Translations under genes and position numbers: made by a program
Part shown: piece by piece, positions 1 through 64,000 of the stretch
Layout of the letters: each line of letters begins with the position of its first letter
Numbering within the stretch: the first letter of the stretch is position 1
Notes under the pieces: model-generated
The model's database searches: none
What the model was told of the DNA's origin: nothing
The model's input: the letters and a program-made list of their open reading frames with translations, nothing else
Source: Solirubrobacter deserti
Lineage (GTDB): Bacteria > Actinomycetota > Thermoleophilia > Solirubrobacterales > Solirubrobacteraceae
Direction of reading: 5' to 3'
Length of the DNA: 64,000 bases
Assembly: GCF_027587175.1 (NCBI RefSeq)
Contig: NZ_JAPCID010000005.1
Location: 124,001-188,000, forward strand

Positions 1-82
1 GCATGGAAGTTCCTCCGGAGAAGCCGTGATAGGGACGCCGGATTGGCTACCCGTCGCTTGATCCGGTAAACGGCTCAGAAGT
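1..82. other. window edge, no gene seen
   Basis: This is the stretch downstream of the first response regulator. I see no open frame with a plausible start. It holds a weak inverted repeat (CCGGAT at 39-44 against ATCCGG at 61-66) and the 8-bp palindrome CTCCGGAG near position 14, neither of which I can assign. Confidence 0.4.
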
Positions 83-98
83 GCGGAGTCAGCTCCGC
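83..98 (-). terminator. hairpin overlapping the stop of the response regulator
   Basis: GCGGAG (83-88) and CTCCGC (93-98) form a perfect 6-bp stem with a 4-base loop that contains the TGA stop. There is no T tract. It could end transcription of the minus-strand regulator, but the position over the stop codon makes this uncertain. Confidence 0.35.
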
Positions 99-754
99 CC
101 ACTACCCGGCCGCACCAGCCCGGTCTCGTAGGCCATCACGACGGCCTGCACGCGGGAGGCGACGCCGAGCTTGGACAGCATGCGGGTGACGTGCGACTTG
201 ACCGTCGTCTCGCTCAAGAACAGCTCGCGCCCCATCTCGGCGTTCGACATCCCGCGGGCGAGCAGCCCGAGGATCTCGCGCTCACGCGGCGTCAGCCCGT
301 CCAGGCGGCCGCGCACCTCCGGGTCGAAGTCCGGCCGCGCGAGGAAGTGCTCGACCAGCCGCGTCGTGATCGCCGGATCGAGCAGCGACTCGCCGCCGGC
401 CACGGTGCGCACCGCCTCGGCCAGGCGCTCGCCGCTCGTCGACTTGAGCAAGAAGCCCGCGGCCCCGGCGCGCAACGCGCGGTAGACGTACTCGTCGCGG
501 TCGAAGGTGGTGATCACGAGGATGCGGGCGCGCGTGCCGGACGCCAGCAGCCGCTTGGTCGCCTCCAGCCCGTCCAGCCGCGGCATGCGGATGTCCATCA
601 ACACCACGTCCGGATGGGTGCGCAGGGTCTCGTCGACGGCCTCGACGCCGTCGGACGCCTCGGCCACGACCTCGATGTCGTCCTCGGCCTCGAGGATGGC
701 CCGCAGGCCGCCGCGCAGGAGGGCCTGGTCATCGGCGATCAGGACCTTGATCAC
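89..754 (-). CDS. NarL/LuxR-family response regulator
   Basis: A 221-residue cytoplasmic DNA-binding response regulator. The receiver domain (about 1-118) has the acidic pair D8/D9, phospho-acceptor D54 in LMDIRMP, T82/T83 and K104 in FLLK. A LuxR-type helix-turn-helix follows (about 153-210, LTPREREILGLLARGMSNAE). I chose the GTG at 754 because the receiver begins there and the GTGA overlaps the TGA of the upstream kinase-like gene, indicating translational coupling. It closely resembles the regulator at 20878-21546, so the two are paralogues. Its immediate partner looks catalytically dead, so its real phosphate donor may be one of the divergent kinases. DNA targets are unknown. Confidence 0.9.
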   Translation of the reverse strand: MIKVLIADDQALLRGGLRAILEAEDDIEVVAEASDGVEAVDETLRTHPDVVLMDIRMPRLDGLEATKRLLASGTRARILVITTFDRDEYVYRALRAGAAGFLLKSTSGERLAEAVRTVAGGESLLDPAITTRLVEHFLARPDFDPEVRGRLDGLTPREREILGLLARGMSNAEMGRELFLSETTVKSHVTRMLSKLGVASRVQAVVMAYETGLVRPGSGRS

Positions 755-1248
755 GCTTCGAGGGGCAGCTTGATCGCCCATCCGTCGGCGCCGCGGCGTC
801 GGACGCTCCCCGCGCACGGCCGCACGAACGCGCGCAGCGCGGCCTCGTCGCGCGCGTCGACCTCGCCCCGGCAGCGGATCTCGAGCCAGGCCTCGTCGAC
901 CGTGAACGTGAGCTCGGACCCGGCGAGCAGCTCGACGCAGCGGTACGCGCACAGGGCGACGCCGCCGGGCAGCGGCGTCACCACCCCGGGGACGTCGCTC
1001 GGCGCGGGAGCGAGCGCGAGCGGCGTGCCGTCGTCGAGCAGCCGCGCGAGCCGGCGCAGCTCGTCCATCGCCTCGGCGGTGAGCCCGCGGACGGCCTGGA
1101 TCGCGCGCGCCACGCCGGAGCTCGCGGCGTCGTCGAGCATCCGCTCGGCCACGGCGGCCTGGATCTGTATGGCAGCGATGCGGTGGGCGATCAGGTCGTT
1201 GAGGTCAGCCGCCAGTGAGAGTCGCGGACCGGAGGGAAGGCGCGTCAC
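751..1248 (-). CDS. degenerate HisKA_3-type histidine-kinase-like protein
   Basis: A small soluble protein that aligns with the dimerisation/phosphotransfer region of the neighbouring kinases, ending in the same ELRRLARLLDDG helix. Where they have RELHD it reads ADLND, so the phospho-acceptor His is Asn. The C-terminal part keeps only a trace of an HATPase fold (DGWAIKLPLEA) and lacks the N box and the DDGG motif. It is therefore unlikely to autophosphorylate; an adaptor or inhibitor role is inference. The GTG at 1248 is preferred because TAGCGT lies 8 nt upstream; a GTG at 1287 would add 13 residues. It overlaps the regulator by 4 bases (GTGA). Confidence 0.65.
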   Translation of the reverse strand: MTRLPSGPRLSLAADLNDLIAHRIAAIQIQAAVAERMLDDAASSGVARAIQAVRGLTAEAMDELRRLARLLDDGTPLALAPAPSDVPGVVTPLPGGVALCAYRCVELLAGSELTFTVDEAWLEIRCRGEVDARDEAALRAFVRPCAGSVRRRGADGWAIKLPLEA

Positions 1249-1256
1249 GGGTCCCG

Positions 1257-1262
1257 ACGCTA
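1257..1262 (-). promoter_or_regulatory. candidate leaderless -10 box
   Basis: TAGCGT on the minus strand ends 8 nt before the GTG at 1248, the spacing expected for a transcript starting at the start codon. No good -35 is seen. Confidence 0.4.
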
Positions 1263-1318
1263 GAGCACACAACCGTTGTCCACCCACACCAAAAGGTGGA
1301 TGTCAGGCCCTCTTTCGG

Positions 1319-3163
1319 ATGCCACACTCGCGCCTCGTGGCCGCTCCGCTGAAGCTTCCGATCCCCGTGGCCGCGGCTGCCCTGTTCGCGCTCAGCGTCC
1401 TCGAGCTGTGGCTGCGGCCGATCACCGACCCCGTGTGGGAGGTGATCGCGGTGCATGTCGTGCTCTTCGGCACGCTGCTCACGCTCCCCCGGGCGCCGGT
1501 CCTGGTGGCGTGGGTGCTGCTGGCCGAGGTGCTGGTCGCGCGCGGGCTCATCCTGGACCGGATCGGCATGACCGGCGGGTCGATGCTGTTCTTCGTCGCG
1601 ACGTTCTCCGCCGCGTCACTGGTGCCGACCCGCCAGGCCGGCTGGCTGGTGCTGCACGTCGTCGTCCAGACCGCGTGGCGCGTGAAGCTCGGCATCGCGC
1701 CGTTCGTGGCCATGTACAGCGACGTGCTGCTGATGCTGGCCGGGATCGGGGTCGGCGTGTTCCTGCAGCGGCGCCACGAGCGCCTGGGCGCGATCCGGCG
1801 CGAGCGCGACCGCCTAGTCGCCGCACTCGAGACCGGCCCCGGCGACGCCGCGACCGCGGAGCAGCTGCGCACCTGGAGCCTGCTCGAACACCGGATCGAG
1901 CCCGCGATCGACGCGCTGCCCGGCATGGTCGAGACCGCCCGCGCCGCACGCGATCCCGCGGACGCGCTGCACGCCGTCCGCGCCCGCGCGGCCGACGCGC
2001 TGGCCGAGATGCAGGCCACGATCCACGCGCTCGGCGACTCCGCGCCGCCCACGGCCACGCGGCCCGCACCGCCCGACGTGGGGCGCACGCGCTCGATCTC
2101 GCCGCTGCCCGTCGTGTGCGGGCTGCTGGTGATCGAGGCGGTGATCGAGATGTTCGTCGGCGGGCAGGTGAGCTACTTCGCACCCATCCTGGCGCTGCTG
2201 CCGTTGCTGGCGCCGCGGGCGCTGATCACGACGTCCGTGCTGGTCGGCGTGACGGCGATCGTGTGCTCGCTGGCGGGCGAGATCCCGGTCGCCGCGCGCG
2301 CGGCGGACTACTCGGCGATCATCACCGCCGTCGTCGCCGCGACCACCGCCAGCCTCCCGCGCGCGGTCCTGAGCCTCGTGCTCGTGACGACCGGGCTGCT
2401 CGTCGCGCAGGGCCTGGATCCCACGTTCGACTGGGCTACGCTGGCGTTCATCGGGACGGCGTTCGTGTATGTCGGACACTGGTTCTTCGGGCTGCGGCTG
2501 CGTGAGGTCGCGACCGAGCAGCAGCAGGTCGAGAGCGGCCTCGCCGAGATCGCGGACGCGCTCGCGCAGCTGGAGGCGCGTGCGGCCCGGGCCGAGCGGG
2601 TCCGCCTCGCGCGCGAGCTGCACGACCTCGTGGGCCACGCGCTGACCGCCGTAGCGATCCAGGCCGGGGTGGCGCAGGCGCGGCTCCGGAAAGGGCTCGC
2701 GCCGGAGTTCGAGCCGCTGGCGGCGGCCGCGCGCCAGGGCAGCGCCGAGCTGCGGCGGCTGGCGAACGTGCTCGGCGATGACACCGACATCACGGCCGAG
2801 CTGGCGCGGATCACTGACACGGCGCGCGCGACCGGCCAGCGGGTCCAGCTCGAGCTGGAGGAGCCGCCCGCCGAGCTGGACCCGCACGTGCGGCACACGC
2901 TCGTGGCCGTCGCCAGTGAGGCGCTCACCAACGCCGCCAAGCACGCCGCCGGCGCGACCGTCCGCGTGCGCCTCGACGCCCGCCCCGATCGCCTCGAGCT
3001 GGCCGTGGTCGACGACGGTGGCGACTGCCAGGCGCTGCCCAGCGGCGGGCGCGGGACGGAGTCGATGGCGGATCGCGTGCGCGAATGCGGCGGCACGTTC
3101 GTGAGCGGCCCGCGGCCGGAGGGCGGCTGGACGGTCCAGGCGCGGCTGCCGCTCACCGCCTGA
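1319..3163 (+). CDS. membrane sensor histidine kinase (HisKA_3 type), doubled membrane module
   Basis: About 614 residues in two repeats. The first half has a four-helix-like membrane region (about 10-150) followed by a coiled linker that resembles a dead phosphotransfer region (AVRARAADALAEMQATIHAL). The second half has another membrane region (about 260-400), then an intact phosphotransfer domain with H435 in RELHDLVGHALTAVAIQ, and an HATPase with N box (EALTNAAKHA), VVDDGG and a GRGTESMADR lid. It probably autophosphorylates and passes phosphate to a NarL-type regulator such as the one at 89-754. ATG 1319 is used; GTG 1337 is possible. The next gene is a tandem paralogue 3 bases downstream. 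Confidence 0.85.
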   Translation: MPHSRLVAAPLKLPIPVAAAALFALSVLELWLRPITDPVWEVIAVHVVLFGTLLTLPRAPVLVAWVLLAEVLVARGLILDRIGMTGGSMLFFVATFSAASLVPTRQAGWLVLHVVVQTAWRVKLGIAPFVAMYSDVLLMLAGIGVGVFLQRRHERLGAIRRERDRLVAALETGPGDAATAEQLRTWSLLEHRIEPAIDALPGMVETARAARDPADALHAVRARAADALAEMQATIHALGDSAPPTATRPAPPDVGRTRSISPLPVVCGLLVIEAVIEMFVGGQVSYFAPILALLPLLAPRALITTSVLVGVTAIVCSLAGEIPVAARAADYSAIITAVVAATTASLPRAVLSLVLVTTGLLVAQGLDPTFDWATLAFIGTAFVYVGHWFFGLRLREVATEQQQVESGLAEIADALAQLEARAARAERVRLARELHDLVGHALTAVAIQAGVAQARLRKGLAPEFEPLAAAARQGSAELRRLANVLGDDTDITAELARITDTARATGQRVQLELEEPPAELDPHVRHTLVAVASEALTNAAKHAAGATVRVRLDARPDRLELAVVDDGGDCQALPSGGRGTESMADRVRECGGTFVSGPRPEGGWTVQARLPLTA

Positions 3164-3166
3164 GGC

Positions 3167-5023
3167 ATGGTCAAGCTCCCGATCACGCGCGTCGCGGCGG
3201 TGCTGTTCGCGTTCAGCTTGATCGAGCTGACGCTGATGCCGCAGACGTCCCCGGCGCCGGCGGTGATCGCCGTGCACGTGGTCGTGCTGGCGACGTTCGC
3301 GGCGCTGCCACGGGCGCCGATCGCGGTCCTGGCGCTGATCCTGCTCGAGCTGATGCTGGTCAAGGAGCTGCGGATCAACGAGTGGGTGAGCGTGTCGCTG
3401 GCGCTGTTGACGCCGTTCGCCGGCTTCGCGGCCGCCGCGCTCGCCCCCGTCCGCCGCCTGCCCGTCGTCGTCCTGCTGCTCGCCGTGCACATGACGTGGC
3501 GCGCGACGCTGCCGAGCGCCGAGGTCGTCCTAATCGTGGTCAACTGCGGTCTGATCGCGGCGGCCGTCGCCACCGGCGCGATGGTCCGCGAGCGGCACCG
3601 GCGGCTGGTGCGCCTGGTGGCCGAGCGTGACGCGCTCGTGGCGGCGCTGGACGCGGGTCCGAGCGACGCCGGCACGGCGGAGCAGCTGCGGATGTGGAGC
3701 CTGATCGAGCAGCGGGTCGAGCCCGTGATCGCGGCGCTTCCGGAGCTGGTGGAGCGCGCCGCGCACGCGCCGGAGCCCGAGGCCGCCGCGCGGCTGGCCG
3801 CCGTCCGCGCGCAGGCCGCCGACGCGCTGGCCGAGATGCAGGAGACGGTCCGCTCGCTCGACGGCCCGCCGCCGCTCGTGCCCGCCGCGGTCGACGACAC
3901 CAGGCTGCGCCGGGTCCACGCGGGCGCCGCCGACCGCAGAGCTGTGCGGTTGCGCTCGGCCTCGCCGCTCGTGGTCGCGTGCGCGCTGCTCGCCGTGGCC
4001 GGACTCGTCGAGCTGGCGGTCGTCGACGGCGCGACGCCCTGGCCGCTGCTGCTGGCCGCGATCCCGCTGCTGGTCCCGCGCGCGCCGCTCGTCGCGTCCC
4101 TCGTCTTTGCCGGCGTGGCGATCGTGTGCTTCGCCTCCGGCGCGATCGCGCTGCTGGTCACCACGCCGGACTTCGCCGCCTCGCTCATGCTCGTCGTGCT
4201 GGGCGCGCACTGGTCACGGCGCGGGGCGCTGGGCGGGATGATCGTCGGGGGCGCGATGCTCGCCGCGTTCTGGCTCGACGCGGCGGGGGACTGGGAGGCG
4301 GTGTCGTACTTCTCGGCGGCGCTGCTGTACCTCGGCCACTGGATCGCGGGCGCGCTGTTGCACGACCTCGCGTCCGAGCAGCGCGCGGTCGGGATGACGC
4401 TCACCGAGGTGGCGAGCGCGCTCGACGCGCTGCGGGCGCGTGCCGTCCGGCGCGAGCGGGTGCGGCTCGCGCGCGAGCTGCACGACATGGTCGGCCACGC
4501 GCTGACCGCGGTCGCGATCCAGGCGGGTGTGGGGGAGGCGCGGCTCAAGCGCGGACTGCAGCCGACGTACGCGCCGCTGGCGGACGCGGCCCGCCAGGGC
4601 ACCGTCGAGCTGCGCCGCCTCGCGCAGGTGCTCGGCCACGAGGCCGACATCGCCGCCGAGCTCCGGCGCGTCACGGACACCGCACGGGCCACGGGACAGC
4701 GGGTCGAGCTCGACCTGGAGCCGCCGGAGCGCGAGCTCGCGCCGGCGGTCCGGCACACGGTCGTGTGCGTCGTCGCCGAGGCGCTCACCAACGCCGCCAA
4801 GCATGCGGCGGGAGCGACGGTCCGCGTGCGGGTGAAGGCGCGTGCGGACCGCCTCGAGCTCGCGGTCGTCGACGACGGCGGGGGCCATCACGAGCTGCCG
4901 AGCGGCGGCCACGGGATCGACTCGATGGCGGCTCGCGTGCACGCGTGCGGTGGCACGTTCGCGAGCGGTCCACGCCCCGGAGGGGGCTGGACCGTCCAGG
5001 CCGCGCTGCCACTTTCTGTGTAG
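3167..5023 (+). CDS. tandem paralogous membrane sensor histidine kinase
   Basis: 618 residues, collinear with the preceding kinase: two membrane regions separated by an inactive phosphotransfer-like linker, then the active domain with H439 in RELHDMVGHALTAVAIQ and an HATPase with EALTNAAKHA, VVDDGGG and GHGIDSMAAR. It starts 3 bases after its neighbour's stop, so the two are co-transcribed and arose by gene duplication. No response regulator follows on this strand; the nearest one is divergent. The N-terminal membrane segments differ most between the copies, consistent with different signals, but no ligand-binding domain is recognisable. Confidence 0.85.
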   Translation: MVKLPITRVAAVLFAFSLIELTLMPQTSPAPAVIAVHVVVLATFAALPRAPIAVLALILLELMLVKELRINEWVSVSLALLTPFAGFAAAALAPVRRLPVVVLLLAVHMTWRATLPSAEVVLIVVNCGLIAAAVATGAMVRERHRRLVRLVAERDALVAALDAGPSDAGTAEQLRMWSLIEQRVEPVIAALPELVERAAHAPEPEAAARLAAVRAQAADALAEMQETVRSLDGPPPLVPAAVDDTRLRRVHAGAADRRAVRLRSASPLVVACALLAVAGLVELAVVDGATPWPLLLAAIPLLVPRAPLVASLVFAGVAIVCFASGAIALLVTTPDFAASLMLVVLGAHWSRRGALGGMIVGGAMLAAFWLDAAGDWEAVSYFSAALLYLGHWIAGALLHDLASEQRAVGMTLTEVASALDALRARAVRRERVRLARELHDMVGHALTAVAIQAGVGEARLKRGLQPTYAPLADAARQGTVELRRLAQVLGHEADIAAELRRVTDTARATGQRVELDLEPPERELAPAVRHTVVCVVAEALTNAAKHAAGATVRVRVKARADRLELAVVDDGGGHHELPSGGHGIDSMAARVHACGGTFASGPRPGGGWTVQAALPLSV

Positions 5024-5080
5024 CGACGCACACCGCGCGGACGACGACGGTACCCCACTCGCCGACGGATAGTCAGCGGT

Positions 5081-6280
5081 ATGCGGTACCTCCCCATTGC
5101 AGTGCTCCTCGCCGGCCTCGCGATTCCCGCGACGGCTCAGGCCGACTCCATCTCCTTCATCAAGGGCAACGATGTCTGGCTCGCCGAGCCCGACGGCTCC
5201 AACGCCCGGCAGGTCACGCACTACGGGACCTACAAGGCCGCCTCGCAGGGCGACGACGGGACGCTCGTCGCCATCAGCGGCAGTCACATGTACCGGATCG
5301 ATCGCACCACGGGCGAGCAGTTGAACTCGATCAACATGCCGCTCGGCCCTGGCTGGTTCGGCCCCTGGGAACCGGCGGTGTCGCCCGACGGCACGAAGGT
5401 CGCGTACGAGATCCGCGACTTCAACGGGTATCCCGCCGTCGCCTACTCGAACACCGACGGCAGCATCCAGAGCCGTCCGCTGCACACGGGCTGGACCTGG
5501 CCGGCGTGGATCGACAACGAGTGGCTGCTGCACTCGGAGAAGCCGAACGCGCTCGCCAAGGACACGATCGTGCGCAAGGTCGGCTCGCCCAACAACGACG
5601 GCACCGTGTGGTTCACCCATCCGGGCCGCACGCCGCTGGCCGACGTGGACATCAAGGGCAACCTGTTCGCCGGCATCACCGACGAGCAGTTGCTGACGGT
5701 GTTCCGCTTCACGGGCCAGCCCGGAACGGGCGCGGTCGAGGGCTGCTTCCAGTACGAGCAGCCGAACGGCAAGTTCACCGGCCCGGCCTTCTCGCCCGAC
5801 GCGCGCTCGCTCGTGTGGGGCGAGGGCGACGGCATCTGGCGCGGTGAGATGCCCGATCTCAGCGGCGCCTGCGTGGCGCCGCCGAACGGCCGCCTGATCA
5901 TCCCGGGCGCGTACAACCCCGACTGGAGCCCCGCGCCCGTCGGCAGCGGCCCGGCGCCGCAGCCGCCCGCGCCGCAGCCGCCCGCGCCGCCCGCGCCCCC
6001 GGCTCCGGCCCCGAACGACGCCAAGCCGCTGACGATCTCCACCCCCAAGCAGAGCCTGAAGACCGCGCTCAAGAAGGGCCTGACCGTCAAGCTCGCCAAC
6101 GCGACGACCAAGACGAAGGTCACGGCGATCTACAAGAAGAAGACGGTCGCGTCCGGCACGGGGACGGGCACCGTCAAGCTGACGTTCACGCGCAAGGCCG
6201 CGCGTGACCTCAAGCGCAAGAAGCGCGTCACGCTCACGCTGAAGGCGGGCGCGGTCACTCAGACGATCACCCTCAAGTGA
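5081..6280 (+). CDS. secreted TolB/WD40-like beta-propeller protein
   Basis: 399 residues with a signal peptide ending near AQA (about residue 21). The body carries PD40/TolB-like blades (SISFIKGNDVWLAEPDG, AVSPDGTKVAYEI, AFSPDARSLVWGEGDGIWRGE), so it should fold as a beta-propeller outside the membrane. A Pro/Ala linker follows (about 290-313) and then a Lys-rich tail that recurs in other secreted proteins of this window. The partner is unknown; TolB-like propellers usually bind proteins or peptides. Its TGA overlaps the GTG of the next gene (GTGA), so the two are probably translated together. Confidence 0.75.
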   Translation: MRYLPIAVLLAGLAIPATAQADSISFIKGNDVWLAEPDGSNARQVTHYGTYKAASQGDDGTLVAISGSHMYRIDRTTGEQLNSINMPLGPGWFGPWEPAVSPDGTKVAYEIRDFNGYPAVAYSNTDGSIQSRPLHTGWTWPAWIDNEWLLHSEKPNALAKDTIVRKVGSPNNDGTVWFTHPGRTPLADVDIKGNLFAGITDEQLLTVFRFTGQPGTGAVEGCFQYEQPNGKFTGPAFSPDARSLVWGEGDGIWRGEMPDLSGACVAPPNGRLIIPGAYNPDWSPAPVGSGPAPQPPAPQPPAPPAPPAPAPNDAKPLTISTPKQSLKTALKKGLTVKLANATTKTKVTAIYKKKTVASGTGTGTVKLTFTRKAARDLKRKKRVTLTLKAGAVTQTITLK

Positions 6281-9200
6281 CCCGCGCGCTGCTGCTGGCG
6301 CTGACGGTGCTGGCGCTGTTCGCGCCGGCAGCAGCGGCCGACACCATCGTCGTCAACTGGGGCCTCGACGACCCCGACCACACCGACGGCACGGGCGTCT
6401 GCGAGACCGACGAGGGCAACGGCTTCTGCACGCTGCGGGCCGCGATCCAGACCGCGAACCGGACGGCGGGCAAGGACACGATCGCGTTCGATCTGGACCG
6501 GATCGCGGCGCGCATCAAGCCGCAGACCGCGCTTCCGCCCATCACGGAGGCCGTGCTGATCGACGGCTGGTCGGTGCCCGGGGCCAACCCGGAGTCCGGC
6601 ACGCCGATCGTCGAGATCGACGGCTCGGACGTGCCGATCACCGACCCGGGCAGCCACAGCGGCTCGATCCGGGTCGTCACCCCGTACGGGCTCGACGTCC
6701 GCGCGGCCAACTCGGAGATCCGCGGGCTCGCGATCCACGGCTTCCCGACGGTCCAGCTGGGCCTCGCGAACGCGGACTCCACAATCGTGCAGGGCAACTA
6801 CTTCGGGCTGGACTCGCTCGGCCGGGACACGGGCGCGATGGCGATCGTCGGCGTCTACGTCTACAACACGATCCAGGCCACGATCGGCGGCGCGACGGCC
6901 AAGACGCGCAACACCATCAGCGGCAACTGGACCGGGGTGCTGGTCACGGGCGGGCGCTCGGTCGCGAACCTCGTGCACGGCAACTTCCTGGGCTCCGACC
7001 CCTCAGGGCTGCGGGTGATCGGCAACGAGGCCAACGGCGTGCTCGTCACGTCCAACTTCGCCGTCGGCGCGGCCGTGAACACGCTCGTCGCGGGCAACCT
7101 GATCGTCGGCTCCGACAACGGCGTGCGCGTGATCAGCGCCACCGGGACGTCGGTGTTCAACAACTGGGTCGGCCTCACCGCCACCGGCCTCGGAACCGAC
7201 GCGATGGGCGAGCGCGCCGGCAACAACGTCGGCATCGACGTCCACGGCGCCTACGACACGCTCGTCGGCGGCGGCGACGAGGCCTGGGGCAACATCGTGG
7301 CCGGCAGCCGTGACGCCGGCGTCGCGGTCCGCTACGACTCCACCGACACGCGCGTGGAGGGCAACATCGTCGGCACCGACCCGACGGGCGGCGCCGGCGT
7401 CGACTACATGGGTCAGCCGCTGCGCAAGGCGAAGGCCGGCATCGCGGTCATCCCCGGCGGCAACGGCGAGCTGCCGAAGCGCACCGTCGTCGGCGGCGAG
7501 AAGCCCACGATGGGCAACCTCAGCTCCAACGCCGAGATCGGCGTGGCCGTGCTCGGGCCGGTGGAGGACGTCACGCTCCAGCGCAACCTCGTGGGCACCG
7601 ACCTGCCCGGCTTCAAGGCGGTCCCGAACGACATCGGCGTCGCCGTGGGAGAGGAGGACGACAACGAGTACGGGGACTCCCCGATCAACGTCCGCGTCGG
7701 CACGCCGGGGCACGGCAACGTGATCTCGGGCAACCAGCGCGCCGGCGTGATGCTGCGCCAGCGCAGCCACGAGATCCGCGTGCAGGGCAACAAGGTCGGG
7801 CCCGGCTACGACAACCGGCCGATCGGCAACGAGGAGGCCGGGATCCTGGTCGGCGGCACCGGCAACGTGGTCGAGGAGAACGTGGTCGCCGGCAACGGCG
7901 CCGGCATCGGCGCGGTCGAGAACGCGAGCGAAGCCGTGATCCGGGCCAACCAGGTCAAGGACAACCAGGACGTCGGCATCGCCGTCAAGAGCGTCGACGC
8001 GCAGGAGTTCCCGAGCCGGAACACGGTCGAGCACAACTTCGTGACCGGCAACGGCGGGCACGGGATCGACGTCGGCCAGAACGTCACGGAGACCGTCATC
8101 CGCGCCAACGCGGTCGGCCGCAACGACGGCTCCGGCGTGTACGTCTACGACGCGGACGACACCATCGTCGACGACAACGACGTCGACGAGAACGCCGACG
8201 ACGGCGTCGAGCTGCTGGCGGCCGAGCGCGTGCAGCTCACGCGCAACGCGATCGACGGCAACCAGGGCCACGGCGTGCACGTGGCCACCGACACCAAGGA
8301 GGTCGTGGTCGGCTGGGGGCTCGAAGAACAGCCGCTCGGCGGCTGCGTCGAGCGCTGCAATGTGATCGCGCGCAACGGCGGCGCGGGCGTGGCCGTACCC
8401 GGCGACGAGGAGCCCGTGACCGTGCGCGGCAACCAGTTCGTCGAGAACGACGGCATGGCGGTCGACATCGGGCGCAGCGGGCCGGACGCGCTCGACGCCA
8501 AGGACAACGACAAGGTGCTCAACACGGCCGCCGGCGTGCACGGCACCCGTGACCCGCAGACCGACGAGGTCGCGATCACCGGGCAGCTGCCGATCGGCTT
8601 CGACGACGACATGGTCGTCGACCTCTACGGCCTCACCGCCGAGCAGGCGACGGGCTCCGAACGGGCGCGCTCGGGCACGTTCATCGGCAGCGCGTTCCCG
8701 GACGAGCGCGGCAACTTCGTGCTGCGCACGCAGGAGCCCTACGCCACTTACATGGCGGTCGTGATCGACGACTTCGGGCGCACGTCCGAGAGCTCGCTCC
8801 AGTGCTCGGCCTACGAGGGCAACGCCGACGTGGACGAGGACGGCCTCTGCAACGACTGGGAGATGGAGGGCGTCGACTACGACGCCGACGGCAACGCCGA
8901 CCTGATGCTCGGCATGGGCGACCCGACCCAGCCGGACGTGTTCGTCGAGGTCGACTACACCGAGGGCGACTTCTGGGGCCTGGGCGGCGACGCCGCCCCG
9001 TCCTACCTCGCGCTGAGCATGGTCGAGGAGGCGTTCGCGGACGCGCCCAAGCCGATCCGGCTGCACCTCGAGCGCGACGAGGAGCTCGACGAGTTCGACG
9101 CGCCGCTGGAGGTGATGCAGCGCGGCCCGGAGCGGCACGACGACCTGCGCGACCTGCGCTACGGCAACGAGACCGAAGGCTGCGACGGGAGCTTCGGCTC

Positions 9201-12200
9201 CGAGGAGGACCGCGAGGCGCGCTACTGCTTCGCGCGCCTCGGCGCCCGTGGCCTCGTCTACCGGTACGCCGTCTTCACCGACGATCTCGCCGGCTGGGAG
9301 GACGGCGCCGCCGCCGCGGGTGACGCGCTGGCGATCGGCGTCAGCGACTGGGGCGACCCGCACATGCAGGCCATGGCGGGCGGCGAGAGCGTGTGCGTGA
9401 ACCCCAAGCTCTGCCGGGCGCGCGTCCACGCGGCCGTGCTCATGCGCGAGCTCGGGCACACGCTCGGCCTCGACGAACGCGGGCGCGAGTTCGCGCCCAA
9501 CTACCTGAGCGTGATGAACCCGTCGCTCACGTATTCGAACTTCTCCTGGCCCCGTCCGCTGGACTTCTCGCGGCGTGTGCTGCCGACGCTCGACGAGGCG
9601 TCGCTCAACGAGCCCGAGGGCCTGCGCGCGGCCGGCGACCCCGTGTGGACGGAGACCGTCCGGATGGCCTACGACCCCGAGTGGGACGTGTGCCGGCCGA
9701 AGACCGAGTCCGTGCTGCACCCGGTCGACTGGAACAGCGACGGCGACACGGCCGACGTCGGCGTCGCGGCGTCCATCAACGACCCCGACGGGACACCGGA
9801 CACCACGCTGCAGGAGTGCGAGAAGCCCGAGAACAAGCTCGACCAGATCGAGGGCTACGACGACTGGTCGAACCTGCGGCTGGACCCGCGCACGGTGCCC
9901 TCGCGCTACGACGAGGCGCAGCGCCGCGCGGCCGCGCCCGAGGTCGACCACAAGCAACTGCTGGCGGTGACCGACAGCGACGACGACGGGACGCCGAACA
10001 GCACCGACAACTGCACGCAGCGGGCCAACCCGGGCCAGGAGGACGCCGACGCGGACGGCATCGGCGACGCGTGCCTGGACCTGATCACCGAGCGCGACGT
10101 CTCGCTGGAGCTCACGTCCGACGACCCGGACCCGGTGATCGGGCGGGCGCTGACGCTGACGGCGACGCTGCGCAACGAGTTCCCGCTGCCGGCGACGGGC
10201 CTGACGGCGCGCGTGCCGGTGCCGGAGGGCTGGACGCTCGAGCACGCCGAGGCGACCGCCGGCGAGTACGCCAACGGCGAGTGGCGCGTGCCGTCGCTGG
10301 CCAAGCGCTCGGACGCGACGCTCACGCTGCGCGTCGTGCCCGCCCAGGAGGTCGAGCGGTCGCTCGTGGCCGAGCTGATGGCCGCCGACCAGCCGGATCC
10401 GGACTCCAAGGCCGGCCACCCGGGTGAGTTCGAGGACGACCGCGTCGTGCTCGACTTCGACCCGCGGCCGACCGAGATCGTCGTCGGCGTCGCCGACGCG
10501 CGCGTGCAGGAGGGCAACCGGGCCGCGGTGAACGCGCAGGTCAAGCTCTCGCTGCCGCGGACGTGGAAGCGGCCGGTGACGGTGGGCTACACGACCGTCG
10601 CCGGCACCGCGACGGAGGACGACTTCACCGCGGCGCAGGCCACGGTCACGATCGCGCCCGGCAAGCAGTCGGCGGTGATCGAGGTCCCGGTGCGCGGCGA
10701 CCGGCTGGTCGAGGAGACCGAGCGCTTCACGCTCGCGCTCACCGTCCAGGGCGGAGCGCTCGCGCGCGACACCGCGACAGTCACGATCGTCGACAACGAC
10801 GCGCCGGCCAGGCCGGGGCAGCTCGACTTCCTCGGCTGCGTGTCCGAGGACCGCGGCCCGCTCAGCGAGTGCCAGAACACGGCGGCAGGGCTGGGTGAGG
10901 CGGGCACCGTGCTCGCGCCCGACGACCGCTTCATGTACCTGGTCGGCCACGACCGGATCTCGGTCGTCGAGCACGGGAACCCGCCCGTGGTCCACCAGTG
11001 CTACTCGCTGCTGGACAACATCAAGGGCTGCGACTCGACCATCTCGCGCGTCGTCATCCTGGACGCGACGTTCAGCCCCGACGGCCGCTTCCTGTACATC
11101 GTCACCCGCTACGGCGGGACGGGACTGGCGCCCGGCATCCGCGTGTTCGCCCGCGATCCGCAGACCGGCAAGCTGAGCAAGGCCGCGTGTTACAACGGCA
11201 TCGCGGGCTGCCCGATCCTGCCCGGCATCACAGAGCTCGACCGGGTCAAGGGCGGCCGCACCGAGTTGCGCGCCGACGACTCGCAGCTGATCGTGATCGG
11301 CGACCAGCCCGACGGCGATCCGGGGCGGATGCTGACGTTCCAGCGCGCCGCGGACGGCACGCTGTCCGAGAGCCGCTGCTACGACGAGGGCGAGTTCGCC
11401 GAGGCGCCGTGCGTGCCGCTGGACGCGAGCTGGGGCAACGACGCGGAGGTCGCGCCCGGAGGACCGGGCTGGCTGGTGCGGACTGACGCGGGGCTGCTCG
11501 CGCTCGAGCGCGACGCGCACGGCGCGCTGTCGCCGGCGCCGTGCGAGGCGTGCGCGTCCTTCAGCGGCTCGGGTGACGTCGAGGTGACGCCGGAGGCGAT
11601 CTACGTCGCGTCCGAGCACACCCTCACCACGCTCACGCCGGACCTGCACGTGGCCAGCTGCGTGCAGGACGCCGGGCTGGACGAGAGCCGCTGCCCGGTG
11701 CGGGTGGAGGCGCTCGCCGGTCTGCGCGGCCTACGGGTCTCGCCCGACGGCAAGGACCTCTACGCGGGCGCGCGCGGCGGTGGGGTGCTCGTGCTCCACC
11801 GCGACGCGGCCGGCGCGATCGTCGGCGGCTCGTGCGCCGTCGCGGAGACCGCGACCAGCCGCTGCGGCGACGGGTTCGCAGGCGGCGGCTTCGCGTTCCG
11901 CGAGCACGAGGTCTGGACCGCCCGCGACGGGGTGCTGGCGCGCTTCGTGCGCTTCGCCGAGCGCGGCTCGGGCAACCGGCCGCCCGTGTGCCAGGGCGGG
12001 ACGCTGTACACCAAGCCAGGTGTGCCCGTCGACGTCGCGTTGCGCTGCTCGGACGTCGACGGAGACCCCGTGCGGCTCGAGGTCTACACCGAGCTCAAGC
12101 TCGGGACCTTGAAGCTCGGGGACGAAGGGCTGGGCCGCTATACGCCGGGCATGACCCGCGGGCCCGAGCCGATCCGCTTCCGGGCCAACGACGGCCGCGA

Positions 12201-12945
12201 GTGGTCGCCGATGGCTGAGCTCACCGTCTACGTCGACGATCTCGCGCCGGTGTGCGAGTCCGGGCGCCAGGGCTTCCGGGCGCCGATCGAGACCCAGGTG
12301 GTCGTGCGGTGCACGGACCCCGAGGGCGGGCCGGTGAAGGTCGAGCTCGTCGACGCGCCGCACGTCGGGACGCTGTCGCCCGAGTTCGTGCTGCGCTACG
12401 AGACGCGCGCTTCGGCCGAGACGGCGTTCACGTTCCGCGCCACGGACGAGGGCGGCAACGTGTCGGCGCTCGCCCGCATGGAGCTCGTGCTCACCTACCA
12501 TGCGCCGCAGGTCCCGCCGGAGCTCGGAGGTGGCCCGGCACCCCAGCCGACGCCGGGCCCCGGCGCCGGCCCCGGCCCCGGCCAGTCCCGCGGGCCCGGC
12601 AGCTCGTGCCGGTCCAACTGCCGGCCGGACGAGTCCGGCTACGTCCCGGTGACCATCACCTGCCCGCGCGACGAGGGCAACCAGTGCGTCGGCGACGTGC
12701 AGATCTGCGACCCGAAGGGCTGCCGCAGGATCGGCAAGACCTCGGCCGTGCTCGGCAAGAGCACGTTCAAGGTCATGCCGGGGGCGTCCAAGACGGTCAA
12801 GGTCAAGCTCAACAAGAGCCTGCGCTCCAAGCTCAACAAGAAGCGCAAGCTCAAGGTGCAGCTGGTGGTGACGCTCAGGCGGACGGGGGCGCCACCGCTG
12901 GTGACGACCACGCGGGTGACGCTGAAGGCGCCTAAGCGACGATGA
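6277..12945 (+). CDS. giant secreted beta-helix / Calx-beta / propeller protein
   Basis: 2222 residues with a signal peptide (about 1-21). In order: CSLREA-like motif CTLRAAIQTAN (about 51-61); a long right-handed beta-helix with repeated GN...I..N turns (to about 830); an Asp-rich DVDEDGLCNDWE segment; a metalloprotease-like segment with RELGHTLGL at 1057-1065; thrombospondin-3-like Asp repeats (about 1233-1265); a Calx-beta domain (about 1400-1510); a lactonase-like seven-blade propeller (about 1516-1900); two cadherin/Ig-like modules (about 1900-2080); a Pro/Gly linker and a Lys-rich tail. It is probably a Ca-binding surface protein for adhesion or glycan binding. The protease motif lacks its first His and third ligand. 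The start is GTG overlapping the previous stop; the end overlaps the convergent gene by 14 bases. Confidence 0.8.
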   Translation: MTRALLLALTVLALFAPAAAADTIVVNWGLDDPDHTDGTGVCETDEGNGFCTLRAAIQTANRTAGKDTIAFDLDRIAARIKPQTALPPITEAVLIDGWSVPGANPESGTPIVEIDGSDVPITDPGSHSGSIRVVTPYGLDVRAANSEIRGLAIHGFPTVQLGLANADSTIVQGNYFGLDSLGRDTGAMAIVGVYVYNTIQATIGGATAKTRNTISGNWTGVLVTGGRSVANLVHGNFLGSDPSGLRVIGNEANGVLVTSNFAVGAAVNTLVAGNLIVGSDNGVRVISATGTSVFNNWVGLTATGLGTDAMGERAGNNVGIDVHGAYDTLVGGGDEAWGNIVAGSRDAGVAVRYDSTDTRVEGNIVGTDPTGGAGVDYMGQPLRKAKAGIAVIPGGNGELPKRTVVGGEKPTMGNLSSNAEIGVAVLGPVEDVTLQRNLVGTDLPGFKAVPNDIGVAVGEEDDNEYGDSPINVRVGTPGHGNVISGNQRAGVMLRQRSHEIRVQGNKVGPGYDNRPIGNEEAGILVGGTGNVVEENVVAGNGAGIGAVENASEAVIRANQVKDNQDVGIAVKSVDAQEFPSRNTVEHNFVTGNGGHGIDVGQNVTETVIRANAVGRNDGSGVYVYDADDTIVDDNDVDENADDGVELLAAERVQLTRNAIDGNQGHGVHVATDTKEVVVGWGLEEQPLGGCVERCNVIARNGGAGVAVPGDEEPVTVRGNQFVENDGMAVDIGRSGPDALDAKDNDKVLNTAAGVHGTRDPQTDEVAITGQLPIGFDDDMVVDLYGLTAEQATGSERARSGTFIGSAFPDERGNFVLRTQEPYATYMAVVIDDFGRTSESSLQCSAYEGNADVDEDGLCNDWEMEGVDYDADGNADLMLGMGDPTQPDVFVEVDYTEGDFWGLGGDAAPSYLALSMVEEAFADAPKPIRLHLERDEELDEFDAPLEVMQRGPERHDDLRDLRYGNETEGCDGSFGSEEDREARYCFARLGARGLVYRYAVFTDDLAGWEDGAAAAGDALAIGVSDWGDPHMQAMAGGESVCVNPKLCRARVHAAVLMRELGHTLGLDERGREFAPNYLSVMNPSLTYSNFSWPRPLDFSRRVLPTLDEASLNEPEGLRAAGDPVWTETVRMAYDPEWDVCRPKTESVLHPVDWNSDGDTADVGVAASINDPDGTPDTTLQECEKPENKLDQIEGYDDWSNLRLDPRTVPSRYDEAQRRAAAPEVDHKQLLAVTDSDDDGTPNSTDNCTQRANPGQEDADADGIGDACLDLITERDVSLELTSDDPDPVIGRALTLTATLRNEFPLPATGLTARVPVPEGWTLEHAEATAGEYANGEWRVPSLAKRSDATLTLRVVPAQEVERSLVAELMAADQPDPDSKAGHPGEFEDDRVVLDFDPRPTEIVVGVADARVQEGNRAAVNAQVKLSLPRTWKRPVTVGYTTVAGTATEDDFTAAQATVTIAPGKQSAVIEVPVRGDRLVEETERFTLALTVQGGALARDTATVTIVDNDAPARPGQLDFLGCVSEDRGPLSECQNTAAGLGEAGTVLAPDDRFMYLVGHDRISVVEHGNPPVVHQCYSLLDNIKGCDSTISRVVILDATFSPDGRFLYIVTRYGGTGLAPGIRVFARDPQTGKLSKAACYNGIAGCPILPGITELDRVKGGRTELRADDSQLIVIGDQPDGDPGRMLTFQRAADGTLSESRCYDEGEFAEAPCVPLDASWGNDAEVAPGGPGWLVRTDAGLLALERDAHGALSPAPCEACASFSGSGDVEVTPEAIYVASEHTLTTLTPDLHVASCVQDAGLDESRCPVRVEALAGLRGLRVSPDGKDLYAGARGGGVLVLHRDAAGAIVGGSCAVAETATSRCGDGFAGGGFAFREHEVWTARDGVLARFVRFAERGSGNRPPVCQGGTLYTKPGVPVDVALRCSDVDGDPVRLEVYTELKLGTLKLGDEGLGRYTPGMTRGPEPIRFRANDGREWSPMAELTVYVDDLAPVCESGRQGFRAPIETQVVVRCTDPEGGPVKVELVDAPHVGTLSPEFVLRYETRASAETAFTFRATDEGGNVSALARMELVLTYHAPQVPPELGGGPAPQPTPGPGAGPGPGQSRGPGSSCRSNCRPDESGYVPVTITCPRDEGNQCVGDVQICDPKGCRRIGKTSAVLGKSTFKVMPGASKTVKVKLNKSLRSKLNKKRKLKVQLVVTLRRTGAPPLVTTTRVTLKAPKRR

Positions 12946-13570
12946 ACCGCGTCTTGGCGACGGCGCTGAGCACCTGCTTCATGCTCAGCGCCTCGTCGAA
13001 GGCGGCGGGAGCGGGCGGCGCCCCGTTGATGTCGCGGATCCAGGCGGCGTGGCGCGCCTCCACGGCGTGGATGGCGAGCGCCGCGGTGAGCACCGCGTTC
13101 GAGCGGATCGCGGCCGCCTGACCCTTGTAGGCGGCCACGCCCGTGTCCTCGAGCAGCTGCGCGGTGGCCGCGAAGTCCTGCGCGTTCTCGGTCGTGCCGC
13201 GGAAGTTGAACTTCGGCTTCTTGACCGCCGCCGAGCCGAGCGCCTCACGCAGGCCGGCCACGTGGCTGCGCTCGTGCTGGCCGACCACCTGGGCGAAGCC
13301 GAGCAGCTCGCCGGACAGCCCGGCGCGCGCCTCGGCCTGCGTGTAGAACTCGGCCTCCAGGTACTCCAGCGTCAGCGCGTAGTTGAGGATCGCCACGTCG
13401 CCCTTGGACTGCGCGAAGGCGTTCGGGGAGAGCAGGCCGAGCAGCGTCGCGCCGCCGAACAGGCCTCCGCCGAAGGCGACGGCCCTGCGGAACGCGGACG
13501 ACCGCGTCATCGCCTCGTCCTGCGTCTCGCGGATCGCGCCGTCGACGTCGACGGCTTCCAGATCGAGCAT
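12932..13570 (-). CDS. ferritin-like domain protein (Ferritin_2 type), exported
   Basis: About 212 residues. An N-terminal cytoplasmic stretch is followed by a Tat-like signal (SSAFRRAVAFGGG then a hydrophobic run to NAFAQ). The body has four-helix ferritin signatures: ALTLEYLEAEFYTQA, QHERSHVAGLREALG and AIHAVEARHAAWIR, whose Glu/His residues could bind a di-iron centre. The family is widespread in Actinobacteria but of unknown function; iron storage or oxidant handling is inference. AAGGAG lies 9 nt before the ATG at 13570, which decides the start over the ATG at 13579, directly abutting the same Shine-Dalgarno. It is second in a two-gene operon with a paralogue. Confidence 0.8.
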   Translation of the reverse strand: MLDLEAVDVDGAIRETQDEAMTRSSAFRRAVAFGGGLFGGATLLGLLSPNAFAQSKGDVAILNYALTLEYLEAEFYTQAEARAGLSGELLGFAQVVGQHERSHVAGLREALGSAAVKKPKFNFRGTTENAQDFAATAQLLEDTGVAAYKGQAAAIRSNAVLTAALAIHAVEARHAAWIRDINGAPPAPAAFDEALSMKQVLSAVAKTRFIVA

Positions 13571-13585
13571 CCGTTCCATCTCCTT

Positions 13586-14227
13586 CTAGGCCTTGACGAA
13601 CCCGGTCGCGGCGACCTGCGCCTCGACCTCGTTGCGCCCGAGCTGGCGGTTGAGGTCGGTGGGCGCGGGCGACACGCCCATGATGTGCCGGATCCACGCG
13701 GCGTGGCGCGCCTCCACGGACACGATCGTGGCCGCCGCGGCGAGCGTCTTCGGACGCAGCTTGTAGCCCTGGCCGTCGTAGGCCATCACGCCCAGGTCCT
13801 CGAGGACCATGGCGGTCGCCGCGAACTTCGTCGCGTCGGTCGTGGTGCCCTGGAAGTCGAACGTCGGCTTCGGGATCGCCGCGCTCCCGAGCGCCTTCGC
13901 CAGGAACTCGACGTGGGCGAGCTCGTGGTCGCGGACGGTGCGCGCGAACTCCAGCAGCCGTCCGCTGAGCGCGCCTCCGGCCACGGCCTGCACGTAGAAC
14001 TCCGACTCGAGGTACTCGAGCAGGAGCGCGAAGTTCAACACGCGCGCGTCGAGCGCCGCCGACGGCTTGCCTTCGGCGACCGCCGGCAACCCGCCGATCA
14101 CCAGGCCGCCGGCCACGACGGCGCCGGCACCGCGCCGGAACAGCTGTGCGCGGGTGTGCCCGCGCGTCATCGCGCCGCGGAGGACCTCGTCCGGGTCCGC
14201 GACGTCAAGCGTCACATGATGGGGCAT
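13586..14227 (-). CDS. ferritin-like domain protein, paralogue of the downstream gene
   Basis: 213 residues with the same plan as the next gene: a short cytoplasmic N-terminus, a Tat-like signal with RAQLFRRGAGA and a hydrophobic segment, then ferritin-like helices (ALLLEYLESEFYVQA, RDHELAHVEFLAKALG, SVEARHAAWIRHIMG). The conserved Glu and His positions match between the two, so they may form a hetero-oligomer. GGAGG lies 8 nt before the ATG at 14227. The spacing to the second gene is about 15 bases, so they form one transcript. Function is not established for the family. Confidence 0.8.
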   Translation of the reverse strand: MPHHVTLDVADPDEVLRGAMTRGHTRAQLFRRGAGAVVAGGLVIGGLPAVAEGKPSAALDARVLNFALLLEYLESEFYVQAVAGGALSGRLLEFARTVRDHELAHVEFLAKALGSAAIPKPTFDFQGTTTDATKFAATAMVLEDLGVMAYDGQGYKLRPKTLAAAATIVSVEARHAAWIRHIMGVSPAPTDLNRQLGRNEVEAQVAATGFVKA

Positions 14228-14290
14228 TCAGGAGCCCTCCGAGAAAGTGGTGTGGAGAAGTGGTCCGACCATGCCCTGCGGCTTGCGGCA

Positions 14291-14683
14291 TTACACGGAT
14301 CGGCTGGAAACGGGCGGGATCGCGACATCGCGATGGCGACGGCGCAACTCGCTCGGCGTCACGCCGTGATGCAGGCGGAACGCCTTGATGAACGCGGACG
14401 CGTGGCCGTACCCGACCTGCTCGGCGACGGCCGTCATCGGCGCGTCCGTGAGCAGGACGAGCTCGGCCGCACGGCCCATCCGCACCGCGAGGATGTGCTC
14501 GCGCACGGTGGTGGAGCCGACCGCGGCGAACACCCGCTGCAGCTGACGCTCGGAGGTCAGTGCGACGCGGGCGATGCCGGGCACCGTGAGCACGGCATCG
14601 AGGTTGGACTCGATGTGCTCGGTGGCGGCATGCCAGATTGCCCGGTGGATCCCGGGCGTCGTTGAACGCTGGACGGTCGGCAT
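14291..14683 (-). CDS. AraC-family regulator, DNA-binding domain only
   Basis: 130 residues that are essentially one AraC/XylS domain: first helix-turn-helix near LTVPGIARVALTSERQLQRVF, linker helix REHILAVRMGRAAELV, and second helix-turn-helix MTAVAEQVGYGHASAFIKAFRLHHGVTP. No ligand-binding or dimerisation domain precedes it, so it may act as a monomer like the short MarA/SoxS-type regulators (family knowledge). It lies directly upstream of the two ferritin-like genes on the same strand, and regulation of those genes is a reasonable guess. No Shine-Dalgarno is obvious. Confidence 0.85.
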   Translation of the reverse strand: MPTVQRSTTPGIHRAIWHAATEHIESNLDAVLTVPGIARVALTSERQLQRVFAAVGSTTVREHILAVRMGRAAELVLLTDAPMTAVAEQVGYGHASAFIKAFRLHHGVTPSELRRRHRDVAIPPVSSRSV

Positions 14684-14727
14684 GAGGAAGACACGGGGCG
14701 GACGTGTCGCCCCTTGTAGACCCTGCT

Positions 14728-14747
14728 GCGCACCGACCCTGGTGCGC
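14728..14747 (-). terminator. hairpin after the delta-60-repeat gene
   Basis: GCGCACC (14728-14734) pairs with GGTGCGC (14741-14747) around a 6-base loop, 9 nt past the stop of the minus-strand gene. There is no T tract, as is common in this genome. Confidence 0.5.
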
Positions 14748-14755
14748 GGATCAGC

Positions 14756-17700
14756 TCAGCAGCGGATGCGGCGCGTGAACGCTGGTCCCGGCCGCCCGTC
14801 CCCGCTCAGGGCCACGATCGTCACGCGCCGCACGGCGCACCCGACGCGCAGCGACGCGCGCGCCGGCGTGAAGCTCTCGACTCCGCCGTCCTTGGCCTCG
14901 ACGGCGACCGCGTACCGCGCCGCCGCGGCCTGGCCGCGCCAGCGCAGCGTGCCGCCGCGCAGCGTCACCTTCGCCACCCGCCGCAGCTTCGGCGACGGGC
15001 CGGAGAAGCGGGCCACGACGCGCGTCGCGCGGGGGAGCCCGTCCTGCGTCACGAGCGCCTCGACCGTACGCCGCCCGGTGCCGGGCTTGAAGCGCACGCG
15101 CCCGGAGGCCCGCGCGGTGGTGACCAGCTCGCGGGCGCCGTCGGCGCCGCGCTCGACGAACGTCACGCGCTGGCCGGGGAGGCGGTCGAGCGTCCAGCGC
15201 AGCACGCCGCGCTTGACGGACGCCTTCACGTTCACCGGGGCCAACCCCGGCGCCGAGCGGACGGCGCGCACGGCGGACGGGGTCTCGACGCGCCAGCGGC
15301 CCGCGGGCGGATCGAGCAGCGCGACGGTGGTGGTCGCGCGCTCGGGGTCCTGCACGACGATCGCCTCGCGGGTCTGCAGCAGCGAGCCGTCGGCGGGCGT
15401 CGTCACGCGCCGGCCGCCCGGGCCGACGAGCGTGACGTTGGGCGCGGCGCCCTCACCTTCGACCGCGACCACGTGGACCTTCGCGCGCTCGCCGACCGTG
15501 AAGGCGTGCGCGGCGCTCGCGGCCTTGGGGCGCTCGCGCCGGAACGGCCCGACGTCGCACGCGCCGATCAGCACGTCCACCGGCTCGCCCCACTTGCGCG
15601 CGAAGCCGATGCGCGCGTCCGGCTGCCCGAAGCACGACGCCACGCCGGTCATCGACAGCACGGTCTCCGCGCGGCCCTCGATGACGCCGCCGGGCAGGTT
15701 GATGTCGGTGACGCCGTCGACGCTGAAGTCGCCGTCGGCGAACCACGCGTCCCGGATCTCGCCCGTCGCGCCGTAGCCGCCGAGGCTGTAGTCCAGCCGG
15801 CCGGTGAGGTCGATCTTGCTCGGGTGCGTGTACTTGACGGTGAGGTTGCCGACGGGGACCTCGACGATCTTGCCCTCGCCGGAGACCTCGACCACCCACG
15901 GCGTGCCGACGGTGAGCTTGACCTTCGCGTCGGCGGACCCGACCTCGCCGTCGAAGATCGGCGGCAGCTCGAGCCGCGGGCCGAAGGACACGCCCGCGTT
16001 GGCGGAGATCGTCAGCGCCGGGCGGCCGAAGACGTCCGTGCCCTGCTCGAACTCGCCGCCGAAGCGCTGCAGGAAGAAGCCATAACCGATCGGCTTGGCA
16101 ATCTTGGAGACCTGGATCGAGATCTTGCGGACGTGGCCGCCGGCGAAGCCGCCCGGGCCGAGCGTGATCGCGACCCCGACGTCCGCCTTGCTCGGCAGCT
16201 TGATCGTGCCGAAGCCCTCGAACGAGGACGGCGGGCCGCTGTCGTAGCCGAAGCCGACGTCCTCGAGCTCGAGCCCGAACAGCCACGCCTTCTGCAGCTT
16301 GCCCTTGAGGTTGTAGGAGATGCCGTTGCTGTTGGACGCCGCGATCCCGCCTTCGAGCGTCAGCCCGCCGTCGGCGTTCGGGTTGAAGGGGTCCTTGGTC
16401 GCGTGCGGCACCGCCCGGAAAGCGGACGGCAGCTTGAGCTTGAAGCCGACCTTCGTCGTGCCGCCGTTGTCGCCGGAGAGCTCGAAGGTCGGCGCGATCG
16501 AGGCGGTCATCCCGGCCAGCGCGGACGGGAACGCGTCGGCGCCGGCCTCCACGATCGGCAGCGCCAGCTTGGCCGCGGAGTTCTGGGCCCCGAGCTGCCA
16601 GTTGAAGCCGAGCGGCACGCGCAGGGAGGCCTCACCGAGTGAGAGCCGTGACGGACCGGTCAGCATGAGCCGCCCGCTGCCGGGTTCCTGGCGGACGATC
16701 ACGCGCTTGCCGGCGTCGGGCTGCACGCCGACTCCGTTGACCCGGATCGGGCCGGCGGAGGACAGCTCGGTCACGCGGCCGACGATCTTCGCGGTGAAGC
16801 AGCCCGCGGGCGAGGTGGCCTGCGCGGTGACGACGCCGACCGTCACCGACGCGTGCGCGCCCTCCGGGCACAGCGCGGGCGGGGGAGGCGGGGGGCCGGG
16901 GTCCGACGGGGGCGCGCCGCCGACCGTCCAGCTCGTCGAAGCGGGCTCGGACTCGTTCCCGGCCGCGTCGTAGGCCCACACGGTGAAGCGCTGCGCGCCC
17001 TGCGGAAGATCGAAGGCGCGGTAGGGCGACGAGCAGTCGACGGCCTCCCGGCCGGCGATCTGGCAGCGGAAGGTCGCGCCGTCCTCGCTCGCGCGAAAGG
17101 TGAAGCGGGCGTCGGCGCCGTCCGGGGTGGCGCTGTCGAGCGTCACGGTCGGCGCCGTCGTGTCCGTCGTGAAGCGGCGCACCGCCGCCCGGTGCTCCTC
17201 GTTCTCGGCGCCGCGCGGAACGAAGCGCACCTCGAACTGGTGGACGCGGTCGGTCAGGCCGGTGTACGTCTTCGGCGAGATGCACGGCTCCCACGCCACC
17301 CGCTCGAGCAGCCGGCATTCGTAGACGCCTTCCTGCTCGGTCAGCGCTGCGAACTCGAAGCGCGCGTCGCGGCGGTTGATCATGCCCGAAGGGCCGCCGG
17401 TGATCGAGACCAGCGTCGGGTAGGCGCCGAGCACGCGGCCCACCGCGAAGTCGCCGAAGCCGATCTTCGGGGAGGTATAGCCCGCGAACACGATCCCGCC
17501 GTCGCGCGGGTCGACCGTGACCGCTTCGGCGACGTCCAGCGCGCGCTGCCCGGCGAGCGGGAAGACGCCGACGCCGGTGCCCGCGAACGCCGGGTCCAGA
17601 CGCCCCTCGCTCGTGAAGCGCGCGACGACGACGTTCGTGTCGCGCTCGGTGCCCACGCGCTCGGTGGTGCTGCCCGAGACGACGAGCTTGCCGTCCGGCG

Positions 17701-18730
17701 CGACCGCGACCCCGCTGGCGTAGTCGCCGGTGGCGACGTTGACGAGCGTGTAGCCGCCCGTGCCGAACGTCGGGTCCAGCGACAGCTCCGGCGTGAGCCG
17801 CGCAACACCGAGGTCGTTGCCGTTGGCGGCGCCGCCGTGGCTGTTGATCGCGAGCGCGAAGCGCCCCTCCGACAGCTCGACGAGGTCCGCGGGCGAGTCG
17901 TCCTCGAAGTCGCCGCCGAGGAAGATCGTCTTGCGGTTCACGAGCCGCGTGCCGTTGTCGGTGATGCGGGCCATCCCGATCTGCGACTCGCGCCGGAACC
18001 AGGCCCCCCACCCGGCGACCACGATGTCCCCGTCGGGCTCGACCGCGAGGTCGGTCACTCCATCGCCGCGCTCGGACCCGTCGAGGAAGCGGAAGTCCAG
18101 CCGGCCGTCACCGCCGCCGAACGTCGGGTCCAGCGCGCCCGTGGGCGTGAAGCGCATGACGACGGCGGTCGAGAGCTCCGAGACGTCCGACACGGCGCCG
18201 ACCACGATGCGGCCGTCGTCCATCACGTCGACCGCGTTGAGGTACCACGGCTGCGGGAGCTGGACGACCCCACGATTGCCGAACGTCGTGTCCGGCGCGC
18301 CCGTCGTCGTGTAGCGGATGATCGCGCCGCCGGGGCGGTTCTGGCCGACCGTCACCAGCTTGCCGTCGGGACCGAGCGCTCCAGCGTTCACCCAGTCCGT
18401 GCCCGGGACCTCGACGCGCGAGACGCCGCCGGTGCCCCAGCTGCCGTCGAGCGAGCCGTCCGGGTGCAGCCGCACGACGCCGGGGTCGTAGTCGGCATCC
18501 TCCCGCGAGGTGCCATGCTCGCCGTCGCCGATCACGAGGATCTTCCCGTCGCGCTGGATCAAGACGTCGGCGGCATCGTCGTAGCGCCCTTCCCCGTAGG
18601 TGCCGACGTCCTTGACGACGACCCCGCCGTTGCCGAACGAGCGGTCGAGCTCCCCGGGCCGCTGCGCGTGCGCGGCGGGCGCCGAGACGAGGAGCAGGGT
18701 GAGGCAGAGCGCTGCGAGCAACCGGGGCAT
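14756..18730 (-). CDS. large secreted delta-60-repeat beta-propeller protein
   Basis: 1324 residues with a signal peptide ending at AHAQ (about 23). Residues about 25-435 contain repeated blades such as GELDRSFGNGGVVV and GALDPTFGGGDGRLDFRFL with interleaved PDGKLVVSG strands, matching the delta-60 (DUF5122) propeller family. An Ig-like module follows (TTAPTVTLDSATPDGADARF, about 525-605), a Pro-rich linker, then some 700 residues of uncharacterised beta-rich sequence with small domains. Likely cell-surface or secreted. No catalytic motif is seen. It is a single gene with its own terminator, divergent from nothing and downstream of no obvious operon partner. Confidence 0.75.
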   Translation of the reverse strand: MPRLLAALCLTLLLVSAPAAHAQRPGELDRSFGNGGVVVKDVGTYGEGRYDDAADVLIQRDGKILVIGDGEHGTSREDADYDPGVVRLHPDGSLDGSWGTGGVSRVEVPGTDWVNAGALGPDGKLVTVGQNRPGGAIIRYTTTGAPDTTFGNRGVVQLPQPWYLNAVDVMDDGRIVVGAVSDVSELSTAVVMRFTPTGALDPTFGGGDGRLDFRFLDGSERGDGVTDLAVEPDGDIVVAGWGAWFRRESQIGMARITDNGTRLVNRKTIFLGGDFEDDSPADLVELSEGRFALAINSHGGAANGNDLGVARLTPELSLDPTFGTGGYTLVNVATGDYASGVAVAPDGKLVVSGSTTERVGTERDTNVVVARFTSEGRLDPAFAGTGVGVFPLAGQRALDVAEAVTVDPRDGGIVFAGYTSPKIGFGDFAVGRVLGAYPTLVSITGGPSGMINRRDARFEFAALTEQEGVYECRLLERVAWEPCISPKTYTGLTDRVHQFEVRFVPRGAENEEHRAAVRRFTTDTTAPTVTLDSATPDGADARFTFRASEDGATFRCQIAGREAVDCSSPYRAFDLPQGAQRFTVWAYDAAGNESEPASTSWTVGGAPPSDPGPPPPPPALCPEGAHASVTVGVVTAQATSPAGCFTAKIVGRVTELSSAGPIRVNGVGVQPDAGKRVIVRQEPGSGRLMLTGPSRLSLGEASLRVPLGFNWQLGAQNSAAKLALPIVEAGADAFPSALAGMTASIAPTFELSGDNGGTTKVGFKLKLPSAFRAVPHATKDPFNPNADGGLTLEGGIAASNSNGISYNLKGKLQKAWLFGLELEDVGFGYDSGPPSSFEGFGTIKLPSKADVGVAITLGPGGFAGGHVRKISIQVSKIAKPIGYGFFLQRFGGEFEQGTDVFGRPALTISANAGVSFGPRLELPPIFDGEVGSADAKVKLTVGTPWVVEVSGEGKIVEVPVGNLTVKYTHPSKIDLTGRLDYSLGGYGATGEIRDAWFADGDFSVDGVTDINLPGGVIEGRAETVLSMTGVASCFGQPDARIGFARKWGEPVDVLIGACDVGPFRRERPKAASAAHAFTVGERAKVHVVAVEGEGAAPNVTLVGPGGRRVTTPADGSLLQTREAIVVQDPERATTTVALLDPPAGRWRVETPSAVRAVRSAPGLAPVNVKASVKRGVLRWTLDRLPGQRVTFVERGADGARELVTTARASGRVRFKPGTGRRTVEALVTQDGLPRATRVVARFSGPSPKLRRVAKVTLRGGTLRWRGQAAAARYAVAVEAKDGGVESFTPARASLRVGCAVRRVTIVALSGDGRPGPAFTRRIRC

Positions 18731-18764
18731 GGACCCAGCCTCTCGGCTCCGGCGTCCACCGAAA

Positions 18765-20804
18765 TCAGGACTTCGGTGCTTCTCGCATCACCTTTTGGTG
18801 TATCTCGAAGGCCAGCTCGGCGCGGACGCGCCAGCCGCCGTCGCCGGTCGGCCCGGCCTGGAGCGTGCCGGAGTAGAGCTCGACGCGTTCGAGCATCCCG
18901 CGCAGGCCGCGCCCGCCGCCGGCGCCGACGCCCTGCCGGCCGGGCGCGTTGACGACCTCGATCACGAGCCGTTCGTCCATGCGCTCCAGGCGCACCGTCA
19001 CCGGCACGGGGCCGGCGTGGCGGCCGACGTTGGTCAGCGCCTCCTGGACGATGCGGACCGTCGTCAGCGCGAGCGGCAGCGGCAGCTCCGCCGCGTCCAC
19101 GCGCAGATCGAGCGTGACCGGCAAGCCGGAGCGTTCGGCCAGCCGCGTGATGTCGTCCGCGGGCGCCGCGCCCGCGCCGAGCCGGACCAGGTCGCGCTGG
19201 ACGTCGCTCGCCACCTGCGCGACGGCGATGCCGGCGCGGCGGGCGCGCGCGAGGTCGAGCGCGGCGTAGCGGACCGCGACCGCGGCCTGGAGGGTGATGA
19301 TCGTGACGGCGTGACCGACGACGTCGTGCAGCTCACGCGCGGCGGCCAGCCGCTCGGCCATCACCCGCTCGCGGGCCCGGACCTCCTGCGCCCGGTCCGC
19401 GCGCTCGTGGGCGCGACGCGCGCGCACCGAAGACGCCACGCGGTCGCGCACGAGCAGGCCTCCCAGCCCGCACGCGAGCGGCAGCAGCCCCGCGAAGCTG
19501 TACGCGTAGAACTGGTACGGCATCTCCTCGAGCACCATGCACACCAGCGACGTGACCGTGCCCGCCGCGACGACCACCACGCCGCCCGTCCGCCGGCGCG
19601 CGTGCGCGGCGCCGATGAACGTCACCGCGGCCGCCGCGTAGAACTGCGAGAACGTCAGCGTGCTCAGGTCGTGCACGAGCATCCGGGCGACGACCAGCGC
19701 GAACACGGCCAGCGCGGCCGTCACCGGCCAGCGCCGGCGCAGCAGCAGCGGCAGGGGATAGAGCACCGCCGTCACCCACGGCGAGGCCGGCCCGAGCACC
19801 GGCCCGGGCACGGGGAACGCGGGCACGAAGGGCTCGATCGCGACCGTCAGCCGGTCGGCGAGCCCGAGCAACGTCAGCAGGACGACCGGCGCCGCCAGCC
19901 CGACCGCGTGCCCCACGCGGGTGCGCCGCGCGGCCGCGACGGCCGACCCGAGCGCCCGCGTGCCGTCGCCGGCCCGCGCGTCTGCGCTGTCGCCGTCCCG
20001 TCGCGCCGCGGCCTCGTCGCCCGCCGCCACCGCGAGCGTCGGCTCCTCGTCGGGCGTGCGCAGCAGCCGCACCGCGCGGCGCAGCTCGAGCATCGCCGCC
20101 TGGGCGCGGTCGTGCACGGCGGCCATCAGCTCGGCGAACTCGTCCGCGGCCGCGTGACGGGCGCGGTCGGCGAGCGGGCGGACGCCGTTGAGCAACATCG
20201 CCACAGCGGCGTCGACCTCGCTCGCGATCCGTGCACGCTCGCCGGCCAGCGCAAGGTCGATCCGGCGCTCGGCACCGGCCTCGAGCTCGAGCACCTCACG
20301 CTCGCGGCGCTCGGCCTCGCCGCGCCGGTCGCGTAGCGCGACGCCCGCGCTCACGCCGCCGATCGCGAGCGTCAGCGTGTGCGCGTAGGCGCCGAGCGAC
20401 GGGCTCGCGTAGACGCCGAAGCCGGCGAGATCCATCGTCACCACCGAGAGCACGAGCAGCCCGCCGGCGGCGAGCCCGCGCCGCGGGAAGCTGCGCGGCG
20501 GCGCGCCAGCCTCCGAGAGGAACAGCGCGACGAGCAGCACGACGCTCTGCGCGGCGGCGCCCGGCGCCCGCTGCTCGGCGGCGTCACGCGTCGCCACGAT
20601 CGCCACCGCGGCCAGCGCGGCCCACCCGGGCGCGCGTCCCGCCAGCAGCAGCGGAAGCGGCAGCACGAACGCCCACAGCATCACCACGAGCGAGAACGGC
20701 GCCCCGCCCGGCCCGGTCACCTGCCAGGCCGCCTCGCCCGCGCTCCAGACCGCGAGCGCGAGGACGAGCGCTGCGGCGCGGCGGCTCGTGCCGAAGACCA
20801 TCAC
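18765..20804 (-). CDS. membrane histidine kinase with an internal degenerate kinase half
   Basis: 679 residues from GTG 20804 (ATG 20801 adjacent). The first half has membrane helices (about 10-160), then ERARIASEVDAAVAMLLNGV...ELRRAVRLLR, which matches a HisKA_3 phosphotransfer helix pair with no His. The second half has another membrane region (about 300-460), an active RELHDVVGHAVTIITLQ with H493, and an HATPase with EALTNVGRHAG and a GRGLRGMLER lid; the G1 motif reads VVNAPG rather than DDG, so catalysis may be weak. The cognate regulator is 73 bases upstream on the same strand. The domain plan repeats that of the two kinases at 1319-5023. Confidence 0.85.
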   Translation of the reverse strand: MMVFGTSRRAAALVLALAVWSAGEAAWQVTGPGGAPFSLVVMLWAFVLPLPLLLAGRAPGWAALAAVAIVATRDAAEQRAPGAAAQSVVLLVALFLSEAGAPPRSFPRRGLAAGGLLVLSVVTMDLAGFGVYASPSLGAYAHTLTLAIGGVSAGVALRDRRGEAERREREVLELEAGAERRIDLALAGERARIASEVDAAVAMLLNGVRPLADRARHAAADEFAELMAAVHDRAQAAMLELRRAVRLLRTPDEEPTLAVAAGDEAAARRDGDSADARAGDGTRALGSAVAAARRTRVGHAVGLAAPVVLLTLLGLADRLTVAIEPFVPAFPVPGPVLGPASPWVTAVLYPLPLLLRRRWPVTAALAVFALVVARMLVHDLSTLTFSQFYAAAAVTFIGAAHARRRTGGVVVVAAGTVTSLVCMVLEEMPYQFYAYSFAGLLPLACGLGGLLVRDRVASSVRARRAHERADRAQEVRARERVMAERLAAARELHDVVGHAVTIITLQAAVAVRYAALDLARARRAGIAVAQVASDVQRDLVRLGAGAAPADDITRLAERSGLPVTLDLRVDAAELPLPLALTTVRIVQEALTNVGRHAGPVPVTVRLERMDERLVIEVVNAPGRQGVGAGGGRGLRGMLERVELYSGTLQAGPTGDGGWRVRAELAFEIHQKVMREAPKS

Positions 20805-20877
20805 CGTCCAGCGTGCAGCGCGAGCGGGCCGCGCGCATCAATCGAACGGTGTGCCCGAGCGCGCCGTTCGGTGCGCG

Positions 20878-21546
20878 TCACCCGGCGGCGCGGCCGCCCG
20901 GCCGGACGAGCCCGCTCTCGTAGGCCAGCACCACCGCGCCGACGCGGCTACGCACGCCCAGCTTGCTCAGCAGCCGCGTGACGTGGGACTTGACCGTCGC
21001 GTCGCTGAGGAACAGCTCGTTGCCCATCTCGGCGTTCGACTTGCCCTGCGCGAGCAGCCGCCAGACCTCACGCTCGCGTTCGGTGAGGTCCGAGAAGCGC
21101 TGCCCCAGCTGCTCGTCGGGCGCGGGGCGCACGAGGTACTCCTCGATCAGCCGCCGCGTCAGCACCGGGTCCAGCACGGACTCCCCGGACGCGATCGTCC
21201 GCACCGCCGCGGCCAGGCGCTCGGGCGCGAGCGCCTTGAGCAGGAACCCGCTCGCCCCGGCACGCAGCGCCCTGTAGACGTACTCGTCCTGGTCGAACGT
21301 CGTCACCATCACGATCCGCGCGCGCGAGCCGGCGGCGAGGATCCGGCGCGTCGCCTCGATCCCGTCCAGCACAGGCATCTGGACGTCCATCAGCACCACA
21401 TCCGGGTGCGTGCGCAACACCCCTTCGACCGCGGCGGCGCCGTCGGAGGCCTCGCCCGCGAGCTCCATGTCCGGTTCGAGCTCCAGCAGCGCGCACAGCC
21501 CGCCGCGCACCAACGCCTCGTCCTCGGCCACGAACACCTTCAGCAC
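20878..21546 (-). CDS. NarL/LuxR-family response regulator
   Basis: 222 residues. Receiver residues E8/D9, phospho-acceptor D54 in LMDVQMP, T82/T83 and K104 are present, then a LuxR helix-turn-helix (LTEREREVWRLLAQGKSNAEMGNELFL). The frame is open far upstream, but the receiver begins at GTG 21546, which I take as the start; no Shine-Dalgarno is evident. Upstream in the operon of the doubled kinase at 18765-20804 and probably its partner. It is highly similar to the regulator at 89-754, including the C-terminal AYE(S/T)GLVRPG, so DNA sites may be shared between the two systems. Confidence 0.9.
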   Translation of the reverse strand: MLKVFVAEDEALVRGGLCALLELEPDMELAGEASDGAAAVEGVLRTHPDVVLMDVQMPVLDGIEATRRILAAGSRARIVMVTTFDQDEYVYRALRAGASGFLLKALAPERLAAAVRTIASGESVLDPVLTRRLIEEYLVRPAPDEQLGQRFSDLTEREREVWRLLAQGKSNAEMGNELFLSDATVKSHVTRLLSKLGVRSRVGAVVLAYESGLVRPGGRAAG

Positions 21547-21568
21547 GCGGGCAAGGGTAATGCGGCGC

Positions 21569-21976
21569 TCAGACGCCGATGGCCGCGTCGATCGCGACCG
21601 CTCCGCGGGCGCGCGCGACCGAGACGCGATGATGGCCGTCGCGCACGGCGTACCCGTCGCGCACCCGCACGACGGAGATCGGCGGCAGCGCGACCCCGCG
21701 CTCCTCAGCCGTCCAGATGCTCTCCCAGCGCCGGCGCGCCGCCGCCCGCACGGGGGCGAACCGCTCGTCGAACTGCGTCGCGCGGCTCGGCTCGAGCGTG
21801 CCGCGGATCTCGTCCAGCGCGATCTCGCGCACGCCGCCGGTCGCCGCGACCGGATGCGCGCCGGTGTAGACGGGCAGCTGGACACGCGCGCGGCGGAGCT
21901 TGCGCATCCGTGCACCGCGGCGGGCTCGGGTGAACGCGGTCTCCGCGTCGATGAGGGTGTTACCGGTCTTGAGCAT
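21569..21976 (-). CDS. ParB-like nuclease-domain protein
   Basis: About 135 residues. The C-terminal part, LPPISVVRVRDGYAVRDGHHRVSVARARG, matches the ParB/sulfiredoxin-type core with the DGHHR motif. The N-terminal half (TAFTRARRGARMRKLRRA) is basic and helical. The family is common in Actinobacteria as small stand-alone proteins with no proven role. ATG 21976 gives the best family-like start (MLKTGNTLIDAETAFTRARR); an ATG at 22009 would add 11 residues. It sits 23 bases upstream of the regulator on the same strand and may share its transcript. Confidence 0.65.
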   Translation of the reverse strand: MLKTGNTLIDAETAFTRARRGARMRKLRRARVQLPVYTGAHPVAATGGVREIALDEIRGTLEPSRATQFDERFAPVRAAARRRWESIWTAEERGVALPPISVVRVRDGYAVRDGHHRVSVARARGAVAIDAAIGV

Positions 21977-22273
21977 GTCTGCAGTGTCGGCCTGAGACCC
22001 TCGGCGCACATCGGGCGAACGGGCCGAGTTGTCGCCTTACAGCCCTTACCGGCAAGACTGGACGTATGTACTGATGGACGCGAGACGTTTCCGTCGATCG
22101 GACAACTGCCGTTCACAAACGCACCACCAGCGCGAAAAACTAGAAAGACGAGTTTTGCGATTTGGAGCGGGAGCGAACCCCTGAGTGCGCTGGATCGAAC
22201 CGGAGGGGTTGCGCAACGTTCGTCGCTTGAGGTAGAACACCCGCCGGGTTCGGAGGTTCGGAGGGTGGAACAA
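21977..22273. other. divergent intergenic region, AT-richer than its surroundings
   Basis: About 300 bases between divergent genes. It is clearly richer in A/T than the flanks. It contains a small hairpin (AAAACT at 22136-22141 with AGTTTT at 22151-22156) and the palindrome TTGCGCAA near 22211. I see no open frame with a believable start. It probably holds both divergent promoters, but I cannot place them. Confidence 0.4.
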
Positions 22274-23605
22274 ATGGAGCATGGACCGGCTCGGAGGCCG
22301 GCGCTTCCTACGGTGTCGCTGGCCGCAGCGGGTGCTGCGGCGGTGTCGCTCGCGGTCGTGGCCGTCCCCTGGCTGCGAATGTCGTTCGAGGCGCCGGGGT
22401 TACGGGTCGCACTCGAAACCGGGGGTGCCTTACTGGCCGCGACGACGGTCGCCTTACTCGTGCGCCAATGCGGCTTACGCTCGCGCCCTGATCATCTGTG
22501 GCTGACGCTGGGGCTCGTCGTCCTGGCCGCCACCTCACTGGGCGTCGCCGGCCTGATCGTCGCCGGTGCCTGGTCTGGAGCCGAGGCGCGCTACGCCATG
22601 GGCGGCAACCTCGCCGGCACCGTGCTGCTCGCCGTCGCGGCCTTCGCGCCCGCCGGCCGCCTGAAGGTCCGGGCACGCAGCATCCTCGCGCCCGGCACGC
22701 TGATCGCGGCGCTCGTCTTCGCCGCCACCGCACTCTTCGCCGGTGCGGCCCCCGGCGCCGGCCGCGTCCCGGTGCAGGTCGCGATCGCCATCACGCTGGT
22801 GGTCGCCGCCATCGGCCTTGCCCGCCGCGCCAGCGCACGCGACGAGGCGCTGCTGCGCTGGATCGCGATCGCCGTCGTGCTCGGCGGGTTCGCGAAGCTC
22901 GACTACGCGCTGTTCCCGCCGACGGGCGCCGACAACGTGCACCTCGGCGACGCGCTGCGGATGCTCGCGTGGGCGACCCTGTTCGCCGGCGTGCTCGGGG
23001 AGCTGCGCCGCAACGTGCGCGCCCGCGCCGACGCCGCCGTCGATCGAGAGCGCCGCCGCCTCGCCCGTGAGCTGCACGACGGCGTCGCGCAGGAGCTCGC
23101 CTTCATCCGCCGCCGCGCCGGCCGCTTGGGGGAGACGGCCGACGGCATCGAGATCCTCGGCGCTGCCGAGCGCGCGCTGGAGGACTCGCGGCGCGCGATC
23201 GAGGCGCTCGTGCCGCCCGCGTCCGAGACGCTGGACGTCGCGCTGGAGCGCCTCGGCGCGAAGCTCGCGAGCGAGTGCGATCTCGAGGTCCAGGTCAACG
23301 TCCGGGCACACGGCGAGGTCAGCGACGAGGTGCGCGCCGAGCTGTCCCGGATCATCTGCGAGGCGACTCGCAACGCCGCGCACCACGGCGGCGCGCGCCA
23401 CGTGCGCGTCGACGTCGCCGGCACGCCGCTGGCCGTGCGGATCATCGACGACGGCAGCGGCTTCCGCGACGGCGCCAGCAGCGGCCTGGGCATCGCGGGG
23501 TACGGCCTGATCGCCATGCGCGAGCGCGCCGAGCTGGTGGGCGGGAAGTTCAGCCTCGAGTCCGTCCGCGGCGCGGGTACTCTCGTGCAGGTGGTGCTGC
23601 CATAG
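22274..23605 (+). CDS. membrane sensor histidine kinase (NarX-like HisKA_3)
   Basis: 443 residues. Eight or so hydrophobic segments fill residues 10-235, without an extracellular domain. The phosphotransfer domain has H268 in RRLARELHDGVAQELAFI, and the HATPase has ICEATRNAAHHGGA, IIDDGSGF and a GIAGYGLIAMRER lid, so it looks active. Start ATG 22274 follows GGAGG with 9 nt spacing. The stop TAG at 23603-23605 overlaps the apparent start of the next regulator. Unlike the other kinases here it has one membrane module only. Confidence 0.85.
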   Translation: MEHGPARRPALPTVSLAAAGAAAVSLAVVAVPWLRMSFEAPGLRVALETGGALLAATTVALLVRQCGLRSRPDHLWLTLGLVVLAATSLGVAGLIVAGAWSGAEARYAMGGNLAGTVLLAVAAFAPAGRLKVRARSILAPGTLIAALVFAATALFAGAAPGAGRVPVQVAIAITLVVAAIGLARRASARDEALLRWIAIAVVLGGFAKLDYALFPPTGADNVHLGDALRMLAWATLFAGVLGELRRNVRARADAAVDRERRRLARELHDGVAQELAFIRRRAGRLGETADGIEILGAAERALEDSRRAIEALVPPASETLDVALERLGAKLASECDLEVQVNVRAHGEVSDEVRAELSRIICEATRNAAHHGGARHVRVDVAGTPLAVRIIDDGSGFRDGASSGLGIAGYGLIAMRERAELVGGKFSLESVRGAGTLVQVVLP

Positions 23606-24255
23606 ACCCCGTACGAGTACTCGTCGCCGACGATCACGCGCCGACGCGGGACGACATCGCGGTAGCGCTCGGGCGGGACGGCGGCTTCGAGATCATCGCC
23701 ACCGCGGAGGACGCGCCCGGCGCGGTCGACGCGGCGCTGCGCGAGCAGCCGGACCTCGCGCTGCTGGACGTCAACATGCCCGGCAGCGGGCTGGCGGCCG
23801 CGTGGGAGATCAGCGCGCGCCTGCCCTCCACCCGGGTCGTGATGCTCACGATCTCGCGCGACGACAGCCACGTGTTCGCGGCCCTGCGCGCCGGCGCGGC
23901 GGGCTACCTGCTCAAGGACACCGAGACCGAACGGCTGCCGACCGCGCTCAAGGACGTCATGAACGGCGAGGCCGCGCTGCCGGTCACGCTCGTCACGCGG
24001 CTGGTCGAGGAGTTCCGCGACCGCGCGCCGCGCCGCCGCGCGCTGATGCCGAGCCGCGAGGGCGAGCCGCGGCTCACCTCCCGCGAGTGGGAGGTGCTGG
24101 AGCTGATGCGGCGCAAGATGACGACGGCGCAGATCGCGCGCACGCTCGTCGTCTCGCCGGCGACGGTGCGCTCCCACGTGGCCGCGATCCTGCGCAAGCT
24201 GCGCGTGCCGGACCGTGACGCGGCAGTGAGGTTGCTGGACAATCCGGAGCCGTGA
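23602..24255 (+). CDS. LuxR-family response regulator with apparent ATA start
   Basis: About 217 residues: receiver with D10/D11, phospho-acceptor D56 in LLDVNMPG and K105 in YLLKD, then a LuxR helix-turn-helix (LTSREWEVLELMRRKMTTAQIART). The frame has no ATG, GTG, TTG or CTG between an unrelated GTG at 23275 and the middle of the receiver. The only codon at the expected place is ATA 23602-23604, giving the family-typical DPVRVLVADDH and overlapping the kinase stop (ATAG). An AGGTGG lies 7 nt upstream. Coupled initiation at ATA is the simplest reading; a sequencing error is the alternative. Partner of the kinase at 22274. Confidence 0.8.
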   Translation: MDPVRVLVADDHAPTRDDIAVALGRDGGFEIIATAEDAPGAVDAALREQPDLALLDVNMPGSGLAAAWEISARLPSTRVVMLTISRDDSHVFAALRAGAAGYLLKDTETERLPTALKDVMNGEAALPVTLVTRLVEEFRDRAPRRRALMPSREGEPRLTSREWEVLELMRRKMTTAQIARTLVVSPATVRSHVAAILRKLRVPDRDAAVRLLDNPEP

Positions 24256-24653
24256 AGGCCCACGGCGAGTTCCTCGCCGGAGCGGTAGGTGAGATCGCCG
24301 GCGTCTCCGGCACCACGATCGGCCAGTGGGCGCGCTGGGGGTACATCCGCGCGTCCCGCTCCGACGGGGACCCGCACGTGTACGCGTTCGAGGACGTGCT
24401 GGAGGCGCTGATGGTCAAGGCGCTGCTCGACCGTGGCGTCTCGCGGCCGATGATCCGGCGCGCGATCGCGCATCTGGACGGCGACTGGCCGCTGACCGAC
24501 GCGCAGCTGGCGACCACGCGCAACGGGCGCCGCCCCCGGATCGTGCTGCGCGAGCCGGACGGCGCCTTCGTGCTCTCCCCCCGGGGCTGGCAGCTGATGG
24601 TCGCGCCGCCGCCGCTCGAGGACGTTCGCCTGCGCGTTAAGCGCGACGGGTAG
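24252..24653 (+). CDS. MerR-type helix-turn-helix protein
   Basis: 133 residues. The N-terminal 70 residues resemble a MerR winged helix (VGEIAGVSGTTIGQWARWGYIRASRSDGDPHVYAFEDVLEAL), followed by a short helix pair and a small C-terminal beta part. No long MerR coiled coil or ligand-binding Cys cluster is visible. GTG 24252 overlaps the regulator's TGA (GTGA), placing it in the kinase-regulator operon as a third component. It may be a second DNA-binding output or an accessory factor; that is inference. Its stop codon forms part of the next gene's probable -10 box. Confidence 0.7.
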   Translation: MKAHGEFLAGAVGEIAGVSGTTIGQWARWGYIRASRSDGDPHVYAFEDVLEALMVKALLDRGVSRPMIRRAIAHLDGDWPLTDAQLATTRNGRRPRIVLREPDGAFVLSPRGWQLMVAPPPLEDVRLRVKRDG

Positions 24654-24656
24654 TTT
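24651..24656 (+). promoter_or_regulatory. -10 box built on a stop codon
   Basis: TAGTTT, whose TAG is the stop of the MerR-type gene, lies 8 nt before ATG 24665. The arrangement fits a leaderless transcript for the PAP2 gene. Confidence 0.5.
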
Positions 24657-24664
24657 GGACCCCG

Positions 24665-25456
24665 ATGCGCCGCCCACTGCTCTTGCTCGCGCTCGCCGCC
24701 GTGGTCTATCTCGGCGCCGCGTACGTGCCGCAGCTGCGGGCGGCGGACGCCCACGCGCTGTACGGCTTCATCGGGCTGACGACGCTGCCCGGCGCCGGGC
24801 GCACGCTCGAGCTCATCTCGCTGTTCGATCCCGCGCCGTTCGCGGCGCTGACGCTCTTGATCGTCGCGCTCGGCGTGCTCTTCGGCCGCGTGCGCGCGGG
24901 ACTGCTGGGGGCGGGGATGATGGTCGCGGCGGAGGTGAGCGCGCAGGTGCTCAAGCCGCTGCTGGCCGTGCAGCGCGACGTGCCGTTCCTGGAGCCCGCG
25001 GCCTGGCCGAGCGGGCACACGACGGCGGTGATGGGGTTCGCGCTGGCGCTCGCGATCGTCGCGCCGCCGCGGTTGCGCCCGTACGCCGTCGCGGCGGGTG
25101 CCCTGCTGACCGTGCTCACCGTCAACGCGCTGCTGATGGCGGGCTCGCACTATCCGAGCGACGTGCTCGGCGGGCTGCTGCTGGCGTCCGCGTGGGCGTC
25201 GGGCGCCGTGCTGTTGCTCGGCGAGGAGGAGCGCGTGACTGTCCGCGGGCCGCTGCTCGCGTCCGGCGCGCTGTTCGCGCTCTTCGCGCTGGCCGTGCTG
25301 CCGCGCGTCGACGCCGCGGTGGACTATGCGATCGCGAACACGACCTTCGCGCTGGGCGCGCTGACGATCGCCGCGGCGGCGCTCGTGCTCAGCGGTAGCG
25401 TCCCGGCTCCCACAGGGGCTCGGCGGCGCCTGCCGCCTGATTCACCCCGCGGCTGA
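24665..25456 (+). CDS. PAP2-family membrane phosphatase
   Basis: 263 residues with six or more membrane helices. The PAP2 motifs are present in order: KPLLAVQRDVP (motif 1, Lys and Arg), PSGHTTA (motif 2, with the catalytic His) and GSHYPSDVLGG (motif 3, His and Asp; the usual first Arg is not obvious). Such enzymes hydrolyse lipid or isoprenoid phosphates at the membrane. An extra helical pair follows motif 3. The 3' end overlaps the convergent adenosyltransferase gene by 68 bases. Substrate unknown. Confidence 0.8.
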   Translation: MRRPLLLLALAAVVYLGAAYVPQLRAADAHALYGFIGLTTLPGAGRTLELISLFDPAPFAALTLLIVALGVLFGRVRAGLLGAGMMVAAEVSAQVLKPLLAVQRDVPFLEPAAWPSGHTTAVMGFALALAIVAPPRLRPYAVAAGALLTVLTVNALLMAGSHYPSDVLGGLLLASAWASGAVLLLGEEERVTVRGPLLASGALFALFALAVLPRVDAAVDYAIANTTFALGALTIAAAALVLSGSVPAPTGARRRLPPDSPRG

Positions 25457-25952
25457 GGATGAACAGCAGATCGCTGAGGCGGTTCAGGTAGCGCACCGTC
25501 TCGGCGTTGACCGCGTCCCCGCAGGCCAGCACGCGGCGCTCGGCGCGCCGGCAGACCGTGCGGCACACGTGCAGGTGCGCCGCGGCGAGCGTCCCGCCCG
25601 GGAGCACGAACGACTTCAGCGCCGGCAGCTCGGCGTTGGCCTCGTCGCACGCCCCCTCCAGCCACGCGGTCTGCTCCTGGATGACGCGCAGGCGCTCGCG
25701 CGTGCCGCCCTCGGGGACCGAGATGTCCGCGCCGACGTCGAAGAGGTCGTTCTGGATCCGCCGCAGCCACGCCGCGTACTGCTCCGGCAGCCCGCCGGCG
25801 GCGAGCGTGACGCCGAGCTGCGCGTTGAGCTCGTCGACGGTCCCGTACGCCTCGATCCGCGGATCGGTCTTCGGGACGCGGCTCATGTCGCCGAGGTGGG
25901 TCTCGCCGCCGTCGCCGAGCCGCGTGTAGATGCGTGTCAGATTTACCGTCAT
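25389..25952 (-). CDS. pduO: PduO-type corrinoid adenosyltransferase
   Basis: 187 residues. It transfers the adenosyl group of ATP to cob(I)alamin to make coenzyme B12. The family motifs are YTRLGDGGETHLGD near the N-terminus (ATP phosphate binding), CRRAERRVLA (catalytic Arg region) and NRLSDLLFILSR. Length and end are normal for the family. ATG 25952 is chosen because the protein begins there (MTVNLTRIYTRLGD). No riboswitch is seen upstream; the start lies only 18 bases from the divergent lipoprotein start. Confidence 0.9.
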   Translation of the reverse strand: MTVNLTRIYTRLGDGGETHLGDMSRVPKTDPRIEAYGTVDELNAQLGVTLAAGGLPEQYAAWLRRIQNDLFDVGADISVPEGGTRERLRVIQEQTAWLEGACDEANAELPALKSFVLPGGTLAAAHLHVCRTVCRRAERRVLACGDAVNAETVRYLNRLSDLLFILSRGVNQAAGAAEPLWEPGRYR

Positions 25953-25970
25953 CGCTATACCAGTCTGCCG

Positions 25971-26882
25971 ATGAGACGCGTGATCCTCGCCGCCGTGCTC
26001 GCGGCCCTCGCCGCGGGCTGCGGCTCCAAGGCCGAAGTCCCGACGGGCGGGCGCGTCGCGGTGACGGTCTCGCAGGACTTCGGGGAGACGCGCCTCGCGC
26101 CGACCCGCAGCCTCCAGGCGGCCGAGCAGGACACGGTGCTGGACATGCTCGACCGCTCCCAGTTCGAGGTCCGCGCGAGCGGCGCGGCCGTCGAGGAGAT
26201 CGACGGGCTGTCGGGCGGGCGCGAGAACGGCAAGCCGGTCGAGTGGTTCTCGTACGTGAACGGCATCGCGACGCCGTCCGGCGCCGCCACGCGCAAGCTC
26301 TACAGCGGCGACCGCATCTGGTACGACCACCACGGCACGAACTCGACGGTGCGCGCGGTGGTGGGCTCGTTCCCGCAGCCGTTCACGTCGGGGATCGACG
26401 GCAAGAAGCTCCCGATCCGGGTCGTCTGCCTCGCGCCCGAGGACCGCTCCTGCGACGAGGTCGAGGAGCGCCTGGAGGCCGCCGGCATCCGCGGGCTCAC
26501 GCGCTCGAACCTCGAATCCTCGCCGGGGGAGGTGCTGCGCGTGCTCGTCGGGACCTGGGCGGAGGTCCGCAAGGACATCGCGGCCCGCACGCTCGAGACC
26601 GGGCCGGCCGAGTCCGGCGTGTTCGCGCGCATGAACGCCGCCGGCAACGAGATCGAGTTGCTCGACCCCGACGGCGCGGTCGAGAAGACGCTCGGCCCGG
26701 GCGCCGGCCTGGTGGCCGCGACGGCCTACCGCGACCAGCGCCCGACCTGGATGATCACGGGCACGGACGACGTCGGCGTCGCCGCGGCGGCGGCCGCCTT
26801 GACCGAGGACATGCTGCGCTTCAGGTTCGCGCTGGCGATCGAGGAGGGGCGTGGAGTGCCCCTGCCGGTCGAAGGGCCCTAA
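25971..26882 (+). CDS. lipoprotein with a DUF4430 (transcobalamin-C-like) domain
   Basis: 303 residues. Signal peptide with lipobox LAAGC (Cys about residue 18), so probably anchored on the outer face of the membrane. Residues about 55-125 (TVLDMLDRSQFEVR, KPVEWFSYVNGIATPSG, LYSGDRIWYDHHG) match the DUF4430 fold found at the C-terminus of transcobalamin and in bacterial surface proteins. The remaining 180 residues are not recognised. It is divergent from the corrinoid adenosyltransferase with only 18 bases between start codons. A role in corrinoid binding is a guess from that neighbour. Its end overlaps the convergent TetR gene. Confidence 0.7.
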   Translation: MRRVILAAVLAALAAGCGSKAEVPTGGRVAVTVSQDFGETRLAPTRSLQAAEQDTVLDMLDRSQFEVRASGAAVEEIDGLSGGRENGKPVEWFSYVNGIATPSGAATRKLYSGDRIWYDHHGTNSTVRAVVGSFPQPFTSGIDGKKLPIRVVCLAPEDRSCDEVEERLEAAGIRGLTRSNLESSPGEVLRVLVGTWAEVRKDIAARTLETGPAESGVFARMNAAGNEIELLDPDGAVEKTLGPGAGLVAATAYRDQRPTWMITGTDDVGVAAAAAALTEDMLRFRFALAIEEGRGVPLPVEGP

Positions 26883-27339
26883 GGGCCGCCCGCGCCTCCT
26901 CTGGGTCGCCGCCCGCCGCCAGCGCCGCGCGCCACGCGGCCGCGAGCATCGCGCCGAGCGGCGCGCCCACGGCCTCATTCAAAGTGGCTGCGATCGGATC
27001 GGGCTCGCGGGGCTCGGACAACATCCTCATGAACCCGGCTCTGCGGGCGTAGTCGTAGGCCACCAGCAGCGCGGCGCCCACGGCGTCGGTCTCGAAGTCC
27101 AGCGCCGCCGCCAGCGCGCCTTCCATGCGCTCCGCGACGCGGCGGTCCACGTCCTCGCGGACGAACGCGTACAGCCCCGCCTTGCTGCCGAAGTGGTGGT
27201 AGAGCGGGCCGGTCGTGGTCTCGGCCGCGGCGGCGAGCTCGCCGACCTTGACGGCCTCGTAGCCGTGCTCGCCGAACGCCTCCAGCGCCGCGAGCACCAG
27301 GCGTCCCTTCGCGGTCGCCTTCGTCGGAATCCAATCCAT
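26821..27339 (-). CDS. TetR-family transcriptional regulator
   Basis: 172 residues. The N-terminal helix-turn-helix is clear (VLAALEAFGEHGYEAVKVGELAAAAETTTGPLYHHFGSKAGLYAFV), followed by a helical ligand-binding domain. It is divergent from a VOC-family gene, with two copies of a 15-bp operator-like palindrome between them, so it likely represses both itself and the VOC gene. Start ATG 27339 has TAACAT 8 nt upstream (leaderless). The C-terminal 20 residues overlap the end of the convergent lipoprotein gene by 62 bases. Confidence 0.85.
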   Translation of the reverse strand: MDWIPTKATAKGRLVLAALEAFGEHGYEAVKVGELAAAAETTTGPLYHHFGSKAGLYAFVREDVDRRVAERMEGALAAALDFETDAVGAALLVAYDYARRAGFMRMLSEPREPDPIAATLNEAVGAPLGAMLAAAWRAALAAGGDPEEARAALRALRPAGALHAPPRSPART

Positions 27340-27340
27340 C

Positions 27341-27376
27341 CGTAAACATGTTACGCGATTCCGTAATTCAGTTATA
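27341..27376. promoter_or_regulatory. tandem palindromic operator between tetR-like and VOC genes
   Basis: CGTAA-ACATG-TTACG (27341-27355) is a perfect 5-bp inverted repeat with a 5-bp centre. CGTAA-TTCAG-TTATA (27362-27376) repeats it with two mismatches. The copies are 21 bp apart, two helical turns, so two TetR dimers could bind on one face. Site 1 covers the -10 box of the TetR gene; site 2 covers the -10 box of the VOC gene. Confidence 0.6.
27348..27353 (-). promoter_or_regulatory. leaderless -10 box of the TetR gene
   Basis: TAACAT on the minus strand, 8 nt before ATG 27339 and inside operator copy 1. Confidence 0.45.
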
Positions 27377-27378
27377 GT
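27373..27378 (+). promoter_or_regulatory. leaderless -10 box of the VOC gene
   Basis: TATAGT, 7 nt before ATG 27386. It overlaps operator copy 2. Confidence 0.55.
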
Positions 27379-27385
27379 CGCGTCC

Positions 27386-27736
27386 ATGAAGCTCCAATTC
27401 ATGTACCTGCCGACGCAGGATCTCGCTGCATCGCTCGCGCTGTACCGCGACACGCTGGGATTGGACGAGGCGTGGCGCGAGGGGGAGGACACCGTCGCCC
27501 TCGCGCTGCCGGGGAGCGACGTGGCGCTGATGATCGACGCCGCGCCGATGCCCGACTGGGGGCCCGGGCCGATCTTCATCGTCGACGACGCTTCGGCCTT
27601 CCACGCCCAGCACGACGGCGCGTACGACCTCACCGTGCCGCCGTTCGAGATCCCGGGCGGCCAGATGTCCATGTTCAAGGACGCCGGCGGCAACCCGGTG
27701 TACGTGATGGATCAGAGCCGGGAGGCCGTGGGGTAG
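27386..27736 (+). CDS. VOC-family (glyoxalase/bleomycin-resistance-like) protein
   Basis: 116 residues with the paired beta-alpha-beta-beta-beta modules of the vicinal-oxygen-chelate fold: MKLQFMYLPTQDLAASLALYRDTLGL in the first and PFEIPGGQMSMFKDAGGNPVYVMDQS in the second. The usual metal ligands are not all evident, so it may be a binding protein or a lyase acting on a small toxic compound. The divergent TetR gene and the shared operator suggest ligand-induced expression. Its TAG stop lies 13 bases before the pntAA start, so some read-through into pnt is possible. Confidence 0.75.
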   Translation: MKLQFMYLPTQDLAASLALYRDTLGLDEAWREGEDTVALALPGSDVALMIDAAPMPDWGPGPIFIVDDASAFHAQHDGAYDLTVPPFEIPGGQMSMFKDAGGNPVYVMDQSREAVG

Positions 27737-27749
27737 GGTTCCGCCTCAC

Positions 27750-28817
<1,068 letters not shown>

Positions 28818-29097
28818 GTGGATCTGCTCACCGAGCTCGCGATCCTCGTCCTGGCGGCGTTCGTCGGCTTCGAGGTCATCTCCAAGGTCCCGAACACGCT
28901 GCACACGCCGCTGATGAGCGGCACGAACGCCATCCACGGCATCGTCGTGCTCGGCGGCCTGATCCTGATCGGCCACGTCGACGGCGTCCTGAACGACATC
29001 CTGCTCGTAGTCGCGATCGCGTTCGGCACGATCAACGTCGTCGGCGGGTTCCTCGTCACCGACCGCATGCTCGGCATGTTCAAGGGCAAGAAGCCGG

Positions 29098-29111
<14 letters not shown>
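28818..29111 (+). CDS. pntAB: NAD(P) transhydrogenase alpha subunit, membrane part
   Basis: 97 residues with three or four transmembrane helices (LLTELAILVLAAFVGFEVI; GIVVLGGLILIGHV; LLVVAIAFGTINVVGGFLV) and the conserved TPLMSGTNAIHGI segment, which is typical of PntAB. It forms the membrane proton channel with PntB. GTG 28818 directly follows the pntAA TAA, and the 3' end overlaps pntB by 14 bases, so the three subunits are tightly coupled. Confidence 0.93.
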
Positions 29112-30471
<1,360 letters not shown>

Positions 30472-30475
30472 CACG

Positions 30476-30506
30476 AACCTAAAGAGGGACTGTCCCTCTT
30501 TAGGTT
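30476..30506. repeat. perfect 14-bp inverted repeat, REP-like
   Basis: Arm AACCTAAAGAGGGA (30476-30489), loop CTG, arm TCCCTCTTTAGGTT (30493-30506), with no mismatch. It begins 5 bases after the pntB stop and could terminate that operon, but there is no T tract, it is far more AT-rich than local sequence, and its GGGACTGTCCC centre resembles dispersed palindromes seen in many bacteria. Its right end forms the TT of the next gene's -35 box. Confidence 0.75.
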
Positions 30507-30533
30507 GCGCACAATTGAATCGCGCGCTACGGT
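30505..30533 (+). promoter_or_regulatory. promoter of the ohrR-like gene
   Basis: TTGCGC (30505-30510), 17-bp spacer, TACGGT (30528-30533), then 7 nt to GTG 30541, a leaderless start. The spacer contains ACAATTGAAT, similar to half of the TACAATT-type operator known for OhrR, which would give autorepression. Confidence 0.6.
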
Positions 30534-30540
30534 GATCGGC

Positions 30541-30966
30541 GTGAACCCGCTCGCGCTCGAGCAGCAGGTGTGCTTCGCGTTGTACTCGGCGTCGCGCGCC
30601 GTCACGGCCGCGTACCGGCCGCTGCTCGCGCCGCTCGGCGTGACCTACCCGCAGTACCTGGTGCTGCTCGTGCTGTGGGAGCACGGGACGCGCTCGGTGC
30701 GGGACCTCGGCGAGGCGCTGCACCTGGACTCCGGGACGCTCTCGCCGCTGCTCAAGCGGCTGGAGGCGAGCGGGCTCGTGACCCGGGCGCGCGCGGCCGA
30801 GGACGAGCGTCAGGTCCGGGTCGGCCTCACCGACGCGGGATGGGAGCTGCGCGAGCGCGCGGTCGAGATCCCCGCCCAGTTGCACGACGCCACCGGCGTC
30901 GACGACGAGACGCTCGCGGCGCTGCACCGCGCCTGCCATGCCCTGATCGAGGAGTCGCAACGATGA
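30541..30966 (+). CDS. ohrR: MarR-family organic peroxide sensor (OhrR-like)
   Basis: 141 residues. The winged helix of the MarR family is clear (LVLLVLWEHGTRSVRDLGEALHLDSGTLSPLLKRLEASGLVTRAR; DERQVRVGLTDAG). Cys11 in LEQQVCFALYSASRA is the reactive N-terminal Cys that OhrR uses to sense organic hydroperoxides; no second resolving Cys is visible, as in one-Cys OhrR. GTG 30541 is preferred over a TTG at 30505, which is the -35 box. It overlaps ohr by ATGA and should repress it until oxidised. Confidence 0.85.
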   Translation: MNPLALEQQVCFALYSASRAVTAAYRPLLAPLGVTYPQYLVLLVLWEHGTRSVRDLGEALHLDSGTLSPLLKRLEASGLVTRARAAEDERQVRVGLTDAGWELRERAVEIPAQLHDATGVDDETLAALHRACHALIEESQR

Positions 30967-31379
30967 AGACGCTCTACACCGCCGAAGCGACCGTCACCGG
31001 CGAAGGCCGCGACGGCCACGCCAAGTCCTCGGACGGGGTGCTCGACCTTGACCTCGCGGTCCCCAGCGAGATGGGCGGCAGCGGCGGCGCGACCAACCCC
31101 GAGCAGTTGTTCGCGGCCGGCTACGCGGCGTGCTTCCACAGCGCGCTGCGGACGATCGCGCGCCGCGAGAAGACCGACCTCGGTGAGTCGACGATCACGG
31201 CCCGCGTCGGCATCGGCCCGAACGAGAACCGCGGCTTCAGCTTGGCGGTCACGCTCGTCGTCGACCTGCCGGGCTTCGACCGCGAAGAGGCCCAGCGGCT
31301 CGTCGAGGCCGCCCACCAGGTGTGCCCGTACTCGAACGCCACGCGCGGCAACGTCGACGTCGCGCTCGAGCTCGCGTGA
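30963..31379 (+). CDS. ohr: organic hydroperoxide reductase Ohr
   Basis: 138 residues of the OsmC/Ohr family. It reduces organic hydroperoxides with a reactive Cys pair: Cys57 in YAACFHSAL and Cys121 in AHQVCPYSNATRGN; the catalytic Arg is probably in the N-terminal loop region. Length matches Ohr. Start ATG overlaps the ohrR stop, and the stop overlaps the GTG of the DoxX-like gene, giving a three-gene peroxide-response operon. Confidence 0.92.
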   Translation: MKTLYTAEATVTGEGRDGHAKSSDGVLDLDLAVPSEMGGSGGATNPEQLFAAGYAACFHSALRTIARREKTDLGESTITARVGIGPNENRGFSLAVTLVVDLPGFDREEAQRLVEAAHQVCPYSNATRGNVDVALELA

Positions 31380-31789
31380 GGCGCCTGCGAGCCGCCGCCC
31401 AGATCCTGCTCGGCGCCGCGATGGTCGGCGCCGGCACCGGCCACCTCACCTTCCAGCGCGAGGAGTTTCAGGCGCAGGTCCCGCCGTGGGTGCCGATCGA
31501 CGAGGACCTGACGGTGCTGCTGTCGGGCGCCGTGGAGATCGGCCTCGGCGCCGCGCTGCTGGTGACCTGGAAGCAGCCGCGGCGCGCGCTCGCCGGAGCG
31601 GCCCTCGCCGCGTTCTACGTGGCGATCTTCCCGGGCAACATCGCCCAGTACACCGAGCACCGCGACGCGTTCGGCCTGGACACCGACACCAAGCGGCTGG
31701 CGCGGCTGTTCTTCCAGCCGCTGCTGATCGCCTGGGCGCTGGCCGCCACCGACGCGCCGCGCGTCTGGCGCGAGTCACGCCAGGCCTGA
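31376..31789 (+). CDS. DoxX-family membrane protein
   Basis: 137 residues with four predicted membrane helices (AAAQILLGAAMVGAGTGHL; LTVLLSGAVEIGLGAALLV; ALAGAALAAFYVAIFPGNIA; LFFQPLLIAWALAA). DoxX-like proteins are linked to thiol/redox complexes in other bacteria (family knowledge). GTG 31376 overlaps the ohr stop. The gene is complete, unlike the DoxX fragment downstream. It overlaps the end of the convergent response-regulator fragment by 15 bases. Confidence 0.75.
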   Translation: MRRLRAAAQILLGAAMVGAGTGHLTFQREEFQAQVPPWVPIDEDLTVLLSGAVEIGLGAALLVTWKQPRRALAGAALAAFYVAIFPGNIAQYTEHRDAFGLDTDTKRLARLFFQPLLIAWALAATDAPRVWRESRQA

Positions 31790-32101
31790 GCGCTGGGCCC
31801 AGAGCGCGGCCTGCGTGCGGTCGGTGGCGCCGATCTTGCGGCACGCGCCCGACAGCGTGTTGCGGACGGTCTTGTGCGAGATCCCGAGCCGCAGCGCGAT
31901 GACCTTGTTGGCGTGGCCCGCCGCGACCAGCCCGAGGATCTCGCGTTCGCGCTCGGTCAGGTCGGGCGGCATCTCGCGCTGGGCCGACAGGACCTCGCGG
32001 GCGGCGCGCGGGTCCAGCGGCGCGTCACCCGCCGCCGCGGCGCGCACCGCGCGCACGACCTCCTCCGGCTCGGCGTCCTTCAACAGGTAGCCGGTCGCGT
32101 C
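31775..32101 (-). pseudogene. response regulator lacking most of its receiver
   Basis: The C-terminal half of a NarL-type regulator: end of the receiver from DATGYLLKDAEPEEVV, then a LuxR helix-turn-helix (LTEREREILGLVAAGHANKVIALRLG). The first 95 or so residues, with the acidic pocket and phospho-Asp, are missing. The frame stays open upstream but its translation is unrelated low-complexity sequence, and no start lies near. The break coincides with the truncated end of a divergent DoxX gene, indicating a single deletion. Confidence 0.75.
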
Positions 32102-32365
32102 CGCGGGATCGCGCTGATCGTCGGCGCACTCGCTCCTGTGTTCGCGTTCGGACTCGCCATCGACATGCTCGTCGCGGGGCTCGTCGTGCACGCCGAGAAC
32201 GGGTTCTTCGCCTCTGACGGTGGCTAGGAGCTGGTGCTGGCGCTGGGCTTCAGCGCGCTCGCGATCGCGATCGCCGGAGCGGGCCGCTACAGCGTCGACG
32301 CCGCCCTCGGCGTCGCCCGCCGCGTCCCCGGCTACCCCGGTGGCGAGCGGCGGTCGCTGGCGTAA
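32102..32365 (+). pseudogene. 5'-truncated DoxX gene with a nonsense codon
   Basis: Translation GIALIVGALAPVFAFGLAIDMLVAGLVVHAENGFFASDGG then TAG (32225-32227), then in the same frame ELVLALGFSALAIAIAGAGRYSVDAAL to TAA at 32363. DoxX proteins normally read NGFF-x-x-GGYELVLAL, so Tyr has become a stop. The first half of the gene is missing at the same point where the regulator fragment breaks. Clearly decayed. Confidence 0.75.
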
Positions 32366-32368
32366 GAT
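32363..32368 (+). promoter_or_regulatory. -10 box built on the pseudogene stop codon
   Basis: TAAGAT, whose TAA ends the DoxX frame, lies 6 nt before ATG 32375 and suggests a leaderless transcript. Confidence 0.45.
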
Positions 32369-32374
32369 CGGCGC

Positions 32375-32566
32375 ATGGAGGAGGAGAAGGCCAGACTGCA
32401 GCAGGAGATCTCCGTCGCCATGGAGCAGGTGATGGAGAACCTGGGCGACGGGACGCTCGTCATCCCGGACCCGGTCCAGCGCGGGCTGGCGGAGACGACG
32501 AACCCGACCCTGGACGTGGAGGGCCTGCGCGCGCTGCGCGACGACCTCAACCACCTCTTGCGATGA
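32375..32566 (+). CDS. small acidic helical protein, unknown
   Basis: 63 residues, mostly charged and helical (MEEEKARLQQEISVAMEQVM; LDVEGLRALRDDLNHLLR) around a short LGDGTLVIPDPVQRGL turn. No membrane segment or known domain. It has a good leaderless -10 box and ATG, which supports a real gene. Its context next to a MoaD-like gene (31 bases downstream) does not reveal a role. Confidence 0.55.
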   Translation: MEEEKARLQQEISVAMEQVMENLGDGTLVIPDPVQRGLAETTNPTLDVEGLRALRDDLNHLLR

Positions 32567-32597
32567 GTTTGCGCGGGCGCTTCGGTCTGTACTGCAC

Positions 32598-32867
32598 ATG
32601 ACCGGAGCGCTCGTCCGTCTGCGCGGTCCCCTCAAGCAGCTCGCCGGCAGCGGCGAGCTCGAAGTCGTGGGGGCGACCGTCGGCGAGCTCCTCCAGCACC
32701 TCGAGCACGACACACCGCCGCTCGACGGCTGGATCCTCGACGAGCGCGACCGGATCCGCCGCCACATCAACGTGTTCGTCAATGGCGAGCGCGGGCGCGA
32801 GGACACGCCGGTCGGTCCCGGGGACCGCATCGACGTGCTGCCCGCGATCTCAGGAGGGAGCGCATGA
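32598..32867 (+). CDS. MoaD/ThiS-like ubiquitin-fold protein
   Basis: 89 residues with the beta-grasp pattern: VRLRGPLKQLAGSGELEVVGATVGELL...INVFVNGERGREDTPVGPGDRIDVLPAISGG. It ends GGSA rather than in a terminal GG, so thiocarboxylation would need trimming of two residues, or it acts differently. It overlaps the next gene by ATGA. MoaD-like proteins carry sulfur for cofactor synthesis or act as protein modifiers (family knowledge); no MoeB/MoaE gene is nearby. Confidence 0.75.
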   Translation: MTGALVRLRGPLKQLAGSGELEVVGATVGELLQHLEHDTPPLDGWILDERDRIRRHINVFVNGERGREDTPVGPGDRIDVLPAISGGSA

Positions 32868-33922
32868 CCGAGCTGCTCGTCGGTACCAAGAAGGGCCTGT
32901 TCGTGCTGGAGGGCGAGCCGGGAGCGGCCTTCGACGTGACCGCCCGCGCGTTCGCGGGCGAGCCGATCGAGTACGCGATGCGCGACCCGCACTCCGGGCG
33001 CACGCTCGCGACGATGACCTCGCCCTGGTACGGGCCGAAGATCTTCTACACCGACGATCCCGTCGCGGGCGGGTGGGAGCAGGCGCAAGGGCTCGAGCTG
33101 CCCGAGGGCGCGCTGGAGCGCATGTGGGTGATCGTGCCCGACGACGACGGCACGCTGTACGCCGGCGGCGACCCGGGGGTGCTGTTCGCCAGCCACGACG
33201 GCGGCGTCACGTGGGAACTCAACCGCACGCTGTGGGAGCACCCGACCCGGCCGCTGTGGCAGCCGGGCGGCGGCGGGCTGTGCCTGCACTCGATCGCGCC
33301 GACGGTCGGCACGCCCGGCCGGCTCGCGCTCGGCATCAGCGCCGTCGGCGTCTGGCTCACCGACGACGCGGGTACGTCCTGGCGCCACGGCAACCGCGGC
33401 CTGCGCGCCCGCTACCTGCCTGACGATGCACCCGAGGACACGATCAACCTGTGCGTCCATGACCTCCAGCGCGCGGCCAAGGACCCAGACCGCCTGTTCA
33501 TGCAGTTCCACGGCGGCGTCTACCGCTCCGACGACGCGGGCGAGAGCTGGACCGACATCGGCGCCGGGCTGCCGTCCGACTTCGGCTTCCCGCTCGTCCT
33601 CGACCCGGCCGACCCGGACTCCGCGTACGTCATTCCCCTCAAGGGCGCCGAGGACCGCGTCACGCCCGAAGGCCGCGTCGCCGTCTATGAGACGCGCGAC
33701 GCGGGGGAGAGCTGGACGGCCCGCGGCGACGGCCTGCCCGCCGAGCACGCCTACCTGACCGTGCTGCGCGAGGCGTTCGACCGCGGCGGCGAGGGCGAGG
33801 CCCTCGAGCTCTACTTCGGCGCCACCAGCGGGGACGTCTTCGGCTCGGGCGACGCGGGCGGGAGCTGGGGCTGCGCGGCCGCTCGGCTCCCGCCCGTGTA
33901 CTCACTGCGGGTGGCGGCGTGA
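32864..33922 (+). CDS. BNR/sialidase-like beta-propeller protein (cytoplasmic)
   Basis: 352 residues with repeated Asp-box turns (SHDGGVTWELN, TDDAGTSWRHG, SDDAGESWTDIG, TRDAGESWTARG, SGDAGGSWGCA), indicating a six- or seven-blade propeller. There is no signal peptide, so it is cytoplasmic, unlike true sialidases. It overlaps the MoaD-like gene by four bases; the pair is recurrent in Actinobacteria to my knowledge, suggesting a joint function that is not defined. No catalytic sialidase triad could be confirmed. Confidence 0.75.
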   Translation: MTELLVGTKKGLFVLEGEPGAAFDVTARAFAGEPIEYAMRDPHSGRTLATMTSPWYGPKIFYTDDPVAGGWEQAQGLELPEGALERMWVIVPDDDGTLYAGGDPGVLFASHDGGVTWELNRTLWEHPTRPLWQPGGGGLCLHSIAPTVGTPGRLALGISAVGVWLTDDAGTSWRHGNRGLRARYLPDDAPEDTINLCVHDLQRAAKDPDRLFMQFHGGVYRSDDAGESWTDIGAGLPSDFGFPLVLDPADPDSAYVIPLKGAEDRVTPEGRVAVYETRDAGESWTARGDGLPAEHAYLTVLREAFDRGGEGEALELYFGATSGDVFGSGDAGGSWGCAAARLPPVYSLRVAA

Positions 33923-35262
33923 GCTGACGCGCGCGGTGGGCTCGGACGTGGTCGCGGTGGTGCCGTCCTCGTTGGTCGCCGCGACCACGACGCGCAGGCG
34001 GCGGCCGACGTCGCGGTCGGTCGGCCGGTAGCGGCGGCGGTCAGCGCGCGGGATCGCCCGCCACGTCGAGCCGGTCAGCCGCTGCCAGCGGTACGTGAAC
34101 CGCGTCGGCCGGTTGATCCAGGCGCCCTTGGTGGTCTTCAGGGTCGCGCCGCGCCGGACCGCGCCGATGATCGCCGGGTCGGTCGTGGGCGAGGGGACGG
34201 TCACCGGGTCCTCGCCCGCGCCGGCGCCGCCGCTGCACGCCGGCGCGATCGTCGCGCACGGCGCCATGAACACCGAGTCGTAGGTGTTCCAGTGCGTGGC
34301 CAGGTAGCTGCCGGGCGCGGGCGCCGGGCTGAAGTAGTCGTCGCGACCGCAGTCGAAGCTGACCGTGATCGCGCCCTCGACCGACGCGCAGTCCGTGCGC
34401 AGCTGGCTGGCGGCGCCCTCGTTCTCGGCGTAGCACATCACGTCCACGCCCTGCCAGCAGTGCCCGTAAACCGGTTCTGCTGACCGGCGGGCTGCGTGGA
34501 GTGCGGCGCGCCCCACTGCACCGCGCCGAGCGTGTGCGTGATCTCGTGCAGGAAGCCCTCGGGCCAGAAGCCGTGCGCGCCCGGCCCGGGCACCTCACCG
34601 CCGTCGCGGGTGAACAGGACGCCGGTGAGCCCGCCCCGGTTGTGCGGGTTCTCCGGACCGGGCTGCTCGCCGCCCCCGCCGGTGATCGTCTCCGCCAGCC
34701 CGTGGTCGGAGCCGGTTGCGGACAGGTTGTCGGCGAGCACGATCGCGTTGCGCGGGCCGCCCAGGTCCCCGAGCACGCGCTGCACCGCCTGCGCGACGGC
34801 GCGGAAGTTGTCGGCGTACTCCGCGTGCGCGCCGGGGAGCGCGACGGTCTGGATGTCCACGAACTGGCGGCCGCAGCGCGTGCCCATGTCGAAGCGCAGC
34901 GCCTTCGTCCCGCCGGCCTGGGCGCCGAGGTAGCGGTTGACGAGCGCGACGTTGGCCTGCAGCGCGTCCATCCATCCGCCGGAGCGGTCGGGCCGGTCGG
35001 CGGCGTAGGCGTAGACGACCTTGATCTGCGGCGTCTCGGGCGCGAAGGCGGCGTGCGTGCGGTCGTCGCTCGCCGTGACGTCCCCGCACCAGCTGGTGGG
35101 GACACCACCGCCGGCCTGCGCCGCGACGGCGACGCTGCGGCGCAGGTCCAGGTCCGGGAGGTCGTCGCGCGTCTCGCCGTGGACGGTGGTCGTCGGCGCT
35201 TTCGGGGCGAAGACCACCGGCGCCGCGAGGGCGGCGAGCAGGAGCAGCGTGGAGCGGAGCAT
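33902..35262 (-). pseudogene. secreted zinc metalloprotease with a frameshift
   Basis: Reading from ATG 35262: signal peptide, then a peptidase domain with HEITHTLG at 239-246. This frame stops at 34438. The continuation lies in another frame (YGHCWQGVDVMCYAENEG, with the Met of a Met-turn, then an Ig-like C-terminal module ending at 33902). The switch is at about 34471-34474, in AACCGGTTTACGG; one extra G would restore QQNRVYGHCWQ. Either a disrupted gene, a sequencing error or a frameshift product. The CAP-domain gene lies 3 bases upstream. Confidence 0.7.
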
Positions 35263-35265
35263 GGC

Positions 35266-35619
35266 CTACGGCCGGGCGCCGAAGTTCGCGGTGACGGTCG
35301 CGCCCGAGGCCGGGTCCTTCGGCACGCCGAGGCGGACGCCGAAGCCGATCTCGCGGTAGTTGCGCTTGACGATCGTCCGGCGATGGGCGGGCGAGTCCAT
35401 CCACGCCTCCATCGTCCGGCGCGGGGTGGCGAGCGTGCCGGTGCCCCAGGCGAGGTTCTCGCCGAGCGACCAGCCGTCGTCGCGGCGCGCGTAGCCCGCG
35501 GCGAGGATGCGGTCGACGAACGTCTCGCCGCCGTTCTCGTGGCTGAAGTAGCCCTTCTGGACCATCTCGTCGGAGTGGCGACTGGCCGCTCGTCCGAGCC
35601 GGGCGTTCTCTTTCAACAT
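35266..35619 (-). CDS. CAP/SCP-domain protein, short at its N-terminus
   Basis: 117 residues matching the CAP (SCP/PR1) fold: LGRAASRHSDEMVQKGYFSHENGGETFVDRI, GENLAWGTG and WMDSPAHRRTIV, with the His and Glu residues of the cavity. The usual signal peptide and first helix (NxxR...L) are absent. GGAGG is 4 nt before ATG 35619. It may be a truncated secreted gene or a cytosolic form. Upstream of, and co-directional with, the frameshifted metalloprotease, separated by 3 bases. Confidence 0.7.
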   Translation of the reverse strand: MLKENARLGRAASRHSDEMVQKGYFSHENGGETFVDRILAAGYARRDDGWSLGENLAWGTGTLATPRRTMEAWMDSPAHRRTIVKRNYREIGFGVRLGVPKDPASGATVTANFGARP

Positions 35620-35694
35620 GTGGCCTCCGGGAACTCGACTGGACGTTCCTCCTGCAGGCCATAACGCGTCCAGGCCCCGAAACTTCGTGCCGAC

Positions 35695-37128
35695 CTACGC
35701 CACCACGGCGACCTCGGATTCGAGGTTTGCGGCGGCGCCGAGCAGAATGGATTGAGTCGCTTCGAACCGTTCTTGGGCTTCTGCCGCAGTACTCCCGATT
35801 GCGGTCATTCCCATCCGCCCCAGCTCGGTGAGGGCGCTGAGCATGTGGAACACCACCCCGCGGCCGTCAGGATCCAGACCCGGTCGATCCGCAAGAGCGA
35901 ACAACGCACCGTCCCCGAGCGCGGACAGACGAGGTGAAGCGAGGTAGTCGGTCGCCACGTAGTGGCGGATCGCGCCGTCCGGCGCGCGGAAGACGCCCGC
36001 CCGCGGGTCGTAGCTTCCACCCGTCACCAGCTCGAGCGCGTACAGCGGGTGCGTCGTCGCGCCCTTGCGCAGGTTGATCTCGATCGCGTACGCGCTCCAG
36101 CTGCCCGAGCGGTTGCGGCCGACGATGAAGTCGATCGCCGCGCGGCCGATCGCGCCCTCGGCCACGAGCAGCGCGCCGATCCGCTCGGCGGCCTCGGTGA
36201 TCAGGCCCGAGTACGCGGGCTCGGCCGGGAAGCGGCAGCCGACGCAGCGGTCGCCGTCCAGCAGCTGGTCGTGGGTGGAGACGACGCGCGCGCCGTCGGC
36301 CGAGAGCTCGAGCTGGACGCTCGGGCTGCGCAGCTCGCGCGCGACGATCCGCTCCTCGACGACGCCGCCGCCGCGCTCGAGGCGCTCGAAGTACTCGTGC
36401 AGCGTGACGTTCGGCGCCTGCAGGCGCATCGCGTCCACGCGCTCGGCGATTCGCAGCAGCTCCGCGCGCGTGCCGGTGCGCCCGATCCCGCGCAGCTCGA
36501 CGATCGCGTTGCCCTCGCCGGACACGCCGTCGTCGAGCTTGACGACGACCTGCCCGATCCGCGGCCGGACCGACCGCAGCCGGGCGATCGCGGCGATCAC
36601 GTCCGCGCGCGAGCGCACGTGCTCGACGCCGAGCGGGTGCGCGACACCCGCGCGCGCGAACAGCTCCCGCCCGCCGCTCTTGGTCCCGAGGTAGGCGAGC
36701 GCGGGGTGCGCGCCCTGGACGGGGACGCCGAGCTCGGCGCCGAGCGCGAACTCCAGCTCGGTCGTGATGTACGGGACGAGGTGCGCGTCCTGGTGGTCGG
36801 TGATCTCCCAGCGGATGCGGGTGAGCAGCGTCGGGCGCTCGAGCAGCTTGGCCGAGAGCGGGCGCAGCGACGGGTCGTCGGCGCTGAGCATCGTCAGGCG
36901 GTTGCGGGCGTCCTCGCGGATGTCGGCGGGCAGCAGGCCGAGGTAGTACTCGACGATCTCCTGAGCGACCGGCATCGACGTGACGTAGACCACGCGGACG
37001 TGGCGTTCTCGCAGCCGCAGCAGCAGGCACAGCAGGCGTTCTTCGTACGCCTGCGTCTCCGCCGGGGGCTCGTGGAACTTCTCGATCGTCCGGGACGGGA
37101 CGACCACGACCGTCGTGGCTCTCCTCAT
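35695..37128 (-). CDS. ATP-grasp ligase related to peptide ligase PGM1
   Basis: 477 residues. N-terminal Rossmann-like part (TTVVVVPSRTIEKFHEPPAE; HVRVVYVTSMPVAQEIVEYYLGLLP), then an ATP-grasp domain: VVVKLDDGVSGEGNAIVEL, EERIVARELRSPSVQLELS, and AYAIEINLRKGATTHP supplying the Mg-binding Glu/Asn. The nearest family I recognise is the PGM1-related group, whose founder ligates amino acids to a small peptide in pheganomycin synthesis. Substrates are not predictable here. No dedicated precursor peptide or biosynthetic neighbours are visible; the gene is divergent from a cytosine deaminase. Confidence 0.75.
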   Translation of the reverse strand: MRRATTVVVVPSRTIEKFHEPPAETQAYEERLLCLLLRLRERHVRVVYVTSMPVAQEIVEYYLGLLPADIREDARNRLTMLSADDPSLRPLSAKLLERPTLLTRIRWEITDHQDAHLVPYITTELEFALGAELGVPVQGAHPALAYLGTKSGGRELFARAGVAHPLGVEHVRSRADVIAAIARLRSVRPRIGQVVVKLDDGVSGEGNAIVELRGIGRTGTRAELLRIAERVDAMRLQAPNVTLHEYFERLERGGGVVEERIVARELRSPSVQLELSADGARVVSTHDQLLDGDRCVGCRFPAEPAYSGLITEAAERIGALLVAEGAIGRAAIDFIVGRNRSGSWSAYAIEINLRKGATTHPLYALELVTGGSYDPRAGVFRAPDGAIRHYVATDYLASPRLSALGDGALFALADRPGLDPDGRGVVFHMLSALTELGRMGMTAIGSTAAEAQERFEATQSILLGAAANLESEVAVVA

Positions 37129-37200
37129 GGCGCGCGGAAATATGACGACTCGTCGAGGCGCTGCCTAGCCCACCAAGGGATAAATGTTCACACCGCCGCG

Positions 37201-37206
37201 TACCCT
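37201..37206 (+). promoter_or_regulatory. leaderless -10 box of the deaminase gene
   Basis: TACCCT, 6 nt before ATG 37213. Confidence 0.45.
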
Positions 37207-37212
37207 GGACGA

Positions 37213-37653
37213 ATGGATGCCCGGGCGATGCTGGCGGTGGCCCTCGAAGAGGCCCGGATCGGCCGTGCAGAGGACGGAATCCCGATCGGCGCGGCGCTGT
37301 TTTCCCGCGACGGTGAGCTGCTCGGGCGCGGGCACAACCGGCGCGTCCAGGACGACGATCCGTCGGTCCACGGCGAGACCGACGCGTTCCGGGCGGCCGG
37401 ACGGAGACGCTCGTATCGCGACACGGTGATGGTCACCACTTTGTCGCCGTGCTGGTACTGCTCAGGGCTCGTCCGCCAGTTCGGCATCTCGGCCGTGGTC
37501 ATCGGCGAGTCGCGTACGTTTGCCGGCGGGGCCGCGTGGCTGCGAGAGTCGGGTGTAGAGGTGATCGACCTGGACTCGACCGAGTGCTACGAGCTGCTGC
37601 AGGGTTTCATCGCCGAGCACCCTGAGGTCTGGAACGAGGACATCGGGGAGTGA
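37213..37653 (+). CDS. cytosine/nucleoside deaminase (yeast Fcy1-like)
   Basis: 146 residues of the zinc-dependent CDA fold: H53-G-E55 in VHGETDAF and P79-C-W-Y-C83 in LSPCWYCSGLV supply the zinc ligands and catalytic Glu. The C-terminus, ECYELLQGFIAEHPEVWNEDIGE, closely matches that of yeast cytosine deaminase, including the W..EDIGE lid, so cytosine to uracil is the best guess. A frame upstream exists but the family start is ATG 37213. Its stop overlaps the GTG of the next gene. Confidence 0.85.
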   Translation: MDARAMLAVALEEARIGRAEDGIPIGAALFSRDGELLGRGHNRRVQDDDPSVHGETDAFRAAGRRRSYRDTVMVTTLSPCWYCSGLVRQFGISAVVIGESRTFAGGAAWLRESGVEVIDLDSTECYELLQGFIAEHPEVWNEDIGE

Positions 37654-38237
37654 TCGCGGCGGCGCTGATCTCGCTGGCGGCCGCCTGCCCGGCGGAGACG
37701 CCGGCCGCGATGCGGCTGGAGGGCGTGCCGCCGGTGCTGGTCTCCGGCCGCTCGTACACCGCTTCGCTGGCGCCGACCGGCGTGGGGGAGGCGACGGGGG
37801 CGGGGTGGACGCTCGGCGTGTTCGACCGGCTCGGGCGCGGGTGGAAGGCCGACCTGCCTTCGCTCGGGTTCCAGCAGGCGTTCAGCGTCGGGCTGACGGG
37901 GGCGCCGTACGCGGTGTCGGCGACCTACGCGGAGCCGTCGTGCACGCGGACGCTCTCCGTATCGGCCGCGGTGGAACGGCGGGTGCTCGCCGTGGCCGAC
38001 TGCCGGCGCGGTGTGAGCGAGCCGCGGACGCTCGTCGTGGGCTGCGACGGGCGTCGTGTGCGGGTGCGCGGGTTGAGCTGGCGCGGGTGGAACGAGGACG
38101 TGGCGGTGGGGACGGGCGCGGGCGGCGCGCGCGTGCGGCTGTCGCGGCCGCAGGAGTGCGTCGCGGTCGACGGCTTCATCTATACCCGGGCGCGCGTTGA
38201 CGGGCGCCGCTACGTGCTCGACTGCCCGATCGTTTGA
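37650..38237 (+). CDS. exported protein, unknown
   Basis: 195 residues with a short N-terminal hydrophobic stretch (MIAAALISLAAACPAETPAA), possibly a signal peptide or weak lipobox, then beta-rich sequence with six Cys (for example AEPSCTRTL, VADCRRG, VVGCDGR, RPQECVA, VLDCPIV), compatible with disulfides outside the cell. GTG 37650 overlaps the deaminase stop by four bases, so expression is coupled, but no functional link is evident. Confidence 0.55.
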   Translation: MIAAALISLAAACPAETPAAMRLEGVPPVLVSGRSYTASLAPTGVGEATGAGWTLGVFDRLGRGWKADLPSLGFQQAFSVGLTGAPYAVSATYAEPSCTRTLSVSAAVERRVLAVADCRRGVSEPRTLVVGCDGRRVRVRGLSWRGWNEDVAVGTGAGGARVRLSRPQECVAVDGFIYTRARVDGRRYVLDCPIV

Positions 38238-38240
38238 GTT

Positions 38241-38263
38241 TGCGCACGGGTTTCCGTGCGAAA
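38241..38263 (+). terminator. hairpin after the exported protein gene
   Basis: CGCACGG (38243-38249) pairs with CCGTGCG (38254-38260) around GTTT, with flanking TTTG/AAA partly extending the stem. It starts four bases after the stop. Confidence 0.5.
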
Positions 38264-38306
38264 CGTTCGCTGGAAGTGAAGCGGTTCGTCTCTCAGGCTG
38301 GGGCGC

Positions 38307-39041
38307 ATGGTCTTCGCTCCGCTGCTCGCCGCGCCTGTCCTGATGTGGCTCGCCTCCTGGGTCGAGCGACGCCTCGGCCCGGCCGTCGGCGGGGCGGTGG
38401 CGGCGATGCCGTTCGCGATCACGCTCATCGTGGTCGCGCTGGGCGCTGAAGGGCCGGCGGTGGCGGAGAGCGCGGCGGCGCACGTGGTGGCGCAGGTGGC
38501 GTTCGCGGTCGCCTTCGCGCGGGTGATCGTGCGGCGCGGCTCCTTGCTCGGAGTCGCGGCGGCGGCGGTCGCGTTCGCCGCCGTCTCGCTGCTCGTCGCC
38601 CTCGTCCCGGCGTGGGTGGCGATCGCCTGCGCGGTCCCGGCGCTGCTGGCGAAGATCAAGGTGCCAGGCACCTCGAGGTTCGAGGGCGAGCCGCTCGACG
38701 CGCGGGTCGGCGCGGGGGTCGTGACCGCGATCGTGGGCTGCGCGCTGGTGGTCGCCGAGGTGTCGGGGCCGGAGCTGGCGGGAATCGTGGCCGCGTTCCC
38801 GACGCTCAGCGCGACGTTCGCTCTGCTGGTCGCTCGCTCGCGGGGCGTCGCGGCGGCCGCGAGCGCCTTGGGCGGGCTGATCGTCGGGCTGCGCGGCTAC
38901 CTCGCGTTCTGCGTGGTGGTCGCGGTGACGGGCTCGGTCGTGCTCGGGCTGCTGGCGGTCGCCGCGATGAATGTCACGGCCGCGTGGAGTCTGAGGTTGC
39001 ATGTCACTTCCGCAGATCGTGGACGAGCAGAGCTGGCGTGA
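38307..39041 (+). CDS. polytopic membrane protein, unknown
   Basis: 244 residues with seven or so hydrophobic helices and small-residue-rich segments (GGAVAAMPFAITLIVVALG; LAGIVAAFPTLSATFALLVA), suggesting two internally related halves. No family recognised with confidence. Residues about 118-122 (KVPGT) are encoded by a perfect palindrome inserted between helices. The last 41 bases overlap the DUF899 gene. Confidence 0.6.
   Translation: MVFAPLLAAPVLMWLASWVERRLGPAVGGAVAAMPFAITLIVVALGAEGPAVAESAAAHVVAQVAFAVAFARVIVRRGSLLGVAAAAVAFAAVSLLVALVPAWVAIACAVPALLAKIKVPGTSRFEGEPLDARVGAGVVTAIVGCALVVAEVSGPELAGIVAAFPTLSATFALLVARSRGVAAAASALGGLIVGLRGYLAFCVVVAVTGSVVLGLLAVAAMNVTAAWSLRLHVTSADRGRAELA
38659..38673. 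repeat. REP-like palindrome inside a coding sequence
   Basis: AGGTGCC-A-GGCACCT, perfect 7-bp arms with a 1-base centre. It is read in frame as K-V-P-G-T-S in a loop of the membrane protein. The same palindrome core is known to me as a dispersed element in several phyla. Confidence 0.5.
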
Positions 39042-39645
39042 GGCCAACGGCGCGCTGATCGAGAAGGAGAAGGCGGCGACGCGAGCGCGCGACGCGCTCG
39101 CCGCCGAGCGCCGGCGGCAGCCGATGACGGCCTTCCGGACGGACTTCGCGTTCGACGGGCCCTCCGGGCGGTTGACCTTCCTCGACCTGTTCGAGGGCCG
39201 GCCGCAGTTGATCCTCTACCACTTCTGGTTCCCCGAGGACGGCGAGCCGTGCGGCGGCTGCTCGATGTTCACCGACCAGGTGTCCGAGCTCGCCCACCTG
39301 CACGCGCGTGACGTGTCGTTCGCGCTGGTCTCGCGCGCGCCGCAGGAGCGGATCGCGGCCTACAAGGCGCGGATGGGGTGGAGCGTGCCGTGGTACACGG
39401 ACGACCTGTCGTTCCAGCAGGCGTGCGGGACGACGGAGTACTTCCGGCTGCAGGTCTTCCTGCGTGCCGGGGAGCGCGCGTTTCTCACCTACGAGACGCG
39501 CGGGCGCGGCGTCGAGGCGCTCGGGTCGGTGTGGACGTTCCTCGACCTGGTGCCGTTCGGCCGCCAGGAGGAGTGGGAGGACACCCCGGCGGGGCGGCCG
39601 CAGGAGCCGCCCTACCAGTGGTGGCGCAAGAAGGACGAGTACTAG
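39001..39645 (+). CDS. DUF899-family thioredoxin-like protein
   Basis: 214 residues matching DUF899: FRTDFAFDGPSGRLTFLDLFEGRPQLILYHFWF, then CGGCSMFTDQVSELAHL in place of a redox CxxC (C-G-G-C), and RMGWSVPWYTDDLSFQQACG. Thioredoxin-like fold of unproven function; a thiol redox role is inference. ATG 39001 lies within the preceding gene. Terminator hairpins follow at once. Confidence 0.85.
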   Translation: MSLPQIVDEQSWREANGALIEKEKAATRARDALAAERRRQPMTAFRTDFAFDGPSGRLTFLDLFEGRPQLILYHFWFPEDGEPCGGCSMFTDQVSELAHLHARDVSFALVSRAPQERIAAYKARMGWSVPWYTDDLSFQQACGTTEYFRLQVFLRAGERAFLTYETRGRGVEALGSVWTFLDLVPFGRQEEWEDTPAGRPQEPPYQWWRKKDEY

Positions 39646-39715
39646 GCGCCCGATGGGCGCGGCCGGCTTCGCCGGCGCGTGCCCATTCCGGCTGCAGCAT
39701 CGCTTCGCGGATGCT
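39646..39715. terminator. cluster of three hairpins between convergent genes
   Basis: GCGCCC-GAT-GGGCGC (39646-39660), GCCGGC-TTC-GCCGGC (39662-39676) and AGCATCGC-TTC-GCGGATGCT (39696-39715, one bulge). They fill the whole gap between the DUF899 stop and the acetyltransferase stop and probably terminate from both sides. Confidence 0.6.
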
Positions 39716-40165
39716 CTATGCGAGCTTCGCGCCGAGGAACAGCGTGCGGCCGGGCGGCTTGGGCTCGAGCTTGAAGCCGAGGCTCGTGTAGAGGCCGATC
39801 GCGTGCGTGTTCTGCTCGTTGACGTCGAGCTCGATGCGCTGGCAGCCGCGCTCGCGGGCGCGGTCGATCGCGGCCTGGGTGAGCGCCTTGCCCAGGCCCG
39901 TGCCGCGCGCGCGGTCCTTCACATAGACGTCTTCGAGCCAGCAGTCCTCCGTGCCCGTCCAGGCCGAGAGACGGAAGCGGATCTGGGCCAGGCCGTCGGT
40001 GCCCGCGAGCAGGAACTCCGTGTTCGGGTCCTCGAGCAGCTTGGCGGCGGTCGTCCGGAACGTCTCGTCGGACGGCGTCGTCGAGTTCCACCAGTCGCGG
40101 AAGCCGATCAGCAGGTCGGTGACGGTGTCCAGGTCCTCCGGCCCGGCGGTGCGGATGTCAGGCAT
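39716..40165 (-). CDS. GNAT-family N-acetyltransferase
   Basis: 149 residues with the acetyl-CoA motif RGTGLGKALTQAAIDRARERG and a C-terminal NEQNTHAIGLYTSLGFK typical of GNAT enzymes acting on small molecules or N-termini. Substrate unknown. ATG 40165 shares one base with the TGA of the PPOX gene upstream, so they are co-translated. Confidence 0.85.
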   Translation of the reverse strand: MPDIRTAGPEDLDTVTDLLIGFRDWWNSTTPSDETFRTTAAKLLEDPNTEFLLAGTDGLAQIRFRLSAWTGTEDCWLEDVYVKDRARGTGLGKALTQAAIDRARERGCQRIELDVNEQNTHAIGLYTSLGFKLEPKPPGRTLFLGAKLA

Positions 40166-40584
40166 CAGAAGCCGCGCACCTTGGTCAGCTCGATGTCGAC
40201 GGCGACGCTGTACTCGGCCGCGAACGCCTCCGGCGTCATCTTCAGGCTGCTCAGGCTGCGCTGGTACTTCTCGACGTACGCCGCGTCCTCGTGCGCGGGC
40301 TCGCTCGAACCGACGATGGTCGCCCGGCCGTTGAGCACGACGATGTCACCGCCGGTCTCCGTGCCGCGGAAGTTCAGCGACACCCTCGGGTTGCTCTCGA
40401 TCGTCTTCACGCGCAAGCTCTTCGGGAGGGTGTACAGGCGGACGTTGGTCGCGCCGTCCCACAGGAACCACACCGGGTTCGGGACGGGTTGCCCGCCGGG
40501 CGTGACCGTCGTCAGCCACACCACCTCGTCCTCTCGGAGATGGCGAGCGGCGCGTTGTCCGAAGTCCGTGGCCTCATCGATCAT
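40165..40584 (-). CDS. PPOX-fold flavin/F420-binding oxidoreductase
   Basis: 139 residues matching the split-barrel FMN/F420 family (TIGR03667-like): EDEVVWLTTVTPGGQPVPNPVWFLWDG, KTIESNPRVSLNFRGT and GDIVVLNGRATIVGS. Such proteins in Actinobacteria often use F420; the cofactor cannot be told from sequence alone. Leaderless start at ATG 40584 with TACGAT 6 nt upstream. Divergent from a secreted protein gene with 23 bases between starts. Confidence 0.8.
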   Translation of the reverse strand: MIDEATDFGQRAARHLREDEVVWLTTVTPGGQPVPNPVWFLWDGATNVRLYTLPKSLRVKTIESNPRVSLNFRGTETGGDIVVLNGRATIVGSSEPAHEDAAYVEKYQRSLSSLKMTPEAFAAEYSVAVDIELTKVRGF

Positions 40585-40590
40585 CAACTG

Positions 40591-40596
40591 ATCGTA
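40591..40596 (-). promoter_or_regulatory. leaderless -10 box of the PPOX gene
   Basis: TACGAT on the minus strand, 6 nt before ATG 40584. It shares two bases with the divergent -10 box. Confidence 0.5.
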
Positions 40597-40600
40597 AGGT
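40595..40600 (+). promoter_or_regulatory. leaderless -10 box of the secreted protein gene
   Basis: TAAGGT, 7 nt before ATG 40608, overlapping the opposite -10 box. Confidence 0.5.
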
Positions 40601-40607
40601 CCCGGGC

Positions 40608-41411
40608 ATGCGAGCGATCGTCGCGGCGCTGGTCGCGTTCCTGGCTGCGGCCGCTCCGGCGCTCGCGCACGACTCGCTGGCGCCCGCCGGGGCGGACCAC
40701 AACTGGCTGCCCGACGAGGAGTGGGTGCACCGGCACTGGGTGCCGTTCGACGAGCGCGCCCTCGAATCCGCGCTGCGGTTGCGGCCGGGGCAGCTGGAGG
40801 CGTATCTCTACAACGACCATCACACGGTGGCCGCGCTGGCCCGTGCGCGGGGGATGGAGTTGGACCCGCTCGTGGCTCGCCTGGCGCCATCGTCGCCGCT
40901 GTTGCGCGAGCGCACGGTGCGCGTGCTGACCCAGGGCCATCTCGCGCAGCACCTGTTCTTCCACGTCTTCCACGGGTTGGATCTGCACCCGCACGCTGAG
41001 GACGTGTTCGGCATGCCCGCGGACGCGTACCGGGCGTTGCGCGAAGAGGGCGCGAGCTACGCGGAGATCGCGCGCGAGGGCGACGTGCCGGTGGCGCGGC
41101 TGCGCGCGCACGCGCGGAAGATGCTCGCGGCCGACCGGCGGGACGGTGTCGCGCGCGGGGAGGCCGTGGCGGCGTCCTCGGCCCGGGTGCAGGCGCGTGC
41201 GCTGCGGCGGCTCGACTGCTGGCTGACCCGTCCCGCCCCCGCGCTTGACCCCGGCAATCCGTACGGCAAGAATCGCTTCCTGCACGGTTCGCACGCGGCG
41301 GGCTGGCCGGGGACGGCCGCCGAGCGGCGCGCGGACGATCGGCGGGTCGAGCGCTTCCGGCGCGGGCTGATGCGTGCGTGCTGGCCGCATCCGAAGGCGT
41401 GGAAGGAGTGA
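40608..41411 (+). CDS. secreted His-rich protein, unknown
   Basis: 267 residues. Signal peptide ending at ALAH (about 21). The mature part is rich in His/Trp/Asp (PAGADHNWLPDEEWVHRHWVPFDE; LTQGHLAQHLFFHVFHGLDLHPHAEDVF), followed by a helix-turn-helix-like repeat of charged helices and a C-terminal PGNPYGKNRFLHGSHAAGWPGT. The His pattern could bind metal. I do not recognise the family. The next gene starts 4 bases after the stop, so they form an operon. Confidence 0.6.
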   Translation: MRAIVAALVAFLAAAAPALAHDSLAPAGADHNWLPDEEWVHRHWVPFDERALESALRLRPGQLEAYLYNDHHTVAALARARGMELDPLVARLAPSSPLLRERTVRVLTQGHLAQHLFFHVFHGLDLHPHAEDVFGMPADAYRALREEGASYAEIAREGDVPVARLRAHARKMLAADRRDGVARGEAVAASSARVQARALRRLDCWLTRPAPALDPGNPYGKNRFLHGSHAAGWPGTAAERRADDRRVERFRRGLMRACWPHPKAWKE

Positions 41412-41415
41412 GGAC

Positions 41416-42079
41416 ATGTCGCTGAAGGGCACGTCGTGCTTGGGGCTTGCCGTGATCGCCGCGTGCGTGGTCCCGGGAGCCGGCATTGCGCAGGAGCCGG
41501 CGCCGGCGCCGCCGATCTGGACGTTCCCGGCGTCGATCTACCCCGACCTCTCCGCCGCCCCGCCCGAGGACGTCGCGGACGCGAATAGGCTGTGGCTGCG
41601 CTCGAAGGCTTCGGCCGCGAAGCGCTTCCCGACGGTCGCCGCCGCGCGCAAGCTCGGCTACAAGGGCCAGGTCTCCAAGATCAAGCGGCCCAAGCCGTTC
41701 TTCTTCCACCTCCGGAACACCAAGCTCCACGAGGACGGCCGCGAGCTCGACGTGCGGTATCCCGAGGCGGTCGTCTATTGGTACGACCCGCCGCGCCCGA
41801 TGATCCTCGTGGCGTTCATGTACCGGGTGCACGAAGGCGCCGAGCCGGCGTACGCGCGGTCCGTCCTGCCCTGGCACTCCCACTGCGACGGCTGGTCGGT
41901 CGTCATGCACACCTGGTTCACGAACGACCTGCGCAGCGGCATCGCCCGCAAGCCGCCGCGCCCGGAGTTCTCCGCCACCTTCGGCCGCGACTTCGGCGAC
42001 CCGACGCCGGACTCGGCGTCGGGCTGCCAGCCCCGCGGGCACCGCCGCGGCGAGCACCCCCACCCCAACCACCACTTAA
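41416..42079 (+). CDS. secreted protein with an abnormal 3' end, unknown
   Basis: Signal peptide (to about GIAQ), then a globular part with RPKPFFFHLRNTKLHEDGRELDVRYPEAVVYWYDPPRPM and WHSHCDGWSVVMHTWFTNDL; family not recognised. The frame does not stop at 42079 but runs to 42690, antisense to the FG-GAP gene. In the +1 frame a TAA occurs at 42077-42079, right at the convergent gene's stop, after a C-rich tract (42055-42069). A single-base indel in that tract is the likely cause. The coordinate given is the presumed original end. Second gene of the operon. Confidence 0.55.
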
Positions 42080-43785
42080 CGCCGCTTGCGGGCCCTGTTG
42101 CTCTTGCCGGCCCGCACCACCACATTGCGCTTCTTGACGAAGTCGCGGACGGTCACCGAGCCCTGCGTCACGCGGGTGGTCGTCGTGTCGCACCGGTCGG
42201 TCACCAGCCACTTCGTGCCGCGCACGGTCGCCGCGCTGTAGCGCCCGGACGTCCGGAACGCGCCCTTCCCGTCACCCCACAGCTTGCGCGACTTCTTCTT
42301 CTGCGCGGCCGCGGACGCCCGCTTGGACCGGGGACAGCTGAGCTGCTCGGTGAGCGTCAGCGTCGTCAGCGGCCGCGACCCGCGCGTCTGGCTGCTGATC
42401 CTGAAGATGCCGTCGAAGAACTTCGCGGTCCCGCCGTTGTTGGCGGCTCTCAGCTCCACCGTGCCGTTGCGCGCGTCAACTGTCGTGCCGACCGGCAGTC
42501 GCTGCGTCTGCGCGAGGTCGACGTACGCGCGGCTCCCGGGCAGTCGGACCCGGACGCGGCCCTCGACGGGCGTCGCGTTCACGTTGCGCCCGGCGACCGG
42601 CTCGGGCAACGGCGTGGGAGTGGGGGCCGGCGGCTGCGGCGGCTGTGGAGGTGGCGGTTGCTGCGGGGGTGCAGTCGTGTTGAGAAATGAACTGAAGCTG
42701 CCCGGGAACGCCGAGCTCACTGCGAGATCCGGCCGCCCGTCGCGATTGAAGTCCCCGACAGCTGGGGTGTAGGCGCTCGCAAGCGCGATTGAAGGCTCTG
42801 GCGTCGTGCCTCCGGACAGCACCGTCAACGCACCGGCGCCCAAGCTCGCGACCGCTACGTCGGGTGAGCCGTTGCTGTCGAAGTCAGCGACGGCGATGTC
42901 TCTCGGCTGATCCGGCACGGCGACAGGCGACGTCGCGGTGAAGCCATCGTTGCTGCCGTTGCGCACCAGCAACTGAACCGAGTCACCCCCTTCGTTCGCC
43001 ACCGCGAGGTCGAGACGGCCATCCCGATTGAAGTCACCGGCTGCGATGCCCCACGGCTCCGCTCCGACCGGCACGGGGTCCTCGGCGGCGAACGTGCTGC
43101 CGTCTTGGCTGCGGATGAGGATCGACACGCTGTCATCACCGGCGTTGGTCACCGCGAGGTCGGGACGACCATCGCCATCGAAGTCACCTGGCGCGAGCTG
43201 GCGCGGGTTCGCGACGACTGGATAGCGGTTCGGCTGCTCGTCGACGAAACCGGTGCCCTGGCGGCGCAGCACGCCGACGGTGCTGTCCCGCCAACTCCCG
43301 TAGGCCAGATCCAAGGCGCCGTTGCCGTCGAAGTCCGCTGCGGCGAGGGCGCTTCCTCCTCCGGGCACAAACCCGGGGGAACCGCCGGAGACAAAGCCGT
43401 CATTCGTTGCGTTGCGCACCAGCAGCGAGACACTGGTCGCCTCAAACGTCGCGATCGCCAGGTCGGCCCGCGAATCCCCGCCGAAGTCGCCAGATGCGAT
43501 CGAGTTCGGTCCCTGGGGAACGCTGATCGGTGACCCGGGCTCCTCCACGAAACCGCCGCCCGGCTGCCGCAGATAGATCGAGACGCTGTCCGAATTCGTC
43601 GCGAAGCGACCATTTACCGCGGCGACATCGAGGAGACCGTCGCCATTGAAGTCGTTGACGGTGATCGCATACGTCGCGTACCGCGTCGGGAAGGGCGAGC
43701 CGGCCTCGAGTGCGAAGGTCGCGGCATGCGCGCTCGCCGGAAGCGCCAGCACTGCGAGGACGGCGACTAGCGAGTGGCGCTTCAT
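42076..43785 (-). CDS. secreted FG-GAP/VCBS-repeat protein with FecR-like tail
   Basis: 569 residues. Signal peptide (ALPASAHA). About seven FG-GAP repeats follow, each with DFNGDGLLDVAAVN- or DFDGDGRPDLAV-type calcium-binding turns, forming a seven-blade propeller (about 35-370). A Pro/Gln linker and a FecR-like module (VRVRLPGSRAYVDLAQTQRLPVGT) then lead to a Lys/Arg-rich end. Likely Ca-dependent binding outside the cell. ATG 43785 has GGGAG 9 nt upstream. Divergent from the cupin gene. Confidence 0.75.
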   Translation of the reverse strand: MKRHSLVAVLAVLALPASAHAATFALEAGSPFPTRYATYAITVNDFNGDGLLDVAAVNGRFATNSDSVSIYLRQPGGGFVEEPGSPISVPQGPNSIASGDFGGDSRADLAIATFEATSVSLLVRNATNDGFVSGGSPGFVPGGGSALAAADFDGNGALDLAYGSWRDSTVGVLRRQGTGFVDEQPNRYPVVANPRQLAPGDFDGDGRPDLAVTNAGDDSVSILIRSQDGSTFAAEDPVPVGAEPWGIAAGDFNRDGRLDLAVANEGGDSVQLLVRNGSNDGFTATSPVAVPDQPRDIAVADFDSNGSPDVAVASLGAGALTVLSGGTTPEPSIALASAYTPAVGDFNRDGRPDLAVSSAFPGSFSSFLNTTAPPQQPPPPQPPQPPAPTPTPLPEPVAGRNVNATPVEGRVRVRLPGSRAYVDLAQTQRLPVGTTVDARNGTVELRAANNGGTAKFFDGIFRISSQTRGSRPLTTLTLTEQLSCPRSKRASAAAQKKKSRKLWGDGKGAFRTSGRYSAATVRGTKWLVTDRCDTTTTRVTQGSVTVRDFVKKRNVVVRAGKSNRARKRR

Positions 43786-43815
43786 TGATCGATTCTCCCG
43801 CATCCCGATTGGATC

Positions 43816-43821
43816 TAGCCT
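43816..43821 (+). promoter_or_regulatory. leaderless -10 box of the cupin gene
   Basis: TAGCCT, 6 nt before ATG 43828. Confidence 0.45.
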
Positions 43822-43827
43822 GGTCGA

Positions 43828-44376
43828 ATGGACGAGGCGCAGATGGAACAGTCCGAATATGGACGAGTTGCGGCGAGCGAGGGCTGGTTCACGGTCAACG
43901 TCCGCGACGCCGCGTGGGTGCGCAACGAGTACTTCGGCGACGCCTGCATCTTCGAGGGCGACCAGGCCGGCTTCCCGCAGATCGGTTACACGCTGTGCGT
44001 CCTGCAGCCCGGTCAGCCGAACGGCATGTACCACCGCGAGGGCAACCAGGAGGACTTCCTCGTCCTGCAGGGCGAGGCGCTGCTGATCGTCGAGGGCCAG
44101 GAGCGGCGCCTGAAGGCCTGGGACTTCTTCCACTCACCGGCCGGCACCGAGCACATCCTCGTCGGCGCGGGCGACGGACCGTGCGTGGTCTTCGCGATCG
44201 GCGCGCGCGACAACGGCGACGACTCCACCGACACGCTCTACGTCCGCGACAAGACCGCGCTCAAGCACGGCGCCGGCCCGGAGCAGGACACGCCGCACTC
44301 CAAGGAGGCGTACGCGCCGTTCCCGAAGTGGGTCAACGGTCCGCCGCCGTCTTTCGACGGACTCCCGTTCGCCTGA
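43828..44376 (+). CDS. cupin-domain protein
   Basis: 182 residues. One cupin barrel: GMYHREGNQEDFLVLQGEALLIVEGQERRLKAWDFFHSPAGTEHILVGAGD, with His, Glu and later His as the probable metal ligands (the second His of the HxH pair is Glu/Asn-like). Small cupins range from isomerases and dioxygenases to sugar-binding proteins; none can be chosen here. Soluble, no signal peptide. Confidence 0.8.
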   Translation: MDEAQMEQSEYGRVAASEGWFTVNVRDAAWVRNEYFGDACIFEGDQAGFPQIGYTLCVLQPGQPNGMYHREGNQEDFLVLQGEALLIVEGQERRLKAWDFFHSPAGTEHILVGAGDGPCVVFAIGARDNGDDSTDTLYVRDKTALKHGAGPEQDTPHSKEAYAPFPKWVNGPPPSFDGLPFA

Positions 44377-44394
44377 CGCGCCTGCTTGATCCAA

Positions 44395-44406
44395 GCAACA
44401 TGTTGC
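44395..44406. promoter_or_regulatory. 12-bp perfect palindrome, possible operator
   Basis: GCAACATGTTGC lies between the cupin stop and the next gene (ATG 44426). Its symmetry and AT-rich centre are unusual here and suit a dimeric repressor, but no regulator is adjacent. Confidence 0.3.
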
Positions 44407-44425
44407 GCTGCGATCATCCTTGCCT

Positions 44426-44950
44426 ATGGACGACGAAGACAAGCCGAAGAGCTTCGAGGAGGCCCTCCGCGAGATCGCCGACGAGGTGCAGCGCGGAATT
44501 CAGCGCTTCCAGGCCGGCGAGTTCGAGGACGTCGCACGCTCGTACGGGATCGACACGGATCGTGCGAAGCGGTTCGTGGACGGCGCGGGTGAGTGGCTGC
44601 GCGCCCAGACGGAGAACCTTGGGGACGTCGGGTTCCCGATGCCGGCGCCGACGCCGAGCCCGTCGCCGGCCAAGAAGCCGACCTGGAACGACGATCCGCT
44701 GAGCGGCGCGGGTCCGGACCCGCTGGACATGCCGACCGACGAGCAGGGGCGAGCGCTCGCCGCGCTGGACTCGGGCCGGTGGACGATCGAGCCGGGCACG
44801 TCGATGCTCGCCGCGCACGGTGAGGGTCCCGGGCCGAGCGACGCGCTGGGCCTCGTGCGCGAGCTGCGCGTGCGGGACTGGATCGACGCTGACGGCGAGG
44901 TCACGCTCGTCGGTGGTGCCGCGCTGCGGCGCTGGCTCGAGCGCAACTAG
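44426..44950 (+). CDS. acidic cytoplasmic protein, unknown
   Basis: 174 residues. An N-terminal helical part (SFEEALREIADEVQRGIQRFQAGEFEDVARSYGIDTDRAKRFVDGAGEWLRAQTENL), a Pro-rich hinge (PMPAPTPSPSPAKKP), and a C-terminal helical domain (LGLVRELRVRDWIDADGEVTLVGGAALRRWL). No known domain. An upstream TTG at 44420 would add two residues; ATG 44426 is simpler. A hairpin terminator follows. Confidence 0.55.
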   Translation: MDDEDKPKSFEEALREIADEVQRGIQRFQAGEFEDVARSYGIDTDRAKRFVDGAGEWLRAQTENLGDVGFPMPAPTPSPSPAKKPTWNDDPLSGAGPDPLDMPTDEQGRALAALDSGRWTIEPGTSMLAAHGEGPGPSDALGLVRELRVRDWIDADGEVTLVGGAALRRWLERN

Positions 44951-44994
44951 CCGCGCTTTCGAGGCGCCCGGCGCGCCGGTCGCGTCGGGCGGGT

Positions 44995-45029
44995 GGTCAC
45001 TTGGGGCCCTATGCGGGCCTCAACTGACC
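44995..45029. terminator. long imperfect hairpin between convergent genes
   Basis: 15-base arms (44995-45009 and 45015-45029) pair with one C-C mismatch and one G-T wobble around TATGC. Placed between two convergent genes, it is a likely bidirectional terminator. Confidence 0.55.
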
Positions 45030-45072
45030 AGGGGCCGGCCCGCCGGGGCGGAGGACCGGCCGGTCTCTCCTC

Positions 45073-45762
45073 CTAGCGGGACGGCTTGCCCCGCTCCTTG
45101 TCCGGCTTGCCGGACTTGTCCTTGTCGTGCCCGCGGGCGTTGCCGCGCGGCGCCTCGTCGCTCTTGCCGTGCGGCGCGTCCTCGCTCTTGCCGCGCGGGG
45201 TGTCCGCCGGCGGGGCCTCGGGCTCGGACGGCGCGCCGGCCGGCGCGACCGGCTTGCTCGGCGACGGCTTCCCCGGCTTGCCCTGCTTGCCGGGCTTGGC
45301 CTTGGGCGTGTTGAGCCGGGCACACAGGATCAGCTCGCCCGCCGATCCGTCGGCCTCGGCACGGAAGACGCCGACGAAGTAGCGCTTCGTGCGGTCCACC
45401 GTGAACGTGCGCGACCGGGCGGCGGCGTTGCCGGTCCCGGAACGGGAGGTCTTGAGCTTGCGGTACGTCCAGCCGGAGACGTCCACGCCACCGGGCGCGT
45501 CCGCAGCGCACGCGGAGGGCGCGGACTGCAGCCGGTAGACGTACGTCGTCCGCGGCGCCAGCCGCCGCACGTGCACGGAGAGCTTGTCGTTGCGCTTGCC
45601 GTCGACGAGGTGGACCTTGCCGAAGTTGCCGGTGACGTAGTCGCCGTCGGCACCGACGTAGGTGAACGTTCCCTTGTAGACCTTCGCCTTGGGCTTGGCG
45701 AGCGCGGCCCCTGGAGCCACGAGCAGTGAGCCTGCCGCGAGCAGCGCGATCGTTGTCTTCAT
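45073..45762 (-). CDS. secreted protein with a Lys/Pro/Gly-rich tail
   Basis: 229 residues. Signal peptide (to about ALAK), then an Ig-like/fibronectin-like beta domain (VYKGTFTYVGADGDYVTGNFGKV; SVHVRRLAPRTTYVYRL) with two Cys, and from about 150 a low-complexity tail of PGKQGKPGKPSPSKP and PRGKSEDAPHGKSDEAPRG repeats. The tail may bind anionic wall polymers. Function unknown. Confidence 0.65.
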   Translation of the reverse strand: MKTTIALLAAGSLLVAPGAALAKPKAKVYKGTFTYVGADGDYVTGNFGKVHLVDGKRNDKLSVHVRRLAPRTTYVYRLQSAPSACAADAPGGVDVSGWTYRKLKTSRSGTGNAAARSRTFTVDRTKRYFVGVFRAEADGSAGELILCARLNTPKAKPGKQGKPGKPSPSKPVAPAGAPSEPEAPPADTPRGKSEDAPHGKSDEAPRGNARGHDKDKSGKPDKERGKPSR

Positions 45763-45801
45763 GTCCGCACAACGGGCGACCGCCGCGAGGGTCGGTTCAA
45801 T

Positions 45802-46206
45802 ATGTCAACGACGATGGACACCGCTCCCGTTCGCATCGACAAGTGGTTGTGGGCCGCGCGCCTGGTCAAGACGCGCGCGCTGGCCGTCGACGCCCTCCGC
45901 GGAGGCCGGGTGAAGCTCAACGGCGCCCCCGCCAAACCCAGCAAGGACGTCAAGCCGGGCGACGAGATCGAGTTCAGCCAGGGCGTGATCCGGATCACCG
46001 CCCGCATCAACGGCACGGCAGAGCGACGGCTCCCGGCGAGCGCGGCGCAGCAGCTCTACACCGAGACCGAGGACTCCAGGACCGAGCGGGAGCGCCGCAT
46101 CGCCGAGATGAAGATGACGCGCCCGCAGGGCGTGGACCGCAACGCGCGACCGACCAAGCGCGACCGCCGCCAGTTCGAGAAGCTCCGCGGCCGCGACGAG
46201 TACTGA
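45802..46206 (+). CDS. S4-domain RNA-binding protein (Hsp15-like)
   Basis: 134 residues. The N-terminal S4 fold is clear: RIDKWLWAARLVKTRALAVDALRGGRVKLNGAPAKPSKDVKPGDEIEF, with a basic C-terminal helix (RTERERRIAEMKMTRPQG...RRQFEKLRGRDEY). Hsp15 homologues bind stalled 50S subunits with nascent chain (family knowledge). The start may be ATG 45814, four codons later, which leaves a TATGTC 7 nt upstream. Confidence 0.85.
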   Translation: MSTTMDTAPVRIDKWLWAARLVKTRALAVDALRGGRVKLNGAPAKPSKDVKPGDEIEFSQGVIRITARINGTAERRLPASAAQQLYTETEDSRTERERRIAEMKMTRPQGVDRNARPTKRDRRQFEKLRGRDEY

Positions 46207-46207
46207 C

Positions 46208-47830
46208 CTACGGCGGAAGCCGCACGCCGGTCCGGGCGACCCGGAACCAGCGCGCCGCGTACGGCTCCAGCTGGAGCGTCGCGGGCAGATCATGGTCGGA
46301 GTGGTCGAACAGGTCGACGAGCCGCTCGCCGTCGCCCACCGGCAGCGAGACCGTCGCCGGCGAGCCGGACAGCTCGTGCACGCACACGATCGTCGCGTCC
46401 TCCCAGTCCACCCGGTGCGCGAACACGGACTCCGCGCCGCTCTCCAGCAACGTCAGCGACCCGAACCCGAGCTCCGGGCACTCGCGCCGGCGCCGGATCA
46501 GCCGCTCGAACCAGTTCAGCAGCGACCCCGGATCGCGCCGCTGGTCGGTCACGTTCACCCGCTCGGGCCCGAACGCGCCCTCGACCATCGGCCGGCGCGG
46601 TGAGACGCCGGGCAGCGTGAAGCCGCCGTCGCGCGCCCACTGCATCGGCGCGCGCACCGCGTAGCGCCCCTCGATGTCGACGTTCTCGGCCATCCCGATC
46701 TCCTCGCCGTAGAACAGGACCGGCGTCCCGGGGAGCGAGAACGCGAGCGAGTACACCATCCGCAGCGCGCGCTCGTCGCCCTCGAGCATCGTGGGGAGCC
46801 GCCGCCGCAGCCCGCGCCCGTACAGCTGCAGCGACTCGTCCGGCCCGAAGCGAGCGAACACCTCCGCGCGCTCCTCCTCGCTCAACTTGTCCAGCGTCAG
46901 CTCGTCGTGGTTGCGCACGAAGCGCCCCAGAGACGCCGCGGCCGGGATCTTCGGATACGACGAGAGCGCCTTCGTCAGCGGCTCCGCCGATCCCCGCGCC
47001 AGCGACAGGTACAGCGCCTGGTTGCCGATGAAGTCGAGCACCATGTGCAGCTCGTCGCCGTCCTCATCCCCGAGAAACGCGCGCGTCTGCTCGGCCGGCA
47101 GGTTGACCTCGCCGAGCAGCACCGCCTCGCCGACCCGCCGGTTCACGTAGGAGCGCAGGTCGCGGATGATCTGGTGCGGATCGTCGAGCACGCCTTCGAT
47201 CAGGAACGGGACCGCGTCCACGCGGAAGCCGCTCAAACCCTGCTCGAGCCAGAAGCCGAGCACCTGCGCGAGTTCGTCGCGCACGGCGGGATTGGCCAGG
47301 TTCAGGTCGGGCTGGTGCTTGTAGAAGCGGTGCTGGTAGTACTGGCCGGCCTTGCGGTCGTAGGTCCAGTTGGACGTCTCGGCGTCCGGGAACACGAGGT
47401 CGCCCGGCTTCTCGGGCGGCTTCTCGTCGACCCACACGTAGAAGTCCCGGTACGGGGAGTCCTTGGACGACCGCGCCGCCTGGAACCACGGGTGCTGATC
47501 GGACGTGTGGTTCATGACGAAGTCGACGATCACGCGGATGCCGCGGTCGCGGCACGTGCGGACGAGCTCGACGAAGTCACCGAGCGTCCCCATCGACGAG
47601 TCCACCGCGTAGAAGTCGGTGATGTCGTAGCCGTCGTCGCGGTTCGGCGACGGGTAGAACGGCATCAGCCACAGCACGCTCACCCCGAGCCCGGCCAGGT
47701 AGTCGACGCGCTCGGTCAGCCCGAGCAGGTCGCCGCAGCCGTCACCGTCGGAGTCGAAGAACATCTCGACGTCGAGGCAGTAGACGACCGCGTTCTTCCA
47801 CCACAGGTCGCTCGAGGTCTTGACGCTCAT
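46208..47830 (-). CDS. GH13 alpha-amylase-family enzyme (trehalose synthase-like)
   Basis: 540 residues. The catalytic barrel motifs are present: VDFVMNHTSD, GFRVDAVPFL (nucleophile Asp), LLGEVNLP (acid/base Glu) and FVRNHDELT (transition-state Asp). The N-terminus WWKNAVVYCLDVEMFFDSDGDGCGDLLGL and the QYYQHRFYKHQPDLNLANP stretch resemble trehalose synthase and related GH13 transglycosidases. Cytoplasmic. ATG 47830 overlaps the stop of the LLM oxidoreductase by four bases; the two are one operon. The exact substrate (maltose/trehalose or a glucoside) is not settled. Confidence 0.85.
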   Translation of the reverse strand: MSVKTSSDLWWKNAVVYCLDVEMFFDSDGDGCGDLLGLTERVDYLAGLGVSVLWLMPFYPSPNRDDGYDITDFYAVDSSMGTLGDFVELVRTCRDRGIRVIVDFVMNHTSDQHPWFQAARSSKDSPYRDFYVWVDEKPPEKPGDLVFPDAETSNWTYDRKAGQYYQHRFYKHQPDLNLANPAVRDELAQVLGFWLEQGLSGFRVDAVPFLIEGVLDDPHQIIRDLRSYVNRRVGEAVLLGEVNLPAEQTRAFLGDEDGDELHMVLDFIGNQALYLSLARGSAEPLTKALSSYPKIPAAASLGRFVRNHDELTLDKLSEEERAEVFARFGPDESLQLYGRGLRRRLPTMLEGDERALRMVYSLAFSLPGTPVLFYGEEIGMAENVDIEGRYAVRAPMQWARDGGFTLPGVSPRRPMVEGAFGPERVNVTDQRRDPGSLLNWFERLIRRRRECPELGFGSLTLLESGAESVFAHRVDWEDATIVCVHELSGSPATVSLPVGDGERLVDLFDHSDHDLPATLQLEPYAARWFRVARTGVRLPP

Positions 47831-48780
47831 GCCGGCAGCTCCGGCAGCACGTGCTCACCGAACGCGTCGATGAACGCGTCCAGGTCCTGGCCGACATGGT
47901 GCAGCGCGATGTCGGTGAACCCGAGCGCCGCGAACTCCTGCAGCCACGCGACGTGCTGCTGGAGGTCGGAGGAGATCAGCACCTTGCCGTCCAGGTCCTC
48001 GGGCCGGACGAAGGCCGCCGCCGCATCGAACGCCTCGGGCGTGTCCAGGTCCCAGCACACCGGCGGGTCGGTCAGGTTGGTGCGCCACTGGTCGAAGGCG
48101 ACCGCGCGCGCCTCCTGCTCGGTCGGCGCCCACGACAGGTGCACCTGCAGGACCAGGCGCGCGTCGCGGCGCCCGAACGCGTCGAGCATCCGCTGCAGCT
48201 GCTCGACCGGCGCGTTCACCGTGGCCAGCCCGTCCGCCCACTCGGCGCCCCACGCGGCCGTCTTCTCGCTCACGGCCGCCACGAGCAGCTCCGGTGGCGT
48301 TTCGGGCAGCGTCCACAACTTCGCGCGATCGACGGTCACCAGGCCGTAGTGACTGACCTCCTCGCCCGCGAACAGCGCCCGCATGACGTCCACGCACTCG
48401 CGCAGCCGCTCGTTGCGGGTCTCCTTGGCGGGCCAGCCCTCACCCGTGATGTGCTCGTTGGCGGCCTCGCCCGACCCGAGCGCGACCCACAGCCGCTCCG
48501 GGAACATCTCGCACAGCGTCGCCGCGGCCTGCGCGATGATCGCCGGGTGGTAGCGCTGTCCCGGCGCGTTGACGACGCCGAACGGCAGCGACGTCTGCGC
48601 CAGCGCCGCGCCCAGGAACGACCACGCGAACCCGGACTCGCCCTGGCGCTCGCTCCAGGGCGCGAAGTGGTCGGAGGACATGCCGCCCGTGAAGCCGGCT
48701 TGCTCGGCTCTGACGATCGACTTCAGCAGGCGGGAGGGAGGGATCTGCTCGTGCGAGCAGTGCAGGGCGATCCGGGGCAC
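47827..48780 (-). CDS. LLM-class flavin-dependent oxidoreductase
   Basis: 317 residues of the luciferase-like monooxygenase barrel (RLLKSIVRAEQAGFTGGMSSDHFAPW; LWVALGSGEAANEHITGEGWP; LLVAAVSEKTAAWGAEWADGL). Actinobacterial members often use F420 and some reverted to FMN; the TIGR03885-type resemblance favours the latter, not proven. GTG 48780 gives PRIALHCSHEQI. Coupled to the GH13 gene, suggesting a sugar-related role that I cannot specify. Confidence 0.8.
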   Translation of the reverse strand: MPRIALHCSHEQIPPSRLLKSIVRAEQAGFTGGMSSDHFAPWSERQGESGFAWSFLGAALAQTSLPFGVVNAPGQRYHPAIIAQAAATLCEMFPERLWVALGSGEAANEHITGEGWPAKETRNERLRECVDVMRALFAGEEVSHYGLVTVDRAKLWTLPETPPELLVAAVSEKTAAWGAEWADGLATVNAPVEQLQRMLDAFGRRDARLVLQVHLSWAPTEQEARAVAFDQWRTNLTDPPVCWDLDTPEAFDAAAAFVRPEDLDGKVLISSDLQQHVAWLQEFAALGFTDIALHHVGQDLDAFIDAFGEHVLPELPA

Positions 48781-48803
48781 GGTGCCCCGTCTACCCGGGC
48801 CCG

Positions 48804-48809
48804 TAAGCT
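48804..48809 (+). promoter_or_regulatory. leaderless -10 box of the GNAT gene
   Basis: TAAGCT, 8 nt before GTG 48818. Confidence 0.4.
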
Positions 48810-48817
48810 CTAAGCGC

Positions 48818-49603
48818 GTGACGATCCGGCGCGCCGCAGCGGACGACATCGAGCCCGCGCTGGCCGTGATGAGCGAGGCGTTCGGCATCGAGCTGCGCGC
48901 GCCGACGGTGCACACGCTGGTCGCCTCCTCCCCGGACGGGACGCTGCTCGTGGCCGAGGAGGACGGCGTCGTGGTCGGCACGGCGGCGTCGGTCACGTTC
49001 GGGCCGTCCGGCTGGCTCGGGGGCATCACCGTGGCGCCGTCCGCGCGCGGCCGCGGGCTCGGCCGTGCGCTGACCGAGGCCGCGATCGATGCCCTGGGCG
49101 AACGCGAGACCGTCCTGCTGCTCGCGAGCACGCTCGGCCGCCCGCTCTACGAGAAGCTCGGCTTCGAGCCGGAGGGCCTGTACCGCGTGTTCAGCTCGGG
49201 CGCTGCCCGGCCGGAGAAGACGGTCGAGCTGCGCGACGTGCGCGAGGAGGACCGCGAAGCGGTGCTGGCCCTGGACCGCTCGGCCACGGGCGAGGACCGC
49301 TCGCTCGCGGTCCTCGCTTCCCTGGAGGGCGCGGTCGCGACGTCGGACCTGTCGGCAGTGGCGCTGCGCCCGCCGTGGGGCGCGCTCCCGATCGTCGGCG
49401 ACCCGGCGGGCGCGACGACGCTCCTCGCGTCGCTGATCCGGCCCGGCCTGCGCGTGGCCGTGCCGGAGGGCAACCGCGCCGCGGTGCAGCTGCTCCAGCT
49501 GCTGGGCCGCGAGGTCGAGCCGGTCACGCGCATGCGGCGCGGACCGGCCCTGGACTGGCACCCCGAGCGCGTCTGGGGCGTGTTCTCGCTGTTCTTCGGC
49601 TGA
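48818..49603 (+). CDS. two-domain GNAT-like acetyltransferase
   Basis: 261 residues. N-terminal GNAT domain (IRRAAADDIEPALAVMSEAF; TVAPSARGRGLGRALTEAAIDALGERE; LYEKLGFEPEG), followed by a second, weaker GNAT-like half (YitH/HolE-type: VELRDVREEDREAVLALDRSATGEDRS...GLRVAVPEGNRAAVQLLQLLG). The acetyl-CoA loop is in the first half. Substrate unknown. Start GTG 48818; a longer upstream frame lacks family similarity. Confidence 0.8.
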   Translation: MTIRRAAADDIEPALAVMSEAFGIELRAPTVHTLVASSPDGTLLVAEEDGVVVGTAASVTFGPSGWLGGITVAPSARGRGLGRALTEAAIDALGERETVLLLASTLGRPLYEKLGFEPEGLYRVFSSGAARPEKTVELRDVREEDREAVLALDRSATGEDRSLAVLASLEGAVATSDLSAVALRPPWGALPIVGDPAGATTLLASLIRPGLRVAVPEGNRAAVQLLQLLGREVEPVTRMRRGPALDWHPERVWGVFSLFFG

Positions 49604-49607
49604 GCGC

Positions 49608-50213
49608 CTATTCGTCCGGCTGCGCCGGCGCCTCGGCGGGTTCGGCCTGTTGGCCGCGCGAGTCGTCGAGCAGCGTGTTCATGTCCGGCGCGCCGTCTTC
49701 GGCGGGCTCGCGCCGCACCGACAGCAGGCGCTCGTTGCCGAAGCGCATCATCGCGACCGTGTAGGCGAACACGGGCACGTCGTGACGGGAGGCGAGCCAG
49801 TCGATCGTGGTCAACGCCCGCGGGTCGTAGCCGCCCGCGATCAGCACGAGCGACGGGGACTCGGCGCCGTCGACGGCCTCCAGGCCGGGATCGACGGAGA
49901 CGAGGCGCTCGCGGTCCCAGGCGGCGACGTCGGCCGCGGCCCCGAGCGCGCGCCCGAGCTGCCACTCGACGGTGTCGCCTGTCACGAGGATCACGACGAC
50001 GCGGTTGCGGGTCTCGTCGAAGCCGAGCAGGTCCACGTAGGGGACGGGCTCACGCGAGAGCAGGCGGATGCCGTTCAGGCCGAGCTCGGCCGAGAAGGCG
50101 TCCCACGAGGACGTGATGAGGCCGAGCAGCTCCTCGCGGTCCGGCGGGCTCTCCATGAGCCCTGACGCCTGTGGCGCCACGAGCGTCCCGGAAGTCTCAT
50201 CGATGCGCAGCAC
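49608..50213 (-). CDS. unknown protein, possibly an inactive nuclease-fold domain
   Basis: 201 residues, soluble. The core, PYVDLLGFDETRNRVVVILVTGDTVEWQLGRALGAAADV, has the D...(E/V)x(K) strand pattern of PDDEXK nucleases but lacks the Lys (VVVILV), so any nuclease activity is doubtful. A second part, LVLIAGGYDPRALTTIDWLAS, and an acidic tail follow. GTG 50213 has AAGGAGG 10 nt upstream. Function not recognised. Confidence 0.55.
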   Translation of the reverse strand: MLRIDETSGTLVAPQASGLMESPPDREELLGLITSSWDAFSAELGLNGIRLLSREPVPYVDLLGFDETRNRVVVILVTGDTVEWQLGRALGAAADVAAWDRERLVSVDPGLEAVDGAESPSLVLIAGGYDPRALTTIDWLASRHDVPVFAYTVAMMRFGNERLLSVRREPAEDGAPDMNTLLDDSRGQQAEPAEAPAQPDE

Positions 50214-50252
50214 GGCGTCACAGCCTCCTTGGCCAGGTCGGGACCCCGAAGC

Positions 50253-50834
50253 CTAACCGAGCGTCACCGGCTCGCCGAGCACGATGCGGCCCGCCTCGAC
50301 CACCCGGGCCTCGATCCCGGGCCCGTCGGCGCGGGAGGCGACGAGCTTCAGGCGCACGCCATCGCGGAAGATCAGCTCGGTCCCGCCCCAGCCGCCGCCC
50401 TCGGGGAGCCGCAGCCCGAGCTGGACGTTCACGCCGGCGATAGCCCGCTGCATCGGCGGTGCGACCGTCGCGACGATCACGCCGCGCGCGTGGTCGAGGT
50501 CGCGCACGAGGTCGATCGTCCGGCCGAGCGAACGCTGCAGCGCGAACTCCAGCCGCGGGTCGCCCCACAGAAACGCCTTCCCCGCGTGCGTGAGGGTCGG
50601 GTACGGCGCTGGCTTGTGCGGGTCGATCGCGCCGTCGGGATAGAACGGGTACGCCGCCGACCACTGCGCGAGCTCGGGCAGGTCCTGGACCGACAGCCGG
50701 CCCTCGGGCCCCGCGGCGTAGTGCTGCCGGTCACCCGCGACGCCGCGGGCGTCGATCTGGGTCGAGCGCAGCTGCTCGCCCGCCATCCCGACCACGGGGA
50801 ACCGCCACAGCCCTTGGACGAATCCGCTGGTCAT
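50253..50834 (-). CDS. MOSC-domain protein
   Basis: 193 residues. The MOSC N-terminal beta-barrel signature is seen (LWRFPVVGMAGEQLRSTQIDARGVAGDRQHYA), and the C-terminal barrel with GVNVQLGLRLPEGGGWGGTELIFRDG. MOSC proteins bind or deliver the molybdenum cofactor sulfur, or reduce N-hydroxylated compounds; the catalytic Cys cannot be located with confidence. Divergent from glpD with 29 bases between starts. Confidence 0.75.
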   Translation of the reverse strand: MTSGFVQGLWRFPVVGMAGEQLRSTQIDARGVAGDRQHYAAGPEGRLSVQDLPELAQWSAAYPFYPDGAIDPHKPAPYPTLTHAGKAFLWGDPRLEFALQRSLGRTIDLVRDLDHARGVIVATVAPPMQRAIAGVNVQLGLRLPEGGGWGGTELIFRDGVRLKLVASRADGPGIEARVVEAGRIVLGEPVTLG

Positions 50835-50849
50835 CGACCGCCAGAACGG

Positions 50850-50855
50850 TAACGT
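50850..50855 (+). promoter_or_regulatory. leaderless -10 box of glpD
   Basis: TAACGT, 8 nt before GTG 50864. Confidence 0.45.
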
Positions 50856-50863
50856 GCGGTCGC

Positions 50864-52477
50864 GTGCTGCCCCGCGCCGACGCCGTCGCCTCGCTCACCC
50901 GGGAGCCGTTCGACGTGCTGGTCATCGGCGGCGGGATCACGGGCGCGGGCGTCGCGCTGGACGCGGCCACGCGCGGGTACTCGGTCGCGCTCGTCGAGCG
51001 CAACGACTACGCCGGCGGGACCAGCTCACGCTCGTCCAAGCTCGTCCACGGCGGCCTGCGCTATCTGCAGAACTTCGACCTCGGCCTGGTCCGCGAGGCG
51101 CTGCTCGAGCGCCAGATCAACGTCAACCTCGCGCCCTGGCTGACCAAGCCGCTGCCGCTGATCGTCCCCGCGTTCGAGGGCCAGCGGCTGGACCGGATCG
51201 TCGGCCTGGGCCTGAACGCCTACGACGTGATGTCCGTCGACCGGATCCGCCGCCGGCGCCGCCGGGACGACAGCGACTGGAGCCCGGCACGCCACCGGAT
51301 CATCCCAGGCGAGGAGGTCGCGCAGCTCCTTCCGGCGTTGGAGGGCCGCGCGCCGACGAGCGGCTACCTGTTCTACGACTGCCAGACCGACGACTCCCGT
51401 CTGGTCCTCACGGTCCTGGCCGAGGCGGAGCGGTTCGGCGTCGTGGCCGCGAACCGGGTCGAGGTCCTGGAGCTGCTCGAGGACGGCGGCCGCGCGATCG
51501 GCGCGCGCGTGCGGGACGCGGAAGCGGGCGAGGAGCTCGAGATCCGGGCGAGCACGATCGTCAACGCCACCGGCGTGTGGGCCGACCGTCTGCGCCCCGC
51601 CGAGCTCCACGACGAGGCCGAGGTGCCCGTCATCCGCCCGTCGCGCGGCACCCACATCATCGTCGACGGCGACCGGCTCCCGATGACCGCCGGCGCGATC
51701 GTTCCCGCGGGCGCCGGCCGGACGATCTTCGTGCTGCCGTGGCTCGGCCAGACCCTGATCGGCACCACCGACACCGACCACAGCGGCGACGTCGTGCACG
51801 TCCGCCCGACCGAGGAGGACGTCGACTACCTGCTCGACGCTGTCAACGGGTTCTTCGCCACGAGCCTCACGCCCGACGACCTCGCCGGGGCGTACGCGGG
51901 CGTGCGCCCGCTGATCTCGACCGGCGACCGCGGCAAGTCCGTCGACATCTCGCGCAAGGCCGAGCTGTACGAGACCTCGAGCGGGATGATCACCATCACC
52001 GGCGGCAAGCTCACGACCTGGCGGCGGATGGCCAAGCAGACCGTGGACCGGATCGTCGAGCGCGACGGCAGCGATGCCCGCTGCATCACGCACGAGCTGC
52101 CGCTCGGGATGGCGGTCGAACCCGACGACCTGGCCGCCCCGGAGTGGGCGCGCGAGCAGCTCGCGGGGCGCTACGGGCACGTCGCCCACGACGTGCTGGC
52201 CGCCGGCCCCGCCGAGCGGATCGTCGACGGGCGCCCGGACCTGCTGGCGGAGGTCGTCTACGCCGCCCGGCGCGAGCAGGCGCGCACGCTCGCGGACGTG
52301 CTGTTGCGCCGCACGCGGCTCGGTCTGACCGCCGCGCGCGCCCTGACGGCGCCCGTGCTCGAGCGCGTCGCGGGCGTGCTCGGCGACGAGCTCGGCTGGG
52401 ACGAGACGCGCCGCGCGCGCGAGCTCGACGCCTTCGCGCAGGAGGCCCGCGAAGAAGGCATCCTGCCCGCGCCGTAA
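50864..52477 (+). CDS. glpD: glycerol-3-phosphate dehydrogenase, FAD-dependent
   Basis: 537 residues. FAD-binding Rossmann motif DVLVIGGGITGAGVALDAATRG (about 17-38), GTSSRSSKLVHGGLRYL, and the DAO fold continuing to SGMITITGGKLTTWRRMA. Oxidises sn-glycerol 3-phosphate to dihydroxyacetone phosphate with quinone as acceptor, at the membrane. A C-terminal helical domain (ADVLLRRTRLGLTAARAL) is present and the length is normal for the family. No glpF or glpK in the window. Confidence 0.9.
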   Translation: MLPRADAVASLTREPFDVLVIGGGITGAGVALDAATRGYSVALVERNDYAGGTSSRSSKLVHGGLRYLQNFDLGLVREALLERQINVNLAPWLTKPLPLIVPAFEGQRLDRIVGLGLNAYDVMSVDRIRRRRRRDDSDWSPARHRIIPGEEVAQLLPALEGRAPTSGYLFYDCQTDDSRLVLTVLAEAERFGVVAANRVEVLELLEDGGRAIGARVRDAEAGEELEIRASTIVNATGVWADRLRPAELHDEAEVPVIRPSRGTHIIVDGDRLPMTAGAIVPAGAGRTIFVLPWLGQTLIGTTDTDHSGDVVHVRPTEEDVDYLLDAVNGFFATSLTPDDLAGAYAGVRPLISTGDRGKSVDISRKAELYETSSGMITITGGKLTTWRRMAKQTVDRIVERDGSDARCITHELPLGMAVEPDDLAAPEWAREQLAGRYGHVAHDVLAAGPAERIVDGRPDLLAEVVYAARREQARTLADVLLRRTRLGLTAARALTAPVLERVAGVLGDELGWDETRRARELDAFAQEAREEGILPAP

Positions 52478-52531
52478 CTTTCGGGGTTCCCGCCGGTTGA
52501 GAGCGGCGGAGCCCATCGACCCGGAGCCGTT

Positions 52532-54319
52532 GTGCGTTTTCTCGTCCCGCTGATCGTCCTGTTGTTGTTTCCCACCGCCGCGCAGGCGGCCTGGCTGCCC
52601 GCCGTGGCGCTCGAGGGCCCGAGCCCCGACATCGTCTCGGTGGGCAACGTCGATCTCGCGCGTGATGGCGTCGGCGCGGTCGCGTACCTGCGCAAGGACG
52701 GTGGCGTGACGCACGCGTTCGTCAACCGCATGGTCGGCGGCAGCTGGCGCGGCGCCGAGCGCGTGGACCCGACCACGGGCGAGGCGACCGAGGTGTTGGC
52801 CGCGGCCAGCGAGGGCAACCGGCTCGTGGTCGCGTGGGTGGCGGACGGCCACGTGTACGCCAACGTCGCGCCCGGCGGGACGCCGGAGCCCGGCGCGTTC
52901 GCCGGTCCGGTCGCGCTCGGCGGCCCGGACGCGCGCTCGATCGACCTCGACATCGGCATCAACGGCGCGGCCTATGTCACCTGGGAGCAGGGCGGCGACG
53001 TGCGCGCCGCGCGCCTGCAGGACACGACGTGGGCGCTGGTCGAGCAGCCGCTGGACGTCGAGCCGGGGCTGGTCGCCGGCAAGGGCGCGCTGCGTCCGCG
53101 GGTCGCGGTCAGCGCCGAGGGGTACGCGGTCGTCACGTGGGGCGACGCTCCCGCCGGCGCGACGCGTGTGTGGTCACGCCGCCTCACCGGCCTGACGCTG
53201 TCGGCCGTGCCGCAGGTGCTCAACCTGCCCGAGCACGGCCACGCCGACTCGCCCGACATCGACATCGAGGAGGACGGCTCGTTCGCGTGGGTCGTGTTCC
53301 GGCAGGACATCAACGGGGTGTCGCGGACGCTCGGGCGCCGGCTCGTCGGCTCGCAGTTCGAGGCGCCGGAGTTCATCGACGGCGGCAACGCGACGTCCAT
53401 GCCGAAGGTGGACATCAACGGGGACGGCGTCGGTGTCGGCGTCACGCAGGGCGCCGGGAACGAGCAGGTGATCGGCTCCTGGCTCACCAAGGACCACTTC
53501 ACGCCGCCGGTCGGTCTCGGTGGTCCGAGCGCGTTCACCTCCAAGCCGGAGGTCGCGTCGTCCGATCGCGGCGACCTCGGCGTCGTGTGGCGCACGAGCG
53601 ATCTCGCCCGCGCGCGCTACAAGGACGACACGGCGACGGCGTTCGGGCCGGAGGCCACGATCTCCGCTCCGGGCCTGGGTCCGGTGGCCGACCCCGGCGT
53701 GTTCATCGGCGGCGACCGCCTCGGCGACATGGCGGTGGCGATGGTCCAGGGGACGCCTGGCAACTACACGCTGAGCACCGCGGTCTACGACCGCGAGCCG
53801 GGCACGCCGTTCATCGAGGAGACCACGACCTACAAGCGCCAGACCCGGCCGCAGCTGCGCTGGCGGCCCGGCTTGGAGCTGTGGGGCGCGCAGCGCTTCC
53901 GCGTGCTGATCGACGGCGCCGTGGCCGGCGAGACGTCCGTGGACACCTTCACGCCGCGCGTGCCGCTGGCGACCGGCAAGCACACGTGGCAGGTCGAGGC
54001 GGTCGACATCCGCGGCCAGGTCAGCCGCAGCCGCGTGCGCACGCTGCGCATCGACGCGACCGCGCCGACGCTGCAGGTGAAGGTCAGCGGCAAGCGGGTC
54101 GCGGGGCAGAACCTCAAGATCAGCGTGACGGCGCGGGACGCGGGCGGGTCGGGCCTGGACCACATCACCGTCGACTACGGCGACAAGTCGGCCAAGTCCG
54201 AGAGCCGCACGACCCGTCACCGCTACAAGCGCGGCACGTACCGGCTCAAGGTCGCGGCCGTCGACAAGGCCGGGAACGTGACCCGCAAGCAGGTCAGGCT
54301 GCGGATCAAGAAGTCGTGA
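52532..54319 (+). CDS. secreted beta-propeller/Ig-like protein, unknown
   Basis: 595 residues. Signal peptide to about AQAA. Repeated blades (PDIVSVGNVDLARDGVGAVAYL; GNRLVVAWVADGHVYANV; SIDLDIGINGAAYVTWEQGG) form a propeller-like body to about 400; an Ig/fibronectin-like part (FRVLIDGAVAGETSVDTFTP; DATAPTLQVKVSG) and a Lys/Arg-rich end follow. Likely extracellular binding. GTG 52532 follows GGAG with 5 nt. The last four bases overlap folP. Confidence 0.65.
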   Translation: MRFLVPLIVLLLFPTAAQAAWLPAVALEGPSPDIVSVGNVDLARDGVGAVAYLRKDGGVTHAFVNRMVGGSWRGAERVDPTTGEATEVLAAASEGNRLVVAWVADGHVYANVAPGGTPEPGAFAGPVALGGPDARSIDLDIGINGAAYVTWEQGGDVRAARLQDTTWALVEQPLDVEPGLVAGKGALRPRVAVSAEGYAVVTWGDAPAGATRVWSRRLTGLTLSAVPQVLNLPEHGHADSPDIDIEEDGSFAWVVFRQDINGVSRTLGRRLVGSQFEAPEFIDGGNATSMPKVDINGDGVGVGVTQGAGNEQVIGSWLTKDHFTPPVGLGGPSAFTSKPEVASSDRGDLGVVWRTSDLARARYKDDTATAFGPEATISAPGLGPVADPGVFIGGDRLGDMAVAMVQGTPGNYTLSTAVYDREPGTPFIEETTTYKRQTRPQLRWRPGLELWGAQRFRVLIDGAVAGETSVDTFTPRVPLATGKHTWQVEAVDIRGQVSRSRVRTLRIDATAPTLQVKVSGKRVAGQNLKISVTARDAGGSGLDHITVDYGDKSAKSESRTTRHRYKRGTYRLKVAAVDKAGNVTRKQVRLRIKKS

Positions 54320-55218
54320 TCCTGCGGGCGGGCACGCACCGGCTCGAGCTCGGCGCGCGCCCGCTGCTGATGGGCATCCTCAACGCGACCCCGGACTCAT
54401 TCTCGGAGGAGCGCGGGGAGGAGCCGCTGAGCGCACGGGTGCGGCGGGGCCGCGCGCTGATCGCGGCGGGTGCGGACCTGCTCGACGTCGGCGGGGAGTC
54501 CGCGCGCGGCGACCGGCCGGCGGTGTCGGTCCAGGAGGAGATCGAGCGGGTGTGCGGGTTGGTCGCGGCGCTCGCGGACGAGGCGCTGATCTCGGTCGAC
54601 ACGTACAAGCCGGAGGTCGCGGAGGCGGCTGTGGCCGCCGGCGCGGCGATCGTCAACGACGTCTCCGGGTTGCGCGACGTGCGGCTGGCCGAGGTGTGCG
54701 CGCGCACCGGTGCGGGGTTGGTCGTGATGCACACGGCGGTCGCGCCCAAGGGCACGCTGCTCGATCCCGCCACCTATGACGACGTGGTGAACGACGTCGT
54801 CGCGTTTCTGACGGAGCGCGTCGCGGTCGCGCGAGCCGCGGGCGTGGGGGAGGAGCAACTGGTGCTCGACCCGGGGCCGGACTTCGCCAAGACCCCCGCG
54901 CAGACCGTCGCGGTGCTGCGCCGGCTGGACGCCGTCGCCGCGTTGGGCCGCCCGATCCTGCTCGCGGCCTCGCGCAAGGACTTCATCGGCGCCGTGACGG
55001 GGCGCCCGCCCGCGGAGCGCGACCCGGGGACGCTGGCGGCGCTGGCGTACGGCGTCGAGCAGGGTGCCTCGATCCTGCGCGTGCACGACGTCGCGGGCGT
55101 GCGGGACTTCTTCGCGGTGCGGGCCGTGCTGGCCGGGGAGCGTGAGTTGGGGCCGCTCGAGGGCCTGACGCCGGAGCGCTATCCCGACGGTGTTCCCTCG
55201 CATCTCTCGCTAGGCTGA
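54316..55218 (+). CDS. folP: dihydropteroate synthase
   Basis: 300 residues. Condenses 6-hydroxymethyl-dihydropterin diphosphate with p-aminobenzoate in folate synthesis. Signatures: LLMGILNATPDSFSEE, GADLLDVGGESARGDR, ISVDTYKPEVAEAA, IVNDVSGL, LVLDPGPDFAKT and ILLAASRKDFIGAV. The start GTG overlaps the TGA of the secreted protein gene (GTGA), an odd partner for a housekeeping gene. No other folate genes follow; a Rho-like gene is next. Confidence 0.93.
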   Translation: MILRAGTHRLELGARPLLMGILNATPDSFSEERGEEPLSARVRRGRALIAAGADLLDVGGESARGDRPAVSVQEEIERVCGLVAALADEALISVDTYKPEVAEAAVAAGAAIVNDVSGLRDVRLAEVCARTGAGLVVMHTAVAPKGTLLDPATYDDVVNDVVAFLTERVAVARAAGVGEEQLVLDPGPDFAKTPAQTVAVLRRLDAVAALGRPILLAASRKDFIGAVTGRPPAERDPGTLAALAYGVEQGASILRVHDVAGVRDFFAVRAVLAGERELGPLEGLTPERYPDGVPSHLSLG

Positions 55219-55312
55219 GCCGCGTAATCGACCGGTGGGGCGCCGCCCCCCGCTCCCATCGCCGGCCGCTGACGACAACGCGGCCGGACGCCTACCGATT
55301 CGAGGAGAACGA

Positions 55313-56845
55313 ATGCCCACTGTCCTGGACCGCTCCGCGCTGGAGCAGAGCCCGCTGGCCGACCTGCACCTGCTCGCCAACGAGCTCGGCGTCGACGGCT
55401 TCCGCCGCTTGCGCAAGCCCGACCTCGTCGACGCGATCCTCGCCCGCCAGGGTGGGGAAGCGGCCGCCGAGGAGCCCGTCGCCGTCGGCGGCGGCGACGA
55501 GGACGAAGCGCCCAAGCGCTCGCGCCGTGGCCGCCGCGGGGGCCGGGGCCGGCGCCGCGACGAGGACGAAGGCGACTCCGGCCGCGATCGTGACCGCGAC
55601 CGCGACGAGGAGCCGGTGGCCGAGACCCGTGGTGGCGGCGGCGAGGACAAGATCGCCACCGGCACGGTCGAGCTGCTCGCGAACGGCTCCGGCTTCCTGC
55701 GCCTGTCCGAGGACGAGGAGTCCGAAGGCGACATCTACATCTCCGCCGCCCAGGTCAAGCGCTGCGAGCTCGTCTCGGGCGACAAGATCAGCGGCCCGGT
55801 GCGCCCCGCCCGCCGCTCCGAGCGCTTCGCGTCGCTCGTGCGCGTGGACACCATCAACGGCCGCCCGGCCGACGAGGTCGCCGAGGGCACGCGCTTCGAG
55901 GAGCTCCCGGTGGCGTGGCCGGAGGAGCGGATCGCGCTCGGCGCCGAAGACGCGGCCGTCAACGCCGTCCAGTGGCTGACGCCGTTCGGCAAGGGCTCGC
56001 GCGTGGTCATCGCGGGCGCGGCGCGCTCGGGCAAGAGCGAGCTGTTGCGCCGGCTCGCGGTCGCACTGGCCGCCAAGCAGGACCTCGAGGTGAGCGCCGT
56101 GCTCGCCGGCGTGCTGCCGGAGGAGATCGCCGACTGGCCCGTGACGCCGAGCGCGGCGCTGACGTTCGCCGCCTCCAGCGACGCGCAGGCCCAGGCCGTC
56201 GAGCAGGCGGTCGAGACCGGGCGTCGCGTGGCTGCGCGGGGCGGGGACGCGGTCGTGCTGATCGACGGCTTCGAGTACCTACCCGCGAACGCCGCCCGGC
56301 GCGCGCTGGCCGCCGGCCGCAACCTGTCCGGCGGTGGCTCGCTGACCGTGATCGCCACCTCGCTCGCGCCGGTCGGCGGCGAGACGACCGTGATCGCGCT
56401 CGACGCCGCGGCCGCGGCGCTCGGCACGTTCCCGGCGCTCGCTCTCGCCGAGTCCGGCGTCCTGCGCGCGGACCTGCTCGTCGGCGAGGCCGGCGTGGAG
56501 GCGATCCGCGCCGCGGTCGCGGGCGGCGAGTTCGTCCCGCCGGTCGTGGAAGAGGTCGCGCCGGAGCCGGAGCCGGAGGCGAAGCCCAAGCCCAAGGGGA
56601 AGGCCAAGCCGAAGGCGAAGGCCAAGGCCAAGCCGAAGCCGGCCGCCGAGACCGCCTCGGAGCCCGTCGCCGCCGCCGCGGCGGAGGTCGAGGCCGTCGC
56701 CGCGGAGCCGGCCGCCGCAAAGCCCAAGGCCAAGGCGAAGGCAACGGCTAAGAAGAAGCCGGCGGCCAAGAAGGCCGCGGCGGCGAAGAAGAAGCCGGCC
56801 GCGCGCTCGCGCGCGAAGAAGCCGGCCGCGGGCAGCGACTCCTAG
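55313..56845 (+). CDS. Rho-related ATPase, degenerate, with a basic tail
   Basis: 510 residues. Order: Rho_N-like helices (about 9-48), an Arg/Gly/Asp-rich insert (about 65-105), a cold-shock-like RNA-binding domain (TGTVELLANGSGFLRL to about 175), then an ATPase core with Walker A GAARSGKS (235-242) and Walker B VVLIDGFEYL. Compared with true Rho the core lacks the R/Q-loop block and the SRMDEVIFEEFKGTGN stretch with the Arg finger; only the GGSLTVIATSL strand and the LLVG end remain. The last 90 residues are Lys/Ala/Pro repeats like histone H1. It is probably a Rho paralogue no longer able to act as a hexameric motor. AGGAG precedes ATG 55313. Confidence 0.75.
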   Translation: MPTVLDRSALEQSPLADLHLLANELGVDGFRRLRKPDLVDAILARQGGEAAAEEPVAVGGGDEDEAPKRSRRGRRGGRGRRRDEDEGDSGRDRDRDRDEEPVAETRGGGGEDKIATGTVELLANGSGFLRLSEDEESEGDIYISAAQVKRCELVSGDKISGPVRPARRSERFASLVRVDTINGRPADEVAEGTRFEELPVAWPEERIALGAEDAAVNAVQWLTPFGKGSRVVIAGAARSGKSELLRRLAVALAAKQDLEVSAVLAGVLPEEIADWPVTPSAALTFAASSDAQAQAVEQAVETGRRVAARGGDAVVLIDGFEYLPANAARRALAAGRNLSGGGSLTVIATSLAPVGGETTVIALDAAAAALGTFPALALAESGVLRADLLVGEAGVEAIRAAVAGGEFVPPVVEEVAPEPEPEAKPKPKGKAKPKAKAKAKPKPAAETASEPVAAAAAEVEAVAAEPAAAKPKAKAKATAKKKPAAKKAAAAKKKPAARSRAKKPAAGSDS

Positions 56846-56857
56846 ACCGACGTGTGA

Positions 56858-56881
56858 GGGCCGCGGCTCCGGCCGCGGCCC
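56858..56881 (+). terminator. strong GC hairpin after the Rho-like gene
   Basis: GGGCCGCGGC and GCCGCGGCCC form a perfect 10-bp stem with loop TCCG, 13 nt after the stop. No T tract. Confidence 0.7.
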
Positions 56882-56935
56882 ACGCGCCGCGTCACGCCGC
56901 GCCGGGTCACGCTGGGCGCCGCGTCCCGCGCACGG

Positions 56936-57403
56936 TCAGCGCCGCGGCCCGTACGCCACGCGGCGCCAGCTCGGCTCGGGCGAGAGCTCGATCGGCTCTC
57001 GATCGCGCTCGGGCTGGACGTAGCCGAACGTGTGCGTGGCGTCGTTGAAGACCACGTCGAGCTCGCCTTCCTTGACGCGCTGGTCCAGCCAGGCGGAGCG
57101 GAAGACGAGGCGGCGCAGCCAGTGCACGAGTGACCGGTCGGCCGGGCCGACGAGGTCCGGCCAGCAGTCGTTGACGTGCTCGCCGAGGCCGGAGGCGGGA
57201 TTGACGACCTCCCCGCTCACGGTCAGGTTGACGAGATCCTCGAGCTCGGTCTCCTCGAGCGGGCGCCCGACGAAGCCGAGTTTGCGCGCGGCCTGCTCGA
57301 CGCGCTCGGAGAAGTCACGCTCGTTGAACGTGAAGCGAAGGTCTCCGTACTCCAGGACGTAGTCCTGGCCGGAGTCGTAGTTGCCGCGGCGAATCTGATC
57401 CAT
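56936..57403 (-). CDS. conserved-looking acidic protein, unknown
   Basis: 155 residues, no signal peptide. Features: VLEYGDLRFTFNERDFSERVEQAARKLGF, an acidic helical middle (ETELEDLVNLTVSGEVVNPASGLGEHVNDCWPDL) and a C-terminal beta region with an Arg-rich end. I do not recognise the family. It stands alone between two terminating regions. Confidence 0.5.
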   Translation of the reverse strand: MDQIRRGNYDSGQDYVLEYGDLRFTFNERDFSERVEQAARKLGFVGRPLEETELEDLVNLTVSGEVVNPASGLGEHVNDCWPDLVGPADRSLVHWLRRLVFRSAWLDQRVKEGELDVVFNDATHTFGYVQPERDREPIELSPEPSWRRVAYGPRR

Positions 57404-57477
57404 AGGAGAGGTGCCCCGTGGGGCGTCTGCATCTTATGCGCGGTTCCTGCCCCGAGTCTGCCGTTGAACTGGATCTT

Positions 57478-57882
57478 TCACGCCGCGCTCAGCCCGTGTC
57501 GGAGATCGAACGCGCGGACCGCCCCGTCCGCGGTGTCGGGGAAGTCGGCGAAACGCCGGTTCCGGCACACCCACTCCTCGCCGGGCGGGCGCTCGTGCGC
57601 CTTCTCGATCGAGAACGCGCACTGCGGCAGCGGCTCACGCGCCAACTTGAGCGCGCCGTAGCCCCTGGCCCGCTCCGCCTCCTCGAACAGCGCGACGTCG
57701 ATGTCGGTGGCGAACACCTTCTGCGCGCAGCCCATGTAGCGGATGCCCGACACGGGCTCCGTGTAGCGATACAGCGAAGGACATCCCGCCGCCACGCAGG
57801 TGGCGGGAGCGATCACCCGATCGCAGTACGTCAGGCACTGGCGGCACTCAGAGGCCTCGGTGCGGCGGGCGGTACGGCCCAT
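57478..57882 (-). CDS. small Cys-rich protein, unknown
   Basis: 134 residues. The first 50 carry ECRQCLTYCDRVIAPATCVAAGCPS, five or six closely spaced Cys that could bind zinc or a cluster, followed by a conserved-looking GIRYMGCAQKVFATDIDVALFEEAERA and a further Cys pair (LPQCAFSIEK; EWVCRNRRFAD). ATG 57882 is chosen since TACACT lies 7 nt upstream and the Cys domain begins there. The frame upstream extends to 57999 but overlaps the divergent gene. Confidence 0.6.
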   Translation of the reverse strand: MGRTARRTEASECRQCLTYCDRVIAPATCVAAGCPSLYRYTEPVSGIRYMGCAQKVFATDIDVALFEEAERARGYGALKLAREPLPQCAFSIEKAHERPPGEEWVCRNRRFADFPDTADGAVRAFDLRHGLSAA

Positions 57883-57889
57883 CTGCGCG

Positions 57890-57895
57890 AGTGTA
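57890..57895 (-). promoter_or_regulatory. leaderless -10 box of the Cys-rich gene
   Basis: TACACT on the minus strand, 7 nt before ATG 57882. Confidence 0.5.
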
Positions 57896-57965
57896 CCGGC
57901 GCAGCGGGCCTCGGCGTTCCGCCAGGCTGTCAGCAATGCACCGTGTTCTAGTTGTGAAAACTGGC

Positions 57966-57971
57966 TAGGGT
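57966..57971 (+). promoter_or_regulatory. leaderless -10 box of the secreted protein gene
   Basis: TAGGGT, 6 nt before ATG 57978. Confidence 0.45.
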
Positions 57972-57977
57972 CAGGGA

Positions 57978-58469
57978 ATGGCTGTCCGTCGCCTCGCAAT
58001 ACTCAGCGCAGCCCTCGTGCTCTCGGCCGCGGGGACGGCGATCGCCGCCGAACCGCGCGCCGGCTTGCACCTGCAGGGCGAGATCAAGTTTCCGCGCGCG
58101 CAGAAGATGTTCGTCCAGACCGACGCCCAGGACGGCACCCGGCTCACCGTCGCCCTCGGCTTCCATGGCAAGTGCACCGGGGGCGGGCTCAGCGAGCTGT
58201 GGTCCTCCAACGTCGCCGCCAAGCCCGAGGTCCGCGTCCGCGACGGCCGCTTCGAGGACACGCTCACGGGCGTGTCCCGCAACGTCGGCGGCGTGTCGGG
58301 TCGCACCGGACACTTCCGGTGGGAGTTCAGCGGGCGCTTCACCGAGCGCGACGTCGTCGTCGGCACGGTCAGCGGCACCGCCGAGGTACGCCAGAACGGC
58401 AAGACGATCTCGCGCTGCAAGACGCGCAAGCCCGCCTCCGTGCGGCTCACGGTCCGCTCGCCCGCATAG
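57978..58469 (+). CDS. secreted protein, unknown
   Basis: 163 residues. Signal peptide to about AIAAE; mature part of repeated beta strands (GLHLQGEIKFPRAQKMFVQ; LTVALGFHGKCTGGGLSEL; GHFRWEFSGRFTERDVVVGTVSGTAEV) with two Cys that could pair. Family not recognised. Leaderless-type -10 upstream. Confidence 0.6.
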   Translation: MAVRRLAILSAALVLSAAGTAIAAEPRAGLHLQGEIKFPRAQKMFVQTDAQDGTRLTVALGFHGKCTGGGLSELWSSNVAAKPEVRVRDGRFEDTLTGVSRNVGGVSGRTGHFRWEFSGRFTERDVVVGTVSGTAEVRQNGKTISRCKTRKPASVRLTVRSPA

Positions 58470-58487
58470 TTTTCGCCGCGGTCCCCT

Positions 58488-59213
58488 ATGGGGGACATGG
58501 ACGAGGTCACGTGCACGCTGCTGCTGGTCGAGGACGACCCGGTGATCCGGGTGTTCCTCGCCGACAACCTGAGCGCCGACGGCTACGAGCTGATCGTCAC
58601 CGAGTGCTTCGAGGAGGCGCTGCAGGCGCTCGAGCGCGAACGCCCGGACCTCGCGGTGTTCGACGTGCACCTACCCGACGGGTCCGGGCTGGACCTCCTC
58701 CGGCGCGTGCGTGGGGCGGACGGGGTGGCGTCCCGGCTCGATCCGTCGCTGCCGATCGTGATGCTCTCCGGCGCCGCCGAGGAGCTCGACCGCCTGCGTG
58801 GGCTCGAGCGCGGGGCCGACGACTACGTCGTCAAGCCGTTCTCCTACGCGGAGCTGCGGCTGCGGATCGCGGCGGTGCTGCGGCGCGCGCGCACGCGGGT
58901 GCAGCTCGGGACGATGCGCGTGGGGTCGCTCGAGCTCGACCCGGCGGGGCGGGCCGCGTCGGTGCGCGGCCGGCGGCTCGAGCTCTCGGCCAAGGAGTTC
59001 GCGCTGCTGCGGATGCTCGCCTCGGCGCCGACGCGCGTGTTCACCAAGGACGAGCTGCTGCGGGACGTGTGGGGCTTCCGGGCCGCGGGGTCCACCCGGA
59101 CGCTCGATTCCCACGCGTGCCGGCTGCGCCAGAAGCTGCGCGAGCAGGGCGACGAGTTCGTCGTGAACGTGTGGGGCGTCGGTTATCGCTTGGTTGACGG
59201 TCCGGCTTCCTGA
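58488..59213 (+). CDS. OmpR-family response regulator
   Basis: 241 residues. Receiver with E16/D17/D18-type acidic pair (VEDDPVIR), phospho-acceptor in AVFDVHLPDG and K in DDYVVKPFSYAEL, then an OmpR winged helix (LELSAKEFALLRMLASAPTRVFTKDELLRDVWGFR...STRTLDSHACRLRQKL). No kinase partner adjacent on this strand; the small HisKA kinase at 62064 is a candidate. ATG 58488 or 58497. Confidence 0.9.
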   Translation: MGDMDEVTCTLLLVEDDPVIRVFLADNLSADGYELIVTECFEEALQALERERPDLAVFDVHLPDGSGLDLLRRVRGADGVASRLDPSLPIVMLSGAAEELDRLRGLERGADDYVVKPFSYAELRLRIAAVLRRARTRVQLGTMRVGSLELDPAGRAASVRGRRLELSAKEFALLRMLASAPTRVFTKDELLRDVWGFRAAGSTRTLDSHACRLRQKLREQGDEFVVNVWGVGYRLVDGPAS

Positions 59214-59235
59214 AGCGATTGCGTGAGGTCTGCTC

Positions 59236-61068
59236 TTGGGTACGTGGGGGAGGGTGCAGGACGTCGTCGTCGATGAAGGAACTCGCCTCGGCGCAGTGCG
59301 CGACGTGGCTCTGGTGGACGCGGAGCCGGACCCGGCGCTCGAGCGGCTCACGAGGCTCGCCGGCGAGCTGCTCGGCGTGCCGATGTCGCTGGTGTCGCTG
59401 GTCGAGACGACGCGCCAGTACTTCGCGGGGGCGACCGGCCTGAGCGGCCTGCTCGACGCCGAACGTCAGACGCCGATCTCGCACTCGTGCTGCCGGCACG
59501 TCGTGGAGCGCCAGGCGCCGCTGGTGATTCCGGATACCCAGCAGTCGCCGCTGCCGCAGGCGCAGCTCGCGGCGCGCGACATCGACGTCGCGGCGTACGC
59601 CGGAGTGCCGCTCACGTTGTCGGGCGGCGAGACCCTGGGTGCGTTCTGCGCGATCGACAAGGTCCCGCACCAGTGGACCCCCGACGACGTCCGCATCCTC
59701 GAGGACCTCGCCGCGCTCGCGGTGGAACTGCTCGAAGCGCGCCGTGCGGGGGCTCAAGCGCTTCATGACCGGCTGACGGGGCTTGCCGGGCGGGCGCTGT
59801 TCGGGGAGCTGGTCACGCGCGGGGTGGCGCGGGCGGCGCGGGCCGAGCGGGCCTGCGGGGTGGTCGCGATCGACCTCGACGGGTTCCGGCTGGTCAATGA
59901 GGCACTCGGTCATGCGACGGGAGACGCGCTGCTGACCGCGGTCGCGGCACGGCTCTCGTCGGCGCTGGGCAACGGGGACGCGGCGTGTCGGCTCGGCAGC
60001 GACGAGTTCCTCGTGCTGTGCGACTCGCTCGAGGACGAGCGCGAAGCGGCGCAGGTCGTCTCCCGGCTGCGCGCGGCGCTCACGCACGCGCCGTTCGAGG
60101 CCAACGGGCACACCGTGCCGGTGTCGGCGACGTTGAGCGTGGCCACCGCGAACACCGTCGTCGCGACCGACGACTTGATCGACGCGGCGCTGGACGCGCT
60201 CGCCTGTCGCAAGGGCGGTGCGCCCGAGACCGCCGGGCGGGCGGACCCGCAGCGGCGGGCGCGCGCGACGCGGCGGCTGCGCCTGCAGCAGGCGCTGGTC
60301 GGCGTCGAGGAGCGTGACGAGCTGTTGGTCGTCTACCAGCCGCTGGTCGACCTGCGCGCGGGGCGGCTGCTGGGGTTCGAGGCGCTGCTGCGCTGGAAGC
60401 ACCCCGAGCTCGGAGCCGTGCGGCCGGATGAGTTCATCCCGGTCGCCGAACGCACCGGGACGATCATGCCGATCGGCGAATGGGTGCTGGAACGCGCGGC
60501 GTGCGACCTGGCGCTGTGGCGTGCGACGGAGGAGCATCTGACCGTGTCGGTGAACGTGGCGCCGATCCAGCTGCGCAGCCCAGCCTTCCCTCAGCGGGTG
60601 GCGGCGATCTGCGACGGGTGCGGGCTGCCCGCGGACGCGCTCACGCTGGAGATCACCGAGCGCGTCCTGCTCGACGATCGCCCGGCCTACGAACTCGCGA
60701 TGAACGAGCTGCGCGCGGTCGGCGTGCGCGTCGCGCTCGACGACTTCGGCACGGGCTATTCCGCGCTCAGCTACCTGAGCCGGTTCCCGCTGGACGTGCT
60801 CAAGCTCGACCGCGCGTTCGTCGCCGCGCTGGACGGCGCGCCGCGCCCCCGGGCGCTGCTCGAGGCGATGACCAAGATGGCGTCCGCGCTGGGGTTGCGC
60901 ACGGTCGGCGAGGGGATCGAGACCGAAGGCCAGCTCGCCCAGCTCACCGCGAGCGGCTGCGATGTCGGGCAGGGGTACCACCTTTCTCGCCCCCGACCCG
61001 CGGACGAGCTCTCGCCGCTGCTCGGCCGCGTGTGGCGAACCGGGGGAGACGGTGCCGCGCCGGGCTGA
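59236..61068 (+). CDS. GAF-GGDEF-EAL protein (degenerate GSDEF)
   Basis: 610 residues. N-terminal GAF domain (about 35-170, LAGELLGVPMSLVSLVETTRQYF; APLVIPDTQQSPLPQAQ), then a GGDEF domain whose signature is GSDEF (254-258), probably inactive as a cyclase but able to bind GTP, then an EAL domain with E382-A-L and DDFGTGYSAL, KLDR and EGIE, which looks active as a c-di-GMP phosphodiesterase. Soluble. The TTG 59236 start is uncertain. The next GGDEF gene overlaps its end. Confidence 0.85.
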   Translation: MGTWGRVQDVVVDEGTRLGAVRDVALVDAEPDPALERLTRLAGELLGVPMSLVSLVETTRQYFAGATGLSGLLDAERQTPISHSCCRHVVERQAPLVIPDTQQSPLPQAQLAARDIDVAAYAGVPLTLSGGETLGAFCAIDKVPHQWTPDDVRILEDLAALAVELLEARRAGAQALHDRLTGLAGRALFGELVTRGVARAARAERACGVVAIDLDGFRLVNEALGHATGDALLTAVAARLSSALGNGDAACRLGSDEFLVLCDSLEDEREAAQVVSRLRAALTHAPFEANGHTVPVSATLSVATANTVVATDDLIDAALDALACRKGGAPETAGRADPQRRARATRRLRLQQALVGVEERDELLVVYQPLVDLRAGRLLGFEALLRWKHPELGAVRPDEFIPVAERTGTIMPIGEWVLERAACDLALWRATEEHLTVSVNVAPIQLRSPAFPQRVAAICDGCGLPADALTLEITERVLLDDRPAYELAMNELRAVGVRVALDDFGTGYSALSYLSRFPLDVLKLDRAFVAALDGAPRPRALLEAMTKMASALGLRTVGEGIETEGQLAQLTASGCDVGQGYHLSRPRPADELSPLLGRVWRTGGDGAAPG

Positions 61069-62056
61069 GCCGGCGCTCGTCTACAGCGCCGCGGCGATCT
61101 TCGCCGCCGCGGGCGTGGTCGGCGCCATCGAGTCCCTGCTTCCCGAGGGTCCGGAGTTCTCGCCCGCGGCGGGGCTGTCGGCGCTGGCGATCGCCGCGCT
61201 GCTGACGCTGTTCGGGCGCCGGCTCCCGCGCTGGGTCGTGTACGCGTTCGGGCCGGTCGGGGCGGCGCTGGTCGCGCTCGCGGTCGCGACCACGCGCGGG
61301 TACTCCGATGCGGCGATCATCTACTGCTGGCCCGTGATCTGGGTCGCGTCCTTCTACGGCACGCGCGCGACCGTGGCGATCGTGGCGTGGGTCGGGATCG
61401 TCCACGGCGTCGCGCTGGCGGCGATGCCCGACGGCATGGCGAGCGCGGACCGCTGGGCCGACGTCGTGGTCTCGGTAAGCGTCGTGGCCGTGGTCGTGCG
61501 CGTACTCGCGGCGCGCAACGAGCGGCTCGTGGCGCAGCTGTCGACCGAGGCGCGCGTGGACCCGCTGACCGGCCTGTGGAACCGGCGCGCGTTCGGCGAG
61601 CGGCTGGACACCGAGTCCGCACGAGCCGTGCGCGAGGGCACGTCGCTCGCCGTAGTGATGTTCGACATCGACCACTTCAAGCGCATCAATGACGTCCACG
61701 GCCACGACGTGGGCGATCGCGTCCTGAAATGGGTCGCCGAGACGCTGATGCGCGAGACCCGCGGCGCCGACATCACCGCCCGCGTGGGCGGCGAGGAGTT
61801 CCTCGTCGTCCTCCCCGGCACCGGCGTCGAGGGCGCCTGCGAGTTCGCCGAGCGCGTGCGCGCCGCGATCGCCGGCGGCGGCGGACCGGTCGAGCTCACG
61901 ATCAGCGCGGGCGTCGCGGCGGGGACGGTGAAGACGGCCGAGCACGGCCTGGTCGACGCCGCCGACCGCGCGCTGTACGCCGCCAAGCGCGGCGGCCGCA
62001 ACGCTGTCCGCGTCACACCCGTCGAGGTGGGGAGAAGTTTCTCGGCGCCGCCCTAG
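61052..62056 (+). CDS. membrane diguanylate cyclase
   Basis: 334 residues. Five or six membrane helices (about 10-165), then a GGDEF domain with G246-G-E-E-F and an intact inhibitory RxxD (237-240), so c-di-GMP synthesis with product control is expected. GTG 61052 follows GGGGGAG and overlaps the EAL protein by 17 bases, pairing a writer with an eraser. A small kinase follows 7 bases after the stop. Confidence 0.88.
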   Translation: MPRRAEPALVYSAAAIFAAAGVVGAIESLLPEGPEFSPAAGLSALAIAALLTLFGRRLPRWVVYAFGPVGAALVALAVATTRGYSDAAIIYCWPVIWVASFYGTRATVAIVAWVGIVHGVALAAMPDGMASADRWADVVVSVSVVAVVVRVLAARNERLVAQLSTEARVDPLTGLWNRRAFGERLDTESARAVREGTSLAVVMFDIDHFKRINDVHGHDVGDRVLKWVAETLMRETRGADITARVGGEEFLVVLPGTGVEGACEFAERVRAAIAGGGGPVELTISAGVAAGTVKTAEHGLVDAADRALYAAKRGGRNAVRVTPVEVGRSFSAPP

Positions 62057-62063
62057 AAGGGGC

Positions 62064-62966
62064 ATGTCGATCGTCTCCTGGCTCCTCGTCGCGGCGCTCG
62101 CCGCCTTCCTGTTCCGCGCCCACCTGCGGCTCATGCTCGTCGCCCGCGCGAGCCACGAGATCCGCGGGCCGCTGTCGGCCGTTCGACTGGGGCTGCACGG
62201 GCTGTCGGGCGAGCCCGCACGGCTCGCCGCGATCGAGCTCGAGCTGCGACGGGCGTGCCGCGCCTTGGACGATCTCGTCGCCGCGCGCCGGGGAGAGGTG
62301 GGCGGTGCGGGCGAGGAGCGCGTGGACGTCGCGGCGCTGGTCGCCGAGTACGAGCCCGCGTGGTGCGCGCTGGCTGCCGCGCACGGGACGACCCTACGCG
62401 TCGAGCCGCCGGTCGTCGTGCTCCCGTTCGCGATCGACGGCGGCGACCCGCGCGCGCCCGCGACCGTGCTCGCCGACCCGCTCCGGCTCGCCCAGGCATG
62501 CGCGAACCTCGTCGGCAACGCGGCCGAGCACGGTGCGGGTGAGGTCCGCGTCCGGGTCCGCGCGAGCCGCGAGACCGTGCGCGTCGAGGTCAGCGACGAC
62601 GGCCCTGGCCTGCCGGCGCCGCTCGTCGTGCTGACCGGCACGGCCCGCCTGCGCCACGGCCGCCGTGGCCACGGCCTCGCGATCGCGGCCAGCATCGCCC
62701 ACCGCCACGGCGGACGCCTCACCGCCGACGGCCCGACGCTCACGATCGAGCTGCCCACGGCGAGTCACGCCCGCCGGCGCCGGGCACCGCTGGCGATGTC
62801 CAGCCCCGCGAGGAGTCCGCGCGACCTCGCCGCGCCCGTCTCGCATGACCTCGCCGCGCCCGGCCGAGACGACCCCGCCGCTCCGCCCGCGCGCGCCGCC
62901 GACGCGCCCGTTCCGCGGGACCTCGCCGCGCCGGCCCATCCCGCGATCGTCGCGGCGGACTCGTGA
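62064..62966 (+). CDS. small sensor-kinase-like protein with a DLAAP-repeat tail
   Basis: 300 residues. One N-terminal membrane helix (MSIVSWLLVAALAAFLFRAH), then HisKA with H31 in ASHEIRGPLSAVRL, and an HATPase with ANLVGNAAEHGAG, VSDDGPGLP and a short RRGHGLAIA lid. After about 235 a low-complexity tail carries the repeat SPRDLAAP / SHDLAAP / PRDLAAP. The kinase core is minimal but intact. It may pair with the OmpR-type regulator at 58488. Confidence 0.8.
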   Translation: MSIVSWLLVAALAAFLFRAHLRLMLVARASHEIRGPLSAVRLGLHGLSGEPARLAAIELELRRACRALDDLVAARRGEVGGAGEERVDVAALVAEYEPAWCALAAAHGTTLRVEPPVVVLPFAIDGGDPRAPATVLADPLRLAQACANLVGNAAEHGAGEVRVRVRASRETVRVEVSDDGPGLPAPLVVLTGTARLRHGRRGHGLAIAASIAHRHGGRLTADGPTLTIELPTASHARRRRAPLAMSSPARSPRDLAAPVSHDLAAPGRDDPAAPPARAADAPVPRDLAAPAHPAIVAADS

Positions 62967-63604
62967 CCCGCCGCCGGCGCGCGACGGTCCTGCTCGCGCT
63001 CGCGCTCGTGCTCGGCGCCCTCGCCGCGACGCACATGTCGCGGCGGGAGGCGGCGCTGCGCGAGCAGCTCGGGCCGACCGTCGAGGTGGTCGTCGCGCGG
63101 CGGGACCTGCCCGCCGGGCGGACGGTGCAGCTCGCGGACCTCGGCGTACGGAACGTGCCGGCGCGGTACGCGCCCGCGGGCGAGCCGGTGTTCGCGGCCG
63201 GGCTCGCCGGGCAGAAGCTCGCCGTGCCGGTGCCGCGGGGCGGCGCGGTGACCGCCGAGCTGATCGAGCGTGCGCCGCCGGAGTCGCCGGTCGAGCGCGG
63301 CGAGCGGGCGGTGGAGATCGTGGCGACGGGCTCGGTGGTCGCGGGCACACGCGTGGACGTCGTGGTCTCGACGGAGAAGGAGACGCGGCTCGCGCTGCAG
63401 GACGTCGAGGTGCTCGCGGCCAAGCCCGCGCCGCCCAAGCAGGAGGGCGGCGGGCCGCGCACGAGCGCGACGCTGCGGGTGCCGGTGACCGACGCGGTCT
63501 ATCTCGTCGCGGCCGGCTCGTACGCGCGCGACGTGCAGCTCCTGAGCCGCGTCCCGGGCGACACGCGCACCACCCAGCCGCTGACGGTGGGCGATGGGCT
63601 CTAA
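62963..63604 (+). CDS. CpaB/SAF-domain pilus-assembly-like protein
   Basis: 213 residues with one N-terminal membrane helix (ATVLLALALVLGALAATHM) and an SAF/CpaB domain: EVVVARRDLPAGRTVQLADLGVRNVPARYAPAGEPVFAAGLAGQKLAVPVPRGG. CpaB helps assemble Flp/Tad pili in the periplasm or wall; no other tad genes are in the window. GTG overlaps the kinase stop (GTGA). Its TAA forms the next promoter. Confidence 0.75.
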   Translation: MTRRRRATVLLALALVLGALAATHMSRREAALREQLGPTVEVVVARRDLPAGRTVQLADLGVRNVPARYAPAGEPVFAAGLAGQKLAVPVPRGGAVTAELIERAPPESPVERGERAVEIVATGSVVAGTRVDVVVSTEKETRLALQDVEVLAAKPAPPKQEGGGPRTSATLRVPVTDAVYLVAAGSYARDVQLLSRVPGDTRTTQPLTVGDGL

Positions 63605-63607
63605 GGT
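63602..63607 (+). promoter_or_regulatory. -10 box built on the CpaB stop codon
   Basis: TAAGGT, whose TAA ends the CpaB-like gene, 8 nt before GTG 63616. Confidence 0.5.
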
Positions 63608-63615
63608 CTCGCGCC

Positions 63616-64000
63616 GTGGTGTTCACGACCGAGCAGGAGCTGTTCGCCCGGGCGCGCGCGCTCGCCGACGGCGGCAGGCGCCGCATCCTCGGCATCGCGG
63701 GCAAGCCCGGGGGCGGGAAGTCGACCGTCGCGCGCGCCGTCGTGGCCGCGCTCGGCGAGCGCGCGCGGCTCGTGCCGATGGACGGATTCCACCTCGCGCA
63801 GTCCGAGCTGGTGCGGCTCGGGCGACGGGACCGGATGGGCGCGCCGGATACGTTCGACGCCGCCGGGTACGCCGCGCTGCTCACCCGCCTCAGAAGCGAC
63901 GAAGCGGTCGTCTACGCGCCCGAGTTCCGGCGCGAGATCGAGGAGCCGATCGCGGGCGCGATCGCGGTCCCCAAGGACATTCCGCTCGTCGTCACCGAGG
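63616..64000 (+). CDS. P-loop nucleoside/pantothenate-kinase-like protein, partial
   Basis: The first 128 residues only; the window ends inside the gene. Walker A GIAGKPGGGKSTVARAV, MDGFHLAQSELVRLGRRDRMGAPDTFD and YAPEFRREIEEPI are typical of the uridine-kinase/CoaA-like family, which phosphorylates a hydroxyl of a nucleoside, pantothenate or sugar. The exact substrate cannot be told from the part present. Confidence 0.75.
   Translation, partial: MVFTTEQELFARARALADGGRRRILGIAGKPGGGKSTVARAVVAALGERARLVPMDGFHLAQSELVRLGRRDRMGAPDTFDAAGYAALLTRLRSDEAVVYAPEFRREIEEPIAGAIAVPKDIPLVVTE

Follow-up and report, generated by a model that had tools for sequence, protein, structure and literature searches.

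A conserved ATA codon overlapping the kinase stop codon as the probable start of a response regulator gene in Solirubrobacter

Introduction

How does translation of a response regulator begin when its reading frame offers no usable ATG, GTG, TTG or CTG? This question is raised by a kinase–regulator pair of Solirubrobacter deserti, a species of a genus of soil bacteria, located in the window, that is, the whole stretch of 64,000 nucleotides analysed here. The initial annotation of this stretch had suggested that the regulator starts at an ATA codon embedded in the stop codon of its kinase. Initiation at AUA has precedents but is very unusual. On the basis of the comparisons given below, we infer that the regulator is translated from the AUA at 23602-23604, with a probability of roughly 0.8.

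Results

The upstream gene of the pair (22265..23605, + strand) encodes a sensor histidine kinase with an N-terminal membrane part. Its probable start, which is an estimate, is the GTG at 22265, and its stop codon is the TAG at 23603-23605. The Pfam domains HisKA_3 (34.1 bits) and HATPase_c (35.2 bits) both score over their cut-offs, which places the protein among the HisKA_3 sensor kinases. The regulator gene follows on the same strand (23602..24255). Its translation from the ATA begins IDPVRVLVADDH..., and the frame is open up to the TGA at 24253-24255, yielding 217 amino acids. Response_reg is matched at residues 6-116 and GerE, the LuxR helix-turn-helix, at 158-211, with Pfam scores of 70.1 and 54.1 bits, both over the cut-offs, as expected for a NarL/LuxR-type regulator. 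Residue 6 corresponds to profile position 1, and the receiver is thus intact and in frame, as had been claimed. The best score against the NCBIfam equivalog for NarL itself is 121.9 bits, far under the cut-off of 250, and the protein is therefore assigned at the family level only. The next gene of the operon, a candidate MerR-like DNA-binding protein recognized by eye (24252..24653, + strand), has its GTG start at 24252, where it overlaps the regulator stop in the usual form, GTGA. A second NarL-type kinase/regulator pair adjoins on the minus strand (18765-22116), such that two two-component systems of this kind stand back to back.

We now turn to the junction, which was read directly as GTGCTGCCATAGACCCC. 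The last kinase codons are GTG CAG GTG GTG CTG CCA TAG, giving the protein end ...VQVVLP, and the regulator frame from 23602 reads ATA GAC CCC GTA CGA GTA CTC GTC GCC GAC GAT CAC. The motif ATAG at 23602..23605 (+ strand) joins the ATA (23602-23604) to the kinase TAG, in full agreement with the positions annotated before, and provided that the ATA is the start, it constitutes a four-nucleotide start/stop overlap on the same strand. The Shine-Dalgarno-like AGGTGG that had been reported 7 nt upstream of the ATA is indeed found there, at 23589..23594 (+ strand), within the last kinase codons. The duplex of this region with the anti-Shine-Dalgarno sequence has a calculated energy of −9.6 kcal/mol in four species, the one of the window included, and −5.6 kcal/mol in two, to be compared with a mean of −3.8 for the random background and a range from −12 to about +1 for ordinary overlapping starts in these genomes. 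Since the motif is located in the conserved ...VQVVLP ending of the kinase, the match is partly explained by coding. The local RNA structure near the start is only mildly weak.

A search of 146 genomes of the family shows that the regulator is present in all seven genomes of the genus, with 89-100% identity. These represent six species, as the window genome (G000) and G133 belong to the same one. Every one of them carries CC-ATA-GA[C/G] at the junction, with ATAGA being identical throughout (G000, G133, G134, G135, G136, G137 and G138), while the surrounding silent sites vary. A sequencing or assembly error at this codon, for which only the oddity of the codon itself speaks, is refuted by the agreement of seven assemblies from six species, including a same-species assembly (G133) that differs from the window at 12 of the 64,000 bases, and its probability is negligible. 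The initial annotation had proposed to look for an ATG or GTG at this position in relatives or in a re-read; the ATA in all seven genomes rules out both an error and an isolated mutation.

The absence of a usable canonical start in the window species, noted previously, holds on inspection of the whole frame. Upstream, the nearest in-frame candidates are a CTG at codon −82 and a GTG at codon −109, both of them deep inside the kinase. Downstream, the first CTG is codon 46 and the first ATG codon 59; a start at codon 46 would remove the first strand of the receiver together with its acidic pair (residues 10-11). Initiation far upstream, at the CTG or the GTG, would use codons that do exist in the window species, but in four others a stop interrupts the regulator frame at codon −27 (G138), −45 (G134 and G135) or −51 (G137), with no ATG, GTG, TTG or CTG between the stop and the receiver domain. 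This option is accordingly exceedingly improbable.

More relevant is the possibility that translation starts at codon 4 (GTA in the window, 23611-23613), to give the product (M)RVLVADDH. Many response regulators begin with MRVL, and codon 4 is a GTG in three of the species (G134, G135 and G137), where it could also serve as the start. However, this codon is not conserved: the window species has GTA, G138 has ATA and G136 has GTC. At codon 1, in contrast, every species has ATA. GTA and GTC are moreover not expected to beat ATA as start codons, and nothing canonical is found in codons 1-6 of G000/G133, G138 and G136. Thus, the ATA is present in six of six species, three of which are without any usable canonical start and three of which have the GTG at codon 4. 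Because codon 4 varies, codon 1 is the sole start candidate common to all congeners, and initiation at codon 4 is quite unlikely. The ATA at codon 4 of G138 (locus position 1510-1512) is a second ATA in that gene, although this codon is almost absent from the genes of the genus.

The codon usage bears on another alternative, namely that a −1 ribosomal frameshift at the kinase end produces a kinase-receiver fusion in which the ATA is read as isoleucine. The regulator frame is indeed the −1 frame relative to the kinase, and it is open upstream through the kinase end in all species. In the verified genes, however, ATA accounts for only 3 of 54,328 sense codons and 0.3% of the isoleucine codons, internal isoleucine being nearly always ATC (98.4%). 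There is also no slippery heptamer of the form X XXY YYZ: the junction is CTG CCA TAG in five species and CTC CCA TAG in one, and in five of them the P-site CCA would need to re-pair with GCC. The codons after the ATA, in addition, carry what looks like a mark of initiation. Among codons 2-8 (23605..23625, + strand), rare codons ending in A or T are frequent (GTA, CGA, GTA), a signature of initiation regions. Counting related species separately, 12 of 42 codons in this segment end in A or T over the six species, compared to 60 of 1158 in the gene body (Fisher p 2e-6). The same trend is seen for 25 ordinary overlapping starts, with 15% versus 4%. This mark is compatible with initiation at codon 1 as well as at codon 4, and it argues against a frameshift. 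The frameshift, which had been named earlier as the alternative that could overturn an ATA start, is on these grounds very unlikely.

Could the gene instead be untranslated, or a decaying remnant? The missing canonical start would fit such a scenario, but the regulator retains 89-95% identity across the genus with an intact reading frame in all species. The pairwise substitutions over 213 codons number 52-86 at third positions and 12-31 at the first and second positions together. As judged from this pattern, the gene is under purifying selection, and a remnant is most improbable.

Returning to initiation at the ATA, we considered how far its conservation may reflect chance. With TAG as the kinase stop, the first codon of the regulator has to be NTA, where N is the silent wobble base of the last proline codon of the kinase. 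CCA makes up 2% of the proline codons, yet it is present at the kinase end in six of six species. Of 11 other sites with CCA, 2 have it in all three of the other compared species; of 37 genes with a TAG stop, 17 retain it in all three. The joint chance conservation of CCA and TAG, calculated as a product that ignores the tree, comes to roughly 0.08 for four species, and would be lower for six. Conservation of CCA-TAG across one genus is only moderately improbable by descent alone, and the six species are not independent samples. We regard it as supporting but not decisive.

To place the codon in its genomic context, 800 kb were compared between two species, of which 332 genes passed a codon-pattern test based on third-position substitutions; the survey listing includes some wrong-frame ORFs and was read by eye. 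The regulator is the only conserved ATA start among the about 330 verified genes, and the only other ATAG match in the survey is without a counterpart in the second species. A genus-wide use of ATA starts was considered and is rejected, as there is only this one conserved case in 800 kb. Another option considered was a rare start at the gene for IF3 itself, which is unsupported: in each of the seven genomes, an ATG or GTG stands at the conserved N-terminus of infC. Taken together, the single ATA case and the ordinary infC starts give no sign of a genus-wide change in the start-codon rules.

In the same survey, a few genes appear likely to start with CTG. For an ABC transporter ATP-binding gene (G133:C1, about 491930, +), the only plausible starts are CTG, the first of them in a CTGA overlap, and G134 also has CTG at the same place. 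A sigma-factor-like gene (about 539070, +, same contig) has no ATG, GTG or TTG before its conserved part, and its likely start is a CTG that lies four codons inside the open frame. In an RNase HII-like gene (about 520735, +), 38 perfectly conserved codons precede the first ATG, GTG or TTG, and a CTG is the candidate start. A 3-methyladenine DNA glycosylase-like gene (about 797355, +) has a TTAG overlap, where G134 has CTG, and its first canonical start is codon 10. Finally, the conserved N-terminus (V[TS]P[DE][ED]V) of a minus-strand ORF of G133 (387356-388433 of the 400-kb piece) and of its G134 ortholog begins with GTA; the latter has no canonical start nearby, and G137 has a GTG one codon earlier.

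As to the origin of the junction, the matches located behind a kinase in other genera were read by eye; most of them show GTGA (G013, G015, G026, G028, G029, G056, G099, G101 and G110), while CTGA is seen in G001 and TGATG in G031. A degenerate pattern of the ATAG junction, searched in 232 genomes of the order, matches six of the seven congeners and no genome outside the genus; G138 escapes it because its codon 4 is ATA, where the pattern requires GTN. Since other genera mostly have GTGA and the pattern is confined to this genus, ATAG was most likely derived in the stem of Solirubrobacter.

Discussion

A mechanism that would account for these results is termination-reinitiation at the overlap. 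The ribosome, or its 30S subunit, finishing the kinase at UAG would move back one nucleotide and restart at the overlapping AUA, held in place by the AGGUGG match in the last kinase codons, and the initiator fMet-tRNA would read AUA via a mismatch at the third position. Stop/start overlaps are known to couple translation in this way (PMC6728339). AUA starts have been described in Staphylococcus aureus for infC, ccpN and citZ; relative to AUG, the reporters gave about 10% output in poor medium, and ccpN reached up to 30% in rich medium (PMC13009471). In Escherichia coli, an rpoS mutant with ATA replacing ATG had at most 5-fold less of the protein (PMC12864459). As AUA is a poor start codon, the regulator is probably scarce. 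Considering both that the overlap geometry couples such pairs and that AUA output is reduced elsewhere, it is expected to be made at a low, kinase-linked rate; by this reasoning, its output would be well below one copy per kinase and confined to conditions in which the kinase is translated.

One can speculate further that an ancestral GTGA was exchanged for ATAG in Solirubrobacter, and that ATAG was then retained because inefficient restarting at AUA holds the regulator at a low level, coupled to the kinase and perhaps sensitive to IF3 or to growth. We consider this a tentative proposal, somewhat doubtful as it stands. If it is true, the start codon would act as a fixed setting for the stoichiometry of a two-component system. 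With its genus-wide AUA start, a coupled pair of this kind offers a natural system for testing whether termination-reinitiation relaxes start-codon choice, and the pair is also suited for testing whether the AUA start sets the kinase-to-regulator ratio. On the practical side, gene finders limited to ATG, GTG and TTG would probably truncate the regulator or extend it into the other frame of the kinase.

AUA starts and four-nucleotide stop/start overlaps are thus each already known, while an ATAG overlap kept across a genus is apparently unreported within the literature searched. In the open-access literature we found no earlier report of a genus-wide conserved ATAG overlap, nor of ATA/AUA starts in response regulators or in Solirubrobacter.

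The closest known cases are ccpN and infC of S. aureus (PMC13009471), in which an AUA start is likewise conserved and accompanied by a strong Shine-Dalgarno match; ccpN, too, is a regulator gene. Those genes have their own extended Shine-Dalgarno sequence, their reduced yield has been measured, and no restart in a kinase stop codon is described for them. Here, in contrast, the organism is a high-GC actinobacterium, the ATA overlaps the TAG of the kinase gene paired with the regulator, and the start is proposed from a comparison of sequences. The junction also resembles the ATGA/GTGA four-nucleotide overlaps (PMC6728339), where the downstream gene starts a single base ahead of the upstream stop and the Shine-Dalgarno sequence is inside the upstream gene, the difference being that ATA is here combined with TAG instead of ATG or GTG with TGA. 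Compared with the NarL/FixJ-type regulators that accompany HisKA_3 kinases, finally, the domains, the gene order, the receiver and the helix-turn-helix are the same, and only the start codon differs.
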